The position numbers were made by a program, and so were the translations under genes. Positions 1 through 64,000 of a DNA stretch of 64,000 nucleotides are shown here, piece by piece. How positions within the stretch are numbered: the first letter of the stretch is position 1; each line of letters begins with the position of its first letter. The stretch comes from Trueperaceae bacterium (GTDB taxonomy: Bacteria > Deinococcota > Deinococci > Deinococcales > Trueperaceae), in the NCBI GenBank assembly GCA_020354625.1, contig CP070651.1:3010239-3074238 (forward strand), in the 5' to 3' direction. The notes beneath the pieces were generated by a model that saw only the letters and a list, made by a program, of their open reading frames with translations, was not told the DNA's origin and made no database searches.

Positions 1-152
1 TGCGGCCCCCCGTCTCCGCCCCCACCCGGAGGTGCCTCGCCACCGCACGCCGACAAAAGCACGACGCTCAAAAACCCTACGATCCAACCGCCTCTCGCCT
101 GAGACAGTTCCGGGAACAAACGCTTGATTCCGAATAGGTGTTGCAAGGCCAC
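1..152 (-). CDS. N-terminus of an exported lipoprotein (partial, runs off the window)
   Basis: A reading frame open to the window edge encodes 50 residues. A short basic stretch is followed by a hydrophobic segment ending in the lipobox L-S-A-C, then a Gly/Pro-rich linker (GGEAPPGGGG) typical of the region just after a lipidated cysteine. I chose the GTG at 152 because an in-frame TGA lies immediately upstream; a TTG at 146 is an alternative. The lipobox predicts export by Sec and anchoring in a membrane after cleavage before the cysteine. The functional part lies outside the window, so no role can be given. Confidence 0.55.
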   Translation of the reverse strand, partial: MALQHLFGIKRLFPELSQARGGWIVGFLSVVLLSACGGEAPPGGGGDGGP

Positions 153-397
153 TCACTCACTCTCTAGTAGCACCTATGCCCCAACTCCAAATCGGATCCG
201 GAGGGTACAAACGTCTGCCTTGCGTGTCTTCCCTAGCAGCAATTGTAGGTCAATCGACTGAAAACAATCGTGCATATGCACGATAGCGCGTCTTCGGCCG
301 GTGTAGAAAAATAGAGAAACTCTATTCTCGGTTATCTATTTGCGACGTCACCTCTGGCAAGGCAGATGGGGGGATGGCCTGCGATGGACCTCCGATT
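153..397. other. Intergenic region upstream of the lipoprotein gene
   Basis: I see no protein-like frame here. It holds an 18-base perfect palindrome (267-284) and a short inverted repeat ATAGAG-AAA-CTCTAT (311-325). Because the lipoprotein gene reads away from this region, its promoter should lie here, but I find no convincing -35/-10 pair. Confidence 0.4.
267..284. promoter_or_regulatory. 18-base perfect palindrome, possible operator
   Basis: ATCGTGCATATGCACGAT is a perfect inverted repeat with no spacer. It sits about 115 bases upstream of the lipoprotein start codon. The length and symmetry suit a dimeric repressor or activator site, but no partner regulator can be named. Confidence 0.35.
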
Positions 398-604
398 TCA
401 CCACTCGATGCCACCCACGTTGCCTCGCTCGATCACCGGGTCGAACGCGATCGAACGAGGCAGAACGAACTTGAAGGCACCGATCGACTTTCTACCCCAG
501 CTGTCAGAACCCTGTAAGAACGTATAACCTACGATACGTTTTGGCCGTAAAACAGGTGTTTCGTAACCCGCTCAAAGCTCTTGGGCGGGTTCAAACCATT
601 GCAT
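398..604 (-). pseudogene. Small gene of about 68 codons with an in-frame TGA
   Basis: Starting at ATG 604, 39 bases after the yceH-like stop on the same strand, one frame reads ten codons, then TGA (572-574), then 57 further protein-like codons to a second TGA at 398. The part after the break has ordinary codon choice (runs of TTC, AAG, ATC and GAG codons) and a mixed hydrophobic/charged composition including IVGYTFLQGSDSWGRKSIGA. No other start codon lies between the break and the C-terminal part. I do not recognise the family. A single change of TGG or CGA to TGA would explain the break, as would a sequencing error. It could be co-transcribed with the upstream regulator gene. Confidence 0.35.
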
Positions 605-643
605 TTCTCATCATGAGAACCGTCCAACCTACGACAACAGGTC

Positions 644-1294
644 CTAAGGCTCCCCAACTGGGTTGTCTAGGTCCAATCCGAGATGATCCATGATGCGATC
701 GATATCAGCTCTCATCTGGTCGATCTCATGCCTCAATTCGGCCACGGCATCCCCCTTGGGCACCTGACCTTGCTGCGTCGCCCGCACGCGTGGCCGCATA
801 TCGCTGCTCGGACCGAGCGTATGTACCCACCGATCTTGGCTCTGCCCCGGAGCCCGACCGAGGTTTCTGGTGAGTGGAGGTCGATGACCTTCCAAGCGCT
901 GCAAGGACGCCTCGACCTCTGAAATGTCACGAAAGAACACGTACCTTTCGGTACGTGTTCGCAACTCTCCCGGGGTCTGTGGACCACGCAACATGAGCAC
1001 GGCCAACACCGCAAACTCCTTCTGGCCGATATCGAGTGATTCTTGCAGCATATGACTATGCTTGAAAACGCGCTCCGCTACGCCGCGCACGGTGCTGGTG
1101 AGACCCTTGTCGTGCAAATTGCGCAACGCCTCCTCGATTTCGATTTGCGAATAGCTGGTCACGGGATCCCGATTGGTCTTTTGGTTGCAGGCGAGGACCA
1201 GCGCGTTGGTGGAGAGCGGGTAATTTTCGGGAGTGGTACGTTCCTTCTCGACGAGCGAGCCTAGAATCCGAATCTCGATTTCCCTCAGACTCAC
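644..1294 (-). CDS. YceH/DUF480 family winged-helix protein
   Basis: A 216-residue protein that matches the YceH/DUF480 family along its length. The N-terminal SLREIEIRILGSLVEKE opening and the segment NYPLSTNALVLACNQKTNRDP are characteristic. The family folds as two tandem winged-helix domains and is presumed to bind DNA or act in regulation; its exact role is unknown. The C-terminal 25 residues (around 185-210) are predicted to be helical and rich in Arg, Asp and Met, suggesting a coiled coil. The start is GTG at 1294, which gives the expected family N-terminus. It is followed on the same strand by a probable broken small gene. No target operator can be assigned. Confidence 0.85.
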   Translation of the reverse strand: MSLREIEIRILGSLVEKERTTPENYPLSTNALVLACNQKTNRDPVTSYSQIEIEEALRNLHDKGLTSTVRGVAERVFKHSHMLQESLDIGQKEFAVLAVLMLRGPQTPGELRTRTERYVFFRDISEVEASLQRLEGHRPPLTRNLGRAPGQSQDRWVHTLGPSSDMRPRVRATQQGQVPKGDAVAELRHEIDQMRADIDRIMDHLGLDLDNPVGEP

Positions 1295-2064
1295 CTGGAA
1301 CCACTACACCGATCAATGGAAATAGGGGGCGTCTCTATCCACGCCATGGTGTGAGTGTAACACGAGAACGCCTCCTGACCGAAGCCACGCCCCCCTGGGA
1401 TGCAGCGCTCGATACGTTATTCGTATACGCAACTTTATGCGCCTTGAAGTGGGGTATTAAGTAATTTGATGCAACATATTCAATCGATAAGAGAAATTCT
1501 TCATACTGCTGAAACCACAGATTTTCTACTATCGTGCTAGGTAGTGCTGGCGTTTTTTTGGCATGAGCACAGAGTCGAACGCGTTGGGGCGTCCTTGAAT
1601 AGGTCTTCGGATCGGGACAACGGTTCCGGCAAGTAAAAACCTTTCGGTTAATCACTTCCGTATCTCGTTTTTACCGCTGGTGCTACCGTACCTCCCTTCC
1701 CGCCGATCGCCATACCAGGCACGGCGGGCAAGTTTTGCTGATCGCGCAAGCGTGCGAAGTGTGTCACTGGCAATATCCTACGACTCGATATCCCGCAAGA
1801 AACCACAACCCGGAGCGTCAAACGTGCCCCGCTCGGGTTCGCGTGCAGGCAAAACCGATCCGGCATAGTGGGACGGGTACCACGGGTGTCGGAAAATGCC
1901 CGACAGCCCCTGTGGGAAACTCGTGGATGCCTCCCGTCCTGGTGTCATCGTAGGCTGAAGCGAGGATCCTGGGCGGCAAAACACGGAGAGCCAGTGCCCA
2001 GATAGCAGCACACCAACGCTGGTTTTCGCTGTCGAACCGGGTTCTTTGCAGGAAGGAGATTGCT
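1295..2064. other. Gene-poor stretch between yceH-like and CBS-domain genes
   Basis: About 770 bases without a credible gene. Positions 1410-1560 are clearly richer in A and T than the surroundings, which suggests promoters or foreign DNA. The several short frames across 1650-2010 have compositions (excess Arg, Pro, Ser and Cys) typical of chance frames in GC-rich DNA. The promoter of the CBS gene must lie at the right end, where GGAAGGAGA provides its ribosome site. Confidence 0.5.
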
Positions 2065-2535
2065 ATGCTCGTAGGGGACTGGATGATCTCCAACCCGATC
2101 ACTGTGTCGAGCGATTTCTCGATTCTGGAAGCCCAAAGGCTCTTACGTACTCACGGCTTTCGTCGGCTACCGGTCGTCGACAAGGGCGTCTTGGTCGGCA
2201 TCGTCACCGATCGCGATCTCAAGGACGCAGCGCCTTCGAAGGCGACCTCTCTATCGGTGTTCGAACTCAACTACCTACTCAGCAAGCTAACGATCAGAGA
2301 CATCATGCACACACCGGTCTATACGGTAAGCCCTGACGACCCCATCGAAGTCGCTGCGCTCATGATGGAGGAGCATAAGATCTCTGGGTTGCCCGTAGTA
2401 GAAGATGGTGACATCGTCGGCATGATTACCATCACCGATCTTCTCCAGGCGTTCATTAGCATCTTGTCGCTTCGCGAGGGGGGACGTCTGACCGTCGAGA
2501 CCCCAAGCCCCGTGGCAGCAAGACCGGGCTCCTGA
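2065..2535 (+). CDS. Protein with two CBS domains
   Basis: A 156-residue protein made almost entirely of a CBS pair (Bateman module). The first CBS motif lies at residues 7-60 (MISNPITVSSD through VLVGIVTDRDL), the second at about 78-135 (IMHTPVYTVSPDD through DIVGMITITDLL). CBS pairs bind adenine nucleotides such as AMP, ATP or SAM and sense energy state; stand-alone ones usually regulate partner enzymes in the cytoplasm. A strong ribosome site (GGAAGGAGA) 7-8 bases upstream fixes the ATG start. There is no catalytic domain, so the partner is unknown. It faces the hydrogenase cluster in convergent orientation. Confidence 0.88.
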   Translation: MLVGDWMISNPITVSSDFSILEAQRLLRTHGFRRLPVVDKGVLVGIVTDRDLKDAAPSKATSLSVFELNYLLSKLTIRDIMHTPVYTVSPDDPIEVAALMMEEHKISGLPVVEDGDIVGMITITDLLQAFISILSLREGGRLTVETPSPVAARPGS

Positions 2536-2644
2536 GCAACTTGTAAACTCGGGCACGGGAATAGGCCGTCTATCGTTCGGGTTCCCCGGTCCATCCCCAA
2601 TGCGAGTTCCAACGCGTAGGTGTGGCCGTGCCAGACCCCTTATT

Positions 2645-3136
2645 TCATGCACCAGCCTCTTTGAGGTGAATCCCTACGATCTCGCGCACCGATACTTCGA
2701 GGCGCACCAGAGCCCCTTCGAGCTCCGGCGACAATCCTCGACCGAGTTCGAAACACTCCCCTTCCACACCCAAAACGATGAAAGTGGGGGCAAGCTTGTC
2801 GAGTGTACGTGCCAGCTCGATGACGGTCGCCAGGCCGACGAGGTGGGAGGAAGTGGCAAACGGTCCAGCTGGGAGCGGATCTCGATGTACATCGAAGCGT
2901 CGTACGGTTCCAGGAACCTCAGTTGAACGAGTTGCGTCTATGAGAACGACGAGCTGAGCATCACTCCAGATATCGATCAAACCGACCGGATCACCCTCAT
3001 AGCTTATGAGTTCGACCCCCTCGGGCGGTTTGCGCTCGAGCCTGGATAGGAACTCCGGACCGAACCCGTCATCCCCACGGAGACGGTTCCCTAGTCCGAT
3101 GACAAGCACTCTCCCCTTTCGATGTTCACTTCTCAC
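2645..3136 (-). CDS. [NiFe]-hydrogenase maturation endopeptidase
   Basis: A 163-residue protein of the HycI/HyaD/HybD peptidase family. These enzymes clip the C-terminal peptide of the hydrogenase large subunit after nickel is inserted. The family signature GLGNRLRGDDGFGPE is at residues 14-28. The three predicted nickel-sensing ligands are present: an acidic residue in that motif, Asp in VLIDATRS (about residue 67) and His in TSSHLVG (about 99). It is the last gene of the minus-strand hydrogenase run, and the large subunit carries the expected C-terminal tail after DPCxxCxxH. A 226-base gap containing a repeat element separates it from the large subunit. The start is a GTG; a later GTG at 3109 is possible. 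Confidence 0.88.
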   Translation of the reverse strand: MRSEHRKGRVLVIGLGNRLRGDDGFGPEFLSRLERKPPEGVELISYEGDPVGLIDIWSDAQLVVLIDATRSTEVPGTVRRFDVHRDPLPAGPFATSSHLVGLATVIELARTLDKLAPTFIVLGVEGECFELGRGLSPELEGALVRLEVSVREIVGIHLKEAGA

Positions 3137-3234
3137 CCTTCAGATCACATCCCGTGGGGCGATCGCACAAGCCTGCCCGCTTTCCGGGCCTTTCCATCTT
3201 TCGTACTTCATACTCTCCATCTCGTTGGTCTGAT

Positions 3235-3339
3235 TAAAGCAGGTATCATCTGGTCATGGACAAAGTCAGCGGGTGAAGTTCTGTTCTGTAGCCTGTTTCT
3301 TGGATGATGCCTGCTTACATAACTATGGCAACCACTTTA
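3235..3339 (-). repeat. Dispersed ~105-base element with inverted ends, copy 1
   Basis: The sequence begins TAAAGCAGGTATCATC and contains GATGATGCCTGCTTAC 70 bases later, so its ends form an inverted repeat. The reverse complement matches copies at 20233 and 40519 over nearly the whole length, including the inner GGTCATxGACAAAGTCA and the outer GGCAACC. It sits between hydA and the maturation protease gene. There is no reading frame inside. Confidence 0.85.
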
Positions 3340-3362
3340 GGTCTGACGGGTCGAAAAATCTG

Positions 3363-4670
3363 TCAATCCCGTTCGATATGAAGATCGAGAAAGTGGGTTG
3401 CGCATGAGATACACGGGTCGTAGTTGCGTATCGCCTGTTCACACTGCCACTGCAACTCGGCCGCTGGCAAGTCGACGTTCTTGGCGACAAAGGCGCGCAA
3501 ATCGCTCTCGACGCTCTTCTGATTCTGTGAGGTGGGTGGTATGATATTCGCGTCCAGAATCGTACCCTCGGCGTCCAAGGTGTAGCGGTGGTAGAGCATA
3601 CCTCGCGGCGCCTCGCTCCAACCGAAACCGGTACCCGCCTGGGGCTCGACCTTCACGAAGGGTTGCTCCGGCGGCTCATAGGCGTCGCTGATCCGCAACG
3701 CCTCCTCACAGGCCTAGACGAGTTCGACAGAACGCACCACGATGCTCATGAAGGGATTGCGGCAACTCGAACCCAGGCCCGCATCGCGCGCGCTTTGCTG
3801 CGCAAGCGGAGAGAGCTGGTCGAAGTTGAGGCTGTAGCGGGCTTGCGGGCCGACGAAGTATGCGCCCCGTTCCTTGATGCGGGCGTGCAGGGCGTTGCTG
3901 TGGGCGACGTGCTCTTCTTCGACATGAGATTCGAACTCCGCAGCCTCGATCGACAGGCCGCGATCAGATACCAAGATCCCATCTTCGATCGCATACTCTT
4001 CCGGATGCCGTAGTGCCACGAACTCATAGTCCTGGGTGAAGTCGGGAAAATCGAACCCGGCCACCCATCGAACCGTTTCCAAAGAGGCCTCTAATGCGCG
4101 CGCCAGTCGATCCCTCAAACCAGAAAGTTGACTCTCGGTCGGCACGCGGTAGAAACCACCCACGCGGACGTTGATCGGATGCACCGCACGGCCGCCGACA
4201 ACTTCCATGAGCTCGTTACCGGTCTTTTTGAGCTCCAAGCCGCGCTTGACGATCTCTGGGTGGTCCTTGGCGAGCTGCAAGGCATCTTGGTACCCGAAGA
4301 AATCCGGGGCGTGAAGCATGTAGACGTGTAAGGCGTGGCTCTGGATCCACTCTCCACAGTAAAGGAGCCTACGTAACCTGCGTAGCTGGCCGTCGACTTT
4401 CACACCACAGGCATCTTCGATGGCGTTGCAGGAACTGATCTGGTAGGCCACCGGACAGATTCCGCAGATGCGGGCGGTGATATCGGGCGGCTCTTTATGA
4501 GAGCGGCCGCGCAAAAAGGCCTCGAAGAAGCGCGGCGGTTCGTAGATATCCAGCCTCACATCCTTGACGACTCCGCCGCTGACCTTCACATAAAGAGCAC
4601 CTTCACCTTCAACCCGTGCCAGGGCGTCGACCTTGATGGTGCGGTTCTTGACGTTTCCCTCAGACATCAT
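3363..4670 (-). CDS. hydA: [NiFe]-hydrogenase large (alpha) subunit, interrupted by an in-frame TAG
   Basis: Catalytic subunit of a group 3b-type cytoplasmic bidirectional NADP-linked hydrogenase; it holds the NiFe(CN)2CO centre. Both cysteine motifs are present: [11 protein letters not shown] (Cys69, Cys72) and DPCISCATH near the C-terminus (about Cys420, Cys423). [10 protein letters not shown] tail that the maturation protease should remove follows. The reading frame is continuous for about 435 codons except for codon 319, which is TAG (3714-3716); the flanking SVELV and [10 protein letters not shown] lie in the same frame, so this is a nonsense codon and not a frameshift. Homologs commonly have Tyr here (from memory), one base from TAG. 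If real, the product lacks two of the four nickel ligands. The start ATG at 4670 overlaps the end of hydD. A second ATG at 4667 is equally possible. Confidence 0.85.
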
Positions 4671-5442
4671 GCACTTCACTCTCTTCGCGAAATGCCGTGG
4701 CGTTGGTGTTGAAGGTTCTAAGCGCCCGCAACACATCCTCTTCGCTCGCACCCAAGCGTTCCAACCACCACGCGGACAGCGAGCCGGCGTTCGGGCTCTC
4801 CATCGGCCCGAAACACCCGAAGCACCCGCGCGCAAAGGACGGGCACAGCGCCCCACAGCCGGCCTGGGTCACAGGGCCCAGGCAAGGGGTTCGACCCGCC
4901 ACCATCACGCAGACGGCACCCCTTCGTTTACACTCCATGCAGACGCTATAAGGCGACACGTTCGGCTTTCGGCCGTTCAAAAAAGCGTTGACTACCTCGA
5001 GAAGCTGCCCCTTGTCGATGGGGCAACCACGCAATTCGAAGTCGACAGCGACGTGATCGCTGATCGGTGTCGAGGTCTCGAGCGTATCGATGTAGTCTGG
5101 GCGAGCATAGACGAGGTCCACAAAATCGGCTACGTCCTTGAAATTGCGCAACGCTTGAATCCCCCCGGAGGTCGCGCAGGCGCCAATAGTGATCAGAGCT
5201 TCGGATTCGTCCCGGATCTTCTTGATGCGCTCGACGTCGTGTGGGGTGGTGATCGACCCCTCGACCAACGAGAGATCGAAGGGGCCCTTGACGGTCGCCC
5301 GGGTCGCTTCGAGAAAATAGGCGATCTCGATCTTTTCCGAAAGGGGGAGGAGTTCGTCCTCGCAGTCGAGCAGCGTCAACTGGCACCCGTCGCACGAGGC
5401 GAACTTCCAGACGGCGAGCTTGGGCTTTTTCGAACGCGCCAT
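4660..5442 (-). CDS. hydD: [NiFe]-hydrogenase small (delta) subunit
   Basis: A 260-residue iron-sulfur subunit that carries electrons between the NiFe centre and the flavin subunit. The proximal-cluster motif FASCDGCQ (Cys17, Cys20) is followed by the family segments [22 protein letters not shown] and [18 protein letters not shown], then GCFGCFGP. There is no twin-arginine signal and no membrane anchor, as expected for a cytoplasmic group 3 enzyme. The ORF end overlaps the hydA start by about 10 bases and the start lies 1-2 bases from the hydG stop, so the genes are translationally coupled. Length is normal for the family. Confidence 0.93.
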
Positions 5443-5443
5443 C

Positions 5444-6310
5444 TTAGACCTCCCTCACTTTCATGAGCGGTGCAACCAGACTGAAGGGGAAGACGGGGCC
5501 GTCTTTGCATACGAAATGTGGACCGAACTGGCAATGTCCGCAAAACCCCACAGCACACTTCATGTTCCGCTCCTGAGACACGTAGATCTGATCTCGGGCC
5601 ATCCCCCTTTTTTCCAACTCGAGAGCAGAGTAGCGCATCATGATCTCGGGACCGCAAATCACCGCGCTGGCGTGCGATACATCGAACTGAACACGCGGGA
5701 TGAGCGTGGTCACCACCCCGACATTTCCCCGCCAGGCTACCGTGCCCCTATCCACGGTAAGGTGGACCTCGAGAGCCGTCTTCTCATCCCACTTGGCCAA
5801 CTGTTTTTGAAAGAGCAGATCTCCCGGTGTCCTGGCACCGTAGAGGAGAACCAACCTCCCATAACGCCGGCGCTCTGACAATAGGTGGTGAATCAGCGGT
5901 CGCAGTGGGGCCAAACCGATACCACCAGCTACGATGATCACGTCTTGTCGTTGTAACGCCTCAAACGGCCAAGAACTGCCGTAAGGACCGCGAAGACCCA
6001 CGACATCACCGACTTTGAGCTCCTTCATAGCAGTGGTCACGGTGCCGAGAGCACGTACGGTGTGAGCGAGCAGCTCTGGCCGCGCCGGATCTCCGCTGAT
6101 CGATATGGGGACCTCACCGATCCCGAAGAGATAGAGCATGTTGAACTGCCCCGGTCGGAATCCGTGCGGTTCCTCATCGCCGAGCGGGACGAGCTCTAGC
6201 GTAAACGTATCGTAGTTCTCCTCGCGCCTACCTGCGATTCGATACGGTTGGGGCACCATCGGGTCGTTCACGTGAGGTGCAGTAAATGCAGGGTTAGGCG
6301 GGAGCGCCAT
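5444..6310 (-). CDS. hydG: Hydrogenase FAD/NAD(P)-binding (gamma) subunit
   Basis: A 288-residue ferredoxin-reductase-like subunit that passes electrons between NAD(P)H and the hydrogenase. The FAD-binding barrel occupies roughly residues 15-115 ([20 protein letters not shown] is the typical group 3b form). The NAD(P)-binding half starts with [16 protein letters not shown]-terminal [2Fe-2S] motif is seen in [14 protein letters not shown] with a further Cys after HFV. I chose ATG 6310 over the frame's upstream start because the upstream codons lie inside the preceding gene; it overlaps that gene by 17 bases. Order and overlap show a single operon with hydB, hydD and hydA. Confidence 0.92.
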
Positions 6311-6761
6311 AAAGATCCAGACACTGCAAGCGGGCCGCTTGGAGGCGCCCAACCATGACTTCGGCGAAGCGGCTCATCAGTTGGTAGCCGAGCTCGTGGT
6401 CGGCGTCGCACTTTTCGCGCACACATACGCCGTCGAATGCGAACGCCCGCACCAGCGATAGCGCGCGTGCATCGAAGTGCCAGGTATAGGGTGGGAACAA
6501 CCAAGACCAGCCCAAAACATCGTCTTCATGGAGGCTCTGAAAACGTATCTGGCCCTTTCTCGGCCCGTGGACTTCTAAAGCCACTTGGCCGTAACGTAAC
6601 AGATAGAAGACCCCAGCCTTTTCTCCCTCACGAAAGATAAAGGTCCCCTGATCAAAGAGGACATTCTTGGCACAGCCGGCAAGGAACACCAGATGCTTCT
6701 CGTCCATGCCCCTGAAAAAGGCGTGTTGCGCCAAGCTACGACTCAAATCGCGCGTCACCAT
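6294..6761 (-). CDS. Cyclic-nucleotide-binding-domain protein of the hydrogenase operon
   Basis: A 155-residue protein consisting of a single Crp/cNMP-binding jelly-roll (about residues 12-130: [58 protein letters not shown]). There is no helix-turn-helix after it, so it is not a classical transcription factor. Similar domains occur in group 3b hydrogenase operons, where they may regulate or help assemble the complex; this role is inferred. The start ATG directly follows the hydB stop with no gap, and the end overlaps hydG. Confidence 0.82.
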
Positions 6762-7943
6762 CTACTCGCCCCTTTCGCTCGCGCCTGATCCAGGCGTGTG
6801 GCGGATCGCATTCAACTCTTCGACGACATCGATGCCCACCGGACACCACGTGATGCACCGGCCGCAGCCGACACAACCCGAGGTTCCGAACTGATCGAAC
6901 CAGGTACCGAATTTGTGGGTCAGCCACTGACGGTAGCGCGAAGCAGACGAAGACCGAACGCTGCCACCAGGTGATAGGGTAAGAGGCAAGGAGATCGTCA
7001 CGCGCGGCCTGACATGCAGGTAGCTGAACTCGGTCGTGAAACAAGAGTCCCACAGCCTGCGCCGCTCAGCAGACTCGCCGCCTAGGTCGGTTACGTCCTC
7101 TACCGTAGTGCAAAAGCAGGTTGGACAGACCATCGTGCAGTTGCCACAGGTTAGACATCGATCTGCCACCTCGAGCCAGCGTGGGTGCTCCAAATTGTCG
7201 TACAGGAGCTCTTTCAAGCCCTCCGTGTCGAGCGACCGGCCCATCTGCTCGACGGCGTTTTGAACAGACCTGTCCGCCTCCTGACATTCTGCCGCGGTCG
7301 CCTCTCGGCTCGCAACCTCATCGAGTACCTCGGCACCGAGATCACTCCCCACCTCCACCGTAAAGAAGTGGCGGTTCTCAACGAGAACCTCGGTCAGAGA
7401 GAGATCGAACCCTTCGTTCACCTTGGGACCGGTATTCATCGAGACGCAAAAGCAGGTACCCCCCGCCTGAGAGCAGTTCACAGCCAGCACAAAGGCGTTT
7501 TCGCGACGTGCCCGATAGTGAGAATCTACGTGCTCACCTTGTAAAAAGACGCGGTCTTGGATCCCGATGGCGTGCAGTTCACAAGCGCGAACTCCGATGA
7601 AGGCGACCTTATCGGCCTCGGCTCTCTCCTCATTGATGGTGAATCCCTGTTCCTCGCTACGTTCCGCCCGCCACAAGGTGAGGGCCGGCGGGTGCAAGTA
7701 ACGCTTCCACGAATGGGGTCCCACTACGTAACCGAATACGGCCTCGTCCTCGCGACGAAGCAACCGGTAGGACCCGGCCTCTTGCTCATCTGTCCAACCG
7801 ATGGGCAAGTCCTGGTGGGAGTCGATTTCGTCGTAGACGATGGCCCCATCCCTGATGGTCGGAGCGAGCAGACGATACCCACGCTGCGCAAGGGCTGCTA
7901 GAATCTCACCGAGTTCCGAAACCTCCAAGGTTTGCAACGCCAT
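6762..7943 (-). CDS. hydB: Hydrogenase 4Fe-4S (beta) subunit
   Basis: A 393-residue iron-sulfur protein related to anaerobic sulfite reductase subunit A; it relays electrons within the group 3b complex. Two cluster motifs are clear in the C-terminal half: [16 protein letters not shown] and [14 protein letters not shown]. The start ATG at 7943 has GGAAGGAG six bases upstream; two earlier in-frame starts lack this. Between FSYLH and [15 protein letters not shown] there is an insert of about 15 residues ([15 protein letters not shown]) that interrupts a segment I remember as continuous in the family. The first gene of the hydrogenase set, it follows the acyl carrier protein gene by 104 bases and may share its transcript. 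Confidence 0.9.
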
Positions 7944-8047
7944 CCACATCTCCTTCCGAGAGGCCCGGGACACCGCCGCAGCAAGCCGCTATCGTCTGTC
8001 GCGAAGACGACGTCGGCAGCTACCCGGGCTCTACCTATCACAACGCT

Positions 8048-8293
8048 TCAGCCGACCCTCGCAACAAGGTAGGAGACGGCGCTATTTATGGTGGCGAGTT
8101 TGGCGTAGTCCCTCTCCGGTACGTCGACCCCTGTCTTCTCGTGCAGACCCATCATAAAATTCAGGTAGTCGATCGAGTCGATGTCGAGCTCATCTTGGAT
8201 GTTTTCGTCGGGATCGATCGAGCTGGGATCTGCCTCAGGAGCAACGTCTTTTAGGGCCGTGAACACGGTGTCTTTGATCTGGTTCTCTGTCAT
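8048..8293 (-). CDS. Acyl carrier protein
   Basis: An 81-residue acidic protein with the phosphopantetheine attachment motif DELDIDSIDYLNF (Ser about residue 40). It overlaps the E2 gene by four bases (ATGA), so the two are translationally coupled. A carrier protein inside a pyruvate dehydrogenase operon suggests that acetyl or another acyl group made by the complex is handed to a carrier, but its partner is not known. The DSI in place of the more common DSL marks it as a specialised paralog and probably not the fatty-acid synthesis ACP. Confidence 0.9.
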   Translation of the reverse strand: MTENQIKDTVFTALKDVAPEADPSSIDPDENIQDELDIDSIDYLNFMMGLHEKTGVDVPERDYAKLATINSAVSYLVARVG

Positions 8294-9696
8294 AACGCCT
8301 CCGGGTCTTGCAGAACCTTGGCTATCGTGGTGAGAAAGATCCCTCCACGGTGACCGTCACTGGCTCGGTGATCGGCTGCCAGAGTTACGGTGAGAATGGG
8401 GCGCGCTCCGATCATACCGTTCTCCACCCAGGGCTGATCGGTGATCTTGCCAAACCCGATCAGGGCAACCTGTGGTGGATAGATCACACCGTAGACGAGG
8501 TCCACTCCGAGATCGCCCATGTTGGTCACGGTGACGGTTGCATCGGTCATTTCAGAGCTTTTCAAGCCGCCGCTGCGGCTCCGCTTGACCAGATCACGAA
8601 GATCGGCCATCAGCTCATCGAGATCTTTTTGGTCGGCGTTGTGGATCGCTGGGGCGATTAAACCCCCGCCACGCAAGGAGATGCCCATGCCCAGATGAAT
8701 ATCCTCAGAGGGCTTGAAACCACCGTCGAGCCAAAAGCCGTTCATCTCCGGAACCTCACGAATGGCCAGAGCCGTGGCTTTGAGCAAGAGAACTGCAGGG
8801 ACCAACCGGTTGGTGATCGGACGCTCGAGGTTCTCTTCTTCGAGCCAGCTCAGAGACCGGCTCACATCGATCCGGTTGCTCAAGTAGTAGTGAGGGATCT
8901 CTCGCTTCGACTTCGCCATGGCAGCGCCAATAGCGCGACGCATGGCAGCCTGTTTTTGCTCTCTGGGAGAGCTTTCAGCCTTCACGGGCTCGACTCTCGT
9001 TGCGGCCGGCTTTGGCTCCGGTTTGGGAACCGCGGGTACAGCCGCCCTCTCGAGATCGGCTTTGGTCACGGTGCCACCCGGACCGGTACCCTCGATGGTG
9101 GCGAGGTCGAGGCCGAGCTCTTTTACGAGGCGTCGTGCCAGTGGAGAGATCCGCTTGCGACTCGGTTTCGGTTGGGGTTCAGGCTCTGCTGGTAGGGTAG
9201 CCTCGAGCTCTTTTGCGACCGCTTCGACATCGGCTTTGGTCACGGTACCGTGGCGTCCCGTTCCGGAGACATCACTGAGCTCCACGCCTCGCTCCTGGGC
9301 ATGGCGCCGCGCTGCCGGCGTGGCGTGAACGCTCGAGACAGCCTGTGTAACCGGTACCTCGGGAGGCACGGGTTTACCAACGGTTTCGATGACCGTTTCG
9401 GGAGCGACTGCGGGAGGGGTCTCTGGGAGAGTCGCCGCCATCCCTCCCGCTGCACCCTCTCCAGAACCACCGATACGAGCGAGCGGCGTTCCGACAGGGA
9501 CCTTCTCCCCTTCTGGCACCAATAGCTCGCTGACCACGCCGTCTTCGAAAATTTCGATCTCGATCGCAGCCTTATCGGTATCGACCAGAGCGACGATATC
9601 ACCCCGTTTTACCGCATCTCCAGGTTTGACATACCACTCGAGCAGGCGACCATCGTCCATATCGGCGCCGAGCGAGGGCATCACAAAATCATTCAT
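8290..9696 (-). CDS. Dihydrolipoamide acyltransferase (E2) of a 2-oxo acid dehydrogenase complex
   Basis: A 468-residue E2, most likely of pyruvate dehydrogenase given its neighbours. One lipoyl domain (residues 1-80, lipoyl Lys in [11 protein letters not shown]) is followed by a Pro/Val/Glu-rich linker. Two peripheral-subunit-binding domains come next: [16 protein letters not shown] through [11 protein letters not shown] (about 123-160) and [16 protein letters not shown] through [11 protein letters not shown] (about 183-220). The catalytic acetyltransferase domain ends in [12 protein letters not shown] (catalytic His/Asp). Most E2 proteins have one binding domain, so two is unusual. The start overlaps the E1-beta stop, and the end overlaps the ACP start. 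Confidence 0.93.
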
Positions 9697-10690
9697 CGAA
9701 TCCCATAACCTCTCTGGCTGCGGCTACGATTTTCGGGACCTGCGGGATCGCTGCCTCCTCCATATGTTTGGCGTAGGGTATGGGTACCTCTTCGCTACAC
9801 ACGCGGGCTACGGGTGCATCGAGATCGTAAAAGGCCTCCTCGACCAGCCGGGTGGTGATCTCTGCAGAAATGCCGCCGCTTCGCCAACCTTCGTCGACAA
9901 TGAGCGCCCGGTTCGTCTTTCTGACCGAAGCGAGAACCGTCCCCATATCGAGCGGCCGTAGCGTCCGCAGATCGATAACCTCTGCACCAATGCCGTCACG
10001 TTGAAGCTCTTTAGCCGCCTGGAGCGTCTTTCCGAGAGATCCCCCATAGGTGATGAGGGTGATGTCCGTCCCAGAATGGCGCACGATCGCTTGATCGATC
10101 GAGACCGGTCCAGCATCTTCGGCGATCTCGCCCTCGAGGTTGTAAAGGAGAGCATTCTCAAAGATCAATACCGGATCGGGGTCCATAAGGGCCGGCCAGA
10201 GCATCCCCCGGGCGTCTTCGACGGTAGCGGGCGTTAGCACTCTGATACCCGGAATATGGGCATACCATCCTTCTAGGCTGTGCGAGTGTTGGGCTGCCAG
10301 CTGGCGTCCGGCCCCGGTCGCCATGCGAATCACCAAGGGCACGTTAAACTGCCCGCCAGACATGTGGAGGATCGTCGCGGCGTTATTCAAGATCTGATCG
10401 AGCGCCAACAGGCTGAAGTTGACGGTCATGACTTCGACAATTGGGCGCATCCCAGCCAGAGCCGCTCCGATCCCGGCTCCGACAAACGCCGATTCCGAGA
10501 GGGGTGTGTCGCGAATGCGCTCTGGGCCAAACTCCTCCAGGAGTCCGAGGCTTACGGCGTAACAGCCGCCGTAGGCACCCACATCCTCACCCATGAGAAA
10601 CACGCGATCATCTCGCTCGAGTGCCTCTTGCATCGCAGCCCTCACGGCCTCACGGTATGTCGTCTTTACCAACGTAGGCGCTACCGGCAC
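9689..10690 (-). CDS. pdhB: Pyruvate dehydrogenase E1 component, beta subunit
   Basis: A 333-residue transketolase-like beta subunit of the alpha2beta2 E1 that decarboxylates pyruvate with thiamine diphosphate. Typical segments are [31 protein letters not shown] at the start, [17 protein letters not shown], and [11 protein letters not shown]. The C-terminal transketolase domain contains [11 protein letters not shown] and VDEGWRSGG. It lies 135 bases downstream of pdhA on the same strand and overlaps the E2 gene by eight bases. Substrate assignment as pyruvate rests on the paired acetyl-CoA synthetase gene; a branched-chain substrate is a less likely alternative. Confidence 0.92.
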
Positions 10691-10825
10691 CGGGTCACCT
10701 CCTCAACAAATCGTGGCGCAGGTCGGCTACCACAACGCTGCTTGCGTCATCACAGCGCAGCCATAGCCCACAAAAGGGGAATAGAGCGACCGAACGCCCC
10801 CAGAGATCGGATGAAGCACGCCGGT

Positions 10826-11818
10826 TCATAGGCCGCTCCCATCGCTATACACGAACCGCGTCAACTCGCTTACGGGTTCCCACGTGCCTCCCTCAGCAAA
10901 GGCGACCGCCGCTTCGACTTCAGCCGCGACCATCTCCTCGATCTGCACGAGCTCTCCATCTTCGATGAGTTCTTGCTCTTTCAGGAGCTCTGTAAACGTC
11001 TTGATCGGATCCCGGTCGCGCCAAAACGCCACCTCGGCTTTGTCACGGTAGAGTTCAGGGTCGAACATGCTGTGCGCGCGGAAGCGGTAGGTGCGAAACT
11101 CCAGAAAGTGAGGCCCTCCACCTTGCCTGGTGGCATCGACCGCTTTGCGAACGGCGTCTTCCACGGCGAGTACATTCATCCCATCGACAGTCCAGGCCGG
11201 CATCTCGTAGCTAGCCGCCTTGATGGCGATATTGGTATCCGACTCGGAACGCTCGAGCGCTGTACCCATGGCGTAGAGGTTGTTTTCACAACAGAACACC
11301 ACAGGGAGATCCCAGAGCGAGGCTAGGTTGAGCGATTCGTGAAATTCACCTTCGGCTACGGCTCCCTCGCCGAAAAAGCAGAGGGTGACGTTGCGACGGT
11401 TCTGCAGCTTGTCGGCTAGAGCCAGGCCTACTGCAATGGGTAGGCCACCGCCAACGATACCGTTGCCCCCATAAAAGCGTGTTTCGGAATCGAAAAGGTG
11501 CATCGAGCCACCGCGTCCACGGCTACACCCCTCCTGTTTGCCGTACATTTCTGCCATGATCGATCCACCCGAAACGCCTCGGACGAGGGCGTGACCGTGC
11601 TCTCTATAGGTGGCTACTACCGCATCGTCTGGCTCGAGTACGCCCATGGCACCCACGGCGATCGCCTCTTCGCCGATGTAGAGGTGCAAAAAGCCTCGGA
11701 TCTTGGTGGCCTGGTACAGTTCGGCACACTTCTCTTCGAAACGGCGGACGCGCAACATCTGATGCAAGAGGTAGTGAGCGTGATCGCGGTCGAGGTGCTG
11801 TATTCTTTCAGACGTCAT
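10826..11818 (-). CDS. pdhA: Pyruvate dehydrogenase E1 component, alpha subunit
   Basis: A 330-residue E1-alpha. The thiamine diphosphate motif is seen as [17 protein letters not shown] through ENNLYAMGT; the usual GDG reads GEG, which is common in this subunit. The phosphorylation-loop region [15 protein letters not shown] and the opening [15 protein letters not shown] are typical. The substrate-defining stretch GGSMHLFD fits the pyruvate or acetoin type; acetoin dehydrogenase is an alternative, but the acetyl-CoA synthetase upstream favours pyruvate. It begins two bases after the acs stop and is followed by a 135-base gap before pdhB. Confidence 0.9.
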
Positions 11819-11820
11819 TC

Positions 11821-13617
11821 TCAGTCCTCCAGGGTTGAGGTATCACCTTCGGGAAGGCCGAGTTCTCTGGCTTTGAGCAAACGACGCATGATCTTGCCGC
11901 TCCGGGTTTTGGGTAGCCGGTCTTGGAACTCGATCTCTTTCGGTGCTACCACTGCGCCGAGGCGCTTGCGTGCAAAACCTTGTAGTTCGCGCCGCAAGTC
12001 TTCGCTCCCTTCAAACCCCGAATTGAGGGAGACAAACGCTTTGACGATCTCCCCAACCACAGGATCGGGCTTGCCGATCACCCCGGCCTCAGCGATGGCC
12101 GGGTGCTCGATGAGCGCGCTCTCGACCTCGAACGGACCGATCAAGTGCCCTGCCGACTTGATAACGTCGTCAGCACGGCCAACAAACCAGAAATAACCGT
12201 CCTCATCACGTTTGGCGAGATCCCCACTAAAGTACCATCCACCGTTGAAACACTTGTTGTAGCGCGTTTCGTTGTTGAGATAGGCCCGGAACATCGAGGG
12301 CCATCCGGGCCTGAGCGCAAGCTCACCCTCGGTATTCGGAGCTAGAATTTCGGCTACGCTACCGTCTGGTTCGCGTTTGACGATGCTCGCCTCAATCCCT
12401 GGCAGCGGCTTCCCCATCGAACCGGGCTTGATGTCCATGGCGGCGTAGTTGGCAATCATGATGCCGCCTGTCTCGGTCTGCCACCAGTTATCGTGAATGG
12501 GGAGGCCGAAGGCTTCCTGACCCCAGACCACTGCTTCGGGGTTGAGCGGCTCACCGACGCTTGCGATGAAGCGGAGGCTCGAAAGATCGAAATCTTTGAC
12601 CACATCGATCCCGATCTTCATCATCATGCGAACGGCAGTGGGGGCTGTGTACCAGACGCTCACTCGCTGGTCTTGAATGATTCCGTACCAGCGCTCGGCA
12701 TCGAACTCCGCTTCATCGATCACGTTGGTAATGCCGTGTAGAAGCGGAGAGATGATGCCGTAGGAGGTACCGGTGACCCAGCCAGGATCTGCCGTACACC
12801 AGAAAATGTCATCGGGCTGCAAATCGAGTGCATATTTGCTCGTCATGTAGTGATTGACCACAGCCTGGTGTACATGTACTGCACCCTTCGGTGTCCCGGT
12901 CGTACCGCTTGTAAAGTGCAAAAGCGCCATGTCTTCCGGATCGGTCTCAGGAATCGTAAAATCGACTGGCGCTTGCGCCATCAGGGTGTGATAATCGAGC
13001 GTACCGGGAACGTCGGTGGCCTCTCCTGGCTTGCCGACCAAAATGATGTACTCGAGTTTTGGGAGTTCCGAGCGAATGACCGCTACCTTACGCCGATATA
13101 GATTCGGAGTAGTCACCAGGACCCTACCCTCACCGATCGTGAGCCGTTGCTTGATCGGTTCGGGTCCAAATGCTGAGAAGAGAGGCGAGAGGACGCTGGT
13201 GTTCTTGAGGGTTCCCAAGGCAGTGACGTAGAGTTCGGGAATACGCCCCATGAGTGCAAATACCCGGTCGCCCTTTCCGATACCGAGGCTTCTCAACACG
13301 TTTGCGAACTGAGATGTCTGATCGCGCAACTCACCGTAGGTGAAGTCCCTGGCCTCTCCCTTCTTGCTGAGCCAGCGAAGAGCCAACCGGTAGCTTCCCG
13401 ACCCCAAGGCGTGCCGGTCAACGGCTTCATGTGCGATATTGATGCCTTTGCCACCGGGAAGACCAGACAGCTCGTGACGGATTTCTTCCCAGGAAAACGA
13501 GGTCCTCGTCGCCGCATAATCGAGGAGGTTCGGCTGTACTCTCAAGTCGGTCGGCGACTTGGCAATTTTTGGCCATCCACCCGTCGCAACTGCGATCGGT
13601 GCTATCATTTCAGCCAT
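11821..13617 (-). CDS. acsA: Acetate-CoA ligase (acetyl-CoA synthetase family)
   Basis: A 598-residue adenylate-forming enzyme that activates acetate with ATP and CoA. The P-loop [19 protein letters not shown] (about 240-258), the A5 motif [10 protein letters not shown], the A7 motif [20 protein letters not shown] and the A10 motif [11 protein letters not shown] with the catalytic Lys are all present. I chose the ATG at 13617, which has GGAGAGG nine bases upstream, over a TTG seven codons earlier. It heads the same-strand run of pdhA, pdhB, E2 and ACP, linking acetate activation to pyruvate oxidation. The 598-residue length is slightly below typical Acs (about 650), consistent with the AcsA subgroup. 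Confidence 0.92.
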
Positions 13618-13981
13618 TTGTCGATTCCTCTCCAACACGATCTGAGTCGAGCACCCTGTATGACGGTGCCGTGCAACTCAAGGTATCCACACTCGTACCG
13701 ATGTACGATAGGCACGCCTCTTTAGGGTGGAATACCTGTGGCCAGATGGATATTCCCTCGCTCTGTAACGGTTTGGTAGAACATGATGCACCCCGACTCC
13801 TGCATGAACAGACAAGGCGCCTTTCTTGGCCTAAGCGTAGTCGGCCACAGACAAAGTCAACACCGCAAAGCTCCCACACGACGTGTCGGAATTTCTCTGA
13901 CCCTAAGAACTCACGCCTGACACAGAGCCTTACAAGACCCTTTCTCACCTCACTAACCATTTCTTCAGATACAAGGAAATC
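13618..13981. other. Divergent promoter region between acs and a solute-binding protein gene
   Basis: A 364-base gap with no credible gene. It must carry the promoter of the acs-pdh run to the left and that of the solute-binding gene to the right (ribosome site AAGGAAA before ATG 13982). I do not find a convincing -35/-10 pair on either strand. Confidence 0.4.
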
Positions 13982-15151
13982 ATGAAGTATTGCCACGTTG
14001 CAGCTATCACCACGCTGGTCTTCATCATCACTGCTAGTGTGGCCTGGGCCCAATCCGTTCACATCGGCATCGTCGCCTCTTTGAGCGGATCTGCAAGCGA
14101 CGCCGGAATGGCTCAAGAGGCAGCGATTGCAGCGCTCAAGGCAGAGCTCGCAGCCACCGGTATACACGGCTTAGACGTAGAGCTATCGATCATCGACGAT
14201 CGCAGCCTGCCAGACCTAACCCTCGACATCGTGCGCGGACTCGTTGAAGAGGGAGCTCACGCCCTCATCTGCTGCACCACGCTTTCTGCTACACGGCTCG
14301 TCGCCCCCTACCTCCATCAGCAGGGCGTCCTCATGCTCTCACCGAGCGGCCTGCCCAGCTCCTCAGGCGACCTCGAACGGCCGTTTTGGACCTTTTCACT
14401 ACGAGCAGACGAGCGCACCATCATGGCCGCCATCGCCCTCCACCTCGCCAATTCCGGAGTGCATTCGGTAGGTCTCATGACGCTCGATAATAGCTTCGGC
14501 AGAGTGGTACGCAATGCTCTATCGGAGAGCTTGGCTACAGCCCACGTCGATCTCGCCGGTGAGGCTCTTTATCGTCCGGGTGTCACCGTCTTGACACCCG
14601 AAGCGCTCTGGGTCGCCACCAAGCAACCGGGTGCTGTGGTCGTCTGGGGTCTCGAGCCGGACGTGGCTTTAGCGGTAAGCGGCTTAAGACAACGAGGTTA
14701 TGAAGGCCCCATCTACGTATCCTCGGAGTTTGCGCCCCGCATCGATATCGGGTACGAAACGATACGAGTTGGCGAGCTGAGGTCTACGGTCATGCCGATT
14801 GCGGTGGTGGATACTCTCGACGAAACCCACGCGAGTTATGTCGAAAGCACGTCTTTTGCGAACATCATGAGGGCGCGTTACGGGCGCGAGCGCGTACCGG
14901 TCGAGGGTGCAAGTACCTACGACGCAGTCAGGCTGTTGGTCAAGGGTATCGAGCAGGTCATGGTGCTCGGCATATCCCCCCGGGAAATCAGCCAGTTTCG
15001 GCAAGCGCTGCGGGATTCTGTCATCGGTCTTCAGCCGACCACCGGAGCGAGCGGTATCTTGGACCTGATCGAACAGAGCGTCAACGCCACGCTCCCAAAA
15101 GGTCTCGCTGTGGCCGTGGTACGAGCCGGCACCCTTCACCACCTACCCTAA
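13982..15151 (+). CDS. Solute-binding protein, Leu/Ile/Val-binding (periplasmic-binding type I) family
   Basis: A 389-residue exported protein. The Sec signal peptide spans residues 1-23 with cleavage after AWA. The mature start VHIGIVASLSGSASDAGMAQ and later LVEEGAHALICCTTLSATRLVAPYLHQQGVLMLSPSG are typical of the LivJ-like fold, which binds amino acids, amides or urea outside the membrane. No permease or ATPase gene is adjacent, so it either feeds a transporter encoded elsewhere or senses a ligand. It is distinct in sequence from the livJ product in this window. The ligand cannot be deduced. Confidence 0.85.
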   Translation: MKYCHVAAITTLVFIITASVAWAQSVHIGIVASLSGSASDAGMAQEAAIAALKAELAATGIHGLDVELSIIDDRSLPDLTLDIVRGLVEEGAHALICCTTLSATRLVAPYLHQQGVLMLSPSGLPSSSGDLERPFWTFSLRADERTIMAAIALHLANSGVHSVGLMTLDNSFGRVVRNALSESLATAHVDLAGEALYRPGVTVLTPEALWVATKQPGAVVVWGLEPDVALAVSGLRQRGYEGPIYVSSEFAPRIDIGYETIRVGELRSTVMPIAVVDTLDETHASYVESTSFANIMRARYGRERVPVEGASTYDAVRLLVKGIEQVMVLGISPREISQFRQALRDSVIGLQPTTGASGILDLIEQSVNATLPKGLAVAVVRAGTLHHLP

Positions 15152-15161
15152 GCACGCCCAA

Positions 15162-15385
15162 GTACTCTCTACACCGATAGTTCACTGGCGTCCACTTGAG
15201 GCAAGCTACGCGACCCCAAGACCCAACCTCGCCCCGCTCGCTTTACGTTCTTGTCAATTGCCTCAAACTCGAGTCAAGCACGTCCAAGTACTGTTTGCGG
15301 CAACGGACCTGAGGCCGGCCGCGAGACGCAAGCTACGCGCTCCACTCGCCCCCCGTTTGGGGCAATGCCCCAAACTCAATTTGGA
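15162..15385 (+). repeat. Imperfect direct duplication of about 110 bases
   Basis: Two successive blocks share ordered words: AAGCACGCCCAAGTACT (15162) and AAGCACGTCCAAGTACT (15275), then GGCAAGCTACGCG (15202) and CGCAAGCTACGCG (15327), then the double-palindrome repeats at 15253 and 15355. This suggests an old tandem duplication that included a repeat element. No gene lies inside. Confidence 0.5.
15253..15277 (-). repeat. Short double-palindrome repeat, degenerate copy 1
   Basis: On the minus strand it reads CTTGACTCGAGTTTGAGGCA followed by ATTG. It resembles the better copies at 15355 and 17092 in the order AGTT-TxGGGCAAT. It lies after the solute-binding protein gene. Confidence 0.45.
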
Positions 15386-15387
15386 GG
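15355..15387 (-). repeat. Short double-palindrome repeat, copy 2
   Basis: The sequence contains the near-perfect hairpin TTTGGGGCAATGCCCCAAA followed by CTCAATTTGGAGG. Its reverse complement aligns with the copy at 17092. It may end transcription from the gene to the left, although no run of T follows. Confidence 0.7.
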
Positions 15388-15493
15388 TTCTTAATGGTTC
15401 TTCACACCGGGTCGGTGTGACGTCTCTCGCCACTTCGGCACTCGACAATGGCTAGTGAGACAGACTCGCTCGGCACCCACAGCCGACTCGCGT

Positions 15494-15499
15494 TACACT
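15494..15499 (+). promoter_or_regulatory. Extended-spaced -10 box for leaderless prfA
   Basis: TACACT is followed by exactly seven bases and then the prfA ATG, with no ribosome site between. This spacing puts the transcription start at or next to the A of ATG. Confidence 0.55.
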
Positions 15500-15506
15500 A
15501 AGGCTA

Positions 15507-16628
15507 ATGATTGAGAAACTCGAAAACCTCAAAGCTGAATTCGAGGCCCTAGAAGGGCGTCTCGGGGATCCTGAGCTGGTCAAAGACCAGAACCGGTACC
15601 GAGAAGCGATGCAGCGCTACAGCGAACTGAAGGCCATCATCGATGTATACCGCCAATACGCGTCTGTGCTGGCGGGGCTCGAAGAGGCGACCGAACTGCT
15701 GGAAGACAGCGAGCTTAGCGAAGTGGCTGCCGAAGAGATCGCCGTGCTCGAACCGAAAAAGCTCGTCTTGGAGGCTGAGCTCGAGCGATTACTCCTCCCC
15801 AAAGATCCGTTCGACGACAAAAACGTAGTCGTCGAAATCCGCGCCGCAGCCGGTGGAGACGAAGCCTCCCTATTCACTGCGGAAGTACTCTCGATGTACC
15901 TCAAGTACGCCGAGTCGCTCGGGTTCAAAACAGAACTCCTCGACTCGCACCCCAACAGCCTCGGCGGACTCACCAAGGTATCTTTCGAAATCACCGGGCG
16001 GGGCGCCTACAGCAAGTTCAAATTCGAATCCGGTGTGCACCGGGTTCAACGGGTACCACAAACAGAGACGCAGGGGCGCATTCACACCAGCACCGTCACC
16101 GTGGCTGTGTTACCCGAGGCGGAAGATGTCGATGTGAATCTCTCCCCGAACGATTACCGGGTGGACGTCTTTCGCTCGAGTGGTCCGGGAGGGCAGTCGG
16201 TCAACACCACCGACTCCGCAGTTCGAATCACATATAAGGCGGGGACCACCGAGGAGATCGTGGTAAGCTGCCAAGACGGGAAGTCGCAGATCAAAAACAA
16301 AGAGAAGGCGTTGACCGTGTTGCGGGCCAGGCTTTTGGAGCGGGAGCGAACAAAAATGGCGGCCGAAGCCAGAGAGGCTCGTCTGGTTCAGATCGGCACC
16401 GGCGAGCGTTCTGAGAAGATACGGACGTACAACTTCCCTCAGTCGCGTGTTACCGACCACCGAATCGGTTACTCGACGCGCAACCTCTCTGAAGTGATGC
16501 TCGGTAGCCTCGAAGCGTTCACCACCGCCCTCACGCTCGCCGAACAGAGCCGACGGCTAGACGAGATGGCAGCACCCTCAGCACCGGGCGTCGAGACGCA
16601 CCAAACACAAGCCGGTGGCACGGCGTGA
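15507..16628 (+). CDS. prfA: Peptide chain release factor 1
   Basis: A 373-residue class I release factor that reads UAA and UAG. The stop-codon recognition motif PxT is seen as PQT (residues 184-186) within HRVQRVPQTETQGRIHTS. The peptidyl-hydrolysis motif GGQ is at 228-230 in SSGPGGQSVNTTDSAVR. Its presence shows UAG is a working stop in this cell, which bears on the TAG inside hydA. The short C-terminal tail beyond residue 358 is Thr/Gln/Ala-rich. The gene appears leaderless (TACACT seven bases before ATG). The Nudix gene downstream overlaps it by 14 bases. Confidence 0.96.
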   Translation: MIEKLENLKAEFEALEGRLGDPELVKDQNRYREAMQRYSELKAIIDVYRQYASVLAGLEEATELLEDSELSEVAAEEIAVLEPKKLVLEAELERLLLPKDPFDDKNVVVEIRAAAGGDEASLFTAEVLSMYLKYAESLGFKTELLDSHPNSLGGLTKVSFEITGRGAYSKFKFESGVHRVQRVPQTETQGRIHTSTVTVAVLPEAEDVDVNLSPNDYRVDVFRSSGPGGQSVNTTDSAVRITYKAGTTEEIVVSCQDGKSQIKNKEKALTVLRARLLERERTKMAAEAREARLVQIGTGERSEKIRTYNFPQSRVTDHRIGYSTRNLSEVMLGSLEAFTTALTLAEQSRRLDEMAAPSAPGVETHQTQAGGTA

Positions 16629-17088
16629 GTTCGTCGTTGCCGCGGCCATTTTGCTCGATTCACAAAATCGCGTGCTGCTCGTAGGCAACGACTGGCAAGG
16701 ATACGGAAACGTTCGCTACACCCTCCCTGGCGGCGTGGTCGAACGAGGGGAGTCCACGTTTGACGCACTCAGCCGGGAGGTCAAAGAAGAGACTGGGCTA
16801 CAGCTCACCGAGATTCAACACTTAGCCTATGCTGTTCACGTCGAAGATGTCCGGCGCAACGACCGCGCCGTTTCTTTCGTATTTCTGGCGAGTTACGAAG
16901 GGCTCTTAAACCCACGAGACCCCGACGGATTTATCGTGGAGGCACGGTTCGTTCCCGCCGATGAAGTCGATACCATCATTCCCATCCGCCCACTCAGAGA
17001 ACCTCTGGTTCACTACCTCACCAACCGGACACCTGGGCGCTTCTACTCCTACGCCGGTTGGGATGGACGCGGAGTGAAAGGGGTCTAA
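16615..17088 (+). CDS. Nudix hydrolase
   Basis: A 157-residue Nudix-fold enzyme that hydrolyses a nucleoside diphosphate linked to another moiety. The Nudix box is complete: GGVVERGESTFDALSREVKEETGL fits Gx5Ex7REUxEExGU (written here across about residues 39-62). The GTG start lies inside the last codons of prfA, so translation is probably coupled. Substrate cannot be told; the C-terminal PIRPLREPLVHYL and a Tyr-rich end are not diagnostic. Convergent with icd. Confidence 0.88.
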   Translation: MARREFVVAAAILLDSQNRVLLVGNDWQGYGNVRYTLPGGVVERGESTFDALSREVKEETGLQLTEIQHLAYAVHVEDVRRNDRAVSFVFLASYEGLLNPRDPDGFIVEARFVPADEVDTIIPIRPLREPLVHYLTNRTPGRFYSYAGWDGRGVKGV

Positions 17089-17091
17089 GGA

Positions 17092-17124
17092 CCTCCAACT
17101 TAAGTTTGGGGCAATGCCTCAAAC
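17092..17124 (+). repeat. Short double-palindrome repeat, copy 3
   Basis: It begins four bases after the Nudix stop and consists of CCTCCAACTTAAGTTTGGGG then CAATGCCTCAAAC. The first part can fold (CCAACTTAAGTTTGG) and the second part forms GGGGCAATGCCTC. It is the reference copy for this family. Confidence 0.7.
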
Positions 17125-17272
17125 GTAAGGCTACAGAAGCTAGGTTGGGTTCAGCCTTTCAATAGTGCGATGCTCATGAGGCATCTCTCATCACTCATTA
17201 CCGACTCAACCGGCTTTCAGCGCGCTTGTCACGCTTACTGAACGCTATTGCTTAACCTCGCTCTGATCAATT

Positions 17273-17293
17273 GATCTTGGCAGTGCCAAGATC
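17273..17293. terminator. Perfect 10-base-arm palindrome between convergent genes
   Basis: GATCTTGGCA-G-TGCCAAGATC is a perfect inverted repeat with a one-base centre. It lies between the convergent Nudix and icd genes, so it may stop transcription in both directions. There is no U run, so a regulatory site or Rho-linked stop is an alternative. Confidence 0.45.
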
Positions 17294-17310
17294 ACCGAAA
17301 GACGGTTTAG

Positions 17311-17339
17311 GTTTTGGGGCCTCTCCAATTCAATTCGAG
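17311..17339 (-). repeat. Short double-palindrome repeat, copy 4
   Basis: The minus strand reads CTCGAATTGAATTGGAGAGG then CCCCAAAAC, keeping the order of the reference copy at 17092. It lies 12 bases beyond the icd stop. Confidence 0.5.
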
Positions 17340-17351
17340 CTTCTTTGTAGC

Positions 17352-18614
<1,263 letters not shown>

Positions 18615-18804
18615 CTCACTCCTTTACAGTGGCACATCTGTGCAGCAGCTCCTCGAAACTGCGGTCGACCGCTTCGATACTCTCGGCTTTTGAGCAGCGA
18701 TTCGCTTCTGCAAGAGCTCGTTTTCTCCGATGTTGTGCCGCTTGCATGACTTCAGCACAAGCAGAAGTCAGCGAAAGTCGCTACCGAGTCTACCATGCAG
18801 CTGT

Positions 18805-18810
18805 TACCAT
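18805..18810 (+). promoter_or_regulatory. -10 box for leaderless moeA
   Basis: TACCAT lies six bases before the moeA ATG, with no ribosome site. No clear -35 is visible. Confidence 0.45.
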
Positions 18811-18816
18811 GCCGTT

Positions 18817-20040
18817 ATGCAGGTCTCACCACTATCTGTCGAACAAGCGATCAGGTCGATCCAACAACAGACACCCGTGGGTGCTATCGAGAAGGTGGCT
18901 ATCTCGGAGAGTTATGCGAGGATCCTGGCGGAGGATCTAGCGAGCAGGGTCGATCATCCTAGCGTAGACAACTCGGCTTTAGACGGCTACGCCTGCCGTG
19001 AACGAGATACCTTGAGCGCTACCCAAGATCATCCGATCACCCTGAAACTGATCGGTGAAGTCCCTGCCGGCCGTCACTTCGACGGATTTGTCGGTCGGGG
19101 TCAGGCAGTCGGTATCTACACGGGTGCACCCGTCCCACGGGGAGCAGATGCGATCGTTCCGGTCGAGGTGACGCGTGAATCTGAAGACACGGTTGTGATC
19201 AGAAGACCTGCCCGCCCTTCTGACATCCGACCGAGAGCCCAAGACCTGAAATGCGGAGAAACGTATCTCCGGGCCGGGCAGGAACTTACCGCTTCCACAC
19301 TAGGCCTTGCGGCGGCTATGGGGTACGCCGAGCTCCAGGTGGTCGAGAAACCTCGTATCGGAATCCTCTCCACAGGGGATGAGGTGGTAGAACCGGGAGA
19401 AGAGCTTTATCTCGGTCAGGTCTATAACGCCAACTCCTATTCACTCGCCGGGATGGTACACAGAGCAGGCGCGCTACCGGTCTTGTTACCCAGCGTACAA
19501 GACGATCTGAATCACCTCGAAAATGCGCTCGACCGAGCAGGCCCTTTGGACCTTCTGCTCACGACAGGTGGCGTTTCGATGGGTAAGTACGATTTCGTTC
19601 GGGATCTGCTTTTCGAGCAAGGAGAGGTTCTCTTCTGGAAGGTCGCCATGAAACCGGGGGGACCCGTATTGTTTGGGCGATGGCGAGAACGTCTGGTGTT
19701 GGGTCTTCCGGGAAACCCTGTATCGTGCATGGTAGGGTTCTTGCTCCTGGGAAGGGCGTTCACCGACGGTTTCTTGCGGCGCCTCAGCCCGTTACCCTAC
19801 CAACAACGACTCACGGCGACCGCTAGCCAGGTCTTTCGAGCGTCGGGTTTCAAAGAGACCTTTCAGCGAGTGGTGCTCACCCACGAGGTTGGGGGTCCGA
19901 TGGTCTCCTCCACCGGGAATCAGAGTTCGGGCGTACTCAACTCGATGGCGACGGCAAGAGCACTCGCCGTCTTACCACCACACGCTACAGTACATGAGGG
20001 TGAGAGGCTCGAGGTCATACCGCTAGGCCCGCACCTGTAG
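18817..20040 (+). CDS. moeA: Molybdopterin molybdotransferase
   Basis: A 407-residue enzyme that inserts molybdate into adenylated molybdopterin. Family landmarks are HPSVDNSALDGYACRERD (about residues 47-64), GEVPAGRHFDG, GIYTGAPVPRGADAIVPVE, the MoCF domain GILSTGDEVVEPGE through YNANSYSLAGM, and TTGGVSMGKYDFVRD. The start is set at ATG 18817 because it gives the family N-terminus and lies six bases after a -10 box; an earlier in-frame start would add an unlikely Cys/Ser-rich segment. No other molybdenum-cofactor genes are adjacent, and no molybdoenzyme is present in the window. Confidence 0.93.
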   Translation: MQVSPLSVEQAIRSIQQQTPVGAIEKVAISESYARILAEDLASRVDHPSVDNSALDGYACRERDTLSATQDHPITLKLIGEVPAGRHFDGFVGRGQAVGIYTGAPVPRGADAIVPVEVTRESEDTVVIRRPARPSDIRPRAQDLKCGETYLRAGQELTASTLGLAAAMGYAELQVVEKPRIGILSTGDEVVEPGEELYLGQVYNANSYSLAGMVHRAGALPVLLPSVQDDLNHLENALDRAGPLDLLLTTGGVSMGKYDFVRDLLFEQGEVLFWKVAMKPGGPVLFGRWRERLVLGLPGNPVSCMVGFLLLGRAFTDGFLRRLSPLPYQQRLTATASQVFRASGFKETFQRVVLTHEVGGPMVSSTGNQSSGVLNSMATARALAVLPPHATVHEGERLEVIPLGPHL

Positions 20041-20076
20041 ATCGAGTACTCATAGCCTTGCCGAGAAGACGTCTTT

Positions 20077-20192
20077 GGTGATGGGTGATGCGTGATGGGT
20101 TATGGGTATTGCGAAGGTCAAGGTTGTACCCGCCTCAGGCCCCGTTTTTCTTTTGAGGTGGACCCACGCATACTCGATCACCCATTTCCCAC
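20077..20192. repeat. Heptamer-repeat palindrome, copy 1
   Basis: The left arm has tandem seven-base units (ATGGGTG ATGCGTG ATGGGTT ATGGGTA). The right arm, about 70 bases later, carries the complementary series (CCCACGCA, TCACCCAT). Both arms can pair to form a long imperfect hairpin. It follows moeA and is followed by the ~105-base element. Confidence 0.7.
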
Positions 20193-20232
20193 TACCGCTC
20201 TCCCTCTCCCCCACTCAACACGGATCACTGTT

Positions 20233-20337
20233 TAAAGCGGTTGCCAATTATGTAAGCAGGTATCATCCAAGAAACGGGCTACAGGACAATATTTCACTCA
20301 CTGACTTTGTCTATGACCAGATGATACCTGCTTTACT
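20233..20337 (+). repeat. Dispersed ~105-base element with inverted ends, copy 2
   Basis: It runs from TAAAGCGGTTGCC through TGTAAGCAGGTATCATCC to GATGATACCTGCTTTACT. The inner part AAGAAACGGGCTACAGGACA and TTTGTCTATGACC is shared almost base for base with the copy at 40519 and, reversed, at 3235. It lies in the gap between moeA and a convergent gene. Confidence 0.88.
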
Positions 20338-20379
20338 CATCACCTCGGATTCTTATCGGGACAGAATCGTAAGGCCACG

Positions 20380-20967
20380 TTACGAAGCGACCGCTCGGTA
20401 AGGATAGCTGATAAACGCAGCCACCTTCTCGGCCAACTCGGGTCCGAATCGATAATCCAGAAGCGCCAGAGCGAGATCGATACCAGCAGTCATCCCACCA
20501 GCACACCAGATACCAGTAGGATTCATCACCAGACGGTCGTCTGAAACCAGTGCAACTTCGAACGCTTCGAGTTCCTCACGCACCTCGGGGTGACTGGTCA
20601 CTTTCTGATCGCGCAGGAAACCGAGATCTCCGAGCAGGAGGGCACCGCTCGAGACGCTGGCTAGGACTTGTAGGTGGGCGCGCTGGGCATCCAAAAAAGC
20701 CTGTACCGCCTTATCCCGACTCGCTTTTCGCACCCCCGCACCACCAGGCACGATGAGCACTTCGTAATCGGGGGCGCTAGCGAAAGCCCAGCCAGGCGTC
20801 AAGGTAAGACCGGCGGTCGTTTGGACCGAGAAACGCGACCGCGCAACCGTCGATACCTCGAGGGCTTCGGGATCTTCTAGAAAACGTTTTGCCGCGTTCA
20901 ACACCGCGATCGGTCCGACGACGTCGAGTTCGCTGACCGCGTGAAATAACAATACCCCAACCCGCAT
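20380..20967 (-). CDS. DJ-1/PfpI family protein lacking the usual catalytic cysteine
   Basis: A 195-residue protein of the DJ-1/PfpI (GATase1-like) superfamily, closest to the isocyanide-hydratase/transcription-regulator N-domain branch. The opening VGVLLFHAVSELDVVGPIAVL carries the conserved Glu (about 13), and VPGGAGVRKA is typical. The nucleophile elbow, usually SVCTGALLL, reads SVSSGALLLG, so Ser replaces Cys at about residue 106. This predicts loss or change of the thiol chemistry. Start ATG 20967 is chosen because a TACCAT box lies seven bases upstream (20975-20980 on the minus strand). It is followed by the DUF2007-like and M20 genes, but reads after them. Confidence 0.82.
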   Translation of the reverse strand: MRVGVLLFHAVSELDVVGPIAVLNAAKRFLEDPEALEVSTVARSRFSVQTTAGLTLTPGWAFASAPDYEVLIVPGGAGVRKASRDKAVQAFLDAQRAHLQVLASVSSGALLLGDLGFLRDQKVTSHPEVREELEAFEVALVSDDRLVMNPTGIWCAGGMTAGIDLALALLDYRFGPELAEKVAAFISYPYRAVAS

Positions 20968-21025
20968 ACACCCTATGGTAGCCCTCCACCGCACAGGTAG
21001 CTAGCATGCCGCAAATAGATCTCCC

Positions 21026-21361
21026 TCAGTTCTCTTCCTCTACACGCCCACTCGGCCCATCTTGTTCAGCCAGTTCATCCAACAAAACATCCAATTCCTG
21101 ACCCTGATAATCGGTCACCGTCTCTTCGATGAGCGCCAAAGCGCGTTCGGCCTGATCCTCTGGGACGAGTACGTAGTTCACACCGAGGCTGTGAGTTCCT
21201 AGGTGCGAAAAGATGTCTGTAAGGTTGTCAGGCCCACGAGTCATCACTACAAATCCTTCGTCTTCCAGAAGCGCCGCCACCATTTCGCCCAGAGGGGCTG
21301 CCGGGGCCACGTCGACGATGGTCCAACGATCGCCATTGATGAGAACAGTATCACCCTTCAT
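21026..21361 (-). CDS. DUF2007-like small protein
   Basis: A 111-residue protein whose C-terminal two-thirds resembles the DUF2007 (putative signal-transducing) fold: LLEDEGFVVMTRGPDNL, then LGVNYVLVPEDQAERALALIEE. The last 25 residues are strongly acidic. It overlaps the M20 peptidase stop by four bases, so the two are translationally coupled. Its function is unknown. The N-terminal 25 residues (GDTVLINGDRWTIVDVAP) may be a small beta hairpin specific to this lineage. Confidence 0.72.
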   Translation of the reverse strand: MKGDTVLINGDRWTIVDVAPAAPLGEMVAALLEDEGFVVMTRGPDNLTDIFSHLGTHSLGVNYVLVPEDQAERALALIEETVTDYQGQELDVLLDELAEQDGPSGRVEEEN

Positions 21362-22515
21362 CGTTCCTCCAGAAAGGCCAACGCCAAAGCCTTATAGGCT
21401 CCTCTGGCCACATGTAGATGTTCCAAGGGTACGTTTTCCGAGGTCGTGTGTGCGAGCTCTGGATTACCAGGACCACATCCGATCACGGGAGCGCCTGACA
21501 GTGCCAAGTGAGGGGCGTCGGTGGCAAACCACCACGAACCTTCGCAAAAGGGGATTCCTGAAGCCGGCAACTTCTCAGCGAGAACCTTCCTCGCCTTCTC
21601 GACCGCCGGATGATCCTCGGCAAGGAGATAGGGTGGATTGATCCGAGGGAAGCTAAGGCGCACTCCGCCCGACTCGCTCACAGCCTGTTCAACGGGTATC
21701 TGAAACTCCGCCTCTGGCGCCAGTTTCTCGAGCCGGGTGAGGATCGCTTCGGGCTCGTCTCCGAAAATATTACGGTAGTCGACTGTGAGACGGGCCGCTC
21801 CAGGAACCACGTTGGCGCTCTCCTCGGGAAAGCTCCTCAGGTTTGTCGGCGTCACGGTAGAGGCTTTCAACCACCCCCCCTTCGGCAGATCGAGTTTCTC
21901 GAGTCCGGTGAGAAACCGCGCCACATGATAAAGGGCGTTGTCGCCCAACTCTGATTTGGCCGCGTGGGCAATCCGCCCCGGAAAACCGACCTCGACCTCG
22001 ACCCGACCGCGATGACCGAGCATCAGTTTCAACTCACTCGGCTCGCCGAGGATGAAGAGATCGGGCTTGAGCGTTTGCGATAGATGTCGGGCACCAAGAC
22101 CCCCTACCTCTTCCTGAACCACGGCCGTTACCATTAGAGTTCCCGAAAAGCCCACCTCGGCCGCGTCGCGAGCGGCGAAGGCCATACAGGCGATCGCGCT
22201 CTTCATATCGCACGCACCTCGCCCCCAGAGTCGGCTATCCGCCACAACGCCACCGAGGGGAGGGTATGGCCAGAGGGATTCATCGCCGAACGGGACCGTA
22301 TCGATGTGCCCGTTGAAGACGACCACCGGACCTGGACCACGGTCGAGTACGCCGATGGCATTACCTGCCGCATCGATATAGGACTCGTCGAAACCGAGCT
22401 GCACGAAGGCCTCGAGCAAGCGGCGCGCCACCTCCTCTTCACGCCCTGAGGGGCTCGGAATCCGTATGAGATCGCTGGCTAGCTCGACCAGTGAGCTGTC
22501 TCTCATCGTTGGCAT
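21358..22515 (-). CDS. M20 family metallopeptidase (ArgE/DapE-like)
   Basis: A 385-residue dizinc hydrolase. Zinc ligands and catalytic residues are visible: GHIDTVPFGD (His and Asp), GRGACDMKSAIAC (bridging Asp), AVVQEEVGG (general base Glu and ligand Glu) and HTTSENVPLEHL near the C-terminus (His). The lid domain with KASTVTPTNLRSFPEESANVVPG follows. Family members hydrolyse N-acyl amino acids, di-peptides or LysW-linked intermediates; the substrate cannot be told. It heads a two-gene unit with the DUF2007-like gene and is divergent from a zinc-finger membrane protein. Confidence 0.88.
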   Translation of the reverse strand: MPTMRDSSLVELASDLIRIPSPSGREEEVARRLLEAFVQLGFDESYIDAAGNAIGVLDRGPGPVVVFNGHIDTVPFGDESLWPYPPLGGVVADSRLWGRGACDMKSAIACMAFAARDAAEVGFSGTLMVTAVVQEEVGGLGARHLSQTLKPDLFILGEPSELKLMLGHRGRVEVEVGFPGRIAHAAKSELGDNALYHVARFLTGLEKLDLPKGGWLKASTVTPTNLRSFPEESANVVPGAARLTVDYRNIFGDEPEAILTRLEKLAPEAEFQIPVEQAVSESGGVRLSFPRINPPYLLAEDHPAVEKARKVLAEKLPASGIPFCEGSWWFATDAPHLALSGAPVIGCGPGNPELAHTTSENVPLEHLHVARGAYKALALAFLEER

Positions 22516-22571
22516 AATACGAACTTTCTCCCAGAATAGGTTACCATTTCCCCCCTACACTTCAGGCGAAG

Positions 22572-23387
22572 ATGATGTATGGCAACGATGCCGTGTTGGC
22601 ATATTGGCACTGTACCTCGTGTGACCACACCAACTCAGAGATCCGGGTCACCTGCGACCTGTGCGGGTTGGCAAGGCGCCATATCGAGGATCCTCTCATC
22701 GATATCCCCCACCCCCCACGTTTCACCCACCATCCACGGTTTCTGCTCTTTTGCGTATGGGCCGGTCTCGGCTTCGTAGGCCTGGCGCTCCTCTCGAAAC
22801 CGGCCTGGCGCGAGACGCTAGGTATCGGCGCCCCCTTTTTGATACTCGAGATGCTCGCAGCCTACCTCTCAGCCGCCGACAACGTAGTGGCGGTGATTTG
22901 GGACCGCTGGTTCAACCAGATCGAACTCGAAGTGCCCGAAAAGGCGGCCACGGGAAAACGGTTTGGTGCCGCAATCAAGTTGGTACCGTACCGCAGGATC
23001 GAACGCATACGAATCAGCATGTGCTTGATCGATCGCTACTTCGAACGCCCCGGGAGCGATCAACCCTCCACCAGAAAGGTGCATCGGATCGCTTGCCACG
23101 AACTGCCTGTCGGCCGACCTTTGAAGGGCCGTCGAGAGTACGTGTTACGAGAGAACTTCATCGCCCCCTTCCCCATCACCTCCCACCACGATATCGGTGC
23201 CGAAATAACGGCTTCATTCCTCGCCCTGTTCGCCTGGCTGATCCCCTCGTTGGGTTTGATGGCACGGAATCTACGAGAACACGGCGGTTACTACCTGCGG
23301 GTCAAGATTCAGGTAGGTCTCCTATCTCGCACCATAGAAAGACGAGTGCTCGTCTATCACCTGGGATACGATCTGTTCGTCGGATGA
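22572..23387 (+). CDS. Membrane protein with a RanBP2-type zinc finger
   Basis: A 271-residue protein that I do not recognise as a whole. Residues 12-31 (WHCTSC through CDLCG) fit the RanBP2-type zinc-finger pattern W-x-C-x2-C-x3-N-x6-C-x2-C exactly. Two hydrophobic helices follow at about 53-75 and 83-102, then a beta-rich soluble part with IELEVPEKAATGKRFGAAIKL that resembles an arrestin/Spo0M-like sandwich. A third hydrophobic stretch (about 221-238) is possible. The zinc finger would face the cytoplasm if the first helix enters from inside. Divergent from the M20 gene. Role unknown; a ubiquitin-like or RNA ligand cannot be assumed for bacteria. Confidence 0.65.
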   Translation: MMYGNDAVLAYWHCTSCDHTNSEIRVTCDLCGLARRHIEDPLIDIPHPPRFTHHPRFLLFCVWAGLGFVGLALLSKPAWRETLGIGAPFLILEMLAAYLSAADNVVAVIWDRWFNQIELEVPEKAATGKRFGAAIKLVPYRRIERIRISMCLIDRYFERPGSDQPSTRKVHRIACHELPVGRPLKGRREYVLRENFIAPFPITSHHDIGAEITASFLALFAWLIPSLGLMARNLREHGGYYLRVKIQVGLLSRTIERRVLVYHLGYDLFVG

Positions 23388-23397
23388 ACCGTACGCA

Positions 23398-23739
23398 TCA
23401 ACCTTCAGCATCGTCGAAGTGCCACCGGTACCTGGCCAAATCGATCGCCCGCCCCGTAAAGGTAATGCCTTCGCTCTCCAACAAGGCGCGTTGTAACTCG
23501 CCTAGAGCAACTTTATAGGTGGATAACTCTCCTCGAGCGTTCACGACACGCTGCCAAGGAATATCCTCGTCCTCTTTGATCCCGCGGAGAATCGTACCGA
23601 CTTGCCGAGCCGCCCTCGGAGAACCGGCCAGATAGGCCACCTGGCCATACGTCACGACGTGACCTTTGGGTACGGCTCTGATGATCCTAAGTACTCGGCT
23701 TCGAAACGTTACCGTGGCCCTGTCTTCTTTCCTGTCCAT
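23398..23739 (-). CDS. Alkyltransferase-like DNA-binding protein (ATL)
   Basis: A 113-residue protein of the O6-alkylguanine-DNA alkyltransferase DNA-binding fold. The helix-turn-helix carries YGQVAYLAGSPRAARQVGTIL with the conserved Arg. Where true alkyltransferases have PCHRV, this has PWQRVV (Trp62 in place of the acceptor Cys), as in ATL proteins. ATLs bind alkylated guanine without repairing it and direct nucleotide excision repair to the site. It stands alone, convergent with the zinc-finger membrane protein gene. Confidence 0.87.
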   Translation of the reverse strand: MDRKEDRATVTFRSRVLRIIRAVPKGHVVTYGQVAYLAGSPRAARQVGTILRGIKEDEDIPWQRVVNARGELSTYKVALGELQRALLESEGITFTGRAIDLARYRWHFDDAEG

Positions 23740-23999
23740 ATTCCCGAGGTCGATCTCACACGCTCCGCTTCATTCGTTCTCCCCGTTTTCCAGCGACCTA
23801 AAAATGTCTGTCGGCAGCAGCCCCGACGCCGGCACACCAACTCCAGAGCAGCAATCCACCGCAGAGCCTACCAGCCCCCTCCGTCCGAGGTATACCAGAT
23901 ACGCACCGTCTTCGAAACATAAACGGTAGACCTGCGACCCCTCAAAAGGCTATACTCTGCCGGCAGCAGGGCTGCTAGGCTTCTTGAGGAGGAATCGAG

Positions 24000-25334
24000 A
24001 TCAGAGCTCACGTCATCACCTACGGGTGCCAGATGAACGAATACGATACCCACACCATCCAGTCGGAACTGGTAGCGGGAGGACACCAGCTCGTCGAAAG
24101 CCCTGCCGACGCCAATCTCGTCATCCTCAACACCTGCGCAATTCGCGGCAAACCCGTTGAAAAAGTCAACTCGCTCCTGGGCGAGCTACGTAAAGAGAGG
24201 CGAAGTGGGAGGGACCTTACCATCGCGCTGATGGGATGTTTGGCTCAGCTCGAAGAGGGACAAGAACTCGCCCGACGTTTCGGGGTAGACATTCTGATCG
24301 GCCCGGGGGCCATTACCGATATCGTACCGGCGATCCGAAGCCTCGACGAAGGGGCTGAAACCTTTTCGAGCCTCGACTTCCAACCTGGGCTCGACACTCA
24401 TCTCACACCCGCCCCCAGCTCTCTGAGTGGCTTCCTCACCATCATGCGTGGCTGCAACCACCACTGCACCTACTGTATCGTTCCGAGTACCCGCGGACCG
24501 GAGGTTTCACGCCCGGTCGAGATCATCATGCGCGAGGTCGAAGCGATGCGCGATGCGGGTGTACAAGAGATCTATCTGCTCGGGCAGAACGTCAACAGCT
24601 ACGGCCTCGGTGATCCGGGACTTCCGTCGTTTGCAGAGCTGTTGCGCCTCGTCGCATCTAGCGGCATCCCCAGAGTCAAGTTCACCACCAGCCACCCGAT
24701 GAACTTCAGCTCCGATATCGTCGATGCCATCGCAGAAACGCAAAACATCTGCAACTATATCCACCTCCCGGTACAGTCTGGCAGCAACCGCGTTCTAAGG
24801 CGCATGGCACGCGAGTACCGGCGTGATAGATACCTGGCGATCGTCGACGAGATACGTGCCAAGATCGATGACGTGGTCATTTCGACCGATATCATCGTCG
24901 GATTTCCGGGCGAATCCGACGATGACTTCGAGGCGACACTCTCCCTTTACGACGAAGCCCAATTCGACCACGCCTTCACTTTTATCTACAGCGCTCGGCC
25001 CGGAACTCCGTCGCACAGGCACTTCGAAGACATGCCTCGAGAAATCAAGACCGAACGCCTCAAGCGGCTGATCGAACGGCAAAAAGCGTGGGCGCAGACC
25101 AGCAATCAGCGCTTTCTCGATAGAGAGGTGCGTGTCTTGTTCAAAGATATGGCTAGAGATGGGGATTACGTTGTCGGTCATAGCGACCAGAACCACACGG
25201 TGCTCGTGCCGAAAGAGCAGGTGCTACGTCTAGGGCTGTACCGAGTAAGAGTCGACCACGTTACGCCCCATACCCTCTACGGACACGTAGCCGGAAGCAG
25301 ACCGGAGGCTATTCCGCTGATGATGGCCTCATAG
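24000..25334 (+). CDS. miaB: tRNA-2-methylthio-N6-dimethylallyladenosine synthase, apparent AUC start
   Basis: A radical-SAM methylthiotransferase that modifies A37 of tRNAs. The first ATG in frame (24033) would delete the first conserved cysteine of the N-terminal cluster. Reading upstream gives (M)RAHVITYGCQMNEYD, the expected N-terminus, with no ATG, GTG or TTG before an in-frame TGA at 23985. The ATC at 24000 lies seven bases after GAGGAGG. From there Cys10, Cys46 (NTCAIR) and Cys80 (MGCLAQ) bind the auxiliary cluster, and RGCNHHCTYC gives the radical-SAM triad at about 152, 156 and 159. A TRAM-like segment ends the protein. The start could also be a sequencing error for ATG. It precedes the tRNA operon. 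Confidence 0.93.
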   Translation: MRAHVITYGCQMNEYDTHTIQSELVAGGHQLVESPADANLVILNTCAIRGKPVEKVNSLLGELRKERRSGRDLTIALMGCLAQLEEGQELARRFGVDILIGPGAITDIVPAIRSLDEGAETFSSLDFQPGLDTHLTPAPSSLSGFLTIMRGCNHHCTYCIVPSTRGPEVSRPVEIIMREVEAMRDAGVQEIYLLGQNVNSYGLGDPGLPSFAELLRLVASSGIPRVKFTTSHPMNFSSDIVDAIAETQNICNYIHLPVQSGSNRVLRRMAREYRRDRYLAIVDEIRAKIDDVVISTDIIVGFPGESDDDFEATLSLYDEAQFDHAFTFIYSARPGTPSHRHFEDMPREIKTERLKRLIERQKAWAQTSNQRFLDREVRVLFKDMARDGDYVVGHSDQNHTVLVPKEQVLRLGLYRVRVDHVTPHTLYGHVAGSRPEAIPLMMAS

Positions 25335-25395
25335 CACTCGTGCCCAGATCGCGATTTCGCGCGTTCGTGAAAGAGTAAAATGGTGTGTGCAGGGG

Positions 25396-25424
25396 TTGCT
25401 GTAGCGAAAACTTTCCAGTATACT
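25396..25424 (+). promoter_or_regulatory. Promoter of the tRNA operon
   Basis: TTGCTG (25396-25401), a 17-base spacer and TATACT (25419-25424) form a strong vegetative promoter. It is 31 bases upstream of the first tRNA. Confidence 0.82.
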
Positions 25425-25454
25425 TTTGTGGCCTCCGAAGCAGATGGGGTCGAT

Positions 25455-25531
<77 letters not shown>

Positions 25532-25605
25532 GAGGTGGAGGCCTACTTGCGGAGTTTCGATGGCGATTCCGGGAACTGTTGTGCCAGGAGCTCTGCTGGT
25601 GACTT

Positions 25606-25681
25606 GCGGGAGTAGCTCAGTTGGTAGAGCGACAGCCTTCCAAGCTGTAAGTCGCGGGTTCGAATCCCGTCTCCCGCTCCA
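25606..25681 (+). tRNA. tRNA-Gly (anticodon TCC)
   Basis: A 76-base cloverleaf with GCGGGAG paired to CTCCCGC, anticodon loop CTTCCAA and T-arm GGTTCGAATCC. CCA is encoded. Confidence 0.97.
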
Positions 25682-25712
25682 GAAGGGTGGGTCGTAAGAC
25701 ACCCCCAGACGT

Positions 25713-25789
25713 GCACCAGTAGCTCAGTCGGATAGAGCAGTCGCCTTCTAAGCGATAGGTCGAGGGTTCGAGTCCTTCCTGGTGCACCA
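25713..25789 (+). tRNA. tRNA-Arg (anticodon TCT)
   Basis: A 77-base cloverleaf with GCACCAG paired to CTGGTGC, anticodon loop CTTCTAA and T-arm GGTTCGAGTCC. CCA is encoded. Confidence 0.97.
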
Positions 25790-25862
25790 CCTACCAGCCC
25801 GCGGTGGTAGTTTTGCGCCGACCGAGGCGCCCCGCGTCTGGTACACTTGGGAGCGCTGGCGT

Positions 25863-25940
25863 GGTGGATGTAGCTCAGCTGGTTAGAGCACCGGATTGTG
25901 GTTCCGGGGGTCGTGGGTTCAAATCCCATCATCCACCCCA
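25863..25940 (+). tRNA. tRNA-His (anticodon GTG)
   Basis: GTGGATG pairs with CATCCAC, and the extra G at 25863 faces the discriminator C, as required for histidine tRNAs. The anticodon loop is TTGTGGT. CCA is encoded. Confidence 0.97.
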
Positions 25941-25985
25941 GACGAGCGGAGGTGCCGGCCTGAAAAGGCCTGCGCCTCTCGCCGA

Positions 25986-26070
25986 GCGAGGATGGCGGAA
26001 TTGGTAGACGCGCTAGACTTAGGATCTAGTACCTTCGGGTGTATGGGTTCAAGTCCCATTCCTCGCACCA
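25986..26070 (+). tRNA. tRNA-Leu (anticodon TAG)
   Basis: An 85-base class II tRNA. GCGAGGA pairs with TCCTCGC, the anticodon loop is CTTAGGA and the long variable arm is TACCTTCGGGTGTA. CCA is encoded. Last of the operon. Confidence 0.97.
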
Positions 26071-26075
26071 CCCCC

Positions 26076-26102
26076 GGCAAGCGTTCGCTTGCCACTTTTT
26101 TT
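26076..26102 (+). terminator. Rho-independent terminator of the tRNA operon
   Basis: GGCAAGCG-TT-CGCTTGCC forms a perfect eight-pair stem and is followed by AC and a run of seven T. Confidence 0.93.
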
Positions 26103-26150
26103 CGTTAACCGCCCAGCCACGGGCTCGTGTGTCTACCGTGGACCCGATGA

Positions 26151-26180
26151 TGACAGAACTTCGTCGGTGGGCATTACAAT
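26151..26180 (+). promoter_or_regulatory. Probable promoter of tig
   Basis: TGACAG, an 18-base spacer and TACAAT. It lies about 48 bases upstream of the tig start, after the tRNA terminator. Confidence 0.5.
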
Positions 26181-26227
26181 AGTCCTGTGCAAGCGTGTGA
26201 CCGGATGCTACGGACAAAGGAGATGGC

Positions 26228-27568
26228 ATGGAGGCACAACTAATCGATCGACAGGCGGTACAGGCGACAATTCGGATCAGCGTACCCGCCCAAGAAGTTG
26301 ACGAGGCCTATAATGATGTGCTCCGCGGACTGGCCCACCAGGTAAAAATCCCAGGATTTCGTCCTGGGAAGGCACCCCGCGGCGTGCTGGTGCGTCGAAT
26401 CGGCAAGGAGGCGCTCGGTCAGGAAGTCAAAGAGGCGCTACTCGATGAACACTACCCTAACGCCGTACGCCAGCTCGAGCTCTCTGTGGTCCACGCACAC
26501 TTCAGTGGCGAAGCGCCTGAAGAAGGGAACGATTACGTTTTTGAGGTAGAGGTCGATCTCTATCCCGATTTCACGCTCCCGAAAATCGATGAAATCGTGA
26601 TCGATACCGAGAGACGCGCCGTCACCGAAGAGATGATCTCTTCTACCGTAGAGCGGCTTAAGCGGGACTATGCCACCCTGATACCGGTCGAGCGCCCTGC
26701 TGCAGCGGGAGATTACCTCCTGATCGAAACCGTCAACGACGAGGGAGAGTCTGGCAGCTCGATGCCCGTCGATCTCGAAACGGCCGGTGAAGAGGTGGCT
26801 GAACAGTTCATCGGCCGGGAACTCGACGATGTGTTCGAACTCGAACTACAAGCCCCGGACGCGGAACCAGGTAGTACGGAAGACGAAGAAGCGGGAGAAG
26901 CGGAAGCAGAAGCCGAGGCCCACAAACTGCGCGTCAAGATCACCGATATCAAAGAGAGAGAGAAGCCCGAACCCGATGATGAGTTCGCGCAAACCCTGGG
27001 GTTTGAAACGTGGGAGGAGACGCACGAGCGAATCAAAAGCGATCTACAGGCGCAACTAGATCAGCAGGTGTTTGAAGAACAACGGGAGGAGCTGATCGAA
27101 AAATTGGTCGCCGAAACGAACTTCGAGGTCCCGAAAAGCCTCCTCGGCCGGCGCAAACGGACGATTCTGGAAGATCTAAGCAGGGATCTCAAACGTCAAA
27201 ACCTAACGCTTGAAGCCTACCTGAGCAAACTCGAAGAGGACGAGGGGCGGGCAGCGTTCGACGAACAGCTCAATGAAAACGCCCTCCTCGGAGTACGGCG
27301 CGATCTGGTGCTCGAGCGGCTCTTGGAGGAGAGAAAGACCACCATCTCGGATGAAGAGTTTTCAACCGCACTCAGAAGGCTCGCCGCTGCAGAGGGGAAA
27401 GACGTATCGAGATTCAGGCGAGAAGCCGGAGATGCTTGGCTCAACAGTTATCGCTTTTTGTTGGCCCGCGATCGGGCCCTGAAAGAGACCGTCGAGGAGC
27501 TCACCCAGGCCGGTGAGCAGGATCAGACCGCAACCGAAGAAGGGCCCGAAGAGACAGAAGGGGCGTGA
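26228..27568 (+). CDS. tig: Trigger factor, ribosome-bound peptidyl-prolyl isomerase chaperone
   Basis: A 446-residue chaperone that binds nascent chains at the ribosome exit. The N-terminal ribosome-binding domain includes the signature PGFRPGKAPRGVLVRRIG (about 45-62). The central FKBP-like domain (about 150-240) carries an acidic insert rich in Glu (PGSTEDEEAGEAEAEAEAH). The C-terminal helical arms end in a Glu/Thr/Gln-rich tail. AAAGGAG eight bases upstream fixes the ATG. The order tig-clpP-clpX is conserved widely and couples folding with proteolysis. Confidence 0.95.
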   Translation: MEAQLIDRQAVQATIRISVPAQEVDEAYNDVLRGLAHQVKIPGFRPGKAPRGVLVRRIGKEALGQEVKEALLDEHYPNAVRQLELSVVHAHFSGEAPEEGNDYVFEVEVDLYPDFTLPKIDEIVIDTERRAVTEEMISSTVERLKRDYATLIPVERPAAAGDYLLIETVNDEGESGSSMPVDLETAGEEVAEQFIGRELDDVFELELQAPDAEPGSTEDEEAGEAEAEAEAHKLRVKITDIKEREKPEPDDEFAQTLGFETWEETHERIKSDLQAQLDQQVFEEQREELIEKLVAETNFEVPKSLLGRRKRTILEDLSRDLKRQNLTLEAYLSKLEEDEGRAAFDEQLNENALLGVRRDLVLERLLEERKTTISDEEFSTALRRLAAAEGKDVSRFRREAGDAWLNSYRFLLARDRALKETVEELTQAGEQDQTATEEGPEETEGA

Positions 27569-27700
27569 GCTCGTAATGTTGCTAACGGCAAAGCGGCTCT
27601 GTTGCATGGATACTAACCGTATGCGACGATGCGAAGCAGACCTCGTAGAGACGAGTCGACGCGCGCTCTCGATTGCAGAGGCCGTACCAGGGGGTTCTCG

Positions 27701-28321
27701 GTGCCTTTGATTCCATATGTGATTGAACAGACAGGTCGTGGAGAGAGAACCTATGACGTCTACAGCCGTCTGCTCAAAGAGCGCATCATCTTCCTCGGCA
27801 CGCCGATCAATTCAGAGATCGCCAACGTAGTGGTAGCTCAGCTCCTCTTGCTCGACTCCCAATCGAGAGAACAGCCGATCAACCTCTTCATCAACTGTCC
27901 AGGAGGTGAAGTCTATGCAGGGCTGGCCATCTACGACGTGATGCAATATATCTCCGCCCCCGTTCACACGAACTGCGTCGGAATCGCGATGTCGATGGGA
28001 TCTGTTATCTTGATGGCCGGAGAGCCCGGACACCGGGTGGCGCTCCCAAATAGCCGTATCATGATCCATCAAGGTTCGGCTGGGTTCCGAGGTAATACTC
28101 CCGATATCGAGGTACAAGCCCGGGAGATCTTGAGCCTTCGCGATATCATGGAGAGCATCTACCAAAAACACACCGGTCACGATCGCGAAAAGTTGCGCTT
28201 CGATATGGAGCGGGACAACTTCATGTCTCCTGCAGAAGCCAAAGAGTACGGGATCATCGATCAGGTGATCTCGCCGCGTGAGGCGGCACGCTTCCAAACC
28301 AGCTTGGCAGAGGATCGCTAG
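27701..28321 (+). CDS. clpP: ATP-dependent Clp protease proteolytic subunit
   Basis: A 206-residue serine peptidase that forms a tetradecameric barrel. Catalytic Ser lies in [11 protein letters not shown], His in [12 protein letters not shown] and Asp in [12 protein letters not shown]. The GTG start is chosen because it gives the usual [20 protein letters not shown]-terminus and has AGGGGG six bases upstream. Upstream in-frame codons to 27629 read as non-family sequence. clpX begins one base after the stop. Confidence 0.95.
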
Positions 28322-28322
28322 C

Positions 28323-29534
28323 GTGGCTCAAGCACGCTGCAGCTTCTGCAACCGGACCTATGCTGAGGTCCGGCACTTGGTCGCCTCAGAAAACAGTGCC
28401 ACCCACATCTGCGGCGAATGTGTGGAAAGTATAGCTGACGTGCTCGATTCGACCAGAACCAGCTACAGCGCTTCCACCCCTCAACTACGATTGCCCACAC
28501 CACGGGAGATCAAGACCTACCTGGATCAATACGTTATCGAGCAGGACGAAGCCAAACGAATCCTGGCGGTCGCTGTCTACAATCACTACCGAAGATTGCA
28601 GAACCCAGGAGCGGAACTCCAAAAATCGAACATCCTCCTGCTCGGATCGAGCGGCACGGGAAAGACACTCCTGGCGCAGACCTTGGCGCGACTGCTACAC
28701 GTCCCCTTCGCAATCGCTGACGCCACCACCCTCACCGAAGCCGGGTATGTGGGCGACGATGTGGAGAACATCATCCTAAGGCTCCTGCAAACGGCAAACT
28801 ACGATGTCGATGCGGCAGAGCGCGGCATTATCTACCTCGATGAGATCGATAAGATCGCCCGCAAGTCCGAAGGGGTCTCGATCACCCGGGACGTTTCTGG
28901 GGAGGGTGTTCAACAAGCACTGCTCAAAATGATCGAGGGGACGATTACGCACGTACCACCTCAGGGAGGGCGAAAACACCCTCACCAGGAACTGATCCCC
29001 GTCGATACCAGCAATATCCTTTTTATCTGCGGTGGAGCCTTCGAGGGAATCGACGACATCATCCGAAACCGGATCGATATTTCACGAATCGGTTTCCAGA
29101 CGAACCGCAAGCCCAACGTACCGGACCCGGTACTCGGCGCTGAGGTCTTACCCGAAGACCTCATGAAGTTCGGTTTGATCCCCGAGTTGATCGGTCGCCT
29201 GGCCATCAACGTGCGGTTGAACAACCTCAGCATCGAGGCTTTGGTCGCCGTCTTGACCAAACCGAAAAATGCTCTGGTCAAGCAGTACCAACAACTCTTC
29301 GCCCTCGAAGGGGTGGAGCTCGACTTTACGGAGTCTTCGCTTCGAGCCTTGGCAGAACGTGCCAGCCGGCGTCAGACCGGAGCGAGGGGTCTACGATCGG
29401 TGATGGAACAGACCCTTTTGGACCTCATGTACGAAGTACCGGGTAGCGATATCTCTCGTCTGATCATCGACGAGCACAATCTCGATCATCCCGACCGAGT
29501 GATGCACCAGGCCGAGCGGCGCAAGAGCGCCTGA
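28323..29534 (+). CDS. clpX: ATP-dependent Clp protease ATP-binding subunit ClpX
   Basis: A 403-residue AAA+ unfoldase. The N-terminal zinc domain has Cys6, Cys9, Cys30 and Cys33 (CSFC and CGEC). Walker A is [13 protein letters not shown], Walker B is [11 protein letters not shown], and the [23 protein letters not shown] and [12 protein letters not shown] segments are typical. The GTG at 28323 gives the family N-terminus MAQARCSFC, and a GAGGAT ribosome site lies in the clpP tail. The gene is convergent with iscS with only seven bases between, so transcripts must overlap. Confidence 0.95.
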
Positions 29535-29541
29535 CTCCCAT

Positions 29542-30687
29542 TCAGCGGAACCCGACTCCAACCGACCGGCACCGCTTTACAGCCTCACGAATATGGCTGA
29601 CGGCCCTCTCTAGATCTACCCTCTCAAGCTGTCTCCCAAAGGAGAAGCGGATGCTGGTATTCGCTTCGCGTTCTGTCAAGCCCATGGCAGTAAGGACGTG
29701 ACTCGCCTCGACGCTCCCCGCGGCGCAGGCAGAACCGCCGCTGGCGCAGATACCGAAAGTATCGAGCGCCATGAGTAGCGCTTGCGTGTCGACACCGTCG
29801 AAGCGGAGGTTGGAATGTTTGACACCCCGCGGCGCCGCCCCTCCGTTGACCGACACACCGGGTAAGGAAACGAGCCCGGCCTCAAACGTATCGCGTAACT
29901 CACCGGTTTTTTCGGCATCGGAGGTCCAACGACGCCCAGCCAAAGACGCCGCTTCGCCCATACCTACGATCGCTGCGGTGTTATAGGTTCCGGGACGACG
30001 ACCCCGCTCCTGACTACCACCGAACATGAGAGGTGGTAGCCCTAGACCTGAACGCACGTAGATCGCTCCGACACCTTTGGGGCCATAGACCTTATGACCC
30101 GACACAGTCAATAGGTCCACTCCGAGCGCGTCCACCGTTACCGCCTCGAAACCGAAGGCTTGAACGGCATCACAGAAAAGGAGAGCTCCTGCCTCGTGAA
30201 CCGACTCGCTGATAGCAGCGATATCTGAGCGGACACCGGTCTCGTTGTTAACGAGCATCAACGCCACCAGAGCCGTTTCGGGTAAGAGGGCTTCGCTGAC
30301 CATCTCTGGCGTGATCTCTCCCACGGCATTTGGAGAGAGGTAGGTCACCGGGTGCCCCAGCGCCTCGAGATGCCGGGCTGTTGCGAGTACCGCAGCGTGC
30401 TCGAGATTACTGGTGATCAGGTGTCCACCAGGATACAGGCTCATCATCCCTCGCAACACCTGATTGATGGCTTCGGTGGCTCCAGAGGTAAAGATGATCT
30501 CAGAAGATGTCGCCCCGAGCGCACAGGCCACGGCATCACGAGCACTTTCCACTGCGCGACGAGTGCGTTGGCCGGCACGATGGACGCTTGACGGGTTGCC
30601 ATGAAACTCGGTCAGATATGGCAACATCGCCTCGAGCACCAGAGGATCGAGCGGCGTGCTGGAAGCGTAATCGAGATAGACGGTCAC
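29542..30687 (-). CDS. iscS: Cysteine desulfurase
   Basis: A 381-residue PLP enzyme that releases sulfur from cysteine for Fe-S clusters and thiolation. The PLP lysine is in VSGHKVYGPKGVGAIY and the active Cys in ASGGSACAAGSVEASHVL; ATEAINQVL and LEHAAVLA are also typical. The GTG start overlaps the end of the Rrf2-type regulator by four bases, so the pair forms an iscR-iscS-like operon. No scaffold gene follows, since clpX is convergent. It would serve the nearby Fe-S enzymes (hydrogenase subunits, MiaB). Confidence 0.94.
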   Translation of the reverse strand: MTVYLDYASSTPLDPLVLEAMLPYLTEFHGNPSSVHRAGQRTRRAVESARDAVACALGATSSEIIFTSGATEAINQVLRGMMSLYPGGHLITSNLEHAAVLATARHLEALGHPVTYLSPNAVGEITPEMVSEALLPETALVALMLVNNETGVRSDIAAISESVHEAGALLFCDAVQAFGFEAVTVDALGVDLLTVSGHKVYGPKGVGAIYVRSGLGLPPLMFGGSQERGRRPGTYNTAAIVGMGEAASLAGRRWTSDAEKTGELRDTFEAGLVSLPGVSVNGGAAPRGVKHSNLRFDGVDTQALLMALDTFGICASGGSACAAGSVEASHVLTAMGLTEREANTSIRFSFGRQLERVDLERAVSHIREAVKRCRSVGVGFR

Positions 30688-31145
30688 GTCTGGGCCTGGC
30701 GGACGCCCGCGAAAGCCTCGGGCAGAGGTTCGAGCTGCAGCAGTCTACGCTCGGCAACAAGATCCGCCAGTGTGGTCTTGCCGAGCACCTGCCTTACCGC
30801 TGAATCGACGCGACGCCACAATGCCTCAGTCGAGCACTGTCCCGTCCAATTGCAAGCATCCGCATCTTCTATGCAAGTCACGGGTGCAACGGTCCCCTCC
30901 AACAATTCCACCACCGAGAGGGCATCTATCTCATCGAGAGAGAGTGCAACGCGATACCCCCCGTGCGCTCCTCGAACCGACTCGACCACACCCGCACGAC
31001 GCAACACGGAAAAGATCTGCTCGAGATATTGGTGGCTCAGATTCTGGCGATCGGCCACACTCTTGAGACTGGTCGGCTTGTCGCCACCGAGAGCGACTTC
31101 CACGAGGGCACGCATACCGTACTGTGCCTTGGTTGAAACCCACAT
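30684..31145 (-). CDS. Rrf2-family regulator, IscR-like
   Basis: A 153-residue winged-helix regulator. The DNA-binding part has YGMRALVEVALG, LSHQYLEQIFSVLRRAGVVESVRGAHGGY. Three cysteines at 91, 98 and 104 (TCIEDADACNWTGQCS) match the [2Fe-2S]-binding set of IscR. Start ATG 31145 has AAAGGAG eight bases upstream. It is transcribed first in the operon with iscS, from a strong promoter at 31215-31243, and probably represses its own operon when clusters are plentiful; this is inferred from the IscR family. Confidence 0.9.
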   Translation of the reverse strand: MWVSTKAQYGMRALVEVALGGDKPTSLKSVADRQNLSHQYLEQIFSVLRRAGVVESVRGAHGGYRVALSLDEIDALSVVELLEGTVAPVTCIEDADACNWTGQCSTEALWRRVDSAVRQVLGKTTLADLVAERRLLQLEPLPEAFAGVRQAQT

Positions 31146-31214
31146 ACCAACTCCTTTTAAGACATGGGCAGAAGCTGGTTGACAAACGGCCACCAACCCG
31201 CAATAACCACGTTT

Positions 31215-31243
31215 AGTATAGCCGGGGGTGGGGAAAGGGTCAA
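31215..31243 (-). promoter_or_regulatory. Promoter of the rrf2-iscS operon
   Basis: On the minus strand TTGACC, a 17-base spacer and TATACT. A transcript start near 31208 leaves a leader of about 60 bases before the regulator ATG. Confidence 0.82.
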
Positions 31244-31249
31244 CGAAAG

Positions 31250-32281
31250 CTAATTCAGGTAAGGGAGTGGGTCTACGGCCCGCCCGTCGAACCTGAGTTC
31301 AAAGTGCAGATGAGGACCGGTCGATGCACCCGTGCTACCGACCAAACCGATCGGATCCCCCTGCCGTAGCGCTTCCCCAAGGGTCACGTCGATCCGGCTC
31401 ATATGCGCATAACGGGTCTGACTCCCATCGCCGTGCTCCAAAAAGACGGCGTAACCGTAGGCGCCGACCCAAGCTGCCCTTACCACTACACCGTCCCTCG
31501 CTGCCCGAATGATCGACCCATGAGGCGCAGCGAGATCGATGCCTGCGTGATACCGATTACCACCGACCGAGATATTGCGCCAACCGAAGCCCGAAGACAA
31601 GCGGCCGGTGAGGGGGTAGACAAAGGTCTCTGCGCTCGGTTCGAAGGACGCGAGCAAGATCGAACTGCGGTGGAGCGCCTGCTGCTGCAACCGACCGTGA
31701 AGATCACGTGGGGCGTCGAAGTTCGGCCGTGCGACCGAAGCCGACAACTCTTCGGCTTGCGGGATGAAGATCAATTGGCCGGGTTCGGTATTCGACAGGT
31801 TGGCCAAGCCGTTGACCGCCACCAACTCAGCAGGGGCGATTCGATAGGTAAGGGCCAAGGAGAGCAAGCTTACCTCTCCTGAAAGACGAACCGAAATCCC
31901 CTCACCCGGTGGGATCAATACCGTAACATCTGCAAGCGGCCAGCCTTCCACCAAAGCAGGGTTGGCAGAGAGAAGTGCTTGCACCGAAACCTCGTAACGG
32001 CTCGCCAAGGACGCCAGCGTCTCGCCGGGAACCGCCGGGTGACGGGTATATCCGACACGCTCCAGTACACCCGGGACCTTGAGCACCTGTCCGACCTGGA
32101 TCACATCGCTACGAAGCTCGTTGACCGTTTTGATCTGCTCGACCGTGGTATCGAAACGGCTCGCCAGAGCGAAGAGCGTATCACCCTTGGCAACGGTGTG
32201 GGTTTTATCGGCAAATGCCGTACAGGTGACGGCTAGGATGATGGCAGCGAGGACAGAACCCAAACGCTTGCGACACGCCAT
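31250..32281 (-). CDS. LysM and M23-peptidase domain protein
   Basis: A 343-residue exported cell-wall protein. The signal peptide spans about residues 1-24 (AAIILAVTCTAFA). Two clear LysM domains (HTVAKGDTLFALASRF, then VPGETLASLASRY) and a degenerate third (VSLLSLALTYRI) bind peptidoglycan. The C-terminal M23 endopeptidase has HAGIDLAAPHG, YAHMSRIDV and GPHLHFEL, giving the zinc ligands (His, Asp, His) and the catalytic His. It begins 16 bases after the rho stop, so it is co-transcribed with rho. Expected to cut peptidoglycan cross-links or activate amidases. Confidence 0.9.
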   Translation of the reverse strand: MACRKRLGSVLAAIILAVTCTAFADKTHTVAKGDTLFALASRFDTTVEQIKTVNELRSDVIQVGQVLKVPGVLERVGYTRHPAVPGETLASLASRYEVSVQALLSANPALVEGWPLADVTVLIPPGEGISVRLSGEVSLLSLALTYRIAPAELVAVNGLANLSNTEPGQLIFIPQAEELSASVARPNFDAPRDLHGRLQQQALHRSSILLASFEPSAETFVYPLTGRLSSGFGWRNISVGGNRYHAGIDLAAPHGSIIRAARDGVVVRAAWVGAYGYAVFLEHGDGSQTRYAHMSRIDVTLGEALRQGDPIGLVGSTGASTGPHLHFELRFDGRAVDPLPYLN

Positions 32282-32297
32282 AGGTTCATGGTGCCAG

Positions 32298-33917
32298 CTA
32301 CCCCTGACCTAGTGTGGCAAGAAACTCCTCATTCGTCTTGGTCCGGCCCAGACGGGAGAGCAACATCTCCATCGCTTCGGCTGGATCCATATCGCTGATA
32401 ACCTTGCGTAAGAGCCACATCTTGGCGAGAATCTCCTCGTCCAGAAGCAGATCCTCACGCCGGGTCCCAGACTTGAGAATATCGATAGCCGGGAAGATAC
32501 GTCGCTCTTCGAGGCGACGTGAGAGGTGGAGTTCCATGTTACCTGTCCCTTTGAACTCCTCAAAGATCACGTCGTCCATTCGCGAACCGGTCTCTACCAG
32601 CGCGGTCGCGAGGATACTCAGGCTACCACCACCACGAATGTTCCTGGCAGCGCCCAAGAAACGCTTGGGCCAGTGAAGGGCGCTCGAGTCGAGACCTCCT
32701 GACAAGGTACGGCCGGTCGGCGGCGTCACCAGGTTGTTGGCACGAGCTAGACGCGTGATCGAATCCAAGAGGATCATGACGTGACCGCCATCTTCAACGA
32801 TGCGCCTTGAACGCTCGTGAACGAACTCCGCCACACGTATGTGGTTCGAAGGAGGCTCATCGAAGGTACTCGCAACGACCTCGACACCGTCCACCGATTC
32901 ACGAAAGTCGGTGACCTCCTCCGGGCGTTCATCGACCAGCAAGACGATGACCTTGATGTCGGATTCATTGGTGATGACGGAGTTGGCGATCTTTTTCAAG
33001 AGGGTCGTCTTACCCGCCTTTGGAGGCGCAACGATGAGACCGCGCTGCCCCCGGCCGATAGGGGCCAACAGATCGATGACCCGTGATGACAGCTCGCTCT
33101 GCAAGGTCTCCAGCCGGATCCTGGTCTCGGGAAACGTAGGGATGAGATCGTCGAAACGAGGGCGCTTGGAGGCCTGAAAGGGTTCGACGCCGTTGACGGC
33201 TTCGACGCGGATCAGCGTGCCGTAACGCTCGTTATCGCGCGGCTTGCGGGCCTTGCCGAGGATGAAATCCCCGGTACGCAGTTTGAACTGTTTGATGAGA
33301 CCGGCAGAAACGATCACCGAACGAGTGTTTTCTTGTAATAGGGACTCTTGAAGGAAGCCGTAGCCATCAGAGGAGATCTCAAGGAATCCGCGAACCAGCT
33401 TGAGCCCTTCACTCTCGGTGCTCCGCTCGAGGATCGCCGTGACCAGTTCATCCTTGCTCATCTGACGATATTCTTCGAGCGCCACCTCTTTGGCCAACAG
33501 ATGGAGCTCCGGCAAGATCTTACCTTGCAAATCCCGGTAGTTGAGACTCTGCTTTCGCTGGTTGCCCCGTGAGCGACGCGGCCTCGACGATCCAGATTTT
33601 TGACTAGCAGCCGTTTCGGTAGACGCGGGTCGATCCTTTTCAGCACGAGACTGAGGCGCAGAGGTAGACTCAGATCGCCTGGACGTTTGCGGCTCGGCTC
33701 GTTCCTCAGCAACCTGTTTCGCTGAAGTCTTCGTGCGACGCTTCGCTTTCGATACGTCCTGCTCGCTCTTGGCAGCGTCTGCCGAGGCCGTATCGGAAGC
33801 GCTCTTCTTACGGGAGCGCGGCGGACGCTTAGGAGTATCTTCTTGTGCCTTATCGGCCTCTTTGTCCAAAGCGGCAGCTTCCACGTCAGCACCTTTTCTC
33901 TTTGCTTTTGGGCTCAT
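32298..33917 (-). CDS. rho: Transcription termination factor Rho with basic N-terminal extension
   Basis: A 539-residue hexameric RNA helicase that ends transcription. The first about 125 residues are a disordered-looking stretch rich in Lys, Arg, Ser, Ala and Glu. Then come the Rho N-terminal helix bundle ([21 protein letters not shown]), the RNA-binding cold-shock-like domain ([14 protein letters not shown]), the P-loop [12 protein letters not shown] (about 297-308) and the Q/R-loop region [24 protein letters not shown]. The extension is unlike E. coli Rho (419 residues) and resembles those of actinobacteria and other lineages, where it binds RNA. GGAGAAGAG precedes the ATG. It heads a unit with the M23 peptidase gene. 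Confidence 0.95.
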
Positions 33918-34126
33918 CTCTTCTCCACCCCGCGTTTTTCAAGTGCTAGCACCAACAGATAACCACTTACCAGCCATCAAACGGCTTGTGTTACCAAACC
34001 ACTTCTAGGGAGTAGGGGCATTGTTTGTATGTTAACGAACGGTTCAGCAGAACACACGTCCTAAAATACTCCCCAGGATTGACTTGACGCAAAGGGTGTA
34101 AGTTTGTACCGAGGAGAAGCAGCGTG
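33918..34126. other. Divergent region between rho and the ileS promoter
   Basis: About 210 bases without a gene. The rho promoter must lie here on the minus strand, but I find no clear match. Two overlapping TTGAC words occur at 34079-34089 on the plus strand without a good -10. Confidence 0.4.
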
Positions 34127-34155
34127 TTGACTTAATGAAAACCCGCTGCTAGCCT
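34127..34155 (+). promoter_or_regulatory. Probable promoter of the ileS T-box leader
   Basis: TTGACT (34127-34132), a 17-base spacer and TAGCCT (34150-34155). It lies about 85 bases upstream of the first T-box stem. Confidence 0.45.
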
Positions 34156-34239
34156 AGTATATGCAGGTTCGCTATAGGATGTAAAGCGAAAATGCAACGG
34201 TGGCGCAAATAAGCTGCTTCCGCCACCGATCACCTACAG

Positions 34240-34515
34240 GCGTTGACGGGAACGAGTACATCTCAAAACTGCCACCAGCGAGCCGATGTTGGTGTGAGAT
34301 CGGCGGCAAGTCGAGATGGAAGATCCTCCCCGAGCCGCCCCCCGAAAGGTCCACTTTGCAAGTCCGAGTAGGCGGGGCCGTGTGACGTGCGTGACAACGT
34401 CAAACTTTCTCGTAGGGGAAGTTGCTGAGGTCTTCGACCGAAAGGCGGAGATGGAGTTGGGTGGTACCGCGCTGCTTGCGCCCCGACACGTTACGGTGCT
34501 TGGGGTCTTTTCTTT
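34240..34515 (+). ncRNA. T-box riboswitch leader of ileS, isoleucine-type
   Basis: The conserved T-box word GGGTGGTACCGCG lies at 34459-34471. GGG-(TGGTACC)-GCGC pairs with GCGCCCC to make the antiterminator with its seven-base bulge. Stem I shows AGTA (34255-34258) facing GAA (34319-34321) across the stem CATCTC/GAGATG, the usual loop-E part of the specifier loop, and ATC (34323-34325, an Ile codon) follows. A competing hairpin with a T-rich tail lies downstream. Uncharged tRNA-Ile would pair with the ATC and the bulge and so permit transcription of ileS. Confidence 0.88.
34481..34515 (+). terminator. Attenuator terminator of the ileS leader
   Basis: CCCC-GA-CAC and GTG-CT-TGGGG form a hairpin followed by TCTTTTCTTT. 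Its 5' arm shares CCCC with the antiterminator, so the two structures exclude each other. Confidence 0.85.
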
Positions 34516-34536
34516 GGTCCTGAAAGCGAGGTCTTT

Positions 34537-37500
34537 ATGTTTAAAGAAGTACCTGCAGGTGTACAATTTCCGGCCTTGGAACAGCGAATCATCGCATTTT
34601 GGCAGAACCGTGATATCTTCGGAAAATCGATTGTGAAGGAGGCACCTCGGGGGAACTATACCTTTTATGAAGGTCCTCCGACCGCCAACGGAAAACCGGG
34701 GGTCCACCATGTGATTAGCCGCGCCTACAAGGATCTGTTCCCCCGCTTCAAGACGATGCAGGGATACCGCGTGGGACGCAAAGGCGGTTGGGATACACAT
34801 GGACTTCCAGTCGAGATCGCCATCGAAAAGCGTCTCGGGTTCACGAGCAAGACACAGATAGAAGACTACGGAATCGAGCAGTTCAACGCGCTGTGTCGGG
34901 AGTCGGTGTTCGAAAACATTCAAGACTGGAACAAGATGACCGAGCGCATCGGCTTCTGGCTCGACCTCGAACACGCCTACATTACCTTTGAAAACAGCTA
35001 TATCGAATCGTGCTGGTGGGTGATGAAAGAGCTCTGGAAGAGAGGACTCTTGGTCGAAGATTACAAGACCACCTGGCACAGCCCGAGCAGCAATACTACG
35101 CTGGCGTCCCACGAAGTTGCGCTCGGCTACCGAGAAGACGTCGAAGATCCTTCTGTCTACCCGAAGTTCCCGGTCGAGCGGGAAAGCCTTTTGGACAGAG
35201 GCATTATCGATTCAAAAGAGACTCGCCCCGTCTTCCTGATGGCCTGGACCACGACCCCTTGGACGTTGGCAGCCAATACCGGCCTCGCCGTCTCCGCCGA
35301 GGCCGATTACGCCTTGGTTGCGGCTTCAGCCCACTACGGCGAGACAGGGAGCGACCACCTCTACATATTGGCAGCTCCTCTTTTGGAAGACGTCTTCGGC
35401 GAAACGCCTTTTGAACGTCTCGCCACGTTCAAAGGGCGTGCTCTCGAGGGCCTCCGCTACGACCCCATCCTGAAGGGGAGGGTGGAACCCGGTGAGGATA
35501 TCGAAAAGGGTTGGCGTGTGGTCGTCGATGAGTTCGTCAGTCTAGAAGACGGCACCGGTATCGTCCACCTAGCTCCGGCTTATGGGGATCTCGATCTCGG
35601 TCGAAAACACGGCCTCCCAACCCTCTTCTCAGTCGATCTTTCTGGCCTGGTCTATCCAGAGGTAAAACCGCTCGACCGAGCGGAAAGAGACGGGCCCTAT
35701 GCGGGACAGTGGTTCAAAGATGCCGATCCATCGATCGCACGAGATCTCATGGAACGAGGACTCCTTTTTAGGGAAACGACCATCTTGCACGCCTACCCGT
35801 TCAACTGGCGTGACGGAACACCGCTGCTGAGTTATGCCAAGCGGAGTTGGTACATCCGCACCACTGCCGTCAAGGACAAGCTGCTGGCGAACAACGATCG
35901 GATCAACTGGTACCCCGATCACATCCGCACCGGCCGCTTCGGACGGTGGCTCGAGAACAACGTCGATTGGGCTCTGTCGAGAGAGCGTTTCTGGGGCACA
36001 CCACTCCCCATCTGGGTGAGCGAGGATGGCGAGCAACACTGTGTCGGGAGCGTGTCTGAGCTCGAAGAGTTGACCCAACGAGATTTGAGCGGCCTGGAGT
36101 TGCATCGACCCTACGTCGATGAGATCACGTTTTCCAAAGAGGGCAAAGTGTTCAAGCGCGTCCCTTACACAGTAGATGTCTGGTTTGAGTCAGGCGCCAT
36201 GCCCTATGCCCAGTGGCACTTTCTAGGCGACGCCAGTAACGAAGATGTACGAGGCGCGTTCAGGGACAACTTTCCAGCCGACTACATCTGTGAAGCGATC
36301 GATCAGACGCGCGGATGGTTTTACAGCCTTCACGCGCTCGCCACGCTCCTCACCGACAGCGGCAACGGTTCGGGTGAGCGCTCACCCGGACCAATCGCCG
36401 ACATCGCAACGGACACAAGTGCCTTTAAAAACGTCATCGTTCTGGGGCATATCGTGGACGAAAAGGGCGAAAAGATGTCCAAGTCGAAGGGGAATGTCGT
36501 CGATCCCTGGAGCGTTCTCGACAGCCAGGGAGCCGATGCGCTCAGGTGGTACCTTTATAGCTCTTCCCCACCGGAAAGCACCAAACGCTTTTCTCAGAAC
36601 CTCGTTGAGGAAACGCTTCGCGATTTTTTCATGACGCTCTGGAACACCTATAGTTTCTTCGTTCTCTACGCCAACCTCGATAACCCGGATCTAAAACGCT
36701 CTCCCCCGGTACACCAGAGGCCTGATGTCGATCGGTGGTTGATCGCCAAGGTTCATCGTCTCGTTTGGGACGTAACAGAGTCGTTAGAGAGGTACGACCC
36801 AACCAGCGCCAGCCGGACGATACGCGATTTCGTGGTGGATGAACTCAGCAACTGGTACGTGCGTCGCAACCGGCGCCGTTTCTGGAAGTCGGCGAACGAC
36901 GCCGACAAAGCGGCAGCCTACGCATCCCTCTATGAGGTTCTGATAACCGTGTGCAAGCTCATGGCTCCCATGGCGCCTTTTGTCAGCGAAGAACTCTATC
37001 AAAATCTGGTACGGAGTCTCGACCGAGGAGCACCCGAGTCTGTTCATCTCACGACCTGGCCACGGTACGACGAAGCGCTGATCGATGATGACCTGATACG
37101 CGATATGAAAGCCCTCGTTCGGGTCGTCGAGCTGGGTAGAAGCGCTCGGGCGGCCTCAGGCATCAAGACCCGGCAACCGCTACCCGAGGTGCTCGTGCGG
37201 GTCAGGAGTGAACCCGAACTCGCAGGGCTCAAACGTCTTGAGGCTCATCTACTGGAGGAATTGAACGTCAAATCAGCACGCTACCTCGACGTCGCCACCG
37301 ATTTTGTGGAATACGACGTAAAGCCGAACCTTCCTCGAATCGGCAAGCGCTTGGGCAGGCTCGTACCGGTTCTGCGCAAGGCCTTGGCAGAGATCTCGGG
37401 CAAAGATATCGCCAAGAACGTTCGCGAGGGCAGAGAGACAATCATCGAACTCGAAGGGGAGCAGCACGCCTTCGAACCCGAAGCATTTCTGCTTGACGCA

Positions 37501-37845
37501 AGGAGCCCACAAGGTTATGCAGCGGTCGAGGAGCGAGGATATCTCGCTGCTCTCAACACGACGCTCACGCCAGAACTCTTGCAAGAAGGTCTGATGCGGG
37601 ATCTGATCCGGCTGATCCAAAATGCCCGTAAAAACGCCGGCTTCGAGGTGTCGGACACGATCACTCTGGGAATCGACGGCCCAAAGGAGGTGGTCGCAGC
37701 TGTCACGGCACACCTAGAGACCGTATTACAGGAAGTTTTGGCGCAAGAAGTAGAGCTCTCACCGTTGGCTGAAGCCACTCACACCGAGGAGGTTGACATC
37801 GACGATAGCCACGTCAAACTCTTCTTGAAAAAACTCGAAGTGTAG
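34537..37845 (+). CDS. ileS: Isoleucyl-tRNA synthetase, type 2, with GxHH motif
   Basis: A 1102-residue class I synthetase of the long, eukaryote-like IleRS2 type. The N-terminal ATP motif, normally HxGH, reads PTANGKPGVHHVIS, so Gly55-Val-His57-His58 has the first and third residues exchanged. The KMSKSKGN loop is at about 646-653. The editing domain (roughly 200-400) and the tRNA-binding C-terminal parts have normal lengths. The known hyper-resistant IleRS2 proteins carry the same GxHH pattern, so this enzyme is predicted to be highly insensitive to mupirocin. GAGG five bases before ATG is the ribosome site. The T-box leader controls it. Confidence 0.96.
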   Translation: MFKEVPAGVQFPALEQRIIAFWQNRDIFGKSIVKEAPRGNYTFYEGPPTANGKPGVHHVISRAYKDLFPRFKTMQGYRVGRKGGWDTHGLPVEIAIEKRLGFTSKTQIEDYGIEQFNALCRESVFENIQDWNKMTERIGFWLDLEHAYITFENSYIESCWWVMKELWKRGLLVEDYKTTWHSPSSNTTLASHEVALGYREDVEDPSVYPKFPVERESLLDRGIIDSKETRPVFLMAWTTTPWTLAANTGLAVSAEADYALVAASAHYGETGSDHLYILAAPLLEDVFGETPFERLATFKGRALEGLRYDPILKGRVEPGEDIEKGWRVVVDEFVSLEDGTGIVHLAPAYGDLDLGRKHGLPTLFSVDLSGLVYPEVKPLDRAERDGPYAGQWFKDADPSIARDLMERGLLFRETTILHAYPFNWRDGTPLLSYAKRSWYIRTTAVKDKLLANNDRINWYPDHIRTGRFGRWLENNVDWALSRERFWGTPLPIWVSEDGEQHCVGSVSELEELTQRDLSGLELHRPYVDEITFSKEGKVFKRVPYTVDVWFESGAMPYAQWHFLGDASNEDVRGAFRDNFPADYICEAIDQTRGWFYSLHALATLLTDSGNGSGERSPGPIADIATDTSAFKNVIVLGHIVDEKGEKMSKSKGNVVDPWSVLDSQGADALRWYLYSSSPPESTKRFSQNLVEETLRDFFMTLWNTYSFFVLYANLDNPDLKRSPPVHQRPDVDRWLIAKVHRLVWDVTESLERYDPTSASRTIRDFVVDELSNWYVRRNRRRFWKSANDADKAAAYASLYEVLITVCKLMAPMAPFVSEELYQNLVRSLDRGAPESVHLTTWPRYDEALIDDDLIRDMKALVRVVELGRSARAASGIKTRQPLPEVLVRVRSEPELAGLKRLEAHLLEELNVKSARYLDVATDFVEYDVKPNLPRIGKRLGRLVPVLRKALAEISGKDIAKNVREGRETIIELEGEQHAFEPEAFLLDARSPQGYAAVEERGYLAALNTTLTPELLQEGLMRDLIRLIQNARKNAGFEVSDTITLGIDGPKEVVAAVTAHLETVLQEVLAQEVELSPLAEATHTEEVDIDDSHVKLFLKKLEV

Positions 37846-39111
<1,266 letters not shown>

Positions 39112-39165
39112 GGTAGGGGGTTCTTTACGGCAAGGCCTCCCGAAAAGCAAAGTGTTGCATCGTAA

Positions 39166-39270
39166 GGTAATGAGTCATGAGTGATGAATCATGCGTGGGT
39201 CGATTACAAACGACCGGTGGCGCACCAGTCCTTTGCCCCACTCATCACTCATCCCTGATCACTCATCACC
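39166..39270. repeat. Heptamer-repeat palindrome, copy 2
   Basis: Left arm GGTAATGAGTCATGAGTGAT with ATGAATC units; right arm CTCATCACTCATCCCTGATC and ACTCATCACC. The centre GGTCGATTACAAACGACC resembles the corresponding part of the copy at 47503. It lies between gap and pgk. Confidence 0.7.
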
Positions 39271-39300
39271 TTTACCGTGGCCAAATGGGTGAGGTAAAAG

Positions 39301-40488
39301 ATGACGATACGCATGATGGACCAGCTCGACGTCACCGGCAAACGCGCGCTGGTCCGGGTCGACTTCAACGTCCCACTTAAGGATAAAGAAGTCATAGACG
39401 ACACGAGAATTCGCGCCGCGCTCCCGACTCTTGAAACGCTGCTCGACCGAGGGGCAACCCTCGTGCTGATGAGCCACCTCGGAAGGCCTAAAGGCCCCGA
39501 GGATCGCTATCGTATGGGTCCGGTTGCCGCGCGGCTCGCCGCACTCTTAGGGCGGGAGGTGCGTTACCTGCCGGCACCCGGACCGGCGGCGAAAGAGACG
39601 CAGGATTTCGTTCGCCACGCCCCCAGGGGTAGCGTGACCCTGCTCGAAAACACACGCTTCGATCCTGGTGAGGCGAAAAACGATCCCGAACTCGCCATGA
39701 TGCTCGCAACCTATGCAGAGGTTTATGTCAACGACGCCTTCGGCGCCGCACACCGGGCTCACGCCAGTACCACGGGGGTGGCGGCCCTATTGCCGTCGGC
39801 AGCCGGCTTGCTCCTCGCCAAGGAACTCACTGTCTTGGGACGGCTGCTTCGCGATCCGGCACGGCCCTTCAAGGTAATCCTCGGAGGGGCCAAGGTCTCG
39901 GATAAGATCGGGGTGATCGAACACCTACTCGATCGTGTCGACGCCATCCTCATCGGTGGGGCGATGGCCTACACCTTCTTCAAAGCCCAAGGCGGAAAGG
40001 TCGGCAAGTCGTTGGTGGAAGACGATAAACTCGCGGTTGCAACCGAGCTGTTATCGAGCGCCCGGTCGAACGGTGTCGACCTCTACCTCCCCGAAGACTC
40101 GGTCTGCGCCGCGGAGCTCTCGGAAGGGGTCGGCACGAGCATCCATGCGTCCGACGCCATTCCCGACTCACTCATGGGCCTCGATGCAGGCCCGGCTGCC
40201 ATCTCGACCTTCAGACAAGCGCTTACAGGCGCGAAGACGGTCTTATGGAACGGTCCGCTCGGCGTCTTCGAAGTCCCACCGTTCGACCGGGCGACCCGTG
40301 CCCTGGCAGAAACGGTGGCCGACCTCCCAGCCTTTTCGGTCGTCGGAGGGGGCGATTCTGTCGCCGCCCTGCGGGCGACCGGGGTCGAGCAGAAAATCGA
40401 TCATGTGTCCACAGGAGGTGGGGCATCGTTGGAATTCCTCGAGGGGAAGACGCTGCCAGGTGTGGCCGTACTGACCGATGAAACTTGA
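39301..40488 (+). CDS. pgk: Phosphoglycerate kinase
   Basis: A 395-residue enzyme that makes ATP from 1,3-bisphosphoglycerate. Substrate motifs are [18 protein letters not shown] and [13 protein letters not shown]; nucleotide motifs are [13 protein letters not shown] and GGGDSVAAL near the C-terminus. GAGG seven bases before ATG 39301 supports the start, although nearby ATGs at codons 5 and 6 exist. It works with gap upstream. The ~105-base element follows. Confidence 0.95.
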
Positions 40489-40518
40489 TACGAAGGGCGA
40501 GACGAGCCGGCGATAATC

Positions 40519-40625
40519 TAAAGCGGTTGCCAAAATCATGTAAGCAGGTATCATCCAAGAAACGGGCTACAGGACAGGTTTTCAACCACTGACTTTGTCT
40601 ATGACCAGATGATACCTGCTTTACT
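40519..40625 (+). repeat. Dispersed ~105-base element with inverted ends, copy 3
   Basis: Nearly identical to copy 2 apart from the central variable bases (GGTTTTCAACC against ATATTTCACTC). Its right end supplies the TAA stop codon of etfA on the minus strand (40621-40623). Confidence 0.88.
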
Positions 40626-41595
40626 CCAACTCCTTGAGCGCCGCCCTCAGTGCCGGAACCACTGCATGCACATCACCCACAATCCCATAATCGGCGACCT
40701 TGAAGATCGGCGCGTCGGCATCTTTGTTGATGGCTGCCACAATCGTCGAACGGTTCATCCCCGAAAGGTGCTGCACCGCCCCGGAAACCCCAAGGGCCAG
40801 GTAGAGCTTGGGGGCTACCGTCTTCCCCGTCTGGCCCACCTGTTCGGCATAGGTGCGCCAACCTGCATCTACCACAGCCCGGGTCGAAGCGACCCCGGCA
40901 CTGAGCTGATCGGCCAACGGCTCGACCAAAGCCGCAAACCCTTCGGCGCTTCCGAGCCCGCGACCACCTGCCACAACCACATCGGCTTCCTCCAAAGCAA
41001 CCCGACCCCCCTGCCCGGTCTGCTTCTCACCAACCTGGACGCGAAGGTCGGATTCGCCCCAAGACGGTCTCATCTGCTCGGCCAGTCCCGGGGTACCCGC
41101 TTGAGCGACCGGAAAAAGGTTCGGCTTCACGCTCATGACGACCGGCCAGGTGAGTGCTCTGACCGTCTCGGTAACTCTGGAGAGATAGCTGAAGCGGGTG
41201 GCGACGAGCTGATCCCCCTCTACCTCTACCGAGGTGACATCTTCGAGCAGCGGGGCGTCGAGGCGCAATGCTACGCGCGGACTATACGACAAACCGGAGC
41301 GCGAAGCCGCCACCAGTACAGCCCTGGCTTCGACCTGCTTGCAAAGCCCTGTGATCACCGTGGTAAGGGGCTCCGCCCGCATCTCAGCCAGCTCGGGATC
41401 TTGTGCAACAACGACCTTAGGGACGAATCGTGCTAGTTCATCGGCTACAGGTGACACATCAGAACCCATCACCAGACCGGTGATCTCGCTCTTTAGGCCG
41501 CTCGCGAGGCGGCGAGCGACGGTCACAAGTTCGAGGGTACTCTTGCGAAGCTTTCCACCGGCATGTTCGGCTACGACTACGATCATCTCTGCCAC
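40621..41595 (-). CDS. etfA: Electron transfer flavoprotein alpha subunit
   Basis: A 324-residue subunit that binds FAD and passes electrons from acyl-CoA dehydrogenases to the respiratory chain. The FAD signature is [25 protein letters not shown], followed by [24 protein letters not shown] and a C-terminal [17 protein letters not shown]. It begins five bases after the etfB stop. The terminal TAA is contributed by a repeat element, so the ancestral C-terminus may have differed slightly. A second start at ATG 41586 is possible. Confidence 0.94.
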
Positions 41596-41600
41596 CCCAC

Positions 41601-42356
41601 CTAGAGGACCTTGGCCTCTTCCCGCAACAATCTCACCAGCTCTCGAGCTGCCTCAACCGGATCTCCTTCGATCACACGGTTGAGTCGTTCTCGCACCTGG
41701 ATCGCCTCACCTACTACCGCAGTCTTGGCCTGCACTCCCCCCCACTGATCGAGAGGGAGCTTTTTCAACTCTTTCCGCTTGGCCTTCATGATATTCGGCA
41801 GCGTCGGATACCGAGGTTCGTTCAACCCCTGCTGGGTGGTAATGACCGCCGGCAGAGGGAGCGACAAGTCTTCTTGGCCTTCATCGGTATCGTGGGTCAC
41901 AGTCAGCGTACCCGCACCAATATCGAGTTTCGTTGTCCAATCGCTGTGTGGCCAACCGAGGGCCTCGGCCAGCGCCGGTCCGAGAGCAGCGCTATCCCAA
42001 TCCGCCTGCTTGCCACCGACAAAGACGAGCTCGGCCTCCTCCTCAGAGACGAGGTTGGAGAGCACTTTGGCCTGCGTGATCGGATCGAGCACCGTATCGG
42101 TCTCGATGTGTATGGCACGGTCGGCACCTAGGGCGAGGGCGGTGCGAATCGCCTCCTCGTACCGTTGAGGACCGAGGGCCACGGCGATGATCTCTGCGTC
42201 AAACCCCTGTTCGCGTAAGCGGAGGGCCTCCTCGACACCGTATTCATCCATGCCGTCGATGACGAAGGTGACTCCGTCTAAGTCGATGCCTTCTTCAGCC
42301 GGGTGCAGGCGAGCCTCGGCGTCTGGAACCTGTTTGATGATGGTGATGATCTTCAA
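41601..42356 (-). CDS. etfB: Electron transfer flavoprotein beta subunit
   Basis: A 251-residue partner of EtfA that binds AMP. Family segments include IKQVPDAEARL, MDEYGVEEALRLRE, ALALGADRAIHIE, GKQADWDSAALGPALAEALGWP and the recognition loop TTQQGLNEPRYPTLPNIMKAKRK. The ATG has GGAGGAAAT upstream. It lies between the acyl-CoA dehydrogenase and etfA genes on one strand. Confidence 0.95.
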   Translation of the reverse strand: MKIITIIKQVPDAEARLHPAEEGIDLDGVTFVIDGMDEYGVEEALRLREQGFDAEIIAVALGPQRYEEAIRTALALGADRAIHIETDTVLDPITQAKVLSNLVSEEEAELVFVGGKQADWDSAALGPALAEALGWPHSDWTTKLDIGAGTLTVTHDTDEGQEDLSLPLPAVITTQQGLNEPRYPTLPNIMKAKRKELKKLPLDQWGGVQAKTAVVGEAIQVRERLNRVIEGDPVEAARELVRLLREEAKVL

Positions 42357-42459
42357 CGATTTCCTCCAACTCTTTTTTGCCAGGCGCTCTCGGTATCGAT
42401 CGGGAGCACCACACGTCGACAGGGATTGTGGCGTTCATCTCGAAATAGCGGCAGCACGA

Positions 42460-43608
42460 TCACCGCACCCTCTCTTTGAAAATCTGGCGTCCGATCACCA
42501 CCCGCTGGATCTCACTGGTTCCTTCGTAGATCTCGGTAACCCTCGCATCCCTGAAATAGCGCTCGACCGGATAATCCTTACTATAGCCGTAGCCTCCAAA
42601 AATCTGAACGGCGTGGTGGGTGATCTCCGCCGCCGCTTCAGATGCGAACAGCTTGGCCATCGACGCCTCCCTGGTGACTCGCCGCGCTCGATCTTGCTGC
42701 CAAGCGGCCCGGTGGGTGAGTAACCGGGCCGCTTCAAGCTTCGTTACCATATCGGCGAGCTTGAAGCTGATACCTTGAAACTCCCGAATGGGTCTACCGA
42801 ACGCCTCTCTCTCGCCGGCGTAATCTCTAGCCGCCTCGAATGCAGCCCGAGCGATCCCGACTGCCAAAGCGGCAATACCGATCCGGCCACTATCTAAAGA
42901 CGCCATCGCCATGCTGAAACCCTGCCCTTCGGAACCGACTAGGTTCTCTTCCGGCACAAAGCAACGATCGAAGGTGAGAGTGGTGGTTACGGCAGCGTGC
43001 TGGCCGAGTTTCTCTTCAGGTTTCCCAAAGACCATCCCCTCCGTTTTTTCAACGGCAAAGCAACTTACGCCCCGCGCACCAGCCGAGGGCTCGGTCTTGG
43101 CGAGCACCAGGTAGAGCTGCGCTTCGCCGCCGGACGTGATCCAAGCTTTGGTGCCGCTGAGAAGATAGCCACCATCGACCTTTTTCGCTCGCGTTGTCAT
43201 CGCAGCCGCGTCCGATCCGCAGTGGGGTTCACTGAGGCAAAACGAGCCAACCCACTCGCCGCTCGCAAGCTTGGGCAGATATCTCTGCCTCTGTGCCTCG
43301 CTACCGTACTTGAGGAGCAACTGTTGGGGAAGGCCGTTGGTGACGCTCATAATGGTGCCGTGCGAGGCGTCTGCTGCCGAGATCTCTTCGAGGAGGACGA
43401 CATAGCTCAGCATATCGAGCCCAGCCCCACCATAGGCCTCCGGGGTGAGGATTCCCAACAGACCGAGCTCTCCCATCATCTTGAGCGTCTTCCATGGAAA
43501 AGACGGCTTCCGGTCGAGTTGTGGAGCGAGGGGTGCAATCTCCGCTTGCGCGAACTCGCGCACGTGCCGTACCATCAGTGAAAGCTCTTCGGATAGACCA
43601 AAGTCCAC
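42460..43608 (-). CDS. Acyl-CoA dehydrogenase
   Basis: A 382-residue FAD enzyme of fatty-acid or amino-acid-derived acyl-CoA oxidation. It has GSFCLSEPHCGSDAAAM and KAWITSGGEA (FAD and substrate loops) and the C-terminal EIYEGTSEIQRVVIGRQIF with the catalytic Glu. The opening reads DFGLSEELSLMVRHVREFAQAEIAPLA. The GTG start at 43608 gives a full N-terminus. It heads the etfB-etfA operon, which supplies its electron acceptor. Chain-length specificity (short or branched) cannot be told. Confidence 0.93.
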   Translation of the reverse strand: MDFGLSEELSLMVRHVREFAQAEIAPLAPQLDRKPSFPWKTLKMMGELGLLGILTPEAYGGAGLDMLSYVVLLEEISAADASHGTIMSVTNGLPQQLLLKYGSEAQRQRYLPKLASGEWVGSFCLSEPHCGSDAAAMTTRAKKVDGGYLLSGTKAWITSGGEAQLYLVLAKTEPSAGARGVSCFAVEKTEGMVFGKPEEKLGQHAAVTTTLTFDRCFVPEENLVGSEGQGFSMAMASLDSGRIGIAALAVGIARAAFEAARDYAGEREAFGRPIREFQGISFKLADMVTKLEAARLLTHRAAWQQDRARRVTREASMAKLFASEAAAEITHHAVQIFGGYGYSKDYPVERYFRDARVTEIYEGTSEIQRVVIGRQIFKERVR

Positions 43609-43695
43609 AGGTAAGAATCGACTCCTTTACGCGCCGAGTATACCTCTACGACCGCCTTCGAAACCGGATAGTGATCCCCGTGGTCCGCCACAAGG

Positions 43696-43701
43696 TAGAC
43701 T
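43696..43701 (+). promoter_or_regulatory. -10 box of a leaderless gene
   Basis: TAGACT lies exactly seven bases before the ATG at 43709, with no ribosome site between. Confidence 0.45.
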
Positions 43702-43708
43702 GAACGGT

Positions 43709-44038
43709 ATGACTGCCAAAGAGTTTCTCAAACGGCTACCTGAGGCTTTGAACGCCAGGGCCGCGGCTGGAACCGAAGCCACCATACAGTTCGAACTCCC
43801 AGAACCGGTCCATCAAGTGCTCAAAGACGGTTCGCTTACGGTCTTCGAAGGAGCGGCAGAGAGCCCGGATCTCACGATCGTTATCGGCGATGAGAATCTG
43901 GTGCAACTCTTCCGGGGAGAGCTGAACCCCATGACCGCCTTCGCAACCGGGAAGGTCAAGCTTAAGGGCAATATGATGCTGGCTCAGAAGTTCATGGGGA
44001 TGTTCGACCAGAAAAAAATCGCCTCCTTCGAAAGCTGA
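43709..44038 (+). CDS. SCP2 sterol-carrier-like domain protein
   Basis: A 109-residue protein made of a single SCP2-type lipid-binding fold: FEGAAESPDLTIVIGDENLVQLFRGELNPMTAFATGKVKLKG is the family core. It probably binds fatty acyl chains or acyl-CoA in the cytoplasm. The start is fixed by the TAGACT box and family alignment; the longer upstream frame lies over the divergent acyl-CoA dehydrogenase promoter. The association with beta-oxidation genes fits a lipid role. Confidence 0.88.
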   Translation: MTAKEFLKRLPEALNARAAAGTEATIQFELPEPVHQVLKDGSLTVFEGAAESPDLTIVIGDENLVQLFRGELNPMTAFATGKVKLKGNMMLAQKFMGMFDQKKIASFES

Positions 44039-44085
44039 CAACGGCATACGGCACCCCGCCACACGGCCAGTGCCACCTTCGCACG

Positions 44086-44568
44086 CTACAAAATAGTTTC
44101 CTCCACCGGTGGGTAAAACGTAACGGTATAGTCTTTGAATACTCCAACCTCATAAATCAATTTGGCAGAGAAGAAACGATCCTGGTCCAACCAAGGGAGA
44201 AATACCCGGTCGCCAGGCCATACGTTGAGATGCGGGACCTCGTGGTCGGGAATCCAACTGAGCTCCCCCTCTCTCGAGGAGCGTAGATCGCCTGAAAACG
44301 CGGTGCCGATGTAGATAAAGGCGTACCAATCATCCTTACCATCGAACATCGGGAAGGTGATAATGCCTTTCAGATGCGCCTGTGTTAAGGACAGCCCCGA
44401 TTCCTCATACACCTCTCGGCGCAAACACTCTTCCGGCGACTCACCAGGTTCGAACTTGCCCCCCAACCCGTTCCACTTCCCCGCATGGTGGTCGCCGGGC
44501 CTGTCGTAACGTCTCAACATCAGGGTACGACCCTCACGCTTGAGATAACAGAGCGTCGCGAGGATCAA
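44086..44568 (-). CDS. Nudix hydrolase, MutT/8-oxo-dGTPase-like
   Basis: A 160-residue Nudix enzyme with a full Nudix box (GGKFEPGESPEECLRREVYEESGL, about residues 36-59). Features such as WNGLGGKFEPGE and the C-terminal FFSAKLIYEVGVFKDYTVTF resemble NUDT1-type 8-oxo-dGTP diphosphatases. The TTG start overlaps the lysC stop by four bases, so translation is coupled. It would clean oxidised purine nucleotides; substrate is inferred. Confidence 0.88.
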   Translation of the reverse strand: MILATLCYLKREGRTLMLRRYDRPGDHHAGKWNGLGGKFEPGESPEECLRREVYEESGLSLTQAHLKGIITFPMFDGKDDWYAFIYIGTAFSGDLRSSREGELSWIPDHEVPHLNVWPGDRVFLPWLDQDRFFSAKLIYEVGVFKDYTVTFYPPVEETIL

Positions 44569-45839
44569 ATCGCCTCCACCTGGTCGAGGCCGAAGGCGCT
44601 ATGCACCGCCCTTAGAGCCTCCTCCGCCTTTTCGACCGGGATCACCACCGAGATCCTGACCTCACTGGTCGCGATCATCTCGATGTTGGCACCGACCGCC
44701 GCGACTGCGTCGAACATCCGTCCGGCGACGCCAGGCGTCGAGCCGATGGCGATGCCGACGATCGACAGTTTGGCGATCTCGGTGTCGGCGGTAACGGTGC
44801 CGCCGATGTCGGCGAGTACGGCTTGTACGGCTTCGAGCGCTTCCGAAACAAGATCCTGGCTGATGGTGAAAGCCATCTGCTGACGGCTGCCCTCGGCACC
44901 GGGAACGCCTTGAATGATCATGTCAGCGCTCACACCGGCATCACCCAATCTCCGAAACAAGCGGGCGGCGATCCCCGGTTGATCGGGGACACCGAAGACG
45001 TTGATGCGAGCATGGTTTAGGTCCAAGGCGACACCCGTGACAGGTCTCTCGGTTCTCATGGCTCCCTCCTCCGATGGTTCGAGTGTACTGACGATTGTGC
45101 CCCGGTTGAAACTGAATGACGAACGTACGTGGATCTTTACACCGTAGCGTCTGGCATACCAAACGCTCCTGGGGTGAAGCACATTGGCGCCGAGCGAAGC
45201 CAGTTCAAGCATCTCGTCGTAGTCGATGTGATCGAGCTTCGTGGCTGAAGGGACGAGGTGGGGATCGGTTGTAAAAACCCCTTCGGTATCGGTCAAGATC
45301 TCGACCTCGCCCGCCCCCAACGCAGCAGCCACCGCTACGGCAGTGGTGTCGGAACCGCCGCGACCGAGCGTGGTGATATTTCCAGTAGCGTCGACACCCT
45401 GGAAACCCGCTACCACCACCACATCGTGAGACCGGAACGCATCGAGCATATCGGCCGGTTCGACCTCGACGATTCGAGCGCTGCCGAATAGACTGTCGGT
45501 AAGAATACCCGCTTGCCTACCGGTGAAAGAGCGCGCTTTCACCCCGAGATGCTCAAGTGCGAGACACAGAAGGGCGATCGACTGTTGCTCTCCTGTGGAG
45601 AGGAGCACGTCGAGTTCGCGCTTGGAGGGGCGCTCGCTGAGTTCCTTGGCCATGGTGACCAACTGGTCGGTGCCACGACCCATGGCCGAAACGGTAACCG
45701 CCACTTTGGACCCGTCCTGAACGGTACGAGCGATGCGACTCGCCACCTTCCGCATCCGCTCGAGATCTCCCACGCTGGTGCCACCGTACTTCTGCACGAT
45801 GAGCCGAAAGGATTCGGGCTCAGAGATTCTCGCTTCCAT
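44565..45839 (-). CDS. lysC: Aspartate kinase
   Basis: A 424-residue enzyme that starts synthesis of the aspartate-family amino acids. KYGGTSVGDLERMRKVA is the kinase signature, with VSAMGRGTDQLV and GRGGSDTTAVAVAAALGA (ATP site). Two ACT domains at the C-terminus (about 275-424) give feedback control by Lys or Thr. ATG 45839 is chosen because TATCCT lies eight bases upstream and a TTG three codons before lacks support. The Nudix gene follows with overlap. An internal start for the beta chain, as in Bacillus, was not seen clearly. Confidence 0.93.
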   Translation of the reverse strand: MEARISEPESFRLIVQKYGGTSVGDLERMRKVASRIARTVQDGSKVAVTVSAMGRGTDQLVTMAKELSERPSKRELDVLLSTGEQQSIALLCLALEHLGVKARSFTGRQAGILTDSLFGSARIVEVEPADMLDAFRSHDVVVVAGFQGVDATGNITTLGRGGSDTTAVAVAAALGAGEVEILTDTEGVFTTDPHLVPSATKLDHIDYDEMLELASLGANVLHPRSVWYARRYGVKIHVRSSFSFNRGTIVSTLEPSEEGAMRTERPVTGVALDLNHARINVFGVPDQPGIAARLFRRLGDAGVSADMIIQGVPGAEGSRQQMAFTISQDLVSEALEAVQAVLADIGGTVTADTEIAKLSIVGIAIGSTPGVAGRMFDAVAAVGANIEMIATSEVRISVVIPVEKAEEALRAVHSAFGLDQVEAI

Positions 45840-45847
45840 AAGTCTCA

Positions 45848-45853
45848 AGGATA
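45848..45853 (-). promoter_or_regulatory. -10 box of leaderless lysC
   Basis: On the minus strand TATCCT is eight bases before ATG 45839, with no ribosome site between. Confidence 0.4.
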
Positions 45854-46073
45854 CCCGAGTCTCGAAGGCGGGTAAACCGAAAAAGGAGCGTCACAGGCAA
45901 AAGAGTGAACCGGTCGGCTCAAAGCGGACCGAGTACGAAGGTTCGGTCGAACAGAATATTCCTCCGGCCATTCCTGTTAGGCTCCGTTCCACCCCACCAC
46001 AGTCCTCGTTCAAGCACCGAGAAGGGTTTATCGAGATGGCTTCGACTCGCTACGGTTCGTGGTAAAACGGAGC

Positions 46074-47453
46074 ATGAGCGCTTCAGCTGAATCCACCGTG
46101 CGTGTCGCTATCATCGGAGCCGGGCCCAGTGGTTTCTACGCCGCCGATGCCCTACTCAAGAGCGACAGAGACGTCTCCGTCGATCTGTATGATAAACTCC
46201 CCACACCGTATGGCCTGGTTCGCTACGGGGTCGCACCAGACCACCAAAAGATCAAGTCGGTGATCAGGCTCTATGAGCGCACGTGCAAAGACCCCCGTCT
46301 GCGCTTTCTCGGCAACGTGACCTTCGGCCGCGATCTCACGGTCGAGGACATCAAAGCGCACTACCACGCGATCATCTATACGGTTGGCTCACCTGCCGAC
46401 CGCAACCTCGGCATCCCCGGCGAAACGCTACCTGGGAGCATGTCGGCTACCGAGTTCGTCGCTTGGTACAACGGCCATCCGGATTATACCGATCTCGAAC
46501 CCGATCTCTCGGCGCAGAGTGTAGCCGTGATCGGGATGGGCAACGTGGCGGTCGACGTCACCCGCATCTTGGCCAAATCCGTCGATGAGCTACGGACCAC
46601 CGACATCGCCGACCACGCGCTCGAGGCCCTCGCCGAGAGTCAGGTCAAAGACATCTACATGATCGGCCGGCGAGGGCCGGCTCAGGGCAAGTTCACCACC
46701 AAAGAGCTCCGCGAGCTCGGAGAACTCGAAAATGCCGACATCATCGTTCACCCCTTCGAGTTAGCTGTCGACGAGGCGAGCCTCACCTCGATCGAAGGCG
46801 ATGCCATCGCCATGAAAAACCTTGAAGTCCTAAGACTTTTTGCAGCCAAGGAGCCCGAGGGGAAAGCGCGCCGGGTCCACCTCCGCTTCCTCTTCTCACC
46901 GGTCGAAATCCACGGAAACGGCCATGTCAACGCGATCAAACTCGAGCGCAACCGGCTTGAACAGACCGAAAGTGGGTATATTTCGGCGGTCGGATGCGAC
47001 GTGTATGAGGAGCTGATCGTTCAACTGGTATTTCGTTCGGTCGGCTACCGGGGTGAGCCGCTGCCGGGGGTGCCCTTCGACGAGCGGCGCAACACGATCC
47101 CCCACCACGAAGGCAGAGTGTTGGAGCGCCCTGGGGGCGATCCCGTACCCGGCTCTTACGTGGCCGGTTGGATCAAGCGTGGCCCGACCGGCGTGATCGG
47201 CACCAACAAGGCCGATGCCATGGAGACGGTGAAGTCGCTGCTCGCCGACACACTCCCCGAGGTTCCCACCGAGCGATCGAACCCGCAAGCGATCCTCGAT
47301 CTGCTCGCGTTCAAAGGGGTACGGTACTGCACCTTAGAGGGCTGGCAGGCCCTCGACAAGATCGAGCTCGAGGCGGGCGCCGCCCAGGGACGGCCGAGGG
47401 TCAAGGTCACCGCCTTAGAAGAGATGCTCGAGCACACCGGGGTAGACAGGTAA
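46074..47453 (+). CDS. Ferredoxin/adrenodoxin-NADP+ reductase, FprA type
   Basis: A 459-residue flavoprotein of the adrenodoxin-reductase family. The FAD motif is VAIIGAGPSGFYAADALL, the segment LPTPYGLVRYGVAPDHQKIKSV is diagnostic, and the NADP site is VAVIGMGNVAVDVTRILAK. GRRGPAQGKFTTKELRELGEL and AGWIKRGPTGVIGTNKADAMETV complete the family pattern. It moves electrons between NADPH and ferredoxin. ATG 46074 is preferred over a GTG five codons earlier; no clear ribosome site lies before either. It is monocistronic and convergent with the liv operon. Confidence 0.93.
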   Translation: MSASAESTVRVAIIGAGPSGFYAADALLKSDRDVSVDLYDKLPTPYGLVRYGVAPDHQKIKSVIRLYERTCKDPRLRFLGNVTFGRDLTVEDIKAHYHAIIYTVGSPADRNLGIPGETLPGSMSATEFVAWYNGHPDYTDLEPDLSAQSVAVIGMGNVAVDVTRILAKSVDELRTTDIADHALEALAESQVKDIYMIGRRGPAQGKFTTKELRELGELENADIIVHPFELAVDEASLTSIEGDAIAMKNLEVLRLFAAKEPEGKARRVHLRFLFSPVEIHGNGHVNAIKLERNRLEQTESGYISAVGCDVYEELIVQLVFRSVGYRGEPLPGVPFDERRNTIPHHEGRVLERPGGDPVPGSYVAGWIKRGPTGVIGTNKADAMETVKSLLADTLPEVPTERSNPQAILDLLAFKGVRYCTLEGWQALDKIELEAGAAQGRPRVKVTALEEMLEHTGVDR

Positions 47454-47502
47454 CGGTCACGTAATGGGGCTTTCAGGTGAGTCGCCCCTAAAGACCACCC
47501 AA

Positions 47503-47661
47503 GGTGATGAGTAATGGGTGATGAGTAATGGGTTGGTCGACTGCAAAAGAGAAAGTCCCTGGGGTGTCTGGTTTCGAAAGCGCTAGCGTCAGAGCAGGCG
47601 GAGCTTAGCCGCGACCTTTGCAGTGCCCATTACCCATCACGCATCACGCATTACCCGTCAC
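47503..47661. repeat. Heptamer-repeat palindrome, copy 3
   Basis: Left arm GGTGATGAGTAATGGGTGAT then GAGTAATGGGT; right arm CCCATTACCCATCACGCATC then ACGCATTACCCGTCA. The inner GTCGACTGCAAA and TTTGCAGTG add to the pairing. The right arm reaches into the livF stop codon (47658-47660). It lies between convergent fpr and livF. Confidence 0.8.
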
Positions 47662-48389
47662 ATCTCCCCAAGGTAGGCGCGCGTCATGGCCTCGTTGTGA
47701 AGGAGCTCCTGGGCCGGGCCGGAGAGAACCACCTCACCCGTCTGCAGCACGTAGCCCCGGTCGGCGATCGACAGCGCCACATTGGCGTTCTGTTCGACCA
47801 CGAACACGCTGATGCCCCGCTCGTTGACTTGCTTGATGATCTCGAAGATGCGCTCGACGAAAAGGGGCGCCAAGCCCATGGAGGGCTCGTCCATGAGGAT
47901 GAGCTGGGGGCGGCTCATCAGCGCCCGGCCCATGGCGAGCATCTGCTGCTCCCCACCCGACATGGTGCCACCTTGTTGGTAGAGCCGCTCCGCGAGCCGT
48001 GGGAAAAGTTCGAACACGTAGTCGAGATCTTCACGAATCGCGTCGCGGTCATCACGCAGATAGGCGCCCATTTCGAGGTTCTCGCGCACGGTCATCTTGG
48101 GAAAGATACGGCGGTTTTCCGGTACTACCGCCATGCCGCGCTCGATCCGCTCCGCTGTGCTGAGGTTGTCAGCTCTCTTACCGCGGAAGTAGAGCTCTCC
48201 TTCAGATACACGCACCACGCCCAAGATGGTCTTTAAGGTAGTGCTCTTACCTGAGGCGTTGCCACCCAAGAGGCACACCATCTCCCCAGGATAGATGACC
48301 ATGTCGACATCATGAAGCGCGCGGATCGAGCCGTAGTGGGCACTCACACCTTTCAACTCGAGCAGCTTGTCGCGCCCATCCCGGCTCAT
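47658..48389 (-). CDS. livF: Branched-chain amino acid ABC transporter ATPase LivF
   Basis: A 243-residue ABC ATPase. Walker A is LLGGNASGKSTTLKTI (Gly-Asn in place of the usual Pro-Asn), the signature motif is TMSGGEQQMLAMGRALM and Walker B is LILMDEPSMGLAP. LivF proteins lack the extra C-terminal part seen in LivG. It overlaps the livG stop by four bases. It is the last gene of livHMGF and works as a heterodimer with LivG. Confidence 0.94.
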   Translation of the reverse strand: MSRDGRDKLLELKGVSAHYGSIRALHDVDMVIYPGEMVCLLGGNASGKSTTLKTILGVVRVSEGELYFRGKRADNLSTAERIERGMAVVPENRRIFPKMTVRENLEMGAYLRDDRDAIREDLDYVFELFPRLAERLYQQGGTMSGGEQQMLAMGRALMSRPQLILMDEPSMGLAPLFVERIFEIIKQVNERGISVFVVEQNANVALSIADRGYVLQTGEVVLSGPAQELLHNEAMTRAYLGEM

Positions 48390-49204
48390 CGAGGCAACCC
48401 CGGTTCTTCTGGGGAGGCGCCCTCATCATCATCAACCCGCTTGCCGAGATACGCCTCGATCACCTTGGGATCGTTGACCACCTGTTGATACGCCCCCTCA
48501 GCGATCTTCTCACCGTAGTCGAGCACCACCACCCGGTCGCTGATCTCGCCGACCAGGTTCATCTTGTGCTCGACCAACAAGATGGTATAGCCGCCCTCAT
48601 CGCGCATGCGGCGGATGATCTGGGTGATTTCGGTCGTCTCCTTGGGGTTCATGCCCGCGCTCGGCTCGTCGAGCAGGAGCAACTTGGCACCGGTGGCCAT
48701 GGCCCGAGCGATCTCGGTGCGCCGCCGGTTGGCGTACGAAAGGACATATACCGGCTGGTAGAGCCTGAAGCTCATCAGGCGCGGGCCAAAAAAGGAGAGC
48801 TTCTCGAGGGCGAACTCCCGCATCTCCTGCTCCTTACGCCGGTAAGCTGGCGTCTTGAGCACCGCCGAGAACCAGGTGCTATTGAGCTTGTGGTGTTGGG
48901 GGATGAGCACGTTGTCGAGCACGGTGAGGTTGGTGAACAGGCGGAGGTTCTGAAAAGTGCGCGCCACACCGAGATCGACGATCTGATTCGGCTTCTTGCC
49001 GACGATCGACCTGCCTTGAAATTGGATATTACCCGAGTCGGGCCGGTAGACGCCCGTGATGAGGTTGAAAAGCGTGGTCTTACCAGCCCCGTTGGGTCCG
49101 ATGACCGAGACGATCTCGCCTTTCTCGACCCGCAAATCGAGACTCGTGATGGCCTGCAGCCCTCCAAAAGCCTTGTTGACCCCTTCGATCTCGAGCATGG
49201 CCAT
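48386..49204 (-). CDS. livG: Branched-chain amino acid ABC transporter ATPase LivG
   Basis: A 273-residue ABC ATPase. Walker A is IGPNGAGKTTLFNLITGVYRP, the signature region is the LivG-type LSYANRRRTEIARAMA (in place of LSGGQ) and Walker B is LLLLDEPSAGMNP. The C-terminal LivG extension IAEGAYQQVVNDPKVIEAYLG is present. ATG 49204 lies one base after the livM stop and has GGGGAGAG upstream; the frame upstream of it is the livM tail read out of frame. Confidence 0.93.
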   Translation of the reverse strand: MAMLEIEGVNKAFGGLQAITSLDLRVEKGEIVSVIGPNGAGKTTLFNLITGVYRPDSGNIQFQGRSIVGKKPNQIVDLGVARTFQNLRLFTNLTVLDNVLIPQHHKLNSTWFSAVLKTPAYRRKEQEMREFALEKLSFFGPRLMSFRLYQPVYVLSYANRRRTEIARAMATGAKLLLLDEPSAGMNPKETTEITQIIRRMRDEGGYTILLVEHKMNLVGEISDRVVVLDYGEKIAEGAYQQVVNDPKVIEAYLGKRVDDDEGASPEEPGLPR

Positions 49205-49205
49205 C

Positions 49206-50651
49206 TCAGCTCTCCCCTTTCGAGTCGCCATCGATCGAGTGGAGGTTTTCTTCGTCACCCGCAAGGCGCCTTTGCAGCTCAGGGTTTGTGAGCCAGGCGT
49301 CCTGAGCGCGTTCCTCCTCGGTCGGCTGGTCACGACGCTCTCCGAAGACCCAGGCCCAGCTGAACTCGCTGCGCCCCACGATCCCCGAGGGACGGAAGAT
49401 CATGATGACAATCAACAGGACGGAGAGGAAGATGGCGCGCATCCCGAAACCACGGAAGGTCTCTTGCCAAAAGTCGAAACTAGGAGCGACCAGACCGAGC
49501 AGGATGGCAACGAGCGCCGCAGTGCCGAGGAGGTAAACGACGGGATGGACACGCGGTCGCACGCGCCGGGCACTCCGGTAGACAATCACGGCCCCGGCTG
49601 CAATCAGGAACACCACACCGACCAGTTGAGCCCAGGTCGACACGGCGTAGGACTGCTCGAGCGGGTCGCCATATTGGCGGATGAACACCACCAGCGCCGT
49701 GCCCAAAAGCACTCCCGTGATCGAACCGGTTCCTCCTACACTGATGGCCACCAGGAAGAAGAACGTGAGTTGGAACAAGAAGAAGTCGAGCCGCACACCA
49801 CCGAGCCAAGAGACCCACAAGCCACCGGCAACGCCTGCAAAGAAGGCAGCGATCACGAAGCCGAGCACCTTGTGGTAGGCGAGGTTGATGCCCATCGCCT
49901 CGGCGGCGATCTCATCTTCGCGGATCGCCTCCATAGCCCGGCCGTACGAGCTGTACTTGAGCTTGGCCATCACGAACACGGTCAAGGCCAGCAGGCCGAA
50001 GGGCCACAAGAGCTGGTCGCTGGCAAACCGCTGGGGTACGCCCGGAAAACCGAGGGCGCCGTTGGTGAGGGGTGCAAACAGGCGGGTCGAAGCCGACAGG
50101 CGAATGATCTCACCGAAGCCGAAAGTGACAATGGCCAGGTAGTCACCTCTGAGGCGGAGGCTGGGAATCCCCACGATGAGACCTGCAAAAGCGGCGACAA
50201 GCCCACCCACCACGATGGCCACCAGATAACGCAGCCACAAGGTGTCGTCGGTGGTGAGAGCGTCGAGGCCGAGTGATTCGAACCAACTGTGGACGCTGAG
50301 GCCCAGGGTACGCTCCGTCATGGTACTCCGACCGCTCACGAGAATACGGTTCCGGGCATCTTCCGATAGGATCAACAAACCGGTGGCGTAGCCGCCGATC
50401 AACATGAAACCGTGGTGTCCGAGAGAGAGGATACCGAGAGTACCGTTGATCAGGTTGAGGCTGACGGCGGCGATCCCCCAGATAGCGAATAGTGTAAGGG
50501 CACCATTGAACTTGGCAACACCTCTAAGGGGGTCTTCAGCGGTAGCAAGAGACTGAACAAAAAGGAGAACGAGTACCAGCGCAGCAATCCCAAGAAATCC
50601 GAGTAGGGTATTTCGCGCGTCCTTGTTCTTGACGCCAACGTCTGCAGCCAT
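49206..50651 (-). CDS. livM: Branched-chain amino acid ABC transporter permease LivM
   Basis: A 481-residue inner-membrane permease with about ten predicted helices. The LivM core includes NLINGTLGILSLGHHGFMLIGGYATG, LRLRGDYLAIVTFGFGEIIRL (EAA-like loop) and YSSYGRAMEAIREDEIAAEAMGIN. It is longer than usual (about 330-430) because of an N-terminal helix and a hydrophilic C-terminal tail of about 60 residues. ATG 50651 overlaps the livH stop by one base. Confidence 0.93.
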   Translation of the reverse strand: MAADVGVKNKDARNTLLGFLGIAALVLVLLFVQSLATAEDPLRGVAKFNGALTLFAIWGIAAVSLNLINGTLGILSLGHHGFMLIGGYATGLLILSEDARNRILVSGRSTMTERTLGLSVHSWFESLGLDALTTDDTLWLRYLVAIVVGGLVAAFAGLIVGIPSLRLRGDYLAIVTFGFGEIIRLSASTRLFAPLTNGALGFPGVPQRFASDQLLWPFGLLALTVFVMAKLKYSSYGRAMEAIREDEIAAEAMGINLAYHKVLGFVIAAFFAGVAGGLWVSWLGGVRLDFFLFQLTFFFLVAISVGGTGSITGVLLGTALVVFIRQYGDPLEQSYAVSTWAQLVGVVFLIAAGAVIVYRSARRVRPRVHPVVYLLGTAALVAILLGLVAPSFDFWQETFRGFGMRAIFLSVLLIVIMIFRPSGIVGRSEFSWAWVFGERRDQPTEEERAQDAWLTNPELQRRLAGDEENLHSIDGDSKGES

Positions 50652-51904
50652 CACACCTTCTCCGACAGGTCTTCACCGACGATCCCACTCGGCCTTACCA
50701 ACAAGACGAAGATCAGCAACAGAAAGGCGAAGGTATCCTTGAACTCGGTGATACCTCGAAAATCGGGCGTACGGGGGAAGATGGCGGTGAGAAAGTTCTC
50801 GGAAAAACCGATCACCATGGCACCGATCACCGCACCCGGCAGGCTGCCGATGCCACCGATCACCGCCGCGGCAAAGGCCTTGATGCCCGGTAAGATCCCC
50901 ATCACAGCCGGCTGGTTGATACTCCCGAAGTTGAGCCCCCACATGGCGCCGCCGGCAGCGGCTAGCATCGAACCGAGCAAGAAGGTGGTGGCGATCACCC
51001 GGTTGACGCTGACTCCCATCATCTGGGCCACCTCGGCGTCCTGTGCGGTGGCGCGCATGGCCTTGCCGAGCCGGGTCCGGTTGACAAAGAGGGTGAGCAC
51101 TACCACCAGAACCGTGGTGATAAGCGGAATGGCGACGATCAGCCAGCTGGTCCGAACCTCGCCGCCCAAAATGGTAAATGAAAACGCGTTGTTGATGGGG
51201 GTGTCGGGCCGAAAGGGTGTCTGGCGGTTGGTAAACACCAGAAGCCCTGCATTTTGTAACAGGAACGATACCGCGATCGCGGTGATCAAGAGCGAGTTTC
51301 TCGGGGCCGTACGAAGTGGATGATAGGCCACACGGTCGATGGTGATGCCGACCACCCCGGTAAGCAGCATGCTGAAAATAAGAGCAAAGACAAGATTCAC
51401 CGTGAGGGTGGCGAGCATTAGGGTCGACACGAGAAGCGCTACGGCACCACCTACCAGAACCAGCGGGTCGGTCAGCCGGCCACGCCAGAACTCGAGGACC
51501 CGCATGAAACCGTAAGCGATACAGAGACCGTATAGGGCAGCTACAGGCCAGGAGTACGGAGAGCCCGAGAAGAGGAAGTAGGTGAGAAACGCCCCCACCA
51601 TGAACACCTCACCGTGGGCGAAGTTGATCAGCCGGATGATGCCGTACACCATGGTGTAACCGAGAGCGATCAGCGCGTAGAGGCTACCGAGTTTCAACGA
51701 CTCGATCCCGGCCCGGGTAAAAAACGCGGCGTTGAAGCGCTCAGAGATAGTCCCCAAGTAGAGAATGCGACCGATGATCACTAGCAAAATCGCACCTATG
51801 ACCAGCCAGGGGATCCAATTCCGCCCAGTAGCTGCCGATTGAAGTTTTGAACCCGACAAACCCGTCACCCCTCGTGGTGCGAAATCGCACCCTCCACACA
51901 ACAA
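50651..51904 (-). CDS. livH: Branched-chain amino acid ABC transporter permease LivH
   Basis: A permease of up to 417 residues. LKLGSLYALIALGYTMVYGIIRLINFAHGEVFMVGAFLTY is the LivH opening, and the cytoplasmic loop LGKAMRATAQDAEVAQMMGV follows. The normal length is about 300, so an extra N-terminal helix (WIPWLVIGAILLVIIGRILYL) and a segment of about 60 residues between helices are added. The start is uncertain: TTG at 51904, GTG at 51868 or TTG at 51859, the last having GAGGGG seven bases upstream. A palindrome lies across this region. First gene of livHMGF. Confidence 0.9.
   Translation of the reverse strand: MLCGGCDFAPRGVTGLSGSKLQSAATGRNWIPWLVIGAILLVIIGRILYLGTISERFNAAFFTRAGIESLKLGSLYALIALGYTMVYGIIRLINFAHGEVFMVGAFLTYFLFSGSPYSWPVAALYGLCIAYGFMRVLEFWRGRLTDPLVLVGGAVALLVSTLMLATLTVNLVFALIFSMLLTGVVGITIDRVAYHPLRTAPRNSLLITAIAVSFLLQNAGLLVFTNRQTPFRPDTPINNAFSFTILGGEVRTSWLIVAIPLITTVLVVVLTLFVNRTRLGKAMRATAQDAEVAQMMGVSVNRVIATTFLLGSMLAAAGGAMWGLNFGSINQPAVMGILPGIKAFAAAVIGGIGSLPGAVIGAMVIGFSENFLTAIFPRTPDFRGITEFKDTFAFLLLIFVLLVRPSGIVGEDLSEKV
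51876..51891. promoter_or_regulatory. Palindrome at the livH start region
   Basis: GGTGCGA-AA-TCGCACC has perfect seven-base arms. It lies between the possible livH starts, so it could be an operator or an mRNA hairpin that governs start choice. Confidence 0.4.
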
Positions 51905-52240
51905 CCTGATGCCATGTCGATCATGCAGAAACCCTTTGACGACCTGTACCCTTTAGAGAGCAACACACCGACGGCAACCAAACGATGATACCTGCTGTAC
52001 TTCACCGTTCACAACCCAAAACGAGATTCTGTAGTCTTTTTGGCACTATCCTCACCTACGTAATGCGTCATTAGGGATGCGTGTAGAGAGTCGTCGACCC
52101 TACCACGAAACCAGATCGGTTGTCTGAAAGCACCACATCATCCACCACTATGTACTCCATCAACCTGTCTATGTGATTCGAAATATCTTCACACCTTACT
52201 TAACTCCAAAGCTCTTGATTTTGGAGCGAGCCAAACAGCA
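51905..52240. other. Gap between livJ and livH
   Basis: About 340 bases without a gene. It holds a half-copy of the ~105-base element (GATGATACCTGCTGTACTT at 51984-52002) and a degenerate heptamer-like stretch (GTAATGCGTCATTAGGGATG, 52060-52079). The livHMGF genes probably have their own promoter here because a terminator ends livJ. Confidence 0.5.
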
Positions 52241-52276
52241 AAAAGAATATAAAAAGGGCGGGAGATTTCCCGCCCC
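52241..52276 (-). terminator. Rho-independent terminator of livJ
   Basis: On the minus strand GGGCGGGA-AATC-TCCCGCCC forms a perfect eight-pair stem followed by TTTTTATATTCTTTTT. It begins about 20 bases after the livJ stop and separates livJ from livHMGF. Confidence 0.93.
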
Positions 52277-52296
52277 ACGAAATGCGAAAGAAACAA

Positions 52297-53442
52297 CTAT
52301 CTGGTGGTGATCCCGATCTTGCTGACCGACTCCCACCCCAAATCGTTGTCCGCCGGCACCACGTACTCGAAGAAAGCGATGGTACGGTCGCTCGGAGTCC
52401 CATCGGTCCCATCGTAGGTGATTTCGCCCGACACGCCAGGGAAGTTTACCGTGGCCTGCAAGGCGTCGCGAACGGCGGCGATATCGGTCGACCCGGCCCG
52501 CTTGATAGCATCGACCATCACGCTGAGGCTATCCGCCCCCGCCAAGGTAAAACCGTTGAAATCAGGGGCATCCGGGTTCTGGACACGGAAGAAGGTCTCG
52601 AAAGCCGTGGCGCGGACAGCCGCCTCACCGGTCAACACTTCGGGGCCGCCGAAGCCGGTGAAGAGGTAACCGTTGAAAGCCTCACCACCGCCATCGGGAC
52701 ACTGCGAGTCGTCCGAGGCATCGGCGCCGAGGATCTGCTGGTCGAACCCCGCTGCCCGGAGCGCTGGAACCAGCACTGCACCTTCGAAGCAGAAGCCGCT
52801 GTTGTAGATCACGTCTGCCGGCAAGCCCAAGATGTCGTTGATCTGCGCCGTGAAGTCGTTGGTGTTGGCGACGTAGTCGACGACCACCGTCTCACCGCCG
52901 AGGACCTGGAACTCCTCGTCGAAGAAGTTGGCCAGGCCGAAGCTATAATCGTCGTCTTGTTGGCGGAAGATGATAACGCTACGAGCACCGAGATCGTTGA
53001 AGGCGTAGCGGGCAGCGACCTTCCCTTGGAAGTCGTCGGTATAGGCCATGCGGAAGATATGGTCGCCGATCTGGGTAGTGGCAGGGTTGGTCGAGCTGGT
53101 CGAGATCATGATGATGCCGTTCTCTTGCAGAATTTGGGCAGCGGGAATGCTCATGCTCGAAGAGATCGCCCCAAGCACAGCCAGCGCACCTTCATCTACA
53201 AAGCGGTTGGCGCACGCCACCGAGCCCTCGACCGTGGTTGCGTTGTCGCAAATGCTCAAGTTGACATCGGCAGCTTCCGGCAACTGAGCCAAGGCCGCCT
53301 CGATACCTTGCAAGGTCGAGGTGCCGATGGTCACGAAACGTCCCGATAGTTCCAGATTTACACCGATCGTGACCGGCCCCGGGAGCTGGGCGAAGGCGCC
53401 GCTCACCAACGTTACCAGTAGAAAGACCGCTAACTTCCTCAT
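52297..53442 (-). CDS. livJ: Branched-chain amino acid-binding protein LivJ
   Basis: A 381-residue exported binding protein. The signal peptide (MRKLAVFLLVTLVSGAFA) is followed by the mature LPGPVTIGVNLELSGRFVTIG. The family core VDEGALAVLGAISSSMSIPAAQILQENGIIMISTSSTNP is typical of LivJ-type proteins, which deliver Leu, Ile, Val or related ligands to LivHM. GGAGG lies before the ATG. It is divergent from glnA across a 391-base region, which links amino acid uptake with ammonia assimilation. A strong terminator ends it, so binding protein can be made in excess over permease. Confidence 0.94.
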   Translation of the reverse strand: MRKLAVFLLVTLVSGAFAQLPGPVTIGVNLELSGRFVTIGTSTLQGIEAALAQLPEAADVNLSICDNATTVEGSVACANRFVDEGALAVLGAISSSMSIPAAQILQENGIIMISTSSTNPATTQIGDHIFRMAYTDDFQGKVAARYAFNDLGARSVIIFRQQDDDYSFGLANFFDEEFQVLGGETVVVDYVANTNDFTAQINDILGLPADVIYNSGFCFEGAVLVPALRAAGFDQQILGADASDDSQCPDGGGEAFNGYLFTGFGGPEVLTGEAAVRATAFETFFRVQNPDAPDFNGFTLAGADSLSVMVDAIKRAGSTDIAAVRDALQATVNFPGVSGEITYDGTDGTPSDRTIAFFEYVVPADNDLGWESVSKIGITTR

Positions 53443-53474
53443 GACTTACCTCCAAATATCGTTCGTGCGACTCC

Positions 53475-53538
53475 CCAACTATTCCCCCATCGAAATCTTT
53501 ACGATCCGTAATGATAACGATTTACCGAGAATAGTTGG
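53475..53538. promoter_or_regulatory. Pair of inverted ten-base sites between livJ and glnA
   Basis: CCAACTATTC (53475-53484) and GAATAGTTGG (53529-53538) are exact inverted copies with 44 bases between. They lie 33-96 bases upstream of livJ. A dimeric regulator could bind each half and loop the DNA. No known nitrogen-regulator site matches. Confidence 0.4.
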
Positions 53539-53717
53539 TCAGCAACTCGGAATCATACCGAGTACTCTGTCGATCTGTCAAACCATTGAGGTGTGGCCCG
53601 CCCCGGAAAGGAGCCGTGCCACCTATGGCTACCGAGCTCGGCACTCTACATTGCAAGGTAACGTGTGTGGGTCAAGCGTCCAGTGAATCGAAAATTGTCT
53701 TTGCGGCACGTCTATAT

Positions 53718-53747
53718 TTGACTATTTGCGAATATTTTTGCCATTAT
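53718..53747 (+). promoter_or_regulatory. Probable promoter of glnA
   Basis: TTGACT, an 18-base spacer and CATTAT, in an AT-rich stretch about 87 bases upstream of the glnA start. A second TTGACA at 53760-53765 lacks a good -10 at the right distance. Confidence 0.4.
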
Positions 53748-53833
53748 TGCGCAAAAAGATTGACAAAGTAGCTTACTGTGAGCAAGAATCAGCACAGCTG
53801 GTCTATTATTGAAATTCGTTAGGAGGAAACATC

Positions 53834-55174
53834 GTGGCACGAACGGCAAGCGAAATCAGAAAAGAGCTCGAAAAGGAAGACGTTCACTTCCTACGGCTTC
53901 AATTCACCGACATCATGGGGCACAACAAAAACGTTGAGGTTCCCGCCTCTCAGTTCGAAAAGGCGCTCGATGGCGAGATCATGTTCGACGGTTCGTCGGT
54001 GGAAGGTTTCACCCGTATCGAGGAGTCGGACATGCTCCTCAAACCCGACTACAACACCTTTTGTATCTTTCCCTTGGTCGTAGAGGACGACCGCCAGGGT
54101 AGAGTCGCCCGGCTGATCTGCGACATCACCTACCCCGACGACCGCCCCTTCCCCGGCGATCCCCGCCAGGTCCTCAAGCGCCAGATCGAAAGATTGCAGG
54201 CGCTCGGCTTCGACAACATGTACGCCGGGCCCGAACCCGAGTTCTTCCTCTTCACGCGCGACAGCGCCGGCGCGCCGACCACCAATACCCAGGATGCGGC
54301 CGGGTACTTCGACTTGGCTCCGATCGACCTCGGCGAAGAAGCCCGGCGCGACATGGTCAACGCACTGGTCGATATGGGCTTCGAGATCGAAGCGGCCCAC
54401 CACGAAGTCGCCCCGGGACAGCACGAGATCGACTTCAAGTACGAAGACGCCCTCACCACCGCAGACAACATCGCCACCTTCAAGTTCGTGGTCAAGCGGA
54501 TCGCCCTAAAACACGGCCTCCACGCCACCTTCATGCCGAAACCGGTAGCCGGTATCAACGGCTCGGGGATGCACACCCACCTGTCGGTATTCCGTGACGG
54601 CCAGAACGCCTTTTACGATGAAAAGGCCGAGTATCAACTCTCTCACACGGCCTTGAATTGGATCGCCGGTCTCCTGGAGCACGCCTCGGGCATGGTGGCG
54701 ATCACCAACCCCACCGTCAACAGCTATAAGCGGCTCACGCCAGGCTTTGAAGCGCCCACCAACATCGCCTGGTCCGCTTCGAACCGGAGCGCCATGATCC
54801 GGATCCCGGCGCGCCGTGGCGTCGGTACCCGAAGCGAGCTGCGCATGCCCGATCCCTCCTGCAGCCCCTACCTCGCGCTGGCGGTCATGCTGGCTTCGGG
54901 TCTCGACGGCATCGAAAAGAATCTCACACCGCCACCGGCCATCCAGCGCAACATCTACGACATGAGCGTGCGCGACCGCCGCAGGCACAAGATCCGCGAA
55001 CTCCCCGGCACACTGCGCGAAGCGGTAGCCGCGCTCAATAAAGACCCGTTGATGAAAGAAGCCCTCGGCGACCACGTCTTCAATCACTTCGTCAACGCCA
55101 AGACCGCCGAGTTCGACGACTACCGCGTTACGGTACACCAGTGGGAGCTCGACACCTACTTGGCTGAATACTAA
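53834..55174 (+). CDS. glnA: Glutamine synthetase, type I-alpha
   Basis: A 446-residue enzyme that makes glutamine from glutamate, ammonia and ATP. Key segments are MFDGSSVEGFTRIEESDM, YAGPEPEFFLF (metal Glu), HHEVAPGQHEIDFKY, NGSGMHTHLSVF and NRSAMIRIP. The length and the C-terminal region fit the Bacillus-like alpha type, and the NLYDLP adenylylation site of the beta type is absent, so control is more likely transcriptional or by feedback inhibition. The GTG start has AGGAGGA six bases upstream. A strong terminator follows. Confidence 0.96.
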   Translation: MARTASEIRKELEKEDVHFLRLQFTDIMGHNKNVEVPASQFEKALDGEIMFDGSSVEGFTRIEESDMLLKPDYNTFCIFPLVVEDDRQGRVARLICDITYPDDRPFPGDPRQVLKRQIERLQALGFDNMYAGPEPEFFLFTRDSAGAPTTNTQDAAGYFDLAPIDLGEEARRDMVNALVDMGFEIEAAHHEVAPGQHEIDFKYEDALTTADNIATFKFVVKRIALKHGLHATFMPKPVAGINGSGMHTHLSVFRDGQNAFYDEKAEYQLSHTALNWIAGLLEHASGMVAITNPTVNSYKRLTPGFEAPTNIAWSASNRSAMIRIPARRGVGTRSELRMPDPSCSPYLALAVMLASGLDGIEKNLTPPPAIQRNIYDMSVRDRRRHKIRELPGTLREAVAALNKDPLMKEALGDHVFNHFVNAKTAEFDDYRVTVHQWELDTYLAEY

Positions 55175-55190
55175 ATAGAGAGATGACGCA

Positions 55191-55230
55191 AGTGGGTTGT
55201 GGGATAAACCCCACAACCCACTATTTTTTT
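55191..55230 (+). terminator. Rho-independent terminator of glnA
   Basis: AGTGGGTTGTGGG pairs perfectly with CCCACAACCCACT around a short loop and is followed by ATTTTTTT. Confidence 0.94.
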
Positions 55231-55301
55231 GCAGCCGCTCTACAGCAACTTGTCCTGGGGCTGCCTGCACCGGTTCGTTCTGACGTGGTAAGAAGGGTCT
55301 A

Positions 55302-55823
55302 ATGGCTCTTGCAGGGATGAAACAGTCGCAACACGACTCCCAGACCGTAGTCGGAATCGACCCGGGGCTGGCCAACTTGGGTCTCGGCGCCGTGCGCGAG
55401 GAGGGTCGTCAAGCGCGTTACCTCGGCTCGACCCTCGTACGCACCTCCAGTAAAAAAGACCAGGCTGAACGCCTCCACTACCTCTACGAGAGCGTAACCG
55501 AATTCCTAAGACGGCATAAACCTAATGCGGTCGCTATCGAAGGGCAATACTTCCACCACCAACGAGAGATGTCTTTCAAACTCGGACAGGCGTACGGAAT
55601 CTGCCTGCTCGCCGCACGGTCCCTCAACATCGAGGTCTTTGAATACGGTCCCATGCAGGTCAAACAGGCGCTGGTCGGAGCGGGCCGGGCCAGTAAGGCC
55701 CAGGTCAGCTTCATGGTAAGGGCACTCCTGACAGAAGCACCTGTAATCAAAGATCTTCACGTCACCGACGCGCTGGCCCTCGCTCTGACCTATCTCAGTT
55801 CGCGCCGTATCAGCCACCTCTGA
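55302..55823 (+). CDS. ruvC: Crossover junction endodeoxyribonuclease RuvC
   Basis: A 173-residue Holliday-junction resolvase. The catalytic acids are seen in VVGIDPGLANLG (first Asp), VAIEGQYFHHQ (Glu) and LHVTDALALAL (last Asp). The family segment FEYGPMQVKQALVGAGRASKAQV is present. The N-terminal 14 residues before the first strand are an extension of uncertain use. No ruvA or ruvB is adjacent. Convergent with the large GH13 gene. Confidence 0.92.
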   Translation: MALAGMKQSQHDSQTVVGIDPGLANLGLGAVREEGRQARYLGSTLVRTSSKKDQAERLHYLYESVTEFLRRHKPNAVAIEGQYFHHQREMSFKLGQAYGICLLAARSLNIEVFEYGPMQVKQALVGAGRASKAQVSFMVRALLTEAPVIKDLHVTDALALALTYLSSRRISHL

Positions 55824-55835
55824 TCCGCCTCTACA

Positions 55836-58800
55836 CTACTGCTCTGACGAGTCGAGCTCGCCGGTTTCCACGGTGTCCGTTCCCGTGAGCAGCTCGAGCA
55901 AGGCCTCAAGCTCGTATCCACTCTCCAACTCCACCTCGAAAAGACTATGCTCAAGATCGCGCAACGGTGAGGGATCCCTGTTGTCTGAACGCCACACGAG
56001 CCGTACTACCGCCAGCAAGGTTCTGATGAGCAAGCGATAGGCCTCGCGACTAAACCAGTAGGTCCCCTCCGCTTTGTGAACCCGCAAATAGTCGCGCACA
56101 TCGCTATCATCGAATAGTGGCGCAAACGCAGCTTTTTCCAATGCCTCTTGTTCGGCGAGGGATTCTGCATACCGCAAGACCAATCCAGCGAGCAGGCCAA
56201 ACCGTGTGGGACTCGCATCGAGGGATGGTGCTTCGGCTTGAACTTCGCTTTCAAACACCGTTGCGAGACGTAAAGCGCTCCAATGCTCCATCGCCCGTGG
56301 TAAGGAGCCGACCACCAACCAGGCGATCAACACCGGTACGAGTCCGTCCTCGACAGTCTTTCCAGAGTCGAGGAAGCGCCACAAGGTCAGAGAGCGCTGC
56401 TTCGATTCGTCGGAAAACGGACCGGGTCCATACACCGCGGCGTGGTCGATAAAAGCATCGTACGCCGCTTGAAACACCACCTTTGAAGAGGACGGCTCCA
56501 TGTCCACAAGGCGCTTGAAGCTTAGGTGCAATGGCCGCAGACGGAGCAAGGTGAGGGCCTCGTCGACACTCGGAACCCCCTCACCGGCAAGATCCTCGCA
56601 GAGCCGGCGATACCAATCTTCAGCGCTGTCTTGAAGCTCCTGGATATCCAAAAAAACCTGATACTTGAAGGCCCCGAGTTCAACGTAGAGCCCCCGCTCG
56701 ACCACCTCATCACTCGACCTTAAATACTCGAGACCACTCACGTGATCGCGCAGCAACAGGTAGCGCCCTGCATCACCCGATATAGCGAGTCCTTCGGCGA
56801 GAGAGCGTTCAACGGCTTCTTCAGATTCGGATGCTTTGATGGGAACGCTCTTTTTCAACCACCCTTTGGTCTCGGCAAAACGGTTGTGGAAAAGCACCAA
56901 CGAAACCCGATCACCGTGACGATTCGAGTAAGCAAAAACGTCTTCGTTGACGCTCCCCTCAGGAGTCATGAGGTCGTAGAGCGCAAAATCGTCTACCTCG
57001 GCGAATTCTTGTCTTCGCCTTAAGAGCGGAAAGATCTCGCGGCGGTGCCGTGCCAGCAACACCTCATCCACCGCCTCCTGCAATTTGGACCTTCGATACT
57101 CCATGCCGTACTTCTCTTCGAAACCCTCGATCTGACCGTGGCCGAACATGGGCAAGCCAGGCATGGTGCACATAAGCGTGCAGACGCCGAAGTACTTGTC
57201 ATCCTTGCCGAACTGTGCGATCGCCGGCTCTTCGTCCGGGTTGTTCATGAAGTTGACAAAACGCTTGAGGATCTGTGGCTCGAACGCCAACACGTTCTTG
57301 ATGACCTGCCGGTACTTCTGATTCTCCTCACGCTTCAGCATGTTCATAAAGGCACTGTTGTAGACGCGGTGCATCCCGAGCGTACGCACGAAGTAACCCT
57401 CCATCATCCAAAACGCCTCTGCCAAAAGAAGGGTGTCGGGTACTTCCTCGGCAACACGGTCTACGACTTCGCGCCAGAACTCGTCGGGGAGGAGCTCATC
57501 GAATCTTTCAGCAGATACGCTTCCGTGTTGAGCGCGCGAGGGGATGGCGCCTCCTTGGCCCGGCTCGGGAAACCACAAGCGCTGGATATGCTGCTTGGCG
57601 AGCGTCATAGCGGCGTCGAAGCGGATGATGGGAAACATTCGCGCGACCTGCAAGATGGTCTGGATCACGGCCTCACGAACCTCGGCGTTGAGGTAGTCGA
57701 GTTGGGCGGTGTCGTTCCAAGGCATCGAGGTGCCGTCGTTACCGTGATAGATATAACGTGCTTCACCCGTATCGCGGTCGAGGCGTTTAAAAACCACGGC
57801 GGCATCCGAATGGTCGTAGTAGTGATCTTCGAGAAAAATGCCCACCCGCTGGTCCGAACATAGGTCCGGGCCCTCAAAGCTGTAGCTCGGATAGGGCGGG
57901 TGAGCGAGTTGTACAAACCAGTCGGGGTGCTCCACAACCCAGTGCGCATCGATTCCCACGTGATTCGGCACCATGTCGCTCGCCAGTCGAATACCCCTCT
58001 GCCAAGCACGATCACGCAAATTGAGATAGGCTGGGTGACCACCCAGCACATCAGCGATCTGATAATCGTAAAGAGCGTATGCCGATGCTAGTGCATCGGT
58101 CTGATTCCGCACATGTTTGATACGCCGGGACGCTTCGCTGCGCTGCCACAAACCGATCAACCACAGACCTGAAAACCCCGCACGGGCGATCTCATCGAGT
58201 ACCTCGTCGGGAATCTGGTCGAGGCGGTGAATCCCTTGCTGATAACGCCTCGAAAGTTGATCGAGCCACACGTGCGTACTCTTGGCCAAGAGCACTACTC
58301 GCGGCATCCATGAGCGATCGGGGCTAAAGCGCCGAACCTCCTTTGGGCCTCGGTCCGGACCCCGCAGATCCTCGACCTCGAGTAGAGCGCTGGGACCGGG
58401 TCCGCCAAACTCCGGCCGGTCTTCTTCACGTAAGATGTCTACAGATGTGAGCAGCCTCTCGAACAGTACTTCATAATCAGCACCCAAAAGCGCGCCCCAC
58501 TTCTCGCGTATAAAATTGAGTTGCCCGATGAGTGAGGTAGGGCTTGCCAACGCGGGCGCCCGCAACAGATCGAAGAGCGACTCGGAACCCTCCAACTCCG
58601 GCTGTTCCGAAACGAACCGCTGCAAGACGTCGATCGCTTCAGTATAGGCACTATCCGATGCCAACGACGCATCGTCGAATAGCTCTTGAAACCGCTCGAG
58701 GGCTGGGTTCTGATTGGCGATCCAGAGCATCAGCATCTCCTCGAGGGCGATGACGGCGTTCGACTCCCCTCCAACATCAGCCGTCAGATAGGCCTCGACG

Positions 58801-59243
58801 CTCAGCTCACCTCTCGCCACCGCGACGGTAGGGAAAGCAGTGGCAAACTTTAACAGCGTCTCGCGATACTCACTCCCCAATTCAGCAGCAAGCTGTCTAT
58901 CGGCATGAACAAAAAGTTGTGGGCCGACCTGCTCTCTATAGCGCGCTACCACCAGATGCAAAATCTCATCGATCAGGCCGGCAGCATAGAGATCTCCTGC
59001 CTTTACGCTCACTTCCGGAAAGTGTTTCGCGTCTCGCACGGTGTTGATCGACTGCGCGAGTTTCTGAGCAGCAGCGAGATCGGCTAGAAGCACCGTGCCG
59101 CGAAGCGATACGAGACTCTCGTCGAGCTCATATTTGGTACGCATGGCACCAGAAATGTGAAATTCCCGATACAACCGAGCTGCTGAGGAGGGTAGTGCGA
59201 AGACCATCACGTTGGACATATCGATCGGCTCTTGTCGTATCAT
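55836..59243 (-). CDS. Large GH13 (alpha-amylase) family protein of unknown specificity
   Basis: A 1135-residue protein. Residues 1-300 are largely helical with no family I recognise. A GH13 barrel follows at about 315-800: region I DMVPNH (423-428), region II RFDAAM (nucleophile Asp543) and region III LLAEAF (general acid Glu609). Region IV, normally F-x-x-N-H-D, reads FMNNPDEE (665-672), so the usual His is Asn and a Pro is inserted before the Asp. The C-terminal 330 residues are again helical. No signal peptide is visible. It is divergent from treS, so it probably acts on maltose, trehalose or glycogen-derived glucans inside the cell. TreY was considered and not supported. Confidence 0.85.
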   Translation of the reverse strand: MIRQEPIDMSNVMVFALPSSAARLYREFHISGAMRTKYELDESLVSLRGTVLLADLAAAQKLAQSINTVRDAKHFPEVSVKAGDLYAAGLIDEILHLVVARYREQVGPQLFVHADRQLAAELGSEYRETLLKFATAFPTVAVARGELSVEAYLTADVGGESNAVIALEEMLMLWIANQNPALERFQELFDDASLASDSAYTEAIDVLQRFVSEQPELEGSESLFDLLRAPALASPTSLIGQLNFIREKWGALLGADYEVLFERLLTSVDILREEDRPEFGGPGPSALLEVEDLRGPDRGPKEVRRFSPDRSWMPRVVLLAKSTHVWLDQLSRRYQQGIHRLDQIPDEVLDEIARAGFSGLWLIGLWQRSEASRRIKHVRNQTDALASAYALYDYQIADVLGGHPAYLNLRDRAWQRGIRLASDMVPNHVGIDAHWVVEHPDWFVQLAHPPYPSYSFEGPDLCSDQRVGIFLEDHYYDHSDAAVVFKRLDRDTGEARYIYHGNDGTSMPWNDTAQLDYLNAEVREAVIQTILQVARMFPIIRFDAAMTLAKQHIQRLWFPEPGQGGAIPSRAQHGSVSAERFDELLPDEFWREVVDRVAEEVPDTLLLAEAFWMMEGYFVRTLGMHRVYNSAFMNMLKREENQKYRQVIKNVLAFEPQILKRFVNFMNNPDEEPAIAQFGKDDKYFGVCTLMCTMPGLPMFGHGQIEGFEEKYGMEYRRSKLQEAVDEVLLARHRREIFPLLRRRQEFAEVDDFALYDLMTPEGSVNEDVFAYSNRHGDRVSLVLFHNRFAETKGWLKKSVPIKASESEEAVERSLAEGLAISGDAGRYLLLRDHVSGLEYLRSSDEVVERGLYVELGAFKYQVFLDIQELQDSAEDWYRRLCEDLAGEGVPSVDEALTLLRLRPLHLSFKRLVDMEPSSSKVVFQAAYDAFIDHAAVYGPGPFSDESKQRSLTLWRFLDSGKTVEDGLVPVLIAWLVVGSLPRAMEHWSALRLATVFESEVQAEAPSLDASPTRFGLLAGLVLRYAESLAEQEALEKAAFAPLFDDSDVRDYLRVHKAEGTYWFSREAYRLLIRTLLAVVRLVWRSDNRDPSPLRDLEHSLFEVELESGYELEALLELLTGTDTVETGELDSSEQ

Positions 59244-59307
59244 CGCTCCCCCTCAAACAACCACCCAAAGCTTAGCACGGGTATGTTATCTCTCCGACTG
59301 CTCGCCT

Positions 59308-59337
59308 TTGCAAACCCTCACCTTCGCTAGGTAGAAT
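59308..59337 (+). promoter_or_regulatory. Promoter of the treS operon
   Basis: TTGCAA, an 18-base spacer and TAGAAT. The TTGCAA is its own complement and has a TAACAT 19 bases away on the minus strand, so it may also serve the divergent GH13 gene. Confidence 0.6.
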
Positions 59338-59356
59338 CTTTGGGCCGGAGGGCGAC

Positions 59357-61018
59357 ATGCCGAGTGGAAAAGAAGGGGACAAATCGCTAAAGGGGCTGCC
59401 GTGGTTCAAAACCTCGATCCTCTACGAACTATACGTCCGAGCCTTCAAAGACTCCGACGGTGACGGTCATGGCGATCTAAAAGGTGTGATCGAAAAACTC
59501 GACTATATCGCCAGCTTGGGGATCGATGTGATCTGGCTACTCCCCATCTCCCCTTCCCCACTTCGCGACGATGGGTACGATGTCACGGACTACTACGACA
59601 TCCACGAACAGTACGGAACCCTCGAGGATTTCAAACTCCTCATCAGAGAGGCCCACAAGCGGAAGCTGAAGGTCATTACCGACCTTGTCATGAACCATAC
59701 CAGCAGCGATCATCCGTGGTTTCAAAGCTCGAGGAGGGGTCCAGACCAGCCGAAGGGGAACTGGTACGTCTGGAGTGATGATCCGGAACGCTATAGCGGT
59801 ACACGCGTCATCTTCACCGACACCGAATCCTCGAACTGGTCGTTCGATCCCCTGCGCAAGCAATATTACTGGCACCGTTTCTTCAGCCACCAACCCGACC
59901 TCAACTTCGACAACTCCGAGGTACGCCGGGAGATGAAGCGGGTCGTGCGCTTCTGGCTCGAGCTGGGCATCGACGGATTCCGGTTCGACGCCATCCCTTA
60001 CCTCTTCGAACGAGAGGGGACAAACAACGAAAACTTGAGCGAAACGCACGCCTTTCTCAGGGAACTCAGGGCGTATATCGACGAGCTCAAACCCGACGCC
60101 TTCCTGCTCGGTGAGGTCAACCAGTGGCCCGAAGACACCGTGCCATACTTTGGGACCGGTACCGACGAGATCCCTTTGCTCTTTCACTTTCCCGTGATGC
60201 CCAGGCTCTTCAAAGCCGTCGCCGAAGGTGTACGAGACAGCGTAGAGTGGATTCTCGAGCGCACACCCGATATTCCGAAACCTTGCCAGTGGGTCATCTT
60301 CTTGCGCAACCACGACGAACTCACGCTCGAGATGGTAACGCCTGAAGAACGCAACTTCCTGTACCAGACCTATGCACCAGAGCCACGCATGAGGCTGAAT
60401 TTGGGCATTCGCCGCCGGCTAGCACCACTGCTCGGCAACGACATGCGGAAGATCAAGCTGATGAATTCGTTATTGTTGACGTTGCCAGGGACGCCGATCC
60501 TCTATTATGGAGATGAGATCGGCATGGGTGATCACATCTGGCTGGACGACCGCAACGGGGTAAGGACCCCCATGCAGTGGCAAGAGACCGAAAACGCCGG
60601 CTTCAGTACAGCCGAAGAGCTGTTTGCTCCGGTAGTCGACGATGCGGTATACGGGTACCGTCACCGCAACGTCGACGTTCAGGAGCGCGATCCGGAAAGC
60701 CTGCTCCACTGGATGCGCACCGCCATCAGGACAAGACGCCGGCACCCGAGCCTCGGCGCCGGCAGCTTCGAGCTCATGACGCCTGCCAACAGGGCGATCC
60801 TGGCGTTTATTCGCGAGCTATCGTCCGATCGTCTGCTGGCTATCCACAACCTCTCGGGTGCCGCTCAACAGTTCGACCTCGATCTGGAACGCTTCGAGAG
60901 CCGGCCGATCACGGATGCCTTCTCTCAGCGTCGCGTTGGGTCCGGCCAGCACCGGACAGAGTTCGAGCTCGAGCCGTACGGTTTCAGCTGGTTCGCCCTC
61001 GAAGGGGATGAAAGGTGA
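59357..61018 (+). CDS. treS: Trehalose synthase (maltose alpha-D-glucosyltransferase)
   Basis: A 553-residue GH13 enzyme that interconverts maltose and trehalose. Catalytic residues are Asp211 (GFRFDAIPYL), Glu253 (LLGEVNQ) and Asp320 (FLRNHDELTLEM). The segments FKTSILYELYVRAFKDSDGDGHGD and MNHTSSDHPWFQ are typical of TreS. It lacks the fused maltokinase domain. GGAGGG lies before the ATG. The product overlaps the next gene by one base and begins a four-gene coupled run. It may supply the protectant trehalose or start the GlgE route. Confidence 0.93.
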   Translation: MPSGKEGDKSLKGLPWFKTSILYELYVRAFKDSDGDGHGDLKGVIEKLDYIASLGIDVIWLLPISPSPLRDDGYDVTDYYDIHEQYGTLEDFKLLIREAHKRKLKVITDLVMNHTSSDHPWFQSSRRGPDQPKGNWYVWSDDPERYSGTRVIFTDTESSNWSFDPLRKQYYWHRFFSHQPDLNFDNSEVRREMKRVVRFWLELGIDGFRFDAIPYLFEREGTNNENLSETHAFLRELRAYIDELKPDAFLLGEVNQWPEDTVPYFGTGTDEIPLLFHFPVMPRLFKAVAEGVRDSVEWILERTPDIPKPCQWVIFLRNHDELTLEMVTPEERNFLYQTYAPEPRMRLNLGIRRRLAPLLGNDMRKIKLMNSLLLTLPGTPILYYGDEIGMGDHIWLDDRNGVRTPMQWQETENAGFSTAEELFAPVVDDAVYGYRHRNVDVQERDPESLLHWMRTAIRTRRRHPSLGAGSFELMTPANRAILAFIRELSSDRLLAIHNLSGAAQQFDLDLERFESRPITDAFSQRRVGSGQHRTEFELEPYGFSWFALEGDER

Positions 61019-61833
61019 TGATCGAAACGAAAGCGTTATTGTCAAGAGGTCTCGCCCCGATACTATGGCTCCTACTACTCGTTTCCTGCACGAGCGAGAT
61101 CGCAACGCCTGGCGAGACACTCCGTATTTTTGGAAGATCACTGCCGCCGGCGTTCATCGACGAACCCTACAACACGACCATCCAGGTCGTCGGCGGCCTC
61201 AGACCGTTCACCTTTTCGGTGGAGTCGGGAACGCTCCCTCCAGGTATCAGCCTCCAAGCAGGTACCCTACAAGGTATCCCGAGCAACCTCGGTACGTTCA
61301 CGTTCACCATTACCGTCTCGGACGCCAACCTCTCGCGCACCTTCCAAGAGTATTCTTTGCGGGTGAGCGAACCTCCACCGGCGGAGTTCAGTCTGAATGT
61401 TCCCTCTACCGAATTACAGCGCCCTACGACGTTACGGGCCGTCGTTCGCAACGCACGAAATCTTCAGGCTCTGCGCACCGCAATTCGCTGGGATACAGAG
61501 CTCTTCGAGCTGACACCGGGGAGCATCCGGGCGACCAGCGAAGGGTTTGCGCTCTTTGCGAAGGAGGAGCCCGGGCAGCTTCAGATCGACCTAGCCGTGC
61601 TCGGGGGAACCATCGACGGAGAAGAGCGCGTCTTCAGCTTCGAGCTCCGTCCGCTCGAGCCCACCACCCTAGAGATCGTAAGCGACACCGAGTTTCTGTC
61701 TCAAGGTGGACGGCACGGCTTTGCCACGCTCCGAGAAGGCGTGGCACCTCCTGAGCCTAGCGAACCTCTTGAAGAGGACGGACCCCCCGAAGAAGAAGCT
61801 AGTGGTGAGGATGAGGAAGGTGAGATGCCGTGA
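61018..61833 (+). CDS. Lipoprotein with Ig-like and cohesin-like domains
   Basis: A 271-residue exported lipoprotein. The signal ends in LLLVSC with the lipidated Cys at 24. A putative Ig (He_PIG-type) domain spans about 38-115 (LPPAFIDEPYNTTIQV, GGLRPFTFSVESGTLPPGI, GTFTFTITVSDAN). The next domain (about 122-230) looks cohesin-like: LRAVVRNARNLQALRTAIRW, DTELFELTPGSI, then PGQLQIDLAVLGGTIDG and FSFELRPLEP. A 25-residue acidic Glu/Pro tail ends it. ATG 61018 overlaps the treS stop by one base. The third gene downstream has dockerin repeats, the usual partner of cohesins, so the two products may bind each other at the cell surface. Confidence 0.78.
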   Translation: MIETKALLSRGLAPILWLLLLVSCTSEIATPGETLRIFGRSLPPAFIDEPYNTTIQVVGGLRPFTFSVESGTLPPGISLQAGTLQGIPSNLGTFTFTITVSDANLSRTFQEYSLRVSEPPPAEFSLNVPSTELQRPTTLRAVVRNARNLQALRTAIRWDTELFELTPGSIRATSEGFALFAKEEPGQLQIDLAVLGGTIDGEERVFSFELRPLEPTTLEIVSDTEFLSQGGRHGFATLREGVAPPEPSEPLEEDGPPEEEASGEDEEGEMP

Positions 61834-62348
61834 GAAAACTAGTGCTCCTACTCGGCTTGCTCTGCCTGCCAGCGGCGCTTGCCACCACCTACCTGGAACT
61901 AGATTTCGAAACGATGACGACAAAGGCCGAGTTGGCTTTTTTCGGCACGGTTCGTACCGTGGCCGTCGAAGAACGCAGCGGTGATCCTTGGACAATCGTC
62001 TCATTCGATGTGGTGCAACGGTTCAAAGGGCTCGAGGAAGAGGTGCTGGAGCTCGAGCTGGCCTTCCTAGGAGGCGCCTTGCCAGATGGCACAAGCCTCA
62101 CCGTAAACCTGATGCCCCGCTTCGAAGCGGGTGAGGAGGTGCTCCTGTTCGCTTACAAACGAACAAGCTACTCACCGATTGTCGGCTTCCGGCAAGGTCT
62201 TTGGCGCCTGGGCGACCTCGGGTTTCGTGACGAGGCGGACCGCTTATTGACCGTCGATGACGAGGGAGCTCTACAACTCGATGGTGCCGGCACCAACAGA
62301 GAACTCGTGCTTGAAGCCCTCGTTACGTTATTCGAGGATGGGCCGTGA
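61830..62348 (+). CDS. Exported protein of unknown function in the cohesin/dockerin operon
   Basis: A 172-residue protein with a Sec signal peptide (KLVLLLGLLCLPAALA, cleaved at about 18). I do not recognise the family. The mature part has alternating beta-strand-like segments: AELAFFGTVRTVAVEE, PWTIVSFDVVQRFKGLEEEVLELELAFLGG, RFEAGEEVLLFAYKR, IVGFRQGLWRLGD. There are no cysteines in the mature part and no membrane helix. The GTG start lies inside the last codons of the lipoprotein gene (GTGA), and its own stop overlaps the next GTG start, showing translational coupling on both sides. Confidence 0.75.
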   Translation: MRKLVLLLGLLCLPAALATTYLELDFETMTTKAELAFFGTVRTVAVEERSGDPWTIVSFDVVQRFKGLEEEVLELELAFLGGALPDGTSLTVNLMPRFEAGEEVLLFAYKRTSYSPIVGFRQGLWRLGDLGFRDEADRLLTVDDEGALQLDGAGTNRELVLEALVTLFEDGP

Positions 62349-63196
62349 GACACCCTGCCCTCTTGGCGATCCTACTCGGCCTTACAACAGCGCTGGCCGT
62401 TACCTACCGAGTAGACCCCAGCGGAGGCCCTCTGACGCTGGCCGAAGATATCAGCTCAGCGTTCGAGAGCTGGTTCGAGGTTTCTCAAGATCTACTCGAA
62501 GCGATCGAAGACGACGCTGCCACCACCGAAGTGCGCTTTGGCGACCCAGCCCTGTTCGGACCAGACACGTTCTCGCTAACGGTACAGCGCAGTGGTGAAG
62601 AAGCTAGCGTTGAAGTCCTTTTCAACCCAACAGGCTACCGGGGACGACCCACGTCCCTCCTTCACGAAACGGGGATTCTGCTCGGCCTCGGTGCTTCCGG
62701 CAACGGCGTGATGCGAGCCGCTCTCAGCGACGACAGCCCGACGGAACCGACGGCAGAAGATATCGAGGCCTTGAACACCTTACGCACCTTCGCCCCTGAA
62801 GACCTCACCAAGGACGGTGTGGTCGATTTCTACGATCTAGCCGCCTTCGCAGAGCAATACGGGCGCCAAGGCGTCAACCTACCCGCCGACTTCGATAAGG
62901 ATGGCGTGGTCGGTGAAAACGATCTCTCCACGCTCCGGTCGGCATACACCTTCACGCCCCCTTCTCCGACGCCTCCGACCTCGCAACCGGAATCTGCTCT
63001 GGATTTCGAGAGTCCAGGCGAGGGGAGCGCGGACGCCGAGCCCGAAGCCGAGGCCGTCCCTGAGGGCAACGATGAACTGCCAGGAGGAGGGTTGGAGCCT
63101 GAAGACGAGCAGGAGGACGGTCCTTTGCAAGAGACTGATACCGATAAAGAGTCGTCTGGTGAGGCGAGCGAAGAGGAGAACGAAACGAGCGAGTAG
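62345..63196 (+). CDS. Exported protein with degenerate matrixin-like domain and two dockerin repeats
   Basis: A 283-residue protein. A signal peptide spans about 1-18 (ALLAILLGLTTALA). Residues 20-150 look like a matrixin metallopeptidase: TYRVDPSGGPLTLAEDISSAF at the start and PTAEDIEALNTL at the end. The zinc motif, normally HExGHxLGLxH, reads HETGILLGLGA (107-117), so two of the three His ligands are lost. Residues 153-201 contain two dockerin calcium loops, DLTKDGVVDFYDLAAF and DFDKDGVVGENDLSTL. A Pro linker and a very acidic tail of about 80 residues follow. The GTG start overlaps the previous stop. It is likely a non-catalytic surface protein held by the cohesin-like lipoprotein. Confidence 0.8.
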   Translation: MRHPALLAILLGLTTALAVTYRVDPSGGPLTLAEDISSAFESWFEVSQDLLEAIEDDAATTEVRFGDPALFGPDTFSLTVQRSGEEASVEVLFNPTGYRGRPTSLLHETGILLGLGASGNGVMRAALSDDSPTEPTAEDIEALNTLRTFAPEDLTKDGVVDFYDLAAFAEQYGRQGVNLPADFDKDGVVGENDLSTLRSAYTFTPPSPTPPTSQPESALDFESPGEGSADAEPEAEAVPEGNDELPGGGLEPEDEQEDGPLQETDTDKESSGEASEEENETSE

Positions 63197-63227
63197 CGTG
63201 ATCAATACCGAGAGCCAAGGTGGCGGC

Positions 63228-63256
63228 CTTTGAGGCTGCTCCAACTCAAGTTGGAG
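63228..63256 (-). repeat. Short double-palindrome repeat, copy 5
   Basis: CTCCAACT-CA-AGTTGGAG (63239-63256) is a perfect inverted repeat next to TTTGAGGCTGC. On the minus strand the order matches the copy at 17092. The stop codon of the dehydratase gene (63246-63248) lies inside the palindrome. It separates two convergent genes. Confidence 0.65.
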
Positions 63257-63545
63257 ATGGTTGGGACAGTAGAGACTCGATGCGTTCGGCAAGCGCGAAG
63301 TCACGCTCGCTGATCCCACCGGCATCGTGGGTCGTGAGTTCTAGCTCGACCGTACGGTAGACATTATAGATTTCCGGATGGTGACCCAACTTCTCCGATT
63401 CGAGTGCCACCTGGGTAAGAAACCCAAACGCCTCTACGAAATTGCCGAAGGTGAAGCTCTTATAGAGTTTTTCAGCCCTTAGCTGCCAACCTCCCATTTC
63501 AGCCAGTTTCGCTTCGATCGTGGTCTTCTCCAACCGCTCAGCCAT
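63246..63545 (-). CDS. Pterin-4a-carbinolamine dehydratase
   Basis: A 99-residue protein of the PCD/DCoH family, which dehydrates 4a-hydroxytetrahydrobiopterin. The active-site signature is SEKLGHHPEIYNVYRTVELELTTHDAGGISERD (about residues 52-84, with the two adjacent His). ATG 63545 is chosen for its GAGG eight bases upstream; an earlier frame start would add 45 unlike residues. No aromatic amino acid hydroxylase is in the window, so a role in molybdopterin chemistry or cofactor recycling is also possible. Its stop codon sits in a repeat. Confidence 0.9.
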   Translation of the reverse strand: MAERLEKTTIEAKLAEMGGWQLRAEKLYKSFTFGNFVEAFGFLTQVALESEKLGHHPEIYNVYRTVELELTTHDAGGISERDFALAERIESLLSQPSPT

Positions 63546-63747
63546 ATGTTGCACCTCAATCAAAAGACTTGTAGGGATCGTAACTGAAATCCTACCGATC
63601 GGGTTTCTGATAACCGCTTCTTTCGTATACCACACTCGGTGCTTGGCCCGGCTGCACCGGACCAAGCGACAGTACGGCAAACCGCGTTCCAGGAACGCTT
63701 CTGCCGGCTTGCAACTGAGGCAAAGCCATACGTGCTCGGGTTGGCTC

Positions 63748-64000
63748 TTAAAACAGTCCGATGCCCGGATCGGTCGCCTGCTCGAGATTGAGCTTCACAT
63801 CCGAATAGATGACCGCCAGCTCCCGATCTGCCCAGACGGCAATCAAGGTTCCCTCGCCGAGCGGTGTGATCAGAAAATCCGAGAACGACCCCAATACCTG
63901 TCCCGGTATCATCACAACCAGACTCGCCTGGCCATCGTTGGTACGGCCTCGGTATTCTCGCGCCGTTAGTTGGTATCCTCCGAGCTCAAAGCCGATGGGT
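63748..64000 (-). CDS. C-terminal part of an unknown protein (partial)
   Basis: An open frame runs from the window edge for 83 codons to TAA at 63748-63750. The sequence is protein-like, with alternating strands such as QASLVVMIPGQVLGSFSDFL and GTLIAVWADRELAVIYSDVKLNLEQ. I do not recognise a family. No membrane segment is evident. About 200 bases without a gene separate it from the dehydratase gene, which reads the same way. Confidence 0.6.
   Translation of the reverse strand, partial: PIGFELGGYQLTAREYRGRTNDGQASLVVMIPGQVLGSFSDFLITPLGEGTLIAVWADRELAVIYSDVKLNLEQATDPGIGLF

Follow-up and report, generated by a model that had tools for sequence, protein, structure and literature searches.

A type 2 isoleucyl-tRNA synthetase with a GVHH signature motif and a T-box leader in a Trueperaceae bacterium

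The window analyzed here is a stretch of 64,000 nucleotides from the genome of a Trueperaceae bacterium (Deinococcota), which is assembled as a single contig of 4.29 Mb with a completeness of 97.6%. It carries an ileS gene and, upstream of it, a leader of the T-box type (Table 1). The gene encodes the only isoleucyl-tRNA synthetase (IleRS) of the genome, the remaining matches being other class I synthetases with HxGH motifs of their own. Among the best 80 matches to the window protein, the nearest named relatives were Truepera and Trueperaceae MAGs, at 64–70% identity. In a separate observation, a leuS-like class I synthetase gene was found twice in the same genome (G000:C1), at approximately 415 kb (L005) and at 4108 kb (L007); the copies, of 2949 bp, are 99.5% identical, and one has a shorter open frame (611 vs. 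842 aa).

Table 1. Features of the ileS locus, in positions of the window.
Feature	Position	Strand	Basis or detail
T-box leader RF00230, isoleucine type, upstream of ileS	34234..34488	+	Rfam, 96.7 bits against a gathering score of 93, E 5e-20
AUC (Ile) specifier codon in Stem I, context GGAAG-AUC-CUCCCC-GAG	34323..34325	+	Position in Rfam alignment
T-box sequence GGGTGGTACCGC of the antiterminator, UGGU pairing with ACCA of uncharged tRNA-Ile	34459..34470	+	Rfam alignment, direct reading
Candidate competing terminator hairpin and T-run, 5' strand GCCCCGAC common to the antiterminator	34480..34515	+	RNA fold, sequence
ileS, type 2 isoleucyl-tRNA synthetase, 1102 aa	34537..37845	+	TIGR00392, Pfam, nearest structures IleRS2
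GVHH signature motif, residues 55–58 (G55 V56 H57 H58)	34699..34710	+	Codons GGG GTC CAC CAT
KMSKS motif, canonical, residues 646–650	36472..36486	+	

The ileS product scored 891.1 bits against the TIGR00392 ileS equivalog model (cut-off 621.4) and contains the Pfam domains tRNA-synt_1, Anticodon_1 and DUF5915. In phmmer comparisons, it reached 923 and 798 bits with the type 2 enzymes (IleRS2) 1ile and 8c8w, vs. 292 and 273 bits with the type 1 enzymes (IleRS1) 8c9f and 1ffy. A structure prediction from the single sequence gave a pLDDT of 33.7, and an alignment-based AlphaFold model with a mean pLDDT of 92.4 was used instead. When this model was submitted to Foldseek, Priestia megaterium IleRS2 and 1ile ranked first, followed by eukaryotic enzymes and then by IleRS1. 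Sequence scores, profile search, tree and fold comparison all agreed in grouping the enzyme with IleRS2 and not with IleRS1, as the earlier note on this DNA had proposed. An acquired resistance gene of the MupA/MupB type was ruled out by the scores against NF000257 and NF000258 (728 and 749 bits, respectively), which lie below the cut-off of 1900.

The same note had read GVHH at residues 55–58 in place of the HxGH signature, and both the codons and the HMMER register confirmed this. The segment PGVHHV of the window protein aligned over PHVGHA of Thermus thermophilus IleRS (1ile), GVHH fell on the HVGH of P. megaterium IleRS2 (8c8v), and the match to PGVHHA of the engineered GVHH mutant 8c8w was column for column. 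Since two conserved blocks, EGPPTANG-P adjacent to the motif and GWDTHGLPVE further downstream, were in register with the references, GVHH is the signature motif, and a frame error or misregistered motif was ruled out by the alignment. The note had also asked whether a canonical HxGH might lie elsewhere in the N-terminal domain; none was present when the protein was aligned to the IleRS references 1ile, 8c8v and 8c8w. In the AlphaFold model, GVHH is located at the tip of a helix (residues 56–74) that takes the place of helix α-1 in solved IleRS2. The G/AXHH subclass is characterized by Gly or Ala as the first and His as the third residue of the HxGH signature, as seen in GVHH, together with a canonical KMSKS, which is present at residues 646–650. 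As judged from its sequence and the predicted model, the window ileS product is an IleRS2 of this known subclass.

A further observation concerns Cys residues. The Cys of the CPRC...CWRC motifs of T. thermophilus IleRS, which we take to be zinc ligands, correspond to S182, S185, N423 and D426 in the window protein (35080–35091 and 35803–35814), and a second Cys cluster (columns around residues 492–540) is likewise absent. The SSND combination is shared by most Trueperaceae, with CCCC kept in four of those sampled; on the tree the Cys clusters changed at least four times, with no tie to the GXHH motif.

The T-box upstream of ileS, under whose control the earlier note had placed the gene, was borne out by an RF00230 match above the gathering score and by the AUC specifier; AUC does not vary among the leaders aligned from Trueperaceae and from other Deinococcota. 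In comparison with known ileS T-box leaders, that of the window is alike in its Stem I with AUC, Stem II, IIA/B region, UGGU antiterminator bulge and candidate terminator, with no essential difference. The sequence GCCCCGAC is contested by the antiterminator 5' strand GUUGGG and by the candidate terminator, as seen by direct reading and RNA folding. The terminator hairpin (34480–34506), which is followed by a T-run, is putative and was named from its position, the U-run and its competition with the antiterminator; the fold of the region was no more stable than that of shuffled sequences, and a simple terminator scan listed nothing. T-boxes on ileS of Deinococcus radiodurans and Chloroflexi were reported in 2008 (PMC2494555). 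The same element also precedes Thermus-type ileS genes with the canonical HVGH, and T-box control is therefore independent of the motif swap.

A strong IleRS match was obtained in 108 of the 111 genomes searched across the phylum, almost always as a single gene. Among 32 Trueperaceae genomes whose N-terminal IleRS sequence was inspected, 30 (29 relatives and the window genome) have G(V/I/L)HH; this conservation rules out chance or an assembly error as the origin of GVHH. The two exceptions, ALHH in G021 and HYGH in a divergent gene of G003 (36% identity), are likely gene replacements or bin contamination. The ALHH enzyme (L136) groups with the AMHH clade, and the HYGH gene (L135) encodes an IleRS2 with no T-box detected upstream. 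Elsewhere in the order, families f2 and f3 have GIHH or GVHH and f5 has AMHH, while family f4 comprises a Meiothermus-like genus with AMHH and a Thermus-like genus, the only group with HVGH (genus labels inferred). Outside the phylum, GXHH was found in all close relatives sampled (Chloroflexota, Actinomycetota MAGs, Zixibacteria and certain Gammaproteobacteria), but because this sample is made up of the best 80 matches to the window query it is biased towards GXHH and gives no frequency among all IleRS2. Two further sequences stood apart. A Ktedonobacter genome (G120) has two IleRS with GVHH, the second of which (L153) is very divergent, has a T-box-like sequence upstream and may represent the minor IleRS2 clade of Brkic et al.; and an IleRS2 (L139, genome G226) from the same order as the Pseudomonadales record L034 has HHGN in place of HxGH, the fourth-position His being replaced by Asn.

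In a tree computed after removal of the motif columns, the HVGH group of Thermus type was nested inside GXHH with 100% SH-aLRT, and AXHH formed one clade. Since the method was fast, used no mixture model and had to accommodate long branches (L153, IleRS1), these are the only two features of the tree relied on. Given this nesting and the presence of the motif in nearly every relative sampled, the sequences indicate that G/AXHH is an old inherited trait of the clade, derived from an ancient GXHH ancestor.

The effect of the motif on mupirocin binding has been worked out with two-way motif swaps and crystal structures (Brkic et al., 2023; PMC10485003), a study that bears out the statement of the earlier note that extreme mupirocin resistance has been described for IleRS2 with a GxHH exchange. 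There, 86 of the 163 IleRS2 sequences had G/AXHH. The third-position His clashes with mupirocin, and the swap is permitted in IleRS2 by a shift of helix α-1 and is not accepted by IleRS1. The D. radiodurans IleRS2 (ALHH) has a mupirocin Ki of 6.6 mM, of which 823-fold is lost on motif reversal, and engineered GVHH raised the Ki approximately 200-fold or more, to 0.46 mM in P. megaterium IleRS2 and 35 µM in T. thermophilus IleRS2 (PMC10485003). The D. radiodurans enzyme resembles that of the window in phylum, IleRS type, His at motif position 3 and ile T-box (PMC2494555), but its motif starts with Ala-Leu vs. Gly-Val, and its Ki is measured whereas that of the window enzyme is inferred. The laboratory mutant 8c8w has an identical motif, position and fold, although it derives from a canonical enzyme. 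The closest solved sequence is T. thermophilus IleRS (1ile; 50% identity), an IleRS2 from the same phylum, which differs in its canonical HVGH (a reversion), its Ki of 0.2 µM and its retained Cys clusters. Streptomyces griseus IleRS2 (SgIleRS; PMC4861432, PMC10485003) also has a non-canonical motif and a Ki in the mM range (PMC10485003), but belongs to the distant phylum Actinomycetota and is likened to the window enzyme by published description. A literature search on Truepera and mupirocin gave nothing relevant.

Starting from the observed motif, enzyme type, sole copy, clade-wide conservation and T-box with AUC, we consider it very probable (about 0.93) that the window gene encodes a housekeeping G/AXHH IleRS2 with normal tRNA-Ile charging, whose inherited motif makes it hyper-resistant to mupirocin and whose expression is T-box-controlled; catalysis, the steric clash and the Ki are taken over here from published work on close relatives. 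By analogy with these relatives, the enzyme would charge tRNA-Ile in the ordinary way. The His at the third motif position would clash with mupirocin and yet, owing to the shift of the motif helix in IleRS2, be compatible with ATP. The enzyme should therefore be hyper-resistant, with an expected Ki between high-micromolar and millimolar values. Resistance would then be inherent in the active site, as in the measured enzymes. Its level presumably depends on the enzyme background, since engineered GVHH gave only 0.46 mM and 35 µM, and the Ki of the window enzyme may lie below the millimolar range. From what is known of the T-box family, uncharged tRNA-Ile would raise ileS transcription.

Why the motif arose is a separate matter. 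The swap may be a neutral or catalysis-linked alternative state of the IleRS2 active site, with resistance as a by-product, a proposal that we regard as plausible while giving it somewhat less than an even chance. It would account for the persistence of the motif over very long times across phyla on the tree, for the good kinetics of the D. radiodurans ALHH enzyme (kcat 45.5 per s) and for the reversion to HVGH in the Thermus-type group, which was also described within the Deinococcus-Thermus clade by Brkic et al. (PMC10485003). However, the same authors inferred that the motif was gained independently at least twice, and engineered swaps lowered activity by up to 10-fold (PMC10485003); both points speak for an advantage when the motif was acquired.

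The earlier note had suggested instead that the motif reflects exposure of this lineage to mupirocin-like compounds, with T-box control as part of the response. Induction of a T-box is expected once an inhibitor leaves tRNA uncharged, and the ileS leader would be induced in this way by uncharged tRNA-Ile. In relatives, the motif indeed confers resistance (PMC10485003). Nevertheless, it is inherited, almost fixed in the family, common to Chloroflexota and other Deinococcota, and old on the tree, and T-boxes also lie upstream of HVGH ileS in Thermus-type genomes and have been on record for ileS of Deinococcus and Chloroflexi since 2008 (PMC2494555). The suggestion thus found no support and appears improbable; recent lineage-specific selection is largely refuted by the near-fixation and the tree, while a mupirocin-like compound may have exerted selection in ancient times, when the clade originated. 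The catalytic importance of the first His in other class I enzymes (PMC10485003) might point to a broken signature motif and hence to a degenerate or moonlighting synthetase. This is hardly credible for a full-length protein with an intact KMSKS and more than 100 invariant columns, given the activity of close relatives that carry the swap; a pseudo-enzyme is refuted by the lack of any other IleRS in the genome, a single contig with a completeness of 97.6%.

The most unusual side observation concerns scattered Gammaproteobacteria MAGs, including a complete chromosome (L034), in which the only IleRS detected is encoded by a GIHH ileS2 gene under T-box control. T-box leaders with AUC were located upstream of the gene at L034:3121-3404, L019:1648-1899, L036:1953-2179, L037:3221-3451, L025:3187-3450 and L017:3168-3438. 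The leaders also have a terminator; all six tested gave E values of 1e-9 to 9e-17, but remained under the Rfam gathering score. Genes of the window type occurred in only 2 of 146 and 6 of 59 genomes of the respective orders, most others having IleRS1-type matches, and this rarity suggests that the T-box-controlled ileS2 probably replaced IleRS1 by horizontal transfer. No description of such a replacement in Gammaproteobacteria was found among open papers. We tentatively propose, at not quite even odds, that GXHH ileS2 is passed from phylum to phylum along with its T-box, as a ready-made substitute for IleRS1 that regulates itself and resists mupirocin, and that this has happened in several Gammaproteobacteria, a class with hardly any reports of T-boxes. 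In those that rely on GIHH IleRS2, the enzyme is predicted to be hyper-resistant to mupirocin, and the RNA regulator would be uncommon among Gammaproteobacteria.

The effect of the motif was already described in 2023, and the window adds nothing to that mechanism; the finding supplies extra Trueperaceae sequences for the lineages with the swapped motif and is of little importance alone. In most Deinococcota sampled, G/AXHH is the inherited state and not a sign of recent drug exposure. The sampling makes two tests easier, namely of the route that the double swap, which affects the most highly conserved catalytic sites, took through inactive intermediates and of the reason for the Thermus-type reversion.

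Follow-up and report, generated by a model that had tools for sequence, protein, structure and literature searches.

A likely non-cellulosomal cohesin-dockerin pair joining an envelope lipoprotein and a pseudo-protease in the Deinococcota

Cohesin and dockerin form a calcium-dependent clasp that is among the strongest natural protein clasps known and is best known from cellulose-digesting machines; outside cellulosomes its role is, to our knowledge, poorly understood. In a genome of the family Trueperaceae (4.29 Mb, a single contig) a trehalose synthase gene is followed by three overlapping genes, here called A, B and C, of which the first and last had been read as a cohesin-like lipoprotein and a dockerin-bearing secreted protein, raising the question as to whether these two are partners and what such a pair would do. 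We have examined the locus within a window of 64,000 nucleotides, the whole stretch of DNA analysed, together with related loci collected with a 10-member alignment. Families are denoted f1-f3 (the Trueperaceae and two neighbouring families) and f4-f5 (Thermaceae-type families).

The locus and its neighbours

The open reading frames, strand and overlaps of A, B and C after treS are as the first-pass annotation had given them, and the features of the locus are as follows, in window coordinates.

59357-61018, + strand: treS, maltose alpha-D-glucosyltransferase / trehalose synthase (TIGR02456, E 1.3e-240, 799.5 bits); context only
61018-61833, + strand: gene A, lipoprotein with an Ig (He_PIG) and a cohesin-like domain; ATG start at 61018
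61087-61089, + strand: lipobox cysteine of A (LVS/C), by sequence; invariant C25 in the A alignment
61162-61365, + strand: He_PIG Ig-like domain of A (PF05345, E 6.4e-10)
61384-61740, + strand: cohesin-like domain of A (profile against PDB, AlphaFold2, Foldseek)
61741-61830, + strand: acidic low-complexity tail of A, by sequence
61830-62348, + strand: gene B, secreted 172-aa protein of no known family (open reading frame; B-C fusions elsewhere)
62345-63196, + strand: gene C, secreted pseudo-matrixin with signal peptide, dockerin and acidic tail, by domain matches
62399-62794, + strand: degenerate matrixin (M10 metzincin) domain of C (PF00413; profile against PDB)
62663-62695, + strand: degenerate zinc site of C, HETGILLGLGA (sequence, alignment columns)
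62801-62956, + strand: dockerin of C (PF00404, NF041540; loop alignment)
62801-62836, + strand: dockerin Ca loop 1 of C, 12 residues, DLTKDGVVDFYD, by alignment
62888-62923, + strand: dockerin Ca loop 2 of C, 12 residues, DFDKDGVVGEND, by alignment
62957-63193, + strand: acidic low-complexity tail of C, by sequence

The start of A overlaps the treS stop codon (an alternative in-frame GTG start lies at 61015), and 4-nt overlaps (GTGA) occur at both the A/B and B/C junctions; 3′ of C lies a convergent gene for pterin-4a-carbinolamine dehydratase. The description of A as an anchored Ig protein is borne out by its lipobox (LVSC) and by the Pfam He_PIG match. A single-sequence structure model of B was uninformative (pLDDT 38.5). 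The strongly acidic tails ascribed to A and C are found in the window and in several Trueperaceae but not in other families, whose tails are Pro/Thr- or Pro/Ala-rich, and tail acidity is therefore a lineage feature.

The gene upstream of A is a genuine maltose alpha-D-glucosyltransferase. A functional coupling of the operon to trehalose synthase, which had also been proposed, is not upheld by comparison of related loci: treS lies directly 5′ of A in the window and at L113, L117, L122, L123, L127 and L128, together a minority of the Trueperaceae loci compared, and in none of the loci outside the family that were fetched with flanking sequence. Because the adjacency is not conserved, a coupling with trehalose metabolism is unlikely and was rejected, and the linkage to treS is probably local and incidental. 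In genus g30 of family f5, which is probably Thermus, the neighbours of A are nrdR, a short-chain dehydrogenase, a dCTP-deaminase-like gene, a cyclophilin and a histidyl-tRNA-synthetase-like gene. The window also encodes, at 55836-59243 on the minus strand and transcribed away from treS, a protein of 1135 aa whose alpha-amylase (GH13) domain is divergent; its position next to A is conserved in many Trueperaceae.

Domain identities of A and C

The cohesin proposed for A is not recovered by Pfam: PF00963 matched none of 28 A homologues and nothing in the window's genome, and a single-sequence search of Pfam and NCBIfam with the window's A did not find a cohesin. It does emerge, however, from two other approaches. 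A profile of the second domain, built from 13 Trueperaceae-family loci and compared with all PDB sequences, placed a Clostridium perfringens cohesin (2vo8) at the top with an E value of 2.5e-4, the runner-up being unrelated (E 0.97). An AlphaFold2 model, for which the input was the mature protein and eight relatives, had a pLDDT of 90.8 for mature A, and a Foldseek comparison of this model with the PDB likewise ranked 2vo8 first (E 1.5e-6, probability 1.00, TM 0.69 by target), with the cohesins 2jh2, 1qzn, 2xdh and 3l8q also listed. Many other Ig-like or Ig-type beta-sandwich folds score in the same comparison, and the sequence-profile match is therefore the more specific evidence; nonetheless, since 2vo8 ranks first in both, two different methods agree on a cohesin. 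Judged by family profile and by predicted fold, the second domain of A is a cohesin. For the A domains of the Thermaceae the resemblance to cohesins is weak, the E values lying between about 1e-5 and 6e-4 when the database held ~100 sequences. A fold search in a viral fold library returned nothing specific, and plasmid searches gave generic Ig proteins only, or no match.

The dockerin assigned to C was confirmed with its relatives. The window's C alone falls below the Pfam cut-off for PF00404 (E 0.014; 16 versus 22.9 bits); the same family matches all 17 C homologues (best E 9.5e-11), a C-family profile finds solved dockerins in the PDB (2y3n, E 1.8e-13), and in the alignment 16 of 17 members have two 12-residue calcium loops of canonical form. 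Some A proteins carry a dockerin of their own (the cis form, described below), and this has one calcium loop, the first loop being gone and the helix that follows it kept. Loop position 10 is hydrophobic throughout, with F in 96% of Trueperaceae, I, L or V in f2-f3, and F or Y in most proteins of the cis form despite the lost loop; such retention without a calcium loop is what one would expect if a contact face had been kept. Helix 1 ends with an aromatic residue, followed by Gly in most members, and the equivalent positions of repeat 2 are more variable than those of repeat 1. We infer from these patterns that helix 1 of the dockerin provides one conserved binding face.

Upstream of its dockerin, C carries a domain that is absent from the first-pass annotation. 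Pfam Matrixin (PF00413) matches four of 17 C homologues, one of them above the cut-off (best 24.6 versus 24 bits), and a profile of the N-terminal part of C gives 53 PDB matches up to an E value of 10 (best 0.0076), every one of which is a matrix metalloproteinase or a related M7 protease. The best of these align in two stretches that include the Met-turn region. Active matrixins have the zinc site HExxHxxGxxH; the corresponding motif of the window's C is HETGILLGLGA, and the second and third of the three zinc histidines are missing in 17 of 17 aligned members. The His-Glu pair is retained in most Trueperaceae, and in f2 and f3 the first histidine is gone as well. With these zinc-site histidines lost, the N-terminal part of C is, as far as can be judged from sequence, a catalytically dead matrixin.

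A second matrixin-like secreted protein is encoded elsewhere in the window's genome (L146:4340-5677; G000:C1 near 2,418,500). Its motif is EVGHALGLLGR, in which the first zinc histidine is replaced and the third is missing, and it too is therefore probably inactive.

Two arrangements across the Deinococcota

By profile search, 102 of the 111 Deinococcota genomes encode A, and nearly all of these have a single copy; in one genome there are two full copies, and another has an additional weak match. B is present in 44 of the genomes, all of them in f1-f3, and in no genome of f4 or f5. A census of the fetched loci separates two arrangements. In the trans arrangement, found at 35 loci, all in f1-f3, an A without a dockerin is followed by B and C, whereas in the cis arrangement, found at 49 loci, all in f4-f5, there is neither B nor C and a dockerin loop is found at the C terminus of A itself; these two counts are not independent, since the split follows deep clades and may have arisen from a single event. 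No locus in the census combines a dockerin-bearing A with B or C, and the remaining loci involve contig ends, frameshifted genes or degenerate-loop genes. The named trans members are Trueperaceae MAGs; those of the cis group are Meiothermus hypogaeus (whose contig stops before the dockerin), Meiothermus taiwanensis and a Meiothermus MAG.

All 35 complete trans loci have A, B and C on the same strand, and the 4-nt A/B overlap recurs in 24 of them. A survey for the triplet accordingly shows it to be conserved in 35 loci, which rules out a chance association. In eight genomes (loci L118, L219, L220, L221, L222, L223, L116 and L119) B is fused to the N-terminal side of C, the polypeptide running from B through an acidic Pro-rich linker to the pseudo-matrixin and the dockerin, and the otherwise uncharacterised B is hence physically linked to C.

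Additional dockerins were encountered at other loci. In some Trueperaceae subtilases (L156, L157 and L163) and a carbohydrate esterase of the SASA type (L162) bear dockerins and are possible clients of the A cohesin, although their dockerins are of a different type. Several genomes of genus g30 encode lipoproteins of ~650-750 aa, often as a tandem pair (L151:1387-3336 and 4119-6365, minus strand; also L149, L150 and L152-L155), with an N-terminal stretch that is cohesin-like by eye and a two-loop dockerin directly after it. Here there may be another cis cohesin-dockerin arrangement, independent of the first, although a search of the PDB with the N-terminal stretch as a single sequence did not confirm a cohesin. 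A large protein at L158 (G076:C352) has a dockerin-type and then a cohesin-like stretch and is otherwise of Bacteroidota style, and its contig is probably a contaminant in that MAG.

A proposed envelope clasp and its alternatives

Neither A nor C carries a sugar-degrading catalytic domain, as had been noted, and with a cohesin lipoprotein and a dockerin-bearing neighbour that both lack one, the suggestion of a non-cellulosomal surface assembly is plausible; nothing in the data points to the sensing role that had been put forward for it. We consider it likely that A and C constitute a one-to-one cohesin-dockerin clasp, by which a pseudo-protease is held in trans on an envelope lipoprotein, and that the clasp operates in cis in the relatives of Thermus. 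A would project one Ig domain and a single cohesin from the envelope, and C, secreted from the same operon, would dock on that cohesin through its calcium-loaded dockerin. Docking would hold the dead matrixin module at the envelope as a binding, structural or adhesive part and not as an enzyme, and B would be held there with C, to which it is sometimes covalently joined. In f4-f5 the dockerin on A may fold back on its own cohesin or link A molecules head to tail. Mirrortree-type partial correlations were 0.26 for cohesin and dockerin, 0.05 for Ig and dockerin, 0.37 for cohesin and matrixin, and 0.44 for Ig and matrixin.

A different account is that the dockerin-like EF-hand pair of C serves to bind calcium and stabilise the protein, or to dimerise it, and that the second domain of A is a generic beta-sandwich; A, B and C would then cooperate as products of one operon without cohesin-dockerin docking. 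This would fit the failure of the Pfam cohesin model to match any A member and the abundance of Ig-type beta-sandwiches among the Foldseek matches, but we regard it as unlikely, because the same cohesin heads the PDB by sequence profile and by fold and because a dockerin always accompanies the cohesin, either in trans or in cis. It is also conceivable, if improbable, that several surface enzymes with dockerins bind to A, which would then be their receptor and a scaffold resembling a small cellulosome, with C as only one client. Subtilases or a SASA-type esterase with dockerins are indeed encoded in some Trueperaceae, and since other dockerins are present in those related genomes the pairing there may not be exclusive; however, these dockerins differ in sequence type from that of C, A has a single cohesin, and the window's genome contains one clear dockerin.

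The matrixin relationship of C, together with the His-Glu pair retained in most Trueperaceae, might instead suggest that A anchors a protease with full or conditional activity. Given the loss of the second and third zinc histidines in all 17 aligned members, and of the first also in f2/f3, this seems very improbable, and C as an active protease was rejected on the grounds of its degenerate zinc site.

The proposed clasp shares with the cellulosomal scaffoldin and type I dockerin the cohesin fold and the two-loop dockerin, but it has a single cohesin and lacks a CBM, its locus encodes no CAZyme with a dockerin, and its pairing would be one-to-one. Across the window's genome a profile search finds one A-type cohesin domain, not the multiple cohesins of a scaffoldin, and the one clear dockerin is borne by the pseudo-matrixin C and not by a CAZyme. 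C. perfringens supplies the solved cohesin that is nearest by both profile and fold (2vo8, 2jh2), and it too has single cohesins outside a cellulosome, in its non-cellulosomal pairs (X82 cohesins). There it is glycoside hydrolases that bear the cohesins and dockerins (PMC12997984), whereas in the pair described here, which has no catalytic sugar domain, an Ig lipoprotein bears the cohesin and a pseudo-matrixin the dockerin. The cohesin of Archaeoglobus fulgidus (2xdh) is likewise a non-cellulosomal cohesin fold but differs in architecture and lineage. TMEM132 is membrane-attached, with a cohesin homologue joined to Ig-like domains and a predicted adhesion role (PMC6030884); it is eukaryotic, has no detectable vertebrate dockerin partner, and is offered as an analogue of A with no relationship claimed. 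We found no description of a Deinococcota cohesin-dockerin system in the literature searched, which did not include Peer et al. 2009, reportedly a survey of non-cellulosomal cohesin and dockerin modules.

Whether the pair is a near-universal Deinococcota envelope clasp, with one pair per genome, a dead metzincin as ligand and a switch between trans and cis at the deep split of the phylum, and so a piece of envelope architecture and not an enzyme assembly, is a broader proposition that we regard as evenly balanced. The system is phylum-wide and has no sugar-degrading partner, and culturable thermophiles provide it naturally both as two proteins and as one; the role of a non-cellulosomal cohesin-dockerin pair would therefore be directly testable. 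The Thermaceae may in addition be a source of heat-stable versions, with possible use in designed assemblies.
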